Positions 1 through 21,716 of a stretch of 21,716 nt of DNA are shown piece after piece. The stretch is from contig BCIJ01000015.1 in assembly GCA_001599935.1 (NCBI GenBank), forward strand, positions 507,469-529,184. The letters run 5' to 3'. The DNA is from Holtermannia corniformis (Eukaryota; Basidiomycota; Tremellomycetes; Holtermanniales). Every line of letters begins with the position of its first letter. Position 1 is the stretch's first letter. The notes under the pieces are model-generated. The model did no database searches and had not been told where the DNA came from. It saw only the letters and a program-made list of their open reading frames with translations. The position numbers and the translations under genes are program-made.

Positions 1-456
1 GATCAGGTCGACGGACTGCTTACTGTTAGCACCGATCCGACCGCAGTACAAGCTCTCACTTAGTTTGACTTTCTTGTTCGCAGTAATCTTACGCCAAGCC
101 GCGTAGGCTTCCTTGGTTGCCCTCTGCCAGGCTTTGAGCGCGTCGTCACTCATCGGATTACCAAGTAGAGCTGCATTGTCGGCAGGCGCCGTCCATCGAT
201 CCGGGTGATTTTTTAGATGCATCTGCAGCGTCTGCAGGCACGATTTCCACGACCCAATTTGGCTGGCGAGGTCGTGGTCGGTGTTGGCGTGGAACTGAGT
301 GACGTCCTGAAAGCCATAGACGCGCTGCAACTCTGTATGAAGACGTCAAGGAATGCATTCAGATCGAGATGCATGATAGGACGTACCAGGCAACGAAAAG
401 CGCCATTCCAGGAGCAGCACTTGTTGCTCCAGCTCTCGAGCTTCCTTGCCACTCAT
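1..456 (-). CDS. Unknown gene, 5' part only (runs off the left edge)
   Basis: I do not recognise this protein. The model starts at the ATG at 456 (A at -3). Exon 1 is 387-456 and encodes MSGKEARELEQQ and 11 more residues. A 54-nt intron (333-386) has donor GTACGT and acceptor TACAG. The next exon runs without a stop from 332 to position 1, giving 134 visible residues with no C-terminus. The second exon is rich in Trp, Lys and Ala and looks helical. No catalytic motif, signal peptide or membrane segment is visible. The opposite strand also carries a 110-codon frame (217-549). I prefer the minus strand because the intron keeps phase and the frame is open to the window edge. Position 456 could be an internal Met if an earlier exon exists. 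It could be a host gene or part of a mobile element. Confidence 0.4.
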
Positions 457-956
457 CCTGTCGGTCTGCAGCTGATGTCTTTGGTGGTTGAGGTGGTTGT
501 ATGCACTGCTGCAAGTCCAGCCAGCGTTCACGGCTTGAGGGACGGCTAACCCCTCTCGGCGTTACGGCGTTTTCTTGCTTTCAAGCGCAGTCTTTTACTG
601 CGCCAAAAACGGATGCCAGGAAAGCGCAGCCATCACGAAACCAGCAGTATTGTACTGTCTGACAAGCCCCCGAAGTATCAAGAGACGCAGACATGTTACG
701 GATTTTACGGAATCCGTCACGTCCGTAAAGAGGGTTTTTTGGCTTGACGGATTACGGATTCCGTACCGTCCGTCATTGACGGATCCGTCTGTTACGGATT
801 TCAAAGGCTACGGATCCGTATGACAGATTATGTAAGCAAAAATCCGTCGACGGATGCCCTGTAGTACAGGTGCATCTCAATGGCAAATTACAATCACGCC
901 TGTTGCCACCGGTCTTCGAAGTGCAGCGTCAGCGATGACGAGCGGCCCTGACCCAC
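457..956. other. Gene-poor stretch
   Basis: There is no supported gene between the start of the edge gene and the visible end of pseudogene A3. The only structure I see is the ACGGAT/TCCGTA repeat cluster at 696-855. The expected third exon of A3 should lie just below 920 but cannot be found. The A3 copy seems to break off between about 860 and 940, where the repeats begin. Confidence 0.5.
696..855. repeat. Left cluster of ACGGAT/TCCGTA short repeats
   Basis: About ten copies of ACGGA or its complement TCCGT are packed into 160 bp, including the palindrome ACGGATCCGT more than once. One 20-bp stretch, 746-765, recurs in inverted orientation at 1854-1873 with one mismatch. A similar, shorter cluster lies at 1801-1873. 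Dense short direct and inverted repeats at two borders about 1.1 kb apart suit the ends of a small DNA transposon or MITE-like element, but no transposase or target-site duplication is visible. It could also be local repeat expansion. Confidence 0.5.
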
Positions 957-1428
957 CTGTCGGCAAAGCCCACGCGAGACGGCGCATCGAGCGAGGACGT
1001 TGACCGCGTACGGGTGTGCATGCTCAACCGTCTCGCACGGTCGCCATTGTGATCCAATTGTTATGATCCCAGACTGTTGACGAGCTGAGTGGCTTGACGA
1101 GGCGTCGCGACGTGGTTTGTGCGCTCGAGATTCTTTAAAATGGCTTCCCAGGTCTGTCGTCAGCATCGCTCGGCGCCTCCCAAACTCACGGGCTCCATCA
1201 AGATCTCGTATCTCGCCTGGATCACTTCGGCCGTCGGGACAAGCTGCGACAAGTGGTATTGGAGCATGCGGATGTGATCCTTGGTGAGTCGCTCGCTGGC
1301 GTACGCGGATCGTCGCAGCGGCTCTTTCAATTGCCTCAATGCCGCAAAGTGACTGCGCTCGATGGTCAAGGGAGAGGCAAGAATTGGGCCGTGATCTCCG
1401 CCTGGGATAGTGTTGTGGAAATGGGCAT
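957..1428 (-). pseudogene. Family A copy A3, decayed and 3' truncated
   Basis: This is recognised by alignment with A4 and with intact A1 and A2. Exon 1 is 1190-1428. It shares IERSH, a YHL-x-QL block and RY-xx-LME with A4, but is 239 nt against 240 in A4. The missing base lies near 1364-1370 and shifts the frame, so the ATG at 1428 reads into a stop. Intron 1 is 1154-1189, 36 nt, the same size as in A4. Exon 2 (957-1153) aligns as NHVAT...LVNSLG...W-P...AVSRGLC. It contains an imperfect 14-bp direct duplication around 1045-1072 that brings in a stop. A splice donor follows at 956, but the last exon is missing and the ACGGAT repeat cluster starts instead. Like A4, it lacks about 45 residues found early in exon 2 of A1 and A2. 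It is non-functional as read. Confidence 0.7.
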
Positions 1429-2031
1429 GTTGGTGGTTGTCGGTGATTGCGCCACTGGGGCGAAGACTGCCATCTCGGGGGTTGTCTCGGCTTCAGTACT
1501 TGGACAGGTACTCTGCGCTGAATGACCTGCACTACGGGCGTGGCAAAATCTGCACCNGCTGGCCCTGTCAAGCCGTTTGATCAGTAGCGCGATGAGCTTT
1601 GCCTGTCACGTCAGCTACAGTCGCATGTTGTAAGTGCGGGTCTCGTCGCACTGTCCACGCGCGGCTACATGTTCGAGCAGCTCGACGAGACAGTCTTGGT
1701 CGACGGATTCGGCGGTTTCATGTGTGGCTGCTGACATGGATGTGTGTTTTCCCAGATGGGTGAGACTAGCTTCTGACGTGTAAGGACCTGCACCGTCGCG
1801 TCCGTCTCGTTAGGAAATCCGTAAATCCGTATCGTACGGATCCGTATATCTGTTACGGAGTCCGTAATCCGTCAGAGGTTTTCAGGCTATAGGTATGATA
1901 GACGATACTGGCCGGCTCTGTGTTCGGATCGCAGCGCTTCAATGTCATTTTTGGGAAACAAGTGGCCGGCGATGCAGTGTCATGCATCCAAAGGCCAAGC
2001 GCCTCTATGCACAACAGCAAGGTATGAACCC
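1429..2031. other. Gene-poor stretch
   Basis: I see no supported gene. The stretch contains an ambiguous base near 1557 and the right-hand ACGGAT/TCCGTA repeat cluster at 1801-1873. Open frames here are short and show no similarity to the A or B families. Confidence 0.45.
1801..1873. repeat. Right cluster of ACGGAT/TCCGTA repeats, inverted relative to left
   Basis: Six or more TCCGT/ACGGA units lie in about 70 bp, with one ACGGATCCGT palindrome. Positions 1854-1873 are the reverse complement of 746-765 except for one base. The order of sub-motifs (GACGGATTACGGA, then ACGGATCCGT, then ACGGATTT), read on the minus strand here, matches the plus-strand order in the left cluster. Pseudogene A3 lies between the two clusters. 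Confidence 0.5.
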
Positions 2032-2781
2032 TCAAGGCCTCTTCGCGCAGTTATGCACGACTGCGTCAATGTCGCCCAACTGTATCTCAAACGGATCAGA
2101 CTACGACGACACACGATTAGCTCGTGATACACGTCTGTGTCTATTCCACTTACCGCCTTGCACCACCGTTGCGCAATGGCAACAGTTATCAGAGCGTTGA
2201 AAGTGGGATGATCGTTGGGCGGGATGTGAAAGGGCGTAAAAGGTTGCCACCCAGGCTTGAGCAACCTTACCAGGTTCAGCGCCACGTTGCGCGGGTCTAA
2301 CGGATGCACTGCGTCGTTGGCCACCAGGCGCAGCTTCTCCGCGGCGTGGTGGGCTTGAGCCGCGGTTGAACTGCCGGTGTACTTGGTAGACGCCAATGGC
2401 GGATAATTGAACAAGGGTACCGGTTTGCCGGACTGAGGGTCGACGAGGCGCAGAAAGTCCCAGACGCCTTTGAGGCCTAAGTCCAGAGTCTACCACACCA
2501 CCGGTCAGCTCCTTGATCGGACGTGGCCGTGTGCTCACCGAGGCCATGTGCGCGTCCAACACGCCTTGTTCAAGCCTGTACCAGAGCTCAAACAGGCGAC
2601 CGCTGGCGACGAGGGCATCGGCATCCTGCTTTGAAGGGGGAATTCCGGCATCCACATCTCTTTGAATGCTCTCGTGCCGTTGGAGAATGTCCTGGAGGAG
2701 AGATTCGGCTTCGCGGCATACAGCTTGTTTCGCTGACCCTGCCGTTGACGGTGGCGGCAATGAGAACGCTCGTCTCGACAT
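2032..2781 (-). CDS. Family A protein A1, intact (unknown function)
   Basis: I do not recognise this family from known domains. Three exons, 2539-2781, 2154-2489 and 2032-2100, all in phase 0, encode 215 aa. The introns are 49 and 53 nt. Intron 1 has donor GTGAGC, branch CTGAC and acceptor GTAG; intron 2 has GTAAGT, CTAAT and GTAG. The start at 2781 has context CCACGATG. The model is supported by A2, which has introns at the same two places and aligns in all three exons: GVWD-xx-RL-xDP, NYPPLAS-xxY, AHHAAEK, W-x-PF, an A-x-QRWC-x-A block, and a short last exon with DP-x-E-xx-L-xx-ID. No signal peptide or membrane segment is seen, so it is probably soluble and helical. It lies head to head with B1, with 201 bp between start codons, which suggests a shared promoter. 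A longer unspliced 242-codon frame exists but lacks this conservation. Confidence 0.78.
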
Positions 2782-2982
2782 CGTGGTAGATTGAGGGTGG
2801 TGGTAGACTGTTGGTGCTGGTACGCGCATACCTGCTCTGATTCTGTGAACGCCCGAGTCGCGTCACGGCCGGGGGTATTGACAACCTGCCCGCCACTAGT
2901 CGTCACTCACACGCGACCAATGCCCGCATTTCGCTTCCGAGACTTCGTTACAGCCCACTTGCTCAAACACCCAACGACCACG
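2782..2982. promoter_or_regulatory. Shared intergenic region of divergent pair A1/B1
   Basis: These 201 bp separate two oppositely directed start codons, so the 5' control elements of both genes must lie here or overlap the genes. A CCAAT pentamer is seen at 2917-2921, about 62 bp before the B1 ATG. No clear TATA box is visible. Bidirectional promoter function is inferred from geometry only. Confidence 0.4.
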
Positions 2983-3759
2983 ATGGCATTGACCAGCAAT
3001 CACACACTTGCGCTCGTTTGCGACGCTCTGCTCGGATTCGTGGCTGGGCTCTTGGTGGCCAAGATCCGAGGACTTGCTGTGAGTCACTGTTCCGTCTGAT
3101 ATCGGCATTGGCTAACGATCAGGAACCCGCGGTGTTGCCGACGGCGCAGAGCCAGGCAGTTGCAACGGTCCCCATAAAGGACTCGAAACGTGTCAGTCTC
3201 CACAAGACCCATGTACGACCCCCGCTGATCGCTGCAGCCCGGCTGGTCTGGCCCATTCGTCCCGGATCCGATGGACTTTTTTCATGCCTCTACCGAAACC
3301 CATTACGAGATTGATCGACACTTAAGCCAACTCGGTCGACTAGACTCACCTCTTGACGACAATGTGCGATTCCCGCGCGAGCGCGAAATGGGCGAAAAAC
3401 GTTTCGATGTTCTTGCCCAATATGCTTCGTACATGTTCCTCCGCTACGCCGAATACCGCGACAGTCTAATGTTCTGCTTTTTGGCAAAGGACGATCCGCG
3501 AAGGGTGCTCCTCGAACAGTACTCAAACAGGACTCTTATCGACCTGGCAACTGAGATGATGCCTTTAACGGACTATCTCGACCAGGTGGACCGGGTTTTG
3601 ATGGATACTGGCGATCCGGACGCTCTCGAGTCGATTCGACAACTTGATGTGTACCGACAGATCGAGGAGATGATTCCGCGAGGGTGAGTCTGTTTCTCAG
3701 ACGCGGCAAGGCTGACGAACAGGGGCGCGCATCTCCTTTACCGCGAGCCCACTGAATGA
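2983..3759 (+). CDS. Family B membrane-anchored protein B1, intact (unknown function)
   Basis: I do not recognise this family. Four exons (2983-3078, 3123-3191, 3238-3683, 3723-3759) encode 215 aa. The introns are 44, 46 and 39 nt, all GT-AG with CTAAC, CTGAT or CTGAC branch sites. Exon 1 is 32 codons, as in B2, and encodes a hydrophobic segment (about residues 8-27) followed by Lys and Arg. By the positive-inside rule this suggests an N-out anchor with the body in the cytosol. Exon 3 opens with PGWSGPFVPDPMDFFHA, the family signature, then an H-x-EID motif, FPRER and KDDPRR. The last exon adds GGAHLLYREPTE, matching NAH in B2 and B4. Reading on without the last splice gives a different tail that lacks this match. 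It pairs head to head with A1. The start is fixed by the match to the other B starts (AACGACC-ATG context). Confidence 0.78.
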
Positions 3760-4203
3760 CCGAGGCAGAGGTGGATAAATGATGCTACCAGTGAGGTAGC
3801 ACCGGTTTTGACCGTGATCTGAGAGGACTAGAAAGATGGACAGGACACACGGAGATCTATTACACGAGCTGGATGATATCTTATGCCTTGGGCGTGTTTG
3901 AACGGTGACGTGCACCCGATTGTGGTTCATGTCGTGCGGAGCGTCCGGGTGCTGATGCATTGGAACACGGGCTATAGAGTACAACCCTGCAGCGCCTCAG
4001 CCGGAGTCTTACGAGCCTGCTGATGGTGCTACGCATACAGACAGTGTGTGCAGCGTCCAACGGCCGCGAGAGAGCAGTGACAACTCCATGTCGTCCCAAC
4101 GCCGATCGACTTGGCGAGGCCCGTGCTTCATCAGACAGCCACCACCTCTTCTTACTCTACCGCTTCACTTGCGACAACACAGTAGAAACCTCATCCCATC
4201 GAG
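3760..4203. other. Intergenic, contains a segment shared with the B3 region
   Basis: No gene is supported. Positions 3854-3883 (GAGATCTATTACACGAG and on) resemble 10546-10575 downstream of the B3 duplications. In one frame both read EIYYTS followed by a hydrophobic stretch. The segment could be an old extra terminal exon of B genes or conserved 3' flank carried along by duplication. The rest (3900-4203) shows nothing I can assign. Confidence 0.4.
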
Positions 4204-5288
4204 ATGGCTGCTGACGTTGTTGATCAGCGACGCTCCCAAAAAACTGCACTCAACGCGGTAAAGACTGCGGCGGTCAAGACAAAGAACACCCAATCGAATG
4301 CAGACCCTGCCAACGACGGTCTCGACCCCACCGCCAACGGGTCCTCCTCCAACGAGGAATCGACCACCGCCGCCGCGACCGACCTTACGACGTCCGAACC
4401 AGCCGGTGAAACCGCCGTCGCCAACGAGGATTTCAAGCTCTCGTCGACAGACGAGAAAGATGCCGACCTGATGCTCGAAGCCGCTCGGCGTCTCGTCGAC
4501 GCAGAGCCAAAGCGCCAGACGGAAGATTACCAGCGCAAGATAGACGCCAGGCTGGAGTCGTTCTACTACCAGATCGACCAGGCGAATGCGACGCTGAGGA
4601 GAGAGGTGACGCTCCTCAAGGTCAATCCGAGGCACCGCTTGCTGCACCGACGCTGACTGACGCGCAACTCGGGAGGAAAAGGAAGCGCGCGACCCAGCGT
4701 ATTTTCCCGTACTCGCCCACTCGGCCTCCCATCTTCTCGCAAAGGCAAAGGCACCCACTACAAACCCTTCCAGCACCGATGCCTCCTTGCTCTAGCGTTG
4801 CGTGCGTTCAAGCGGTCGAAGTAGGCGCGATAATGACAATTGGCAGAAATCGTCAACGGCTTCGAGCGCTTCTTCGCCGAAGAGGAACAAAAACCCGAGG
4901 GCCAAGGCCAGAGAGAACCAGCGAAACGTCATTGCGCACCCGCACAATGATCTCGCGTCCTTCCTTGACTAAATTCTTCGTGAAATCGCCGCAATGCACC
5001 CTGGAAACCTCTACGTGCTCAAGGGGGCACTGCTGGGCATCGACCCACGGGTCGTTCGCGACATCCTCGAGGCACGTCAGGAAAGGCTCGAGACGACGGC
5101 GACGAGGCGATGACTGCCTTTGACCCTTTGGCGTGCGTCGAGCAGAATGCGAGGGCCGAAGCGCAGGCGCAGAATGGGAAGATGTCGGCCAAGGAGGCTG
5201 CGAGCAGGGCGGTTGAAGAGGGCAGCAGTGGGCCGATGACCCGCGCGAAGGCGCCGACAAGGCTAAGGCTCGTCGTGGCAACAAGTAG
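4204..5288 (+). pseudogene. Decayed gene of unknown function
   Basis: I do not recognise the product. Exon 1 (4204-4620, 139 codons) starts with MAADVVDQRRSQ. It has a Ser/Thr/Asn/Glu-rich disordered part followed by a charged helical part (KIDARLESFYYQ, LRREVTLLK). A probable 55-nt intron (4621-4675) joins it to EKEARDPAYFPVLAHSA. After that, good coding fragments continue but only across lesions: an in-frame TAG at 4793, a probable intron ending near 4855, a frameshift around 4912-4930 (between FFAEEEQKPEG and VIAHPHNDLASFLD), a TAA at 4970, and a change of frame near 5104 before EAMTAFDPLACVEQ and a lysine-rich end with stop at 5286. Several lesions in protein-like sequence make a pseudogene likelier than an intron-rich live gene. 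A short intact protein ending at 4795 (178 aa) is possible. Confidence 0.45.
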
Positions 5289-5372
5289 GGAATGCCGCTG
5301 GTAGATCAGACTCGGGATGTACAGTGATTGCTGTGATACCCAAATTTACAGCCGGCATGCGACCACTTGCCG

Positions 5373-6340
5373 CTACCAGATCCATTTCCCGTCAGCGCTG
5401 TCCCGGAGCACAACAGACAAACCTCGAGCTTTTTGATCTCCCAGCGGAGATGGCAGCCTTCGTCCTAAAGAGTGTAAGCCGCGTTCTGCGAGAGTCAGCC
5501 CCAATTGGCCAGCACGCACGTCAGCATCCAAAGTCGCTTGCATGAGACTGTCGAAGCCTCGGATCTCCGTCAGAAAATCGATGACCGCTTGTTTCTGTAC
5601 GGCATGAGTACGCTGGAGCACAGATTCGTGCGTACCATCAATTGCCTGAGTGGGTACGTGCGTTTCTGGCCGGCTCAGCGCGATCTCAACGGATCGAAAA
5701 CGTACCATGAATCCGATAGGAATCTCGATTCCATACAGCTTGGCACCACCAGTCGACGTGCATCTCGATTGCACGCTTCTTCGTGACCCAGATGCGCTCG
5801 AGCCACTTGTACGGTGTAGTGCTCTCCCAGATGTGAGGGTTCTCGGGCATCGCTCGCTCGTAAAAGTTGCTCGTCAGCGTACTATCGATAAGCCGCAACC
5901 CACTCGTCATATCCATTAGGGTCGGCCTCTGCAATCTCCTCTAGTGCATCGTCGATCCTATCGCGAACTCGGCTGCAGCGGTTGAATCGCTTGACGCAAG
6001 TTTGGTGCTGAAAGTCGTCCAGCTCGGCCTCGACTTGGTTCAGCTACTCTTCGCACCACTATGGGCGTTAGCAGATCCTCTGCAGTCTACGACGAACCTC
6101 TTGCACGAGGCCGAGTACGACGAGCTTTTGGCCAATGTTCATGGTGGATGGTGATGGCCGGTAACATCCCGGTGGCGACAAGCAAAGTGTCGCACTGGCC
6201 TCACTCGGTGCAACGAGCTCGACTGTTGTCATCATCTCATCCACCCACTGGCATCTTACACTCTGCACGACCTCTACACTTTGAGTTTGGGTGGACGTTT
6301 CGCGTTTCAGCAGCGTTTCACATTGCCTGTGCGATCTCAA
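5373..6340 (-). pseudogene. Degraded coding region, unrecognised
   Basis: The minus strand carries a chain of protein-like fragments in changing frames. They are 6068-6340, then a charged helical piece at about 5890-6050 (LNQVEAELDDF, RDRIDDALEEIAEADP, GYDEW), then a Trp-rich piece at about 5740-5870 (NPHIWEST, WLERIWVTKK, HVDWWC), then a frame to 5373. Some interruptions could be introns: CTGCTAACGCCCATAG at 6059-6074 looks like a branch point plus acceptor. Others are plain stops. No catalytic motif is recognised, and no similarity to families A or B is seen. It could be a decayed gene or a transposon remnant. Confidence 0.25.
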
Positions 6341-6511
6341 GCTTTGCGGTGCGATCTCACGACGAGAGTAACTCTCAATGAGAAAACCCGGTGGTGAGCT
6401 GTCAGCACTTGCGTGGATGCAGGTGAGTGCCGAGCAGATTGTCTTTGAACGGCCGACGAATACATTTCACAGTGCATCCCAATCAGACAATCAAACCCTC
6501 TTCACCGAACC

Positions 6512-7098
6512 TCACGAGCTCAACGACATGGCCTCAGGCCACGTCTGCCCGTCAATCATGCGCAGCTGGTCCTCAAAGCAGTCGTCCTGTAGTTGTAAGG
6601 TCAGGTCAAGCGGCTGCATTCCACATGTGGATGCAAGCGACGGGACACCGCAAACCGGACAAGGACGTCGAACCGATGTGGATCGGCGGGCTCGACCGTC
6701 TCGAATGGCTTCCAACTCGGTCCGAGGCTGTTGACGAGCAGCTGTGCGACGTGGCGACGTGTGGCGACGTGGTCCGTGCCTTCGATGTGCTCCTCGATGG
6801 CGCTCCAAGCGGCTTACTAGATCTTTCGTCAGCACCGAAGGATCAGTTCAAGACCCACCAGCTCCATCAGGAACGAGTACCGGGTGTCGATCGCACGCAT
6901 AACCAGACGGAGCTGCTCGAGGTGGTATGTCGGCTCGTCGACATCATCCCTGGTGAGTGTCTCGCCGGCTGCTACAGTTCGGCTGTTCCTCTCGAAGAGC
7001 TGCAGAGCACGATCGAGGTGACTGCGCTCGATGACGACGAGGACGGCGAGGATGCGGTCGGGAATGTTGACAAGGCGAGGTGCAAGGGGAATGGTCAT
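6512..7098 (-). pseudogene. Family A copy A4, disrupted by two nonsense codons
   Basis: By alignment there are three exons. Exon 1 is 6859-7098 (80 codons, ATG at 7098 in CACCATG context). Exon 2 is about 6625-6822, and exon 3 is 6512-6586. The last exon encodes 24 residues containing QLRMIDGQTWPEA, directly comparable to LQKIDPQTWEE in A2, which is also 24 residues. Exon 2 carries AQLLVNSLGPSWKPFETVE and FAVSRRL, close to A3. Intron 1 is 36 nt with the same GTGCTGACGA-x-AG end as A3. Where A3 reads Thr-Trp-Glu-Ala after the acceptor, A4 reads Ile-stop-stop-Ala (TAG, TAA). No other donor/acceptor pair keeps the frame. Like A3, it lacks the VWD...YP segment of A1 and A2. A 299-codon frame on the opposite strand (6427-7326) is its shadow. 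Confidence 0.65.
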
Positions 7099-8540
7099 GG
7101 TGGTGGTCGTTGCTGGGGGTTACACGACAGTAGCCACCCATGTCTCGGGTCCGCTTGGTGGCGGGGCATTCGTGACAGCCTCTCCACACTGGTAGATTCC
7201 TCTACACTGCTCGGCAGTGCAGCACTGCACCCATCTCTCGTCGATCGCTTGACATGTCCCTTGATTGTGCCAGCCTGCGACTTGTCAGCTGAAGCTGGAC
7301 CACGCGCACAACCTATTCTGCCGTAGGGGTCACACGCAGCTGCTCTTTCGGGTGACTCGGTCAGGCAGTCGATGGACAGTGTCGATATTCCGTCGGTCCG
7401 GCTGATGAAGGGGTACGCAAGTTGAATGCATGAGGCGATCTCTTGCCGACTGAATGGACCGATGTGTCGAGCTCGCGTGAGATTCAGAGCCACGTATGAT
7501 ACAGCAACTTTCAGTCAGTGTGTAGTACAGTACATGCGTTGCGTTATACATTGATAAGCTCATTTCGTGTGTGGGATGCAGCGCGCTGTCTGCGCACTAT
7601 AACCGGTACACTCATCCTCGAGCGCTGTCGCCGGTGATATCTGAAGACCGCTGCTCGTCGGCACTCATATGACATGACACTGCTCGTTGGCCTTGAGTGC
7701 ACAAAACATCTAGCAGTCAGCCGGAGCCACAACGACGCCTGCTGATGAGGCGGAAGCGGTGTGCACAAGTGCGCTTTGCCGGATGCACGAGACAGTCAGT
7801 CGCCTGGGCGACTCCGGCAGCGAGGATCTTCCATATACGGTGCTAGCTCTTTGAGCCGCCGTACTCGGACACCGTGCATATGCTCATTGTGTTCCTGCAG
7901 CGTGATCTCACCATGTCGCAGTATGAAAGCTACATGGAAGGACGGTAATATTTACAAAACGCGATGCACGCGTTGGAGCGGTCAAGTGCACTAGTACGCT
8001 GCATAGTCGTCGTTGGGACCGGTTGACGGTGCTACTGAGCATCTCAGCTGCTCCGATCGTTGAGTACATGCACCGCGTCTGCGACGCAGGCTTGGCAGGT
8101 CTCTGGTACCACAGCAGATTGTACCATGCCTTGCGTATGTCACCACGAGCCGCTGAGCAGCCGCAATCTCATATGCCCCACGGGCCACTCGGCATCTGGG
8201 CTTTGCTTCATGGGGGTTACACTTTTCCGCTGCAGCCCGAGTGTCTGCAGCCCGAGTGTGGCTGTGTGACACATCGTGCGATAGATGCTCTCAGCTCGTC
8301 ATGCTCGATCTGAGACTCTCACATACAACGTATGTATCTCTTTATACGCTACATGCAACAGCTCCCTTCCCCCTACAGCTTTTCAAGGTTGTCCCACACG
8401 ACCGCGTCAATCGAGTGGATGAGACTCGAGATCGTATCCACGCTGGCAACGCCCCGGTATCGCCACACCGACCACGTGACAGGTGAGCGCCGGTTGAAAT
8501 CAATAGCCGCGCCGCCATCAGTCCCTCAACCGCAACGACC
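7099..8540. other. 1.4 kb gene-poor gap between A4 and B2
   Basis: No gene is supported on either strand. Frames are short and lack A or B motifs; no GWSGPF-like block is present. Visible small features are an exact 15-bp tandem duplication (8230-8244 and 8245-8259, CTGCAGCCCGAGTGT) and a CACGTGAC octamer at 8473-8480, just upstream of B2. By analogy with A1/B1 and A2/B4, this gap stands where a short divergent promoter might once have been. Confidence 0.4.
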
Positions 8541-9351
8541 ATGGTGTGCATCAGCATCCAGACACTTGTCCTTATGACCGCGGTGGCCCTCTGCTGCTTA
8601 CTCTGGCTCTCTCACTACCTCTTGCGCAAGCTCAATGTACGTGGGTGGTCCGATCAGCGCTCTTGCTGACAGCGGCCAGTCAGCACGAGCGACGCGGTCA
8701 ATTCGGTCAAATGACGAAGTCCTGCCCTATACGTCAGAGAAACAGCCTGCAAGTACTCTGAAGAGCGTCCAATACGTGAGCGGGCAGGATATCTACTACG
8801 CTGGTCGTTGCTGACAGCGCAGTTTGGTTGGTCCGGTCCCTTTCTGCCCGATCCCATGGAATTCTACCATGCGCCTCCCGACATCCACTACGAGATCGAT
8901 CTGCAAATGCGCAAGCACGGCCATCCTATGTGGGACACGGCTTGCTACCCTCGGCAGCGGTGGCCCAATGAGAAATCTTCATCTATCTATACCGCCTACG
9001 CCTTCTACTCGCACGAACGCTACACCAGCTACCATTGGAATTTGCACTTCCTTCTACCTCTAGACGACCCTCGCCGAGCGATCCTACAGACGTTCACGTC
9101 CGATTTCTTTCAAACGATCAAGGACGAGATTTTCAAGACAATCGAAGTCTACCTCGAGCCATTGGAGAACGCTCGACGATCCGGCGATCCTGAAATCATC
9201 GAATACGTCCAGTCAGAAAACGAGTGGCGTGGCTGCGACGAGGCCGAGTTGAATCGGCGAATCGAGAGGGTGCGGCCGCGAGGGTTGGTCACTGTCAGCA
9301 CTGCTCGTACCATGCTGACATTTCAGCAACGCCCATCTACCGCACGTGTGA
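8541..9351 (+). CDS. Family B membrane-anchored protein B2, intact (unknown function)
   Basis: Four exons (8541-8636, 8680-8775, 8823-9283, 9327-9351) encode 225 aa. The introns are 43, 47 and 43 nt, each with a CTGAC branch. Phases are 0, 0 and 2, the same as B1. The start context is CAACGACCATGG. Residues about 6-25 are a hydrophobic anchor, followed by a basic stretch (LLRKLNSARATRSIRS), which suggests N-out topology. The body begins FGWSGPFLPDPMEFYHA, then H-x-EIDLQMRKHG, an aromatic stretch (Y/F/W-rich, about residues 103-125), LDDPRRA, and a C-terminal acidic/basic helix ending RVRPRG and NAHLPHV. It shares most blocks with B4 and fewer with B1. The nearest A copy (A4, 1.4 kb upstream, opposite strand) is a pseudogene. 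No catalytic motif is recognised. Confidence 0.8.
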
Positions 9352-9491
9352 GTGATCTCATTAGGGAGGCTTGGCAGACCAGTGATCACAGTTGATGATA
9401 TGCACAACTTGGCAGTCTCCACATTCCTCGCAACAGGCTGATCCACCGTCGCTGACATAAACGCCGACTTTGGCGCAAGACATCCACAACC

Positions 9492-10250
9492 ATGTCGCTG
9501 ACCGATCGACCCCTCGCGCTCCTCTGCGTCGCTCTGCTGGGGTGTGGGATCGTACTGTTGAACGCGCTGCTTCAGAGGCCTGCGGTGAGTGCTCGTTGCT
9601 TCGACGACGTTGCTCACGTCTAGCAGCCGGAAGTGTTGCCGACAGCGCATCGCCAACCCGCTGCATCCTTTACCCTCAAGAGATGAAACGTGCAAGTCCC
9701 ACGTCCATCAGGAGTCACGACCGACCGCGCACGGTTGGTCTGGGCCGTTCCTCCCGGATCCGACAGACTGTTTTCATACCCCTACGGAAATCCACTGCGA
9801 GACTCGGTCAACTGAACGGACCTCTCTACAACGATGTACGTTTCCCGCGTGAGCGCCAACCTTTCGAAGACCCATTGGAACCTTTGGCAATTCTCCTTGT
9901 ACATGTACGTGCGCTAACCACCACAGCAGCCTCAATTGCCCGTTACCTTTGGACGATCCACGCCGAGCAGTCAAGCAGTATCCAGCGGAATTCTTCATCG
10001 AGATGGGGAATGACATTGCCTGCAAGATCGGCCCCAGCTACAGTGGGCTGTCGAGACGGTCGATCCGGAAGAGCTCAAGTTTATTCGTCAGCAGCAGTGG
10101 AGTGTGACCGCGGCAGAGTTGGACCAGAGGATTGAAGAGGTGACTTCACGAGGGTGAGTCTCTCACAGCAAGACAAAGCTGACGACCAGCGGCGCGCACC
10201 TCTTTTCCCACGAGCCCGGCTCTTCAGCATGGATTGACCAAGGTAGGATG
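9492..10250 (+). pseudogene. Family B copy B3, frameshifted
   Basis: Exon 1 (9492-9584) is intact and encodes a 31-residue anchor (MSLTDRPLALLCVALLG and on) close to B1. Exon 2 after an acceptor at 9623 or 9626 matches B1 (EVLPTAHRQ against AVLPTAQSQ). It then loses one base and hits TGA at 9684, and the following donor has become GCAAGT. The signature exon starts GWSGPFLPDPTDCFHTPTE, then lacks 20 bp present in B1 (after the CACTGCGAGA block near 9803). Later fragments in other frames match LNGPLYNDVRFPRER, LDDPRRAVKQYP and AAELDQRIEEVTSRG. The terminal splice and GGAHLFSHEP are preserved at 10147-10220. Several independent frame breaks mean no functional B protein can be read. Confidence 0.75.
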
Positions 10251-10291
10251 TCGACTTGCATGAGCAAGACGAATACATTGGCTACCCGAGG

Positions 10292-10555
10292 GCAGAGCTG
10301 GACCAACAGCTTGAAAAGGTAGCCACGCGATTGCAAGTCTCTCACTGTATGGCAAATCTGACGACTGTAGCGAGTGTCTCGACGATGACGACCCTAGCGA
10401 GCATCTAGATGAGTTTGGCTCTCCAGCCTGGACTGATCGACCCAAGTCCAGGTGAGTACAATCGGCTTCTTGCTGCTTGTCGACTGACAGTGCGACGTAG
10501 TGCCCATCAGCTAGCACAACTGCAACCCGAGAAGATCTATGGAGTTGGACGATGA
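10292..10555 (+). repeat. Tandem partial duplications of the B terminal exons
   Basis: Directly after B3 its last-exon region recurs. 10292-10332 encodes AELDQQLEKVATR, parallel to AELDQRIEEVTSR of B3. It is followed by a 38-nt intron-like stretch (10333-10370) that starts GCAAGT instead of GTGAGT. The next exon-like piece (10371-10451) resembles the B3 tail (EHLDEFGSPAWTDR against AHLFSHEPGSSAWIDQ). It is followed by a good donor GTGAGT at 10452, acceptor GTAG at 10500, and a third tail, AHQLAQLQPEKI, resembling AHHFQALAIQEKI of B4. The unit is the B 3' end, repeated and diverged. Whether any of it is transcribed cannot be told. Confidence 0.55.
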
Positions 10556-10856
10556 TACAGAGATCTACTACACGAGTTTGATGATATTGATGTCCTACGG
10601 GGAGCTGGGTGAGCATAGGTAGTTTGGAACACACGACAGCACCGCGAGCCTGCGCTTTTTATGGTCAAAGGGGTCGCAGAAAGACCTCGTCTCATCGTCA
10701 TCACCCAACGTCCCGTGTCCGATTCCATCACAGTGTCCAATTGAGTTGTACGAGAGCGTTACAAAACCAGGCAATGTTTGTCTTGAGCTGTTCATTCGCC
10801 AACGATACCAATCACAAGCATATGCACCATTATAGAAGATACAGCACTGCAAGAAC

Positions 10857-11623
10857 CTAGATAATCGTTGTTAACACCTCCTCCCACGTCTGTGGATCAA
10901 TCTTTTGCAGTGCAACCTCAACGTCGTCATTCTGCGCAGCGTCAGACTACTAGGATCCCAGCAGTATAGGCGAGAGCTCACATACCGCATCGCACAGCCC
11001 TCTAGTGATCGCCTGTGACATGACTCCGTTGAGGAGTGTGTGCTGTTCGGGTGCTAAAGTCCACTTGCCTTGGAATGGGACCCAGCTGGAGCCCAAGCAC
11101 CAGAGAATAATTTGCGCAAATTGCTGCCGAGTACAATCATGCGCAGCCCCGTTTGCGATGTCGCGCGCCCGCTCGGCCCAATGGTGTACCTCACGAGGGG
11201 TTGAACCCTTGTGGTTGTAGGAGGCAGGTGCGATGTATGGGTAGTTGGGATACCGCGGGTTGTTGGGGTCTAGGCGATGACCGTCCCAGACCTCACGCAC
11301 GGCCACGGCGAGAGCCTGAGTGCATCAGTCGCTGTTCAAACCTCTCCGCACGAACTCACCGGTGCTATATCCCGAGAGTGCTTTGCCTCGAGCCCATCAA
11401 TACTAACTGGAAACTCGTCCAAGTCTTCGACAAACGCCCAGCACTCCTCTTCTGCCATGAGACCGCTCTTCTCGACGATAGCGACCATTATGCGGCCCCT
11501 GCGGTCGATGCGCTCTTGAAGTTGACGGTGCCCGTTGAAGCGTACTCGAGCTACATCCTGAGCGAGTTCTGGTGTAGGATAAGGTTTGCGAGAAGGATGG
11601 GTGGGGGTGGTCAGGGAGGACAT
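10857..11623 (-). CDS. Family A protein A2, intact (unknown function)
   Basis: Three exons, 11360-11623, 10986-11315 and 10857-10931, all phase 0, encode 222 aa. The introns are 44 and 54 nt. Intron 1 has GTGAGT, CTGAT and CTCAG; intron 2 has GTATGT, CTGAC and GCAG. The ATG at 11623 has context ACCGCCATG. Exon-intron layout and conserved blocks match A1: VREVWDGHRLDPNN, YPYIAPASY, STPREVHHWAER, a W-x-PF block, QAITRGLCDA, then a last exon with L-xx-ID and QTWEE. The N-terminal exon is the most variable part. No signal peptide or membrane span is seen, so it is probably soluble. It is divergent from B4, with 173 bp between start codons. The function is unknown and no enzymatic motif is visible. 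Confidence 0.78.
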
Positions 11624-11796
11624 GGCGGTTGTGATGTACAACGGGACGTTCCGGGACTCAGTACTCCTGCAAATCCATGTTTGCATTCCGCCTGGAGCGG
11701 GCGACCCGCCTCGAACCAGTCGAGAAGCCACTGTCACGTGACTGGCCATTTAGATGTCATCAGACTCGTTCGCCGTTCCCCTCTTCTCGCAACGAC
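11624..11796. promoter_or_regulatory. Shared intergenic region of divergent pair A2/B4
   Basis: These 173 bp separate the opposite start codons of A2 and B4. The octamer CACGTGAC at 11735-11742 lies about 60 bp before the B4 ATG. The same octamer lies about 66 bp before the B2 ATG (8473-8480). CACGTG is the core E-box bound by fungal bHLH proteins; that a bHLH factor acts here is inference. Confidence 0.4.
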
Positions 11797-12559
11797 ATGC
11801 TCTTCAGATTAATCTGCCATCTGGTACTCGCGCCGCTTGCGCTGCTCCGAAGACTGGTTCAGCAACCGACTGGCGCTCTTCAGAGACTCGTCGGCAGTGT
11901 CTTTTGGTACTACTCATCCCTGTCACCACAACCGCCAACGCCAACGCCCACGGTCGACTCGTCTCACGTACGTGCAGAAACACATCACCCAACCGTTCAC
12001 ATCTCACAGCCTGGCTGGTCTGGCCCTTTCCTCCCGGATCCAATGGAGTTTTTCGACGCGCCTCCCGACGTGCATCTCGAGATTGACCGGAAAATGGAAC
12101 AAGCAGGCTGCCCGATGCGCGACCGAGCCCGTTACCCCTGGAAACCCACCGACATCCCCATGTACACAATCTACTCATTCTTTGCCCGGTATATGACTAT
12201 ACGCTACAACGAATACGTTCGTCATGTGCTCCACCTGCTGCCCGAGGACGACCCTCGCCGGGAGGCATTGGCATCTCCCCAATGGTATTTTTTTGGCAAA
12301 ATGGCCGACGAAATCAGAATAACTATCAACCCCTACCTCTGCATCCTTGAAGGTGCTTATGCCTCGCGCGACCCCCTGATGATCCATCGAGCATGCAAAC
12401 GGATAGAGGAGGAGGGCTGCAGCGAAGCCGAGTTGCGGAGGCGGATCGAGAGGGTGACGCCACGGGGGTCAGTCACTGCTGCTTCCCGATCGCGCTGATT
12501 CCAACAACGCCAGCAACGCACACCATTTCCAAGCACTAGCAATCCAAGAGAAGATCTGA
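11797..12559 (+). CDS. Family B membrane-anchored protein B4, intact (unknown function)
   Basis: Three exons (11797-11967, 12010-12467, 12514-12559) encode 224 aa. The equivalent of B1/B2 intron 1 is not found; the first exon runs 57 codons. The intron before the signature exon (11968-12009, GTACGT...CACAG, 42 nt) is a multiple of three without stops, so unspliced RNA would also be readable. The last intron (12468-12513) has GTCAGT, CTGAT and CCAG, and yields the tail NAHHFQALAIQEKI, matching NAH in B2. The N-terminus MLFRLICHLVLAPLALLRRLV is hydrophobic then basic, a likely anchor. The body begins PGWSGPFLPDPMEFFDA, then H-x-EIDRKMEQAG, EDDPRRE, a helical part and RRRIERVTPRG. An in-frame upstream ATG at 11677 exists. 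I chose 11797 because it lines up with the other B starts (AACGAC before the ATG). Confidence 0.78.
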
Positions 12560-12675
12560 CGGCGCTGAGAGGAAAGCGAGAGGAGGTTAACGGCGTTCTG
12601 AGAGGAGAGGAGATCAAACAACATCAAACGAAATCTTGGTCTTGTCATATCTATGCATGCCGCTACGACCTACAA

Positions 12676-15398
12676 CTAGACGGCGACGCCGTCGACGCCG
12701 TTTGTGACCTCTTCGACCTCTGCGTCCTCGACGACGCCTTCTGCCCGGGCGGCCGCGGCAAAGCTAAACGCCGGGCGGACCTCTTTCTTCTCCTTTGGCA
12801 AGTCCTTTTTCACTGGCGGAGGCGAGACGACCTTTTCTTGCGAGTCGGCACGCGACGGGTGGACGCGCTTGGGCTGGTCGCGAGGTTCGGCCTTGGCTTT
12901 GGCTGCAGCCTTGCGCTCCTCTTCACGCGCTTTGCGCTCTTCCTCGCGCTTGGCCATGCGCGCAGCCGCTTCGGCTTCACGCGCGGCAGTGTCGATCGGC
13001 TTGGCGTTGCCAAACGGCGACGCCTTGGCCGGCGTGGTGGCCGACGAAGCCGACCCGGCGTCACTTGCCGGAGGAGGGGTCGAGGTGGTCGAGCCGGTAC
13101 GAGGAAGCAGGTTGAGCGCGCGCCGGGTGATTTGCGGCGAGTTGGGGTTGCTCTCGCCATCGACACTGCCTTGCCGGCTGTTCAAGGTCGAACCTTTGCG
13201 TGCGCCACGCCAGTCGCGGTCTTCCGTCTCGGTCGTCGGCGTTCTCGGCTGACTCGGTTCAGGAGCGCGGAATCGTGAGCCTCGCGACCACGTCTGCTCA
13301 CTGTCCGCTAGGCCTGGGCTGACAGCTGCCGGACCGCGATGAGGCGGTGCCTCACGACCAGTGTCAAGAGGCCGAGCACTTCGCCAAGCGCTCGCATCAT
13401 CGGCACCAGGACCTTCACGCTGGAAGCCTGGGCCTGAAGACTCGCGCCGCGGGGCACCAGCCGCAGGGACAAACTTGCTGCCTCGCGCGGCCGACCAGTC
13501 GCGGTCCTCGTCGATACGGGGGCTGTCGAATGACCGTCCGGGACGAGACGAAGCGGCAGGGGTAGGAAGGGGACCGGTACGACGCCATTGCGACGTCTCG
13601 TCGGCGAGCGATGGGCCAAAGCCGCCGCTCCGGGAGGTGGCTGACATTAGCGATTTCAATCACGATTGTCAACTTACGAGGCTCGGCTACGCTGATCCGC
13701 ACGGTGCGCCCAAGCAGTTGCCCACCCGTCATCTCGAGCGCCGACTTGAGCCCGTCCTGGTCGCTAAACTCGACATAGCCAAAGCCCTTGGGCTTGCCGT
13801 CGTGGTCCTTGATCAATTTGTGCGATACAGTCTGAGGTCAGCGCTGTCTGCGAGACGATGACTCACGCTAATGCCGGTGAAGAAATCTTGGAGGTCCCCC
13901 TCGCCCGTCTCGAACGTGAGGTTGCCGACAAACGCCGTGTACGGCGGCCGGGTTGGGATCGGGAGCTCATCACGGGGTGGTCCCCGGTCGCGGTCTGCCA
14001 GTGCCGGGCGGCTCTCAAAGTAGCCGGGATCACCGCGGCGTAGCGCGTTGGGGTCCTTGGGCGCAGCTAGGGTCGTCAGCATTGCTCGAGTGCAGTTGGC
14101 CGGAGTGCAGGGTGTGGCAAGTGTGATGTGCGTGAGTCAAGCGCGGCCAAGCCGGCTGCCAATTGTTCTATGTTGTTGCGTCGCTGCTATCCGACAGTGA
14201 ATACCTGAATGACAGCTGCAGGGCATGGTGCGCCTGCTACGGCGCAGGAAGCGCGGACCTAGATCTAGACAGGTGATCATTGCAAGCCCGTCACTGTCGT
14301 ACTTGAACATTCTGCCAGGCAAAGCGGCCACCCCCGGGCGGGACCCAGCGTCGATGCAGCAGTTGATCCTCGTACGGAAGCAACCTAGACGCCGACATAA
14401 AGTTCAGCAGAGCACGTCTCAAAGCCAAGCCATCGTATTCGATCGCCGAACTGTGACGCAGCGGTGTGAGCACGTGTGACAATGGCGTCTCGATGGCAGC
14501 CTTTGGTGCGAGCACATCGCGCTGTGATCCGCAACCCGCATGATAAGGGTACTCGGGTGCGACCGAAGACAGCGATTCTGAAACTCATGAGGTCCGGGCC
14601 GCCATTCCGTAGGATCGTCTTCCAGACCCGGTCTTGTCGATGTGCTCTCCGTAAAGCGACGGTCAGGGCGACACAAGCAGCAGTTGATCCAACCACTGAC
14701 ACGACGAGCACGAGCGATACGTGCTCATGTGGCCATCACCGGCAGCCAGACGGCTACAAGGATCAAACTCACAAGGGCACAACGAAGCCGAGTGCACGTC
14801 GCAGCCGGCCGGTTAAACGGCGTGCCGGGCAGCGACTGGATCTCACTGAACACGCGGCCCGTGGGTTTTCAAGGTCGGCGATCGTTGCTACGACCGTACA
14901 GCCTCGAATGGCGATCGAGCAGCGGTGTTTCGCGAGGCTGGCCGACAACACATCTTGCCCGTGGTCCGGTTCCAAAATTTCTCCCTCAAGACATCTCACC
15001 GCCGCGTCCAGCCCGATCCCTTTCAAACCCCGACAAAGGACTCACGCGCCGTTGGGAGATCGTCAGCTTCGTCTGCCCACGACCCTGTGGCTGTTGGATT
15101 AGTCCCGACGCGTCATGGTATCGGGTTGGCGAGCGGGAGGTTTAATGCGATTGGGTCGATCCGAGGTGATGTAGATGTACGATAACGAGGAAAGATTCGT
15201 CAGCGCTAATCCTTGCAGGACACGTCGAGCGTGAAGACCAAACTCGGTAGAGATAGACTCCGCCCGACGCCTTCCTCGGACTCACCCTGATCGGCCACAA
15301 AGTCGGCGAGCGTCATCTTTTGCGCCTTTTGCTTCTTGGGAGCTGCAGCGCGGATGCATCAGCACCCTCCTACACCCTCGGTACGCGTACGCACGCAT
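12676..15398 (-). CDS. TIF3: Eukaryotic translation initiation factor 4B (eIF4B/Tif3)
   Basis: eIF4B is a cytoplasmic RNA-binding factor that stimulates eIF4A helicase and mRNA recruitment. Six coding exons (15395-15398, 15286-15342, 15046-15084, 13867-14066, 13678-13831, 12676-13640) sum to 1419 nt, 472 aa, with all phases joining. The N-terminus reads MPPKKQKAQKMTLADF and then GSWADEADDLPTA, the usual eIF4B start. One RRM spans about residues 75-152, with RNP2 AFVGNL (78-83) and RNP1 KGFGYVEF (115-122). After it come repeated arginine/tryptophan motifs (DRDWSAARG, DRDWRGARKG, TWSRGSRF), a long Lys/Glu/Ala-rich helical stretch, and a low-complexity end (TNGVDGVAV). The first coding exon is only ATGC. 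Intron 3 (14067-15045) is 979 nt, against 35-52 nt for introns 1, 4 and 5 and 201 nt for intron 2. The ATG at 14082 lies inside that intron's branch region and is not the start. Confidence 0.93.
14067..15045 (-). other. 979-nt intron of eIF4B with unassigned content
   Basis: The donor is GTGAGT at 15045, the branch GCTGACG lies near 14080, and the acceptor is CCCTAG at 14067. The flanking exons join in frame (DDLPTA|PAPKDPNAL). The content is GC-rich and non-repetitive to the eye. Two stretches share GGATCAACTGCTGC (about 14354 and about 14688 on the minus strand). Frames of 74-108 codons on the minus strand and 167-208 on the plus strand exist, but none resembles a known protein or families A/B. 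It may be an old inserted element or host a non-coding RNA. Confidence 0.55.
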
Positions 15399-15565
15399 TG
15401 CTGCTATTGATCTTGGTTGTTAAAGTGAAGAAAGCGTTGATGCGGTTGAAATGTTGCAAAGGGAGGTACAAACCCCTTGAAACGGCGATCGGCGTTATCC
15501 GGCGTTATCGCGCGGGGGTTAAGCGGCCAACTTTAGCGATAGTATAAACTGCATAGACCAGACCA

Positions 15566-17649
15566 CTAGCAAATGAACAGCAGGTTGGTGTCAATCGGGT
15601 GCGAAGCCGACAGTTGCTGCGTGTGTCAGGTGCGTTAGAGGATCACACACACGGCGCACCGGCTTCTGCGAGTACTTGTTCCGGAGCTCGTCCCGGATCG
15701 TGTTCAAAAGCTGCTTGTAGCTCTGCTCGGGGTACTTGTTGAGCGCGGCGATGAACGCGTACGACATTGCGCCGGTGGCCACGGAAGCGACTTGAGTGTC
15801 GGCGCTCTGCGGCGTGTTAGCGAGTGGGGAGTGCACGGCGCGCGAGAGGTCAAATTGAGGAGCGCATTGGGAGAAAATGGGTAGCGCGCCGGGAGAGGCC
15901 ACGGCGATAGGCGGAGTCATAATAGACGTTGGCCGCACACGGTCGGAACACGATAGCGCCAACGCACCGTTTGGTCATCCTTGCAGCCGCTAAACTGGAT
16001 ACAGTCCGCGGGCGAAGTCTTGGTCTGGCGCGCGCGCTCCACAGCGCCCGAGTTACTGCCCATCATCTGCTTGCCAATCCTACATGCTATCAGCGCCGTT
16101 GCTCCACACAAGTGCCCAAACTGACCCCATGAGCCCCTTGAGCATGCCGCTCGTGTCGCCCCTGCTGTCAGTACGAGCTACGCGCGCCGCCACCTACTTG
16201 AGGTAGCTCATGCCGCTGTTGAGGAGTCCCTGGCCGGCGTCTGCGAGCAGGTTGGGCTCCTTGATGACCCCCTCGGTCGAGTAGACGTAGGGTAGATCCG
16301 ACGCTGTGCCGGAATGGCACGAGTCGAAGATCATGGTCAGCCGGCAGCCGGCCGGAAGGGGCTTGACGAGCACGTCGTGGCTGATTGTCAGTGCCGTTTG
16401 GCGGATGCAACTCACACTACGGTGTCAGCTGGTTCAACCAGAGGAAAACTCACTTTCATCATCAACAATATGGCCTGCCTGCTTGAAATCGAGCGGGTAG
16501 ATGACTGCGATCAGCTCACGCAAACACACGACGACCCACCTTCATCATAGCCGTCATCCTCGTCACCGTTCAAATCCTTAGTCTGCCCGCCGTGACCAGA
16601 ACTGACCATCAGCGCGCCCCACACACCCCGCAACGCACTAGTGGAAGAACAAACTATCGTTCGGCTGAGCACCCTGCACGAGCCAGCGCATCGCCTGAAG
16701 CATATTGGCGCGCGTCGGGATCTGGCGCGGGTTACGCGCGTCATCGGTTAGCATGACCATGTCTTCCGATCGGTACTTGTAGCGGTCTACCGTTAGCGCG
16801 ATCACGCGGGGGGCACTCACCGATCAGGAATTTCTGCACATTGTGCGCGTCGTTGATACACCCGGCTAGCGCTGAACTCGTGCCGACGTAGTTGATCCCG
16901 ATCTGCAGTCAGCAAGGTCGGCGAGAGGAGAGCTTACGCAAAGCGCCTTGCGCTTGCCGGTGCCTGCCAGTTCAGCGTATGGTAACTCGCGTGCGCTAAC
17001 CTACACTGCGAATACTGAAAGTAGGGCTGCTGCACGCCGCCCTGGCCCTGCATCTGTGGACCATAGTGCTGCTGCTGCGACGGTGGGCGATCTGTCGGTC
17101 AGCTCGGCTCATTCACGACGGCAGACCTACGGGGTGCACCTCCAGGCGGGTGGTTCGCGCGCTGATACTCTTGGTTCGGGTTATACCCCGCGCCACTGCC
17201 GTCAGCCCAAGTCTCCCAGATCGAACATACGTTTGCGCATAGTGCTGCTGAGGAGGAGCACCCGTCGGCACGCCATAACCCGGGTTATACCCATCTCCGC
17301 CGTAGCTAACTCGTCAGCCCGCTCTCGAGACGCATCAACATACCCTCCATACTGCTGCTGCTGCTGCGGAGGCGGAGGCGCATTGTAGCCTCCCTGCTGG
17401 TAGCCGTTTCCGCCAAAGCTCGGCGGTGGAGGCGGTGCGCCGAAGCCTCCCCTATGACTACGTCAGCCATAGTCATGCACTTGTGCGCGACGGACCCCGG
17501 GAACGGGGGTGGTGGCGGCTGGCCGTAGCCTCTGCGATGTATCAGCATGAGTTTGGGCGCTGGGACTGGACTTGCGGCTGCTGGTTGGCCCATGGCGGCG
17601 GCGGCGGCTGGTTGTGATGGCCGCCTCCGGGGTACTGATTCCAGGACAT
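15566..17649 (-). CDS. MCA1: Class I metacaspase (Mca1/Yca1 type), 17 exons
   Basis: Metacaspases are caspase-fold cysteine peptidases that cleave after Arg/Lys, act in stress response, aggregate clearance and cell death, and are usually calcium-dependent. My model has 17 exons, 1353 nt, 450 aa, with every junction in phase. Residues 1 to about 153 form a Pro/Gln/Gly/Tyr-rich prodomain with a Q5 run, as in class I fungal enzymes. The peptidase domain starts about [15 protein letters not shown]. Catalytic His240 lies in FFHYSGHGG and catalytic Cys296 in IFDSCHSG. The p10-like end has [14 protein letters not shown] and [11 protein letters not shown]. Introns are 34-46 nt except one of 161 nt (15807-15967). 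Exon 12 is a single base (16416). Without it the HDVLVKPL block and Cys296 fall out of frame. Start 17649 gives [10 protein letters not shown]. It lies between the Ubp3 and eIF4B genes on the same strand. Confidence 0.95.
16381..16453 (-). other. Two back-to-back introns separated by a 1-nt exon (metacaspase)
   Basis: Exon 11 ends in the first base of a codon (GAT GAT GAA A, 16454). Intron 11 (16417-16453, 37 nt) has GTGAGT, CTGAC and CGTAG. The single T (plus-strand A at 16416) follows. Intron 12 (16381-16415, 35 nt) has GTGAGT, CTGAC and ATCAG. Exon 13 begins C CAC GAC GTG. The joined codon is A-T-C (Ile), giving [13 protein letters not shown], where the family usually has DDEMH or similar. 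Removing both as one intron puts the catalytic-Cys exon out of frame; keeping either intron brings a stop. Confidence 0.85.
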
Positions 17650-17907
17650 GTCGGGTTCTATCGATTGCTGCGAGGTGGGAGATGACGCTTGTGCGATCTA
17701 GTACAGTAGCTGGGTTCTTCCGGTGATCAAGAAGCGCTCCAAGCTGTTGTCAACGGTTGTAGTGGTGGGAAGACCGCTGCGCGACTGGATCCGCGTCACG
17801 GGGACAGCTCTAGCACGACGCTCGCATGAGCAGTGCTAGGAGAAGTAGCAACCGCCGCTACCGAATCTAGCAAGACCAGCCAGTCTGCACTACCATGCAA
17901 TGCATTG

Positions 17908-20850
17908 CTAGACTCGCTGATAGAAAGCAAGATACGCGCACTTTTCTCTCCTTGCGAGCCCGACTTCACCCGCCTTGCCTTCAATCGCCGCCTCGCGCGA
18001 GATCACAACCTGGTCCGTCGGGACGGGCGCGATCGACTCGTCGTCGAGGTGGATCCACCCAGAGCCGTCTTGGCGCGCGACGCAGGCGGTATAGTGGCCA
18101 CCCGAAGCGGTTGATCCGTGGTGGTAGATGACTGTGGGTTAGCCGGTACTACGATGAGAGAGACATACCGCCAAAGAGCTTGTATTTGGTTGATTGTGTG
18201 TTGCGGCGCGCAGGCGAGATGATTTCTGTCTGTCAGCGGGGGTGTGCGTGGGATGGACTCACCTGGCGGGATGACGAGCTCGGTCCCGTACGCGATCGGC
18301 TTGGAGCGCTTGACGACGCGGTGCTCCTTTGCGTCATACACAAACCGCTTGAGGTGGAGGATCAAGCAAGGTGGCAGCGTCTCGACGTATACTTGCTTTG
18401 TCGCATCCACGTTGGCGCCGCGACTCGCGCTCCAGACGTCGCGCACGGTCTCTGGCTCGTTGAGGTGCCGCAGCGCGTCAGCAAGCGTCACGACCGCAGG
18501 GTGGTCGACATCAAGCTGGAGCGGCTGATACGGCTCGAGCGTGACGCTGTCTTTTTGCCCGGGCGTATGCAAGACCGAACGCAGCTTGCCGCCAAAGATG
18601 CGCGAGACGGCCGATTCCCTAGCCTCGGTCTGCCGTCAGCAACGCCCAGACTGGGTCAACTTACATTCCGCACAACGTTGGTCTTTTGCTTTTTCCCCAC
18701 TTCTAGCCAGCCATCCGCGCCAGGGCTGACCGGGCGCTCGACCTCGCGCTCCTCGTGCTCGCCCTCCGTCGTCGGTGCTGGCACTTTCGGCCCATTCGTC
18801 GCCGGCTGCGTGCGCGCGTGGAGCAACAGCAACTCTTCGTGCAGAGTGTTGAGAAAGAAACCGAGAAACTCTTCCGCGTCCTCTTGGTGCCCTCTGCGCA
18901 TCGAGTCGAACCGCTTGTTGAGCTTCATCGCTTCATAGACGTTTTCAGGCAGGAACGCGTCGGTGCTGTCGAGCTTGTCGCCGTTGGCGTGGCCGGTGGG
19001 GGCCGCGGGGGTGACGGTAAACTCGCGCAGAAAGAGGATCCTGCGGGGTTAGATTATTCAGTGCCTGTCGCAGACTTACATAGCCTCGACCAGTGGTGTG
19101 CGCCGGGCTAGATCGGCCTGAAGGCGCTTGCCGAGCTCTTCGAAGAGCTGTGCAAAAGGCGTGCAGAACACGAGCACTTGGAGGATCTGCAGGCGTCAGC
19201 CTAGCCTAATCAATCCGTGCAACGCACCGAGTTGGCAAAGCACATGTTGCCCATGTTGACGAGTCCACGGGGGATCGTGACAGTCCGCTCGCGACCCTTA
19301 CCCTTGCCCTGATCCGGCAAAATGCCTTCGCTGAGCAAGCGCGCAAACTCTTCGGCAGGTGAGCGTGCAGCCGCAGCAGCATAGTTGAAGACGGGTGGGC
19401 GTGTGCCGTTGGGTTTCGACGGGCCTGCTTCGGGTTCGACGGGGGTGGCAGAGGGTGATGCGGAGGCGGTCGGGGCGGTCGAAACGGGTTTGGACGTGGA
19501 GGCGGAGGGTGTAGTGGAAGAGCTTTTGACGAGCGAGGCCCAGCTGACGGGTTTCGGGGCGGATGTTGGCGGGGCAGTGATGTGTGCGGGAGTGGTAGGC
19601 GCCGGTGCCGGTGCAGGGGTGGCGGCAGCAGGGATGGGTGCAGCGGTGACAGGCGCAGAGATGTCGGGGGCCGGTGCAGTAGGAGCAAGAGCAGCAGAAG
19701 CAGCAACGGCCGCAGGGAGCTCCGGTTCTGCCACCGTCGCTACCTCTTCAGCTTGCGCTGGCGCGAGGGACGGCGTCGAGTCCAATACGGGCGGCGGCAC
19801 CACATTCGGCGTAGACGGTGTCGCCTCCAACTCTTCCGCCTCAATCGAGCCAAAGACCAACTTGACCTCGCGCACTTGCTCCTCGCCAACGCCAACGCCA
19901 AACACCATGGCCTTGCCCGGTGCCGGTCGCGCTCTCCGCCGAGTTGCAGTCAAAGCCGACGGCAGCGTCGTCGCTTGTTCGCGCACCCTCTGCGGCATGG
20001 TCGACTGCGTGCCAAAGGACATGATCGGTGCGGTCGAGGGGTCTTGCGGCCGGCGAGAGGACAGGACATAGCTGCTCGGCGCGGGGTGGGACAGGTACGT
20101 ATAGGGTGCAGGGGGTGACGATACTGCGTGCTGAACATCCGGCACCGACGCGGCTTCTGGCTCAAGGACCACCGGCGCTTTTGTAGGAGTGACTTGCGCT
20201 GCACTGAGGGCCGGACTGGCTCCCGTCGTCGGCGGTGTCGATTCGGCGACACTGGTCGGCCCACTCGCCGTTGTCGCCTGGCTCGGCTGAGGCGGGACAG
20301 GCATCTGATGATAGTGCTGGACAGGATACGGGTACTGATACGGGTTCATGCCGAGCATCATTGGCGGATAGCCCTGGTACATCATTGCGACGTGGGGTGG
20401 GATCGGGGCCGGGTTGTACGGTGGATGGGTGACCGACGCATAGACTGGTTCTGCCGCTGGTGTTTTCGGGGCGTACGTGAACCCCTGCGCTGCCGGGTTC
20501 AACGTCGTGGTGGATGCCTGGACGGGCTCGACCGGCGGTTCAGGTGGAGGCTGAGGCTGCTGCTGCACGGGCGGGTGAGGGTACTGCTGCTGGATCGGGT
20601 GGTAGTGCAGATGGCTCATTGGCTGCTGCTGGTGCTGCGGCCTGTACGCTGGGTGATAATACGGCGGCTGAGGAGCGTAATCGTACCGAGGCGGTATTCT
20701 TCCGGCGTAGCTCGGCCCCGCCTGCGGATAGTAAGGCTGATTCGGCGGGATCATGCCATTGTACTGGTGCTGCCAAGGCGGCCGCGATGGCCCTGCTTCT
20801 GCCTGCGGTTGAGCGTGCGTCGCGGTGGGAGTGGACGGCGGGATGAACAT
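17908..20850 (-). CDS. UBP3: Ubiquitin carboxyl-terminal hydrolase, Ubp3/USP10 type
   Basis: This is a cysteine deubiquitinase of the USP (C19) family. Ubp3 with its cofactor Bre5 removes ubiquitin from trafficking and ribosome-related targets. Six exons (19228-20850, 19080-19186, 18665-19040, 18263-18629, 18169-18225, 17908-18131) sum to 2754 nt, 917 aa. Residues 1 to about 520 are a long low-complexity Pro/Gln/Tyr/Ala region, probably disordered. The Cys box GLVNMGNMCFANS has Cys537. GHQEDAEEFLGFFLNTLHEEL follows, then an insert, then LPPCLILHLKRFVYD. The His box GSTASGGHYTAC has His856, and WIHLDDESI supplies the acidic residue. The end CAYLAFYQRV is typical. I chose ATG 20850 (GTGACCATG) over an in-frame ATG at 20958, whose added 36 residues look like leader sequence. 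Introns are 35-41 nt. Bre5 is not in the window. Confidence 0.95.
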
Positions 20851-21136
20851 GGTCACACTAGCAAAGCATGCGGGGTCTCGGCTGGGTTTCGAGTCGTGAT
20901 CTTGGGCTCGTTGGGATCGTACGGACTGTGGCTTTCTCCTACGCTGACTTGCAAGCAAGAGCTCGACCGCTGCTGATGGTGATCAAGATGTTCAAGACGC
21001 CGTCGAGTCGATGGGGCGAAACTCGTCGTTGCTGCGGTAGGCGCGCGAGTTAGGCTTCCGCAACTTCTGCAATAGGCGCATGTGTAGGCTCGGGTGGCTG
21101 CAATAGGCACCGAAATAGGCGCAACGCAAAGTGGCA

Positions 21137-21624
21137 TCACGCATCCCCTCGCAGCTGGAAAAACTTTCGAACCCAACTCCGGCCCTCTCCCCGCTGGCTC
21201 TTAAGGATACCATCGTACAACCGAGTGTAAAAGTGCGGGTCGTGCGGTGGTGACAGCGTCGACGCCGTCGGCGGATACTAGCCACGTCAGCGCGGTCGTC
21301 CGATCTCTGACCCACCTCTGTCAACGCAGCGTCCCCCTTTAACCGTTCAATCACACTCAGCATGCCCTCGGCGCGCTCGAGATCAACAGGCGAGAGCTTG
21401 GCGACGGCCGCATCGAGCGTTTCGGCCGATGGCAGCTGGAGTCCGCCGGCGCTCAACTCCTTGGCGCCATCGGATGGCCCGGGGAAATCAAACGCGCGGT
21501 CGACAAACCCCTGCAGCGCTTCGCCGAGCTGCATCGCTGGCTTTGGGCGGTACGGCGAGGGCGGGAGCGAGTGCAGCGCGGTGATCAGCCGCGGGTACAG
21601 GGTCGTGGTGGCGTTGAGTGACAT
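21137..21624 (-). CDS. Small protein, possibly Cbp6/UQCC2-like mitochondrial factor
   Basis: Two exons (21316-21624, 21137-21277) joined by a 38-nt intron (GTGGGT, CTGAC, GCTAG) encode 149 aa. The N-terminus reads MSLNATTTLYPRLITALHSL, then a helical part (MQLGEALQGFVDRAFDF), a Glu/Asp/Ala-rich central helix, then YPPTASTLSPPHDPHFYTRL and an end GRSWVRKFFQLRGDA. The layout (short helical LY-x-R-LL start, YP...P-x-YYTRL block, basic Trp-containing end) recalls fungal Cbp6/UQCC2, which supports cytochrome b translation and complex III assembly in mitochondria. This identity is tentative and rests on memory of the family pattern. The gene itself is well supported by an in-phase intron. It lies 286 bp upstream of UBP3 on the same strand. 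An unspliced 210-codon frame from the same start ends in low-quality sequence and is rejected. Confidence 0.65.
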
Positions 21625-21716
21625 GTTCTAAAGAGGTCAGCTCGGGCAGGATAAGTGGCGGCAGACGAGGCCTCTGCATGTGTAGAGTAGGCCGCTGAGC
21701 GACACTCGACGAATGG

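Follow-up and report, generated by a model that had tools for sequence, protein, structure and literature searches.

The metacaspase gene and its split codon

The window, by which we mean the whole stretch of 21,716 nt that was analysed, is the end of contig C15 of the Holtermannia corniformis genome (20.2 Mb, 55 contigs). It carries a metacaspase gene on the reverse strand, whose coding sequence was rebuilt exon by exon from position 17649 to 15566; the resulting model contains 16 introns, all GT-AG, and encodes 450 amino acids followed by a stop codon. The product matches PF00656 (Peptidase_C14) in Pfam with E=4e-44, confirming the initial annotation of the gene as a metacaspase, and a search of solved structures returned the Metacaspase-1 structures 4f6o (E=2e-121) and 7qp0 (E=1e-119). 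Type I metacaspases have a caspase-like domain, SGHGG and DSCHSG motifs, and a Pro/Gln-rich N-terminal region, and the window gene has the features of this Peptidase_C14 type. The closest metacaspases among the matches listed are tremellomycete, the top match among the homologues listed being Cryptococcus deneoformans metacaspase-1 (82% identical). The gene and its central features are as follows.

15566..17649, - strand: type I metacaspase gene (MCA1-like), 17 exons, CDS 1353 nt, 450 aa (GT-AG gene model, PF00656, homologues)
16454..16504, - strand: exon 11, 51 nt, ending in ...GAT GAT GAA A, of which the last A is base 1 of the split codon (gene model)
16417..16453, - strand: intron 11, 37 nt, GTGAGT ... 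CTGAC ... TAG (GTGAGT...CTGACACCGTAG; sequence reading)
16416..16416, - strand: predicted exon 12, a single T, the middle base of an ATC (Ile) codon (gene model, enumeration, paralog on contig C33)
16381..16415, - strand: intron 12, 35 nt, GTGAGT ... CTGAC ... CAG (GTGAGT...CTGACAATCAG; sequence reading)
16198..16380, - strand: exon 13, 183 nt, starting C CAC GAC and holding the Cys motif DSCHSG (gene model)

The T at 16416 is adjoined directly by the AG of one intron and the GT of the next, both introns having full splice signals. The back-to-back introns of 37 and 35 nt around one T, first noted in the initial annotation, were recovered in the rebuilt gene, as was the ATC codon divided over three exons. 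Such lengths are normal here, since 13 of the remaining 14 introns measure 34-46 nt and one measures 161 nt. The Cys of the DSCHSG motif in exon 13 is presumably the catalytic Cys of the enzyme.

Window positions 4410-21716 recur as the first 17,307 bases of contig C43, with one N as the sole difference, in an unmerged assembly overlap; the C43 copy of the site is therefore redundant and represents no independent allele. Elsewhere in the window, ORFs at 3271-3687, 8808-9395, and 11677-12498 have a common stretch, M[DE]F[FY]xA[PS][PT][DE]xHxEID, and would appear to be members of a single small gene family; none of the three has a Pfam match. An exon of a probable ubiquitin carboxyl-terminal hydrolase is located at 18003-18572 on the reverse strand, where the match to PF00443 is weak and under the cut-off.

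GT-AG solutions were enumerated over introns 11 and 12 plus 12 nt on either side, allowing a single intron with a minimum of 25 nt or two with a minimum of 30 nt each. The 37 + 1 + 35 arrangement was the sole two-intron solution that was in frame and free of stops. Three one-intron solutions were also in frame and stop-free, each with the donor GTTTTC, which scores -3.5 as compared with 7.4 for GTGAGT and 0.8-8.0 for the gene's 14 other donors. When the T is skipped, the frame breaks after DDE and a stop is reached ahead of the catalytic Cys; retention of intron 11 likewise ends the product before the catalytic Cys, and retention of intron 12 gives DDEM followed by a stop. The original argument from the reading frame, that the catalytic exon is out of frame without the T, is upheld by this loss of frame and by the single two-intron solution, and the base is needed both for the frame and for the conserved protein.

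The motif CTGACN{3,12}AGNGTRAGT, which describes the junction, occurs 16 times on the two strands of the 20.2-Mb genome, two of these being the window site in the two overlapping contigs. This corresponds to ∼4e-7 per position and ∼3e-5 for any one interval of 73 nt. There is no genome-wide enrichment of the motif (23 matches for the reversed pattern, 16 with a scrambled branch site), and the argument for a one-base exon therefore rests on place and frame and not on the motif alone.

The paralog and the homologues

A second metacaspase gene is present on contig C33, with protein segments 56-74% identical to the window gene, and a single-nucleotide exon was read at the homologous site.

G000:C33:80753-80638 (in locus L012), - strand: putative 1-nt exon T (80688) between introns of 65 and 50 nt (sequence reading)

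The junction reads C/GTGGGT...(65)...CAG/T/GTAAGT...(50)...CAG/A CAC GAC. The split codon, C/T/A (Leu), is homologous to the ATC of the window gene and gives DDE-L-HDVLI; with one intron alone, a frameshift and a stop result. The C33 site also admits nine one-intron and 12 two-intron in-frame solutions, and two of the one-intron solutions use the good donor GTGGGT. Among all nine one-intron and the best eight of the 12 two-intron solutions, exactly one residue is left only by the 1-nt exon. Branch sites are weaker at C33 than in the window, and the introns of the two genes show no similarity at matching positions. Tandem duplication of one intron was considered as the origin of the window pair and rejected, because introns 11 and 12 are no more similar than shuffles (their alignment score was reached by 34% of 1000 shuffles). 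Among six intron pairings compared, only window intron 11 against paralog intron B gave a low value, 1.6%, which is not significant for six tests.

When 32 proteins were placed in a tree, the copy on C33 clustered with second copies from Kockovaella, Papiliotrema, Naematelia, and C. depauperatus, its placement in the MCA2 group having moderate support (92/91) that lies under the program's star threshold. The window gene lies across that split and by path is nearest to the first copies of Kwoniella and Cryptococcus. Two metacaspases, MCA1 and MCA2, are reported for C. neoformans (PMC3219705). Because the two H. corniformis genes are on opposite sides of the split in the tree, the duplication probably predates the separation of Kockovaella, Papiliotrema, Naematelia, Kwoniella, and Cryptococcus, and the 1-nt exon is itself probably older than the MCA1/MCA2 duplication; the alternative explanation is a parallel origin in the two paralogs. 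That two diverged paralogs have both kept such an exon suggests that even an exon of minimal size can persist for long periods in a fungus with introns of ∼35 nt. For other species, the indication of a homologous exon is indirect and comes from annotated proteins.

Three protein searches, with 120 matches listed from each of 7182, 2990, and 1798, together supplied 310 different proteins. Exactly one residue separates DD[ED] from H in 291 of these 310 listed homologues (281 read by script and 10 by eye), the script-read residue being M in 188, L in 54, I in 38, and V in 1. Ten of the 12 listed proteins missed by the script hold one residue; the other two, Phaffia P0029 and Marasmius P0041, are shorter just upstream. 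The best solved structure, 4f6o, aligns gap-free, with ddEMHD against ddEIHD. An HMM was built from 103 sequences (157 candidates) picked to exclude named Tremellomycetes. Against this HMM, the window gene scored 244.0 with T and 241.2-242.1 with the other three bases, and the C33 paralog scored 184.3 with T and 181.0-181.9 with the others, a small margin in both genes. That T yields a hydrophobic residue is weak evidence, because any NTN codon does so.

The remaining listed homologues include 17 that are longer at the site, and their names are Cryptococcus, Kwoniella, Papiliotrema, Kockovaella, or Tremella, all of which we take to be Tremellales. The source of all 17 is ncbi, uniref, or nr, with no jgi, lgn, or ena contig among them. 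Of the nearest 30 proteins listed, half (15) contain an insert and the other 15 do not. Inserts of two residues were found in 14 proteins (CE in five, SE and RE in two each, and RN, SR, RD, SA, and SD), all of which are readable as N + GTNN + N, where GTNN is GTGA, GTAA, GTAG, or GTGC, that is, the first base of the codon, four donor bases, and the last base of the codon. A gene finder unable to place a 1-nt exon takes the GT four bases on (GTGA/GT or GTAG/GT), because +4 and +1 restore the same frame, and the 14 inserts fit donors moved 4 nt downstream in this way. In C. deneoformans, the insert ITDCKGR is compatible with A + THACTGACTGYAARGGYAG + G, which would be an exonised intron tail that includes the branch site, and intron 12 of this species is predicted to end in ACTGACTGYAARGGYAG. 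SDTNR and YSWLMR gave no secure decoding. Reduction of the insert to one residue raised the HMM score by 6.3-12.8 bits in all 17 longer proteins. The annotated proteins thus point to a 1-nt exon in other Tremellales and suggest that several Cryptococcus and Kwoniella species have metacaspase models with spurious residues. RNA-seq-guided annotation of Cryptococcus with a microexon search has been described (PMC3990503, PMC8022950).

Two ORFs on contigs of relatives, P0195 and P0196, cross the site intron-free with a single Leu and seem to enter an intron further on; judged by eye, they are probably intronless length markers at the site. In the Cryptococcus transcript-like ORF search with a 167-aa query, the best of the 120 matches listed (of 1798) was 86% identical, and none of those 120 was an ORF identical to the window gene or to the query. 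No DNA of relatives for the metacaspase site was found in viral contigs or the plasmid collection, and the genome-contig search returned only a cyanobacterial gene.

Interpretation of the junction

We conclude that intron 11, the T, and intron 12 very probably form a genuine single-nucleotide coding exon with its two flanking introns, probably spliced constitutively, and we infer from the sequence that exon 12 is spliced into the mRNA. A single 69-nt intron with its donor 4 nt downstream (GTGA/GTTTTC) would instead give DDE-SD-HDVLV, with two residues at the site, and would make the AG-T-GT juxtaposition coincidental. This arrangement is in frame and stop-free and is the type of model that annotators seem to have picked in the 14 related proteins, but its donor falls well outside the range of the gene's 14 others (-3.5 versus 0.8-8.0), it leaves unexplained both the full branch site, acceptor, and GTGAGT donor in the window and the acceptor-T-donor of the paralog, and the added residue, at a position where 291 of 310 listed homologues hold exactly one, costs about 8 bits against the HMM; we regard it as very unlikely. 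A one-base assembly or sequencing error that makes an ordinary intron seem out of frame is more improbable still: the 73-nt interval would suit a single intron and contig C43 is not an independent reading, yet the diverged paralog on another contig has the same 1-nt solution and the internal splice signals are complete. There is scarcely any chance that the first intron measures 25 nt and is followed by an exon of 13 nt (CTGACACCGTAGT), which would give DDE-TDTVV-HD. Although in frame and stop-free, this solution needs an intron of 25 nt in a gene whose shortest other intron is 34 nt, makes branch-site sequence exonic, and places five residues where the family has one, with a score 9 bits lower.

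Each of the two short introns has a donor, a branch site, and an acceptor to itself and would be recognised by intron definition. Intron 11 would cut the codon after base one (A) and intron 12 after base two (T), so that A/T/C is common to three exons. The acceptor AG and the donor GT are one base apart, which makes two spliceosomes at once unlikely, and introns 11 and 12 are therefore probably removed consecutively; removal in either order would lead to the same product. The same deduction of consecutive removal appears for APC11 in the Discussion of PMC4674806. The metacaspase site may provide a useful substrate for the question of how two spliceosomes divide a one-base border.

Constitutive inclusion of exon 12 would be the simplest reading. 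The initial annotation had proposed that ordered intron removal offers a regulatory switch for the protease, a proposal that the present analysis does not support: the skip and retention products are truncated before the catalytic Cys and both paralogs have retained the exon, which constitutive splicing fits better. That a real 1-nt exon switches the protease on and off in a regulated way, by ordered or inefficient splicing, is in our estimation unlikely. All failure products examined end before the catalytic Cys, and in principle the amount of enzyme could be set by how efficiently the introns are spliced; however, no product of skipping or retention is a usable isoform, the splice signals surveyed revealed no regulatory element, and the flanking donors are ordinary to good (GTGAGT at 7.4, where the gene's other 14 span 0.8-8.0). 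Probable constitutive use of exon 12 is also what its retention in both paralogs fits.

Known single-nucleotide exons and further candidates

Few nuclear 1-nt exons were found in print, and the metacaspase case joins plant APC11 and VPS55 and Fusarium CYP621A. APC11 (PMC4674806), which the initial annotation had named as the known case, is a real plant example but not the only one, as VPS55 (PMC8831610) and CYP621A (PMC12940212) have also been reported. The APC11 and VPS55 microexons, as described in these reports, resemble the metacaspase exon in that one coding nucleotide lies between two introns and is required for the right protein; they are conserved over many species and were missed by reference annotation, and GTRAGT donors adjoin the exon in VPS55. 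They differ in that they belong to plants and to other genes and are supported by RNA-seq and RT-PCR, whereas the metacaspase exon belongs to a fungal protease, occurs in each member of a gene pair, and is predicted here from the sequence. The CYP621A exon, as reported in PMC12940212, is likewise fungal, supplies the second base of a codon within a conserved motif, and was found through out-of-phase boundaries with homologues as length markers; in contrast, it lies in an ascomycete P450 gene, its base is G, the composite interval is 139 nt in F. graminearum, and 18 SRA reads support it. The abstract of that report presents CYP621A as the second case of this kind and the first fungal one, with VPS55 already in print. 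A mitochondrial 1-nt case is reported from placozoan cox1. Among the entries listed from the open-access literature, none described a 1-nt exon from a basidiomycete nuclear gene or a metacaspase. Stwintrons (PMC9024468, PMC12403724) also consist of two adjoining short introns removed consecutively, but as described there one intron sits inside a splice element of the other, and excision of the two leaves no exonic base behind. A stwintron was rejected for the window site, where each donor, branch site, and acceptor is contiguous and none is split, and where removal of all 73 nt breaks the frame.

Further candidates in the genome were sought with four motif patterns, which gave 16, 1, 11, and 20 matches as compared with 23, 6, 5, and 31 for the reversed-pattern controls. 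A signal-sum score was not discriminating, the window site (6.8) and locus L027 (0.2) receiving middling or low ranks. Under a stricter frame test, 22 of 49 loci were retained, with L027, the C33 paralog, and the window site at the top. Nine of the 44 other loci were also searched as joins of 50-51 aa, and none of these nine was confirmed by Pfam. Two further candidate loci are listed below.

G000:C1:341218-341239, - strand: locus L019, DUF2838 gene, probable 1-nt exon A between introns of 51 and 45 nt (Pfam)
G000:C7:559598-559620, + strand: locus L027, candidate 1-nt exon T completing ATG, between introns of 53 and 52 nt (motif, frame test)

L019 is a probable third case. Its A would complete G/A/C (Asp) and link FLF to LCYFVN as FLF-D-LCYFVN, and the joined product, for which we take GPC1 to be the name, scores 138.6 bits against PF10998, with 108 residues on 108 positions, versus 128.2 for the +4 donor. 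In the stricter codon-based frame test it scored -3.3, its downstream frame not being the best. In-frame alternatives at L019 comprise eight one-intron and four two-intron solutions, and two of the one-intron solutions use the same good donor; the alternatives add residues. On balance, we favour a wider reading in which 1-nt exons are recurrent and long-lived in tremellomycete genomes. The metacaspase exon would predate the MCA1/MCA2 duplication and be kept in many Cryptococcus, Kwoniella, and related species, whose public proteins would be 1-6 residues too long in the interval from the catalytic His motif to the Cys motif, as annotation pipelines recover the frame by moving the donor or by treating an intron tail as exon; additional genes, one DUF2838/GPC1-like and perhaps one more, would have 1-nt exons of their own.

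L027 has no family match in Pfam or NCBIfam. Seven one-intron and 11 two-intron solutions are in frame at this locus, and some good donors occur among the alternatives at L019 and L027. With the candidate T included, the L027 join would read PPWK-M-FDMNFYPG.
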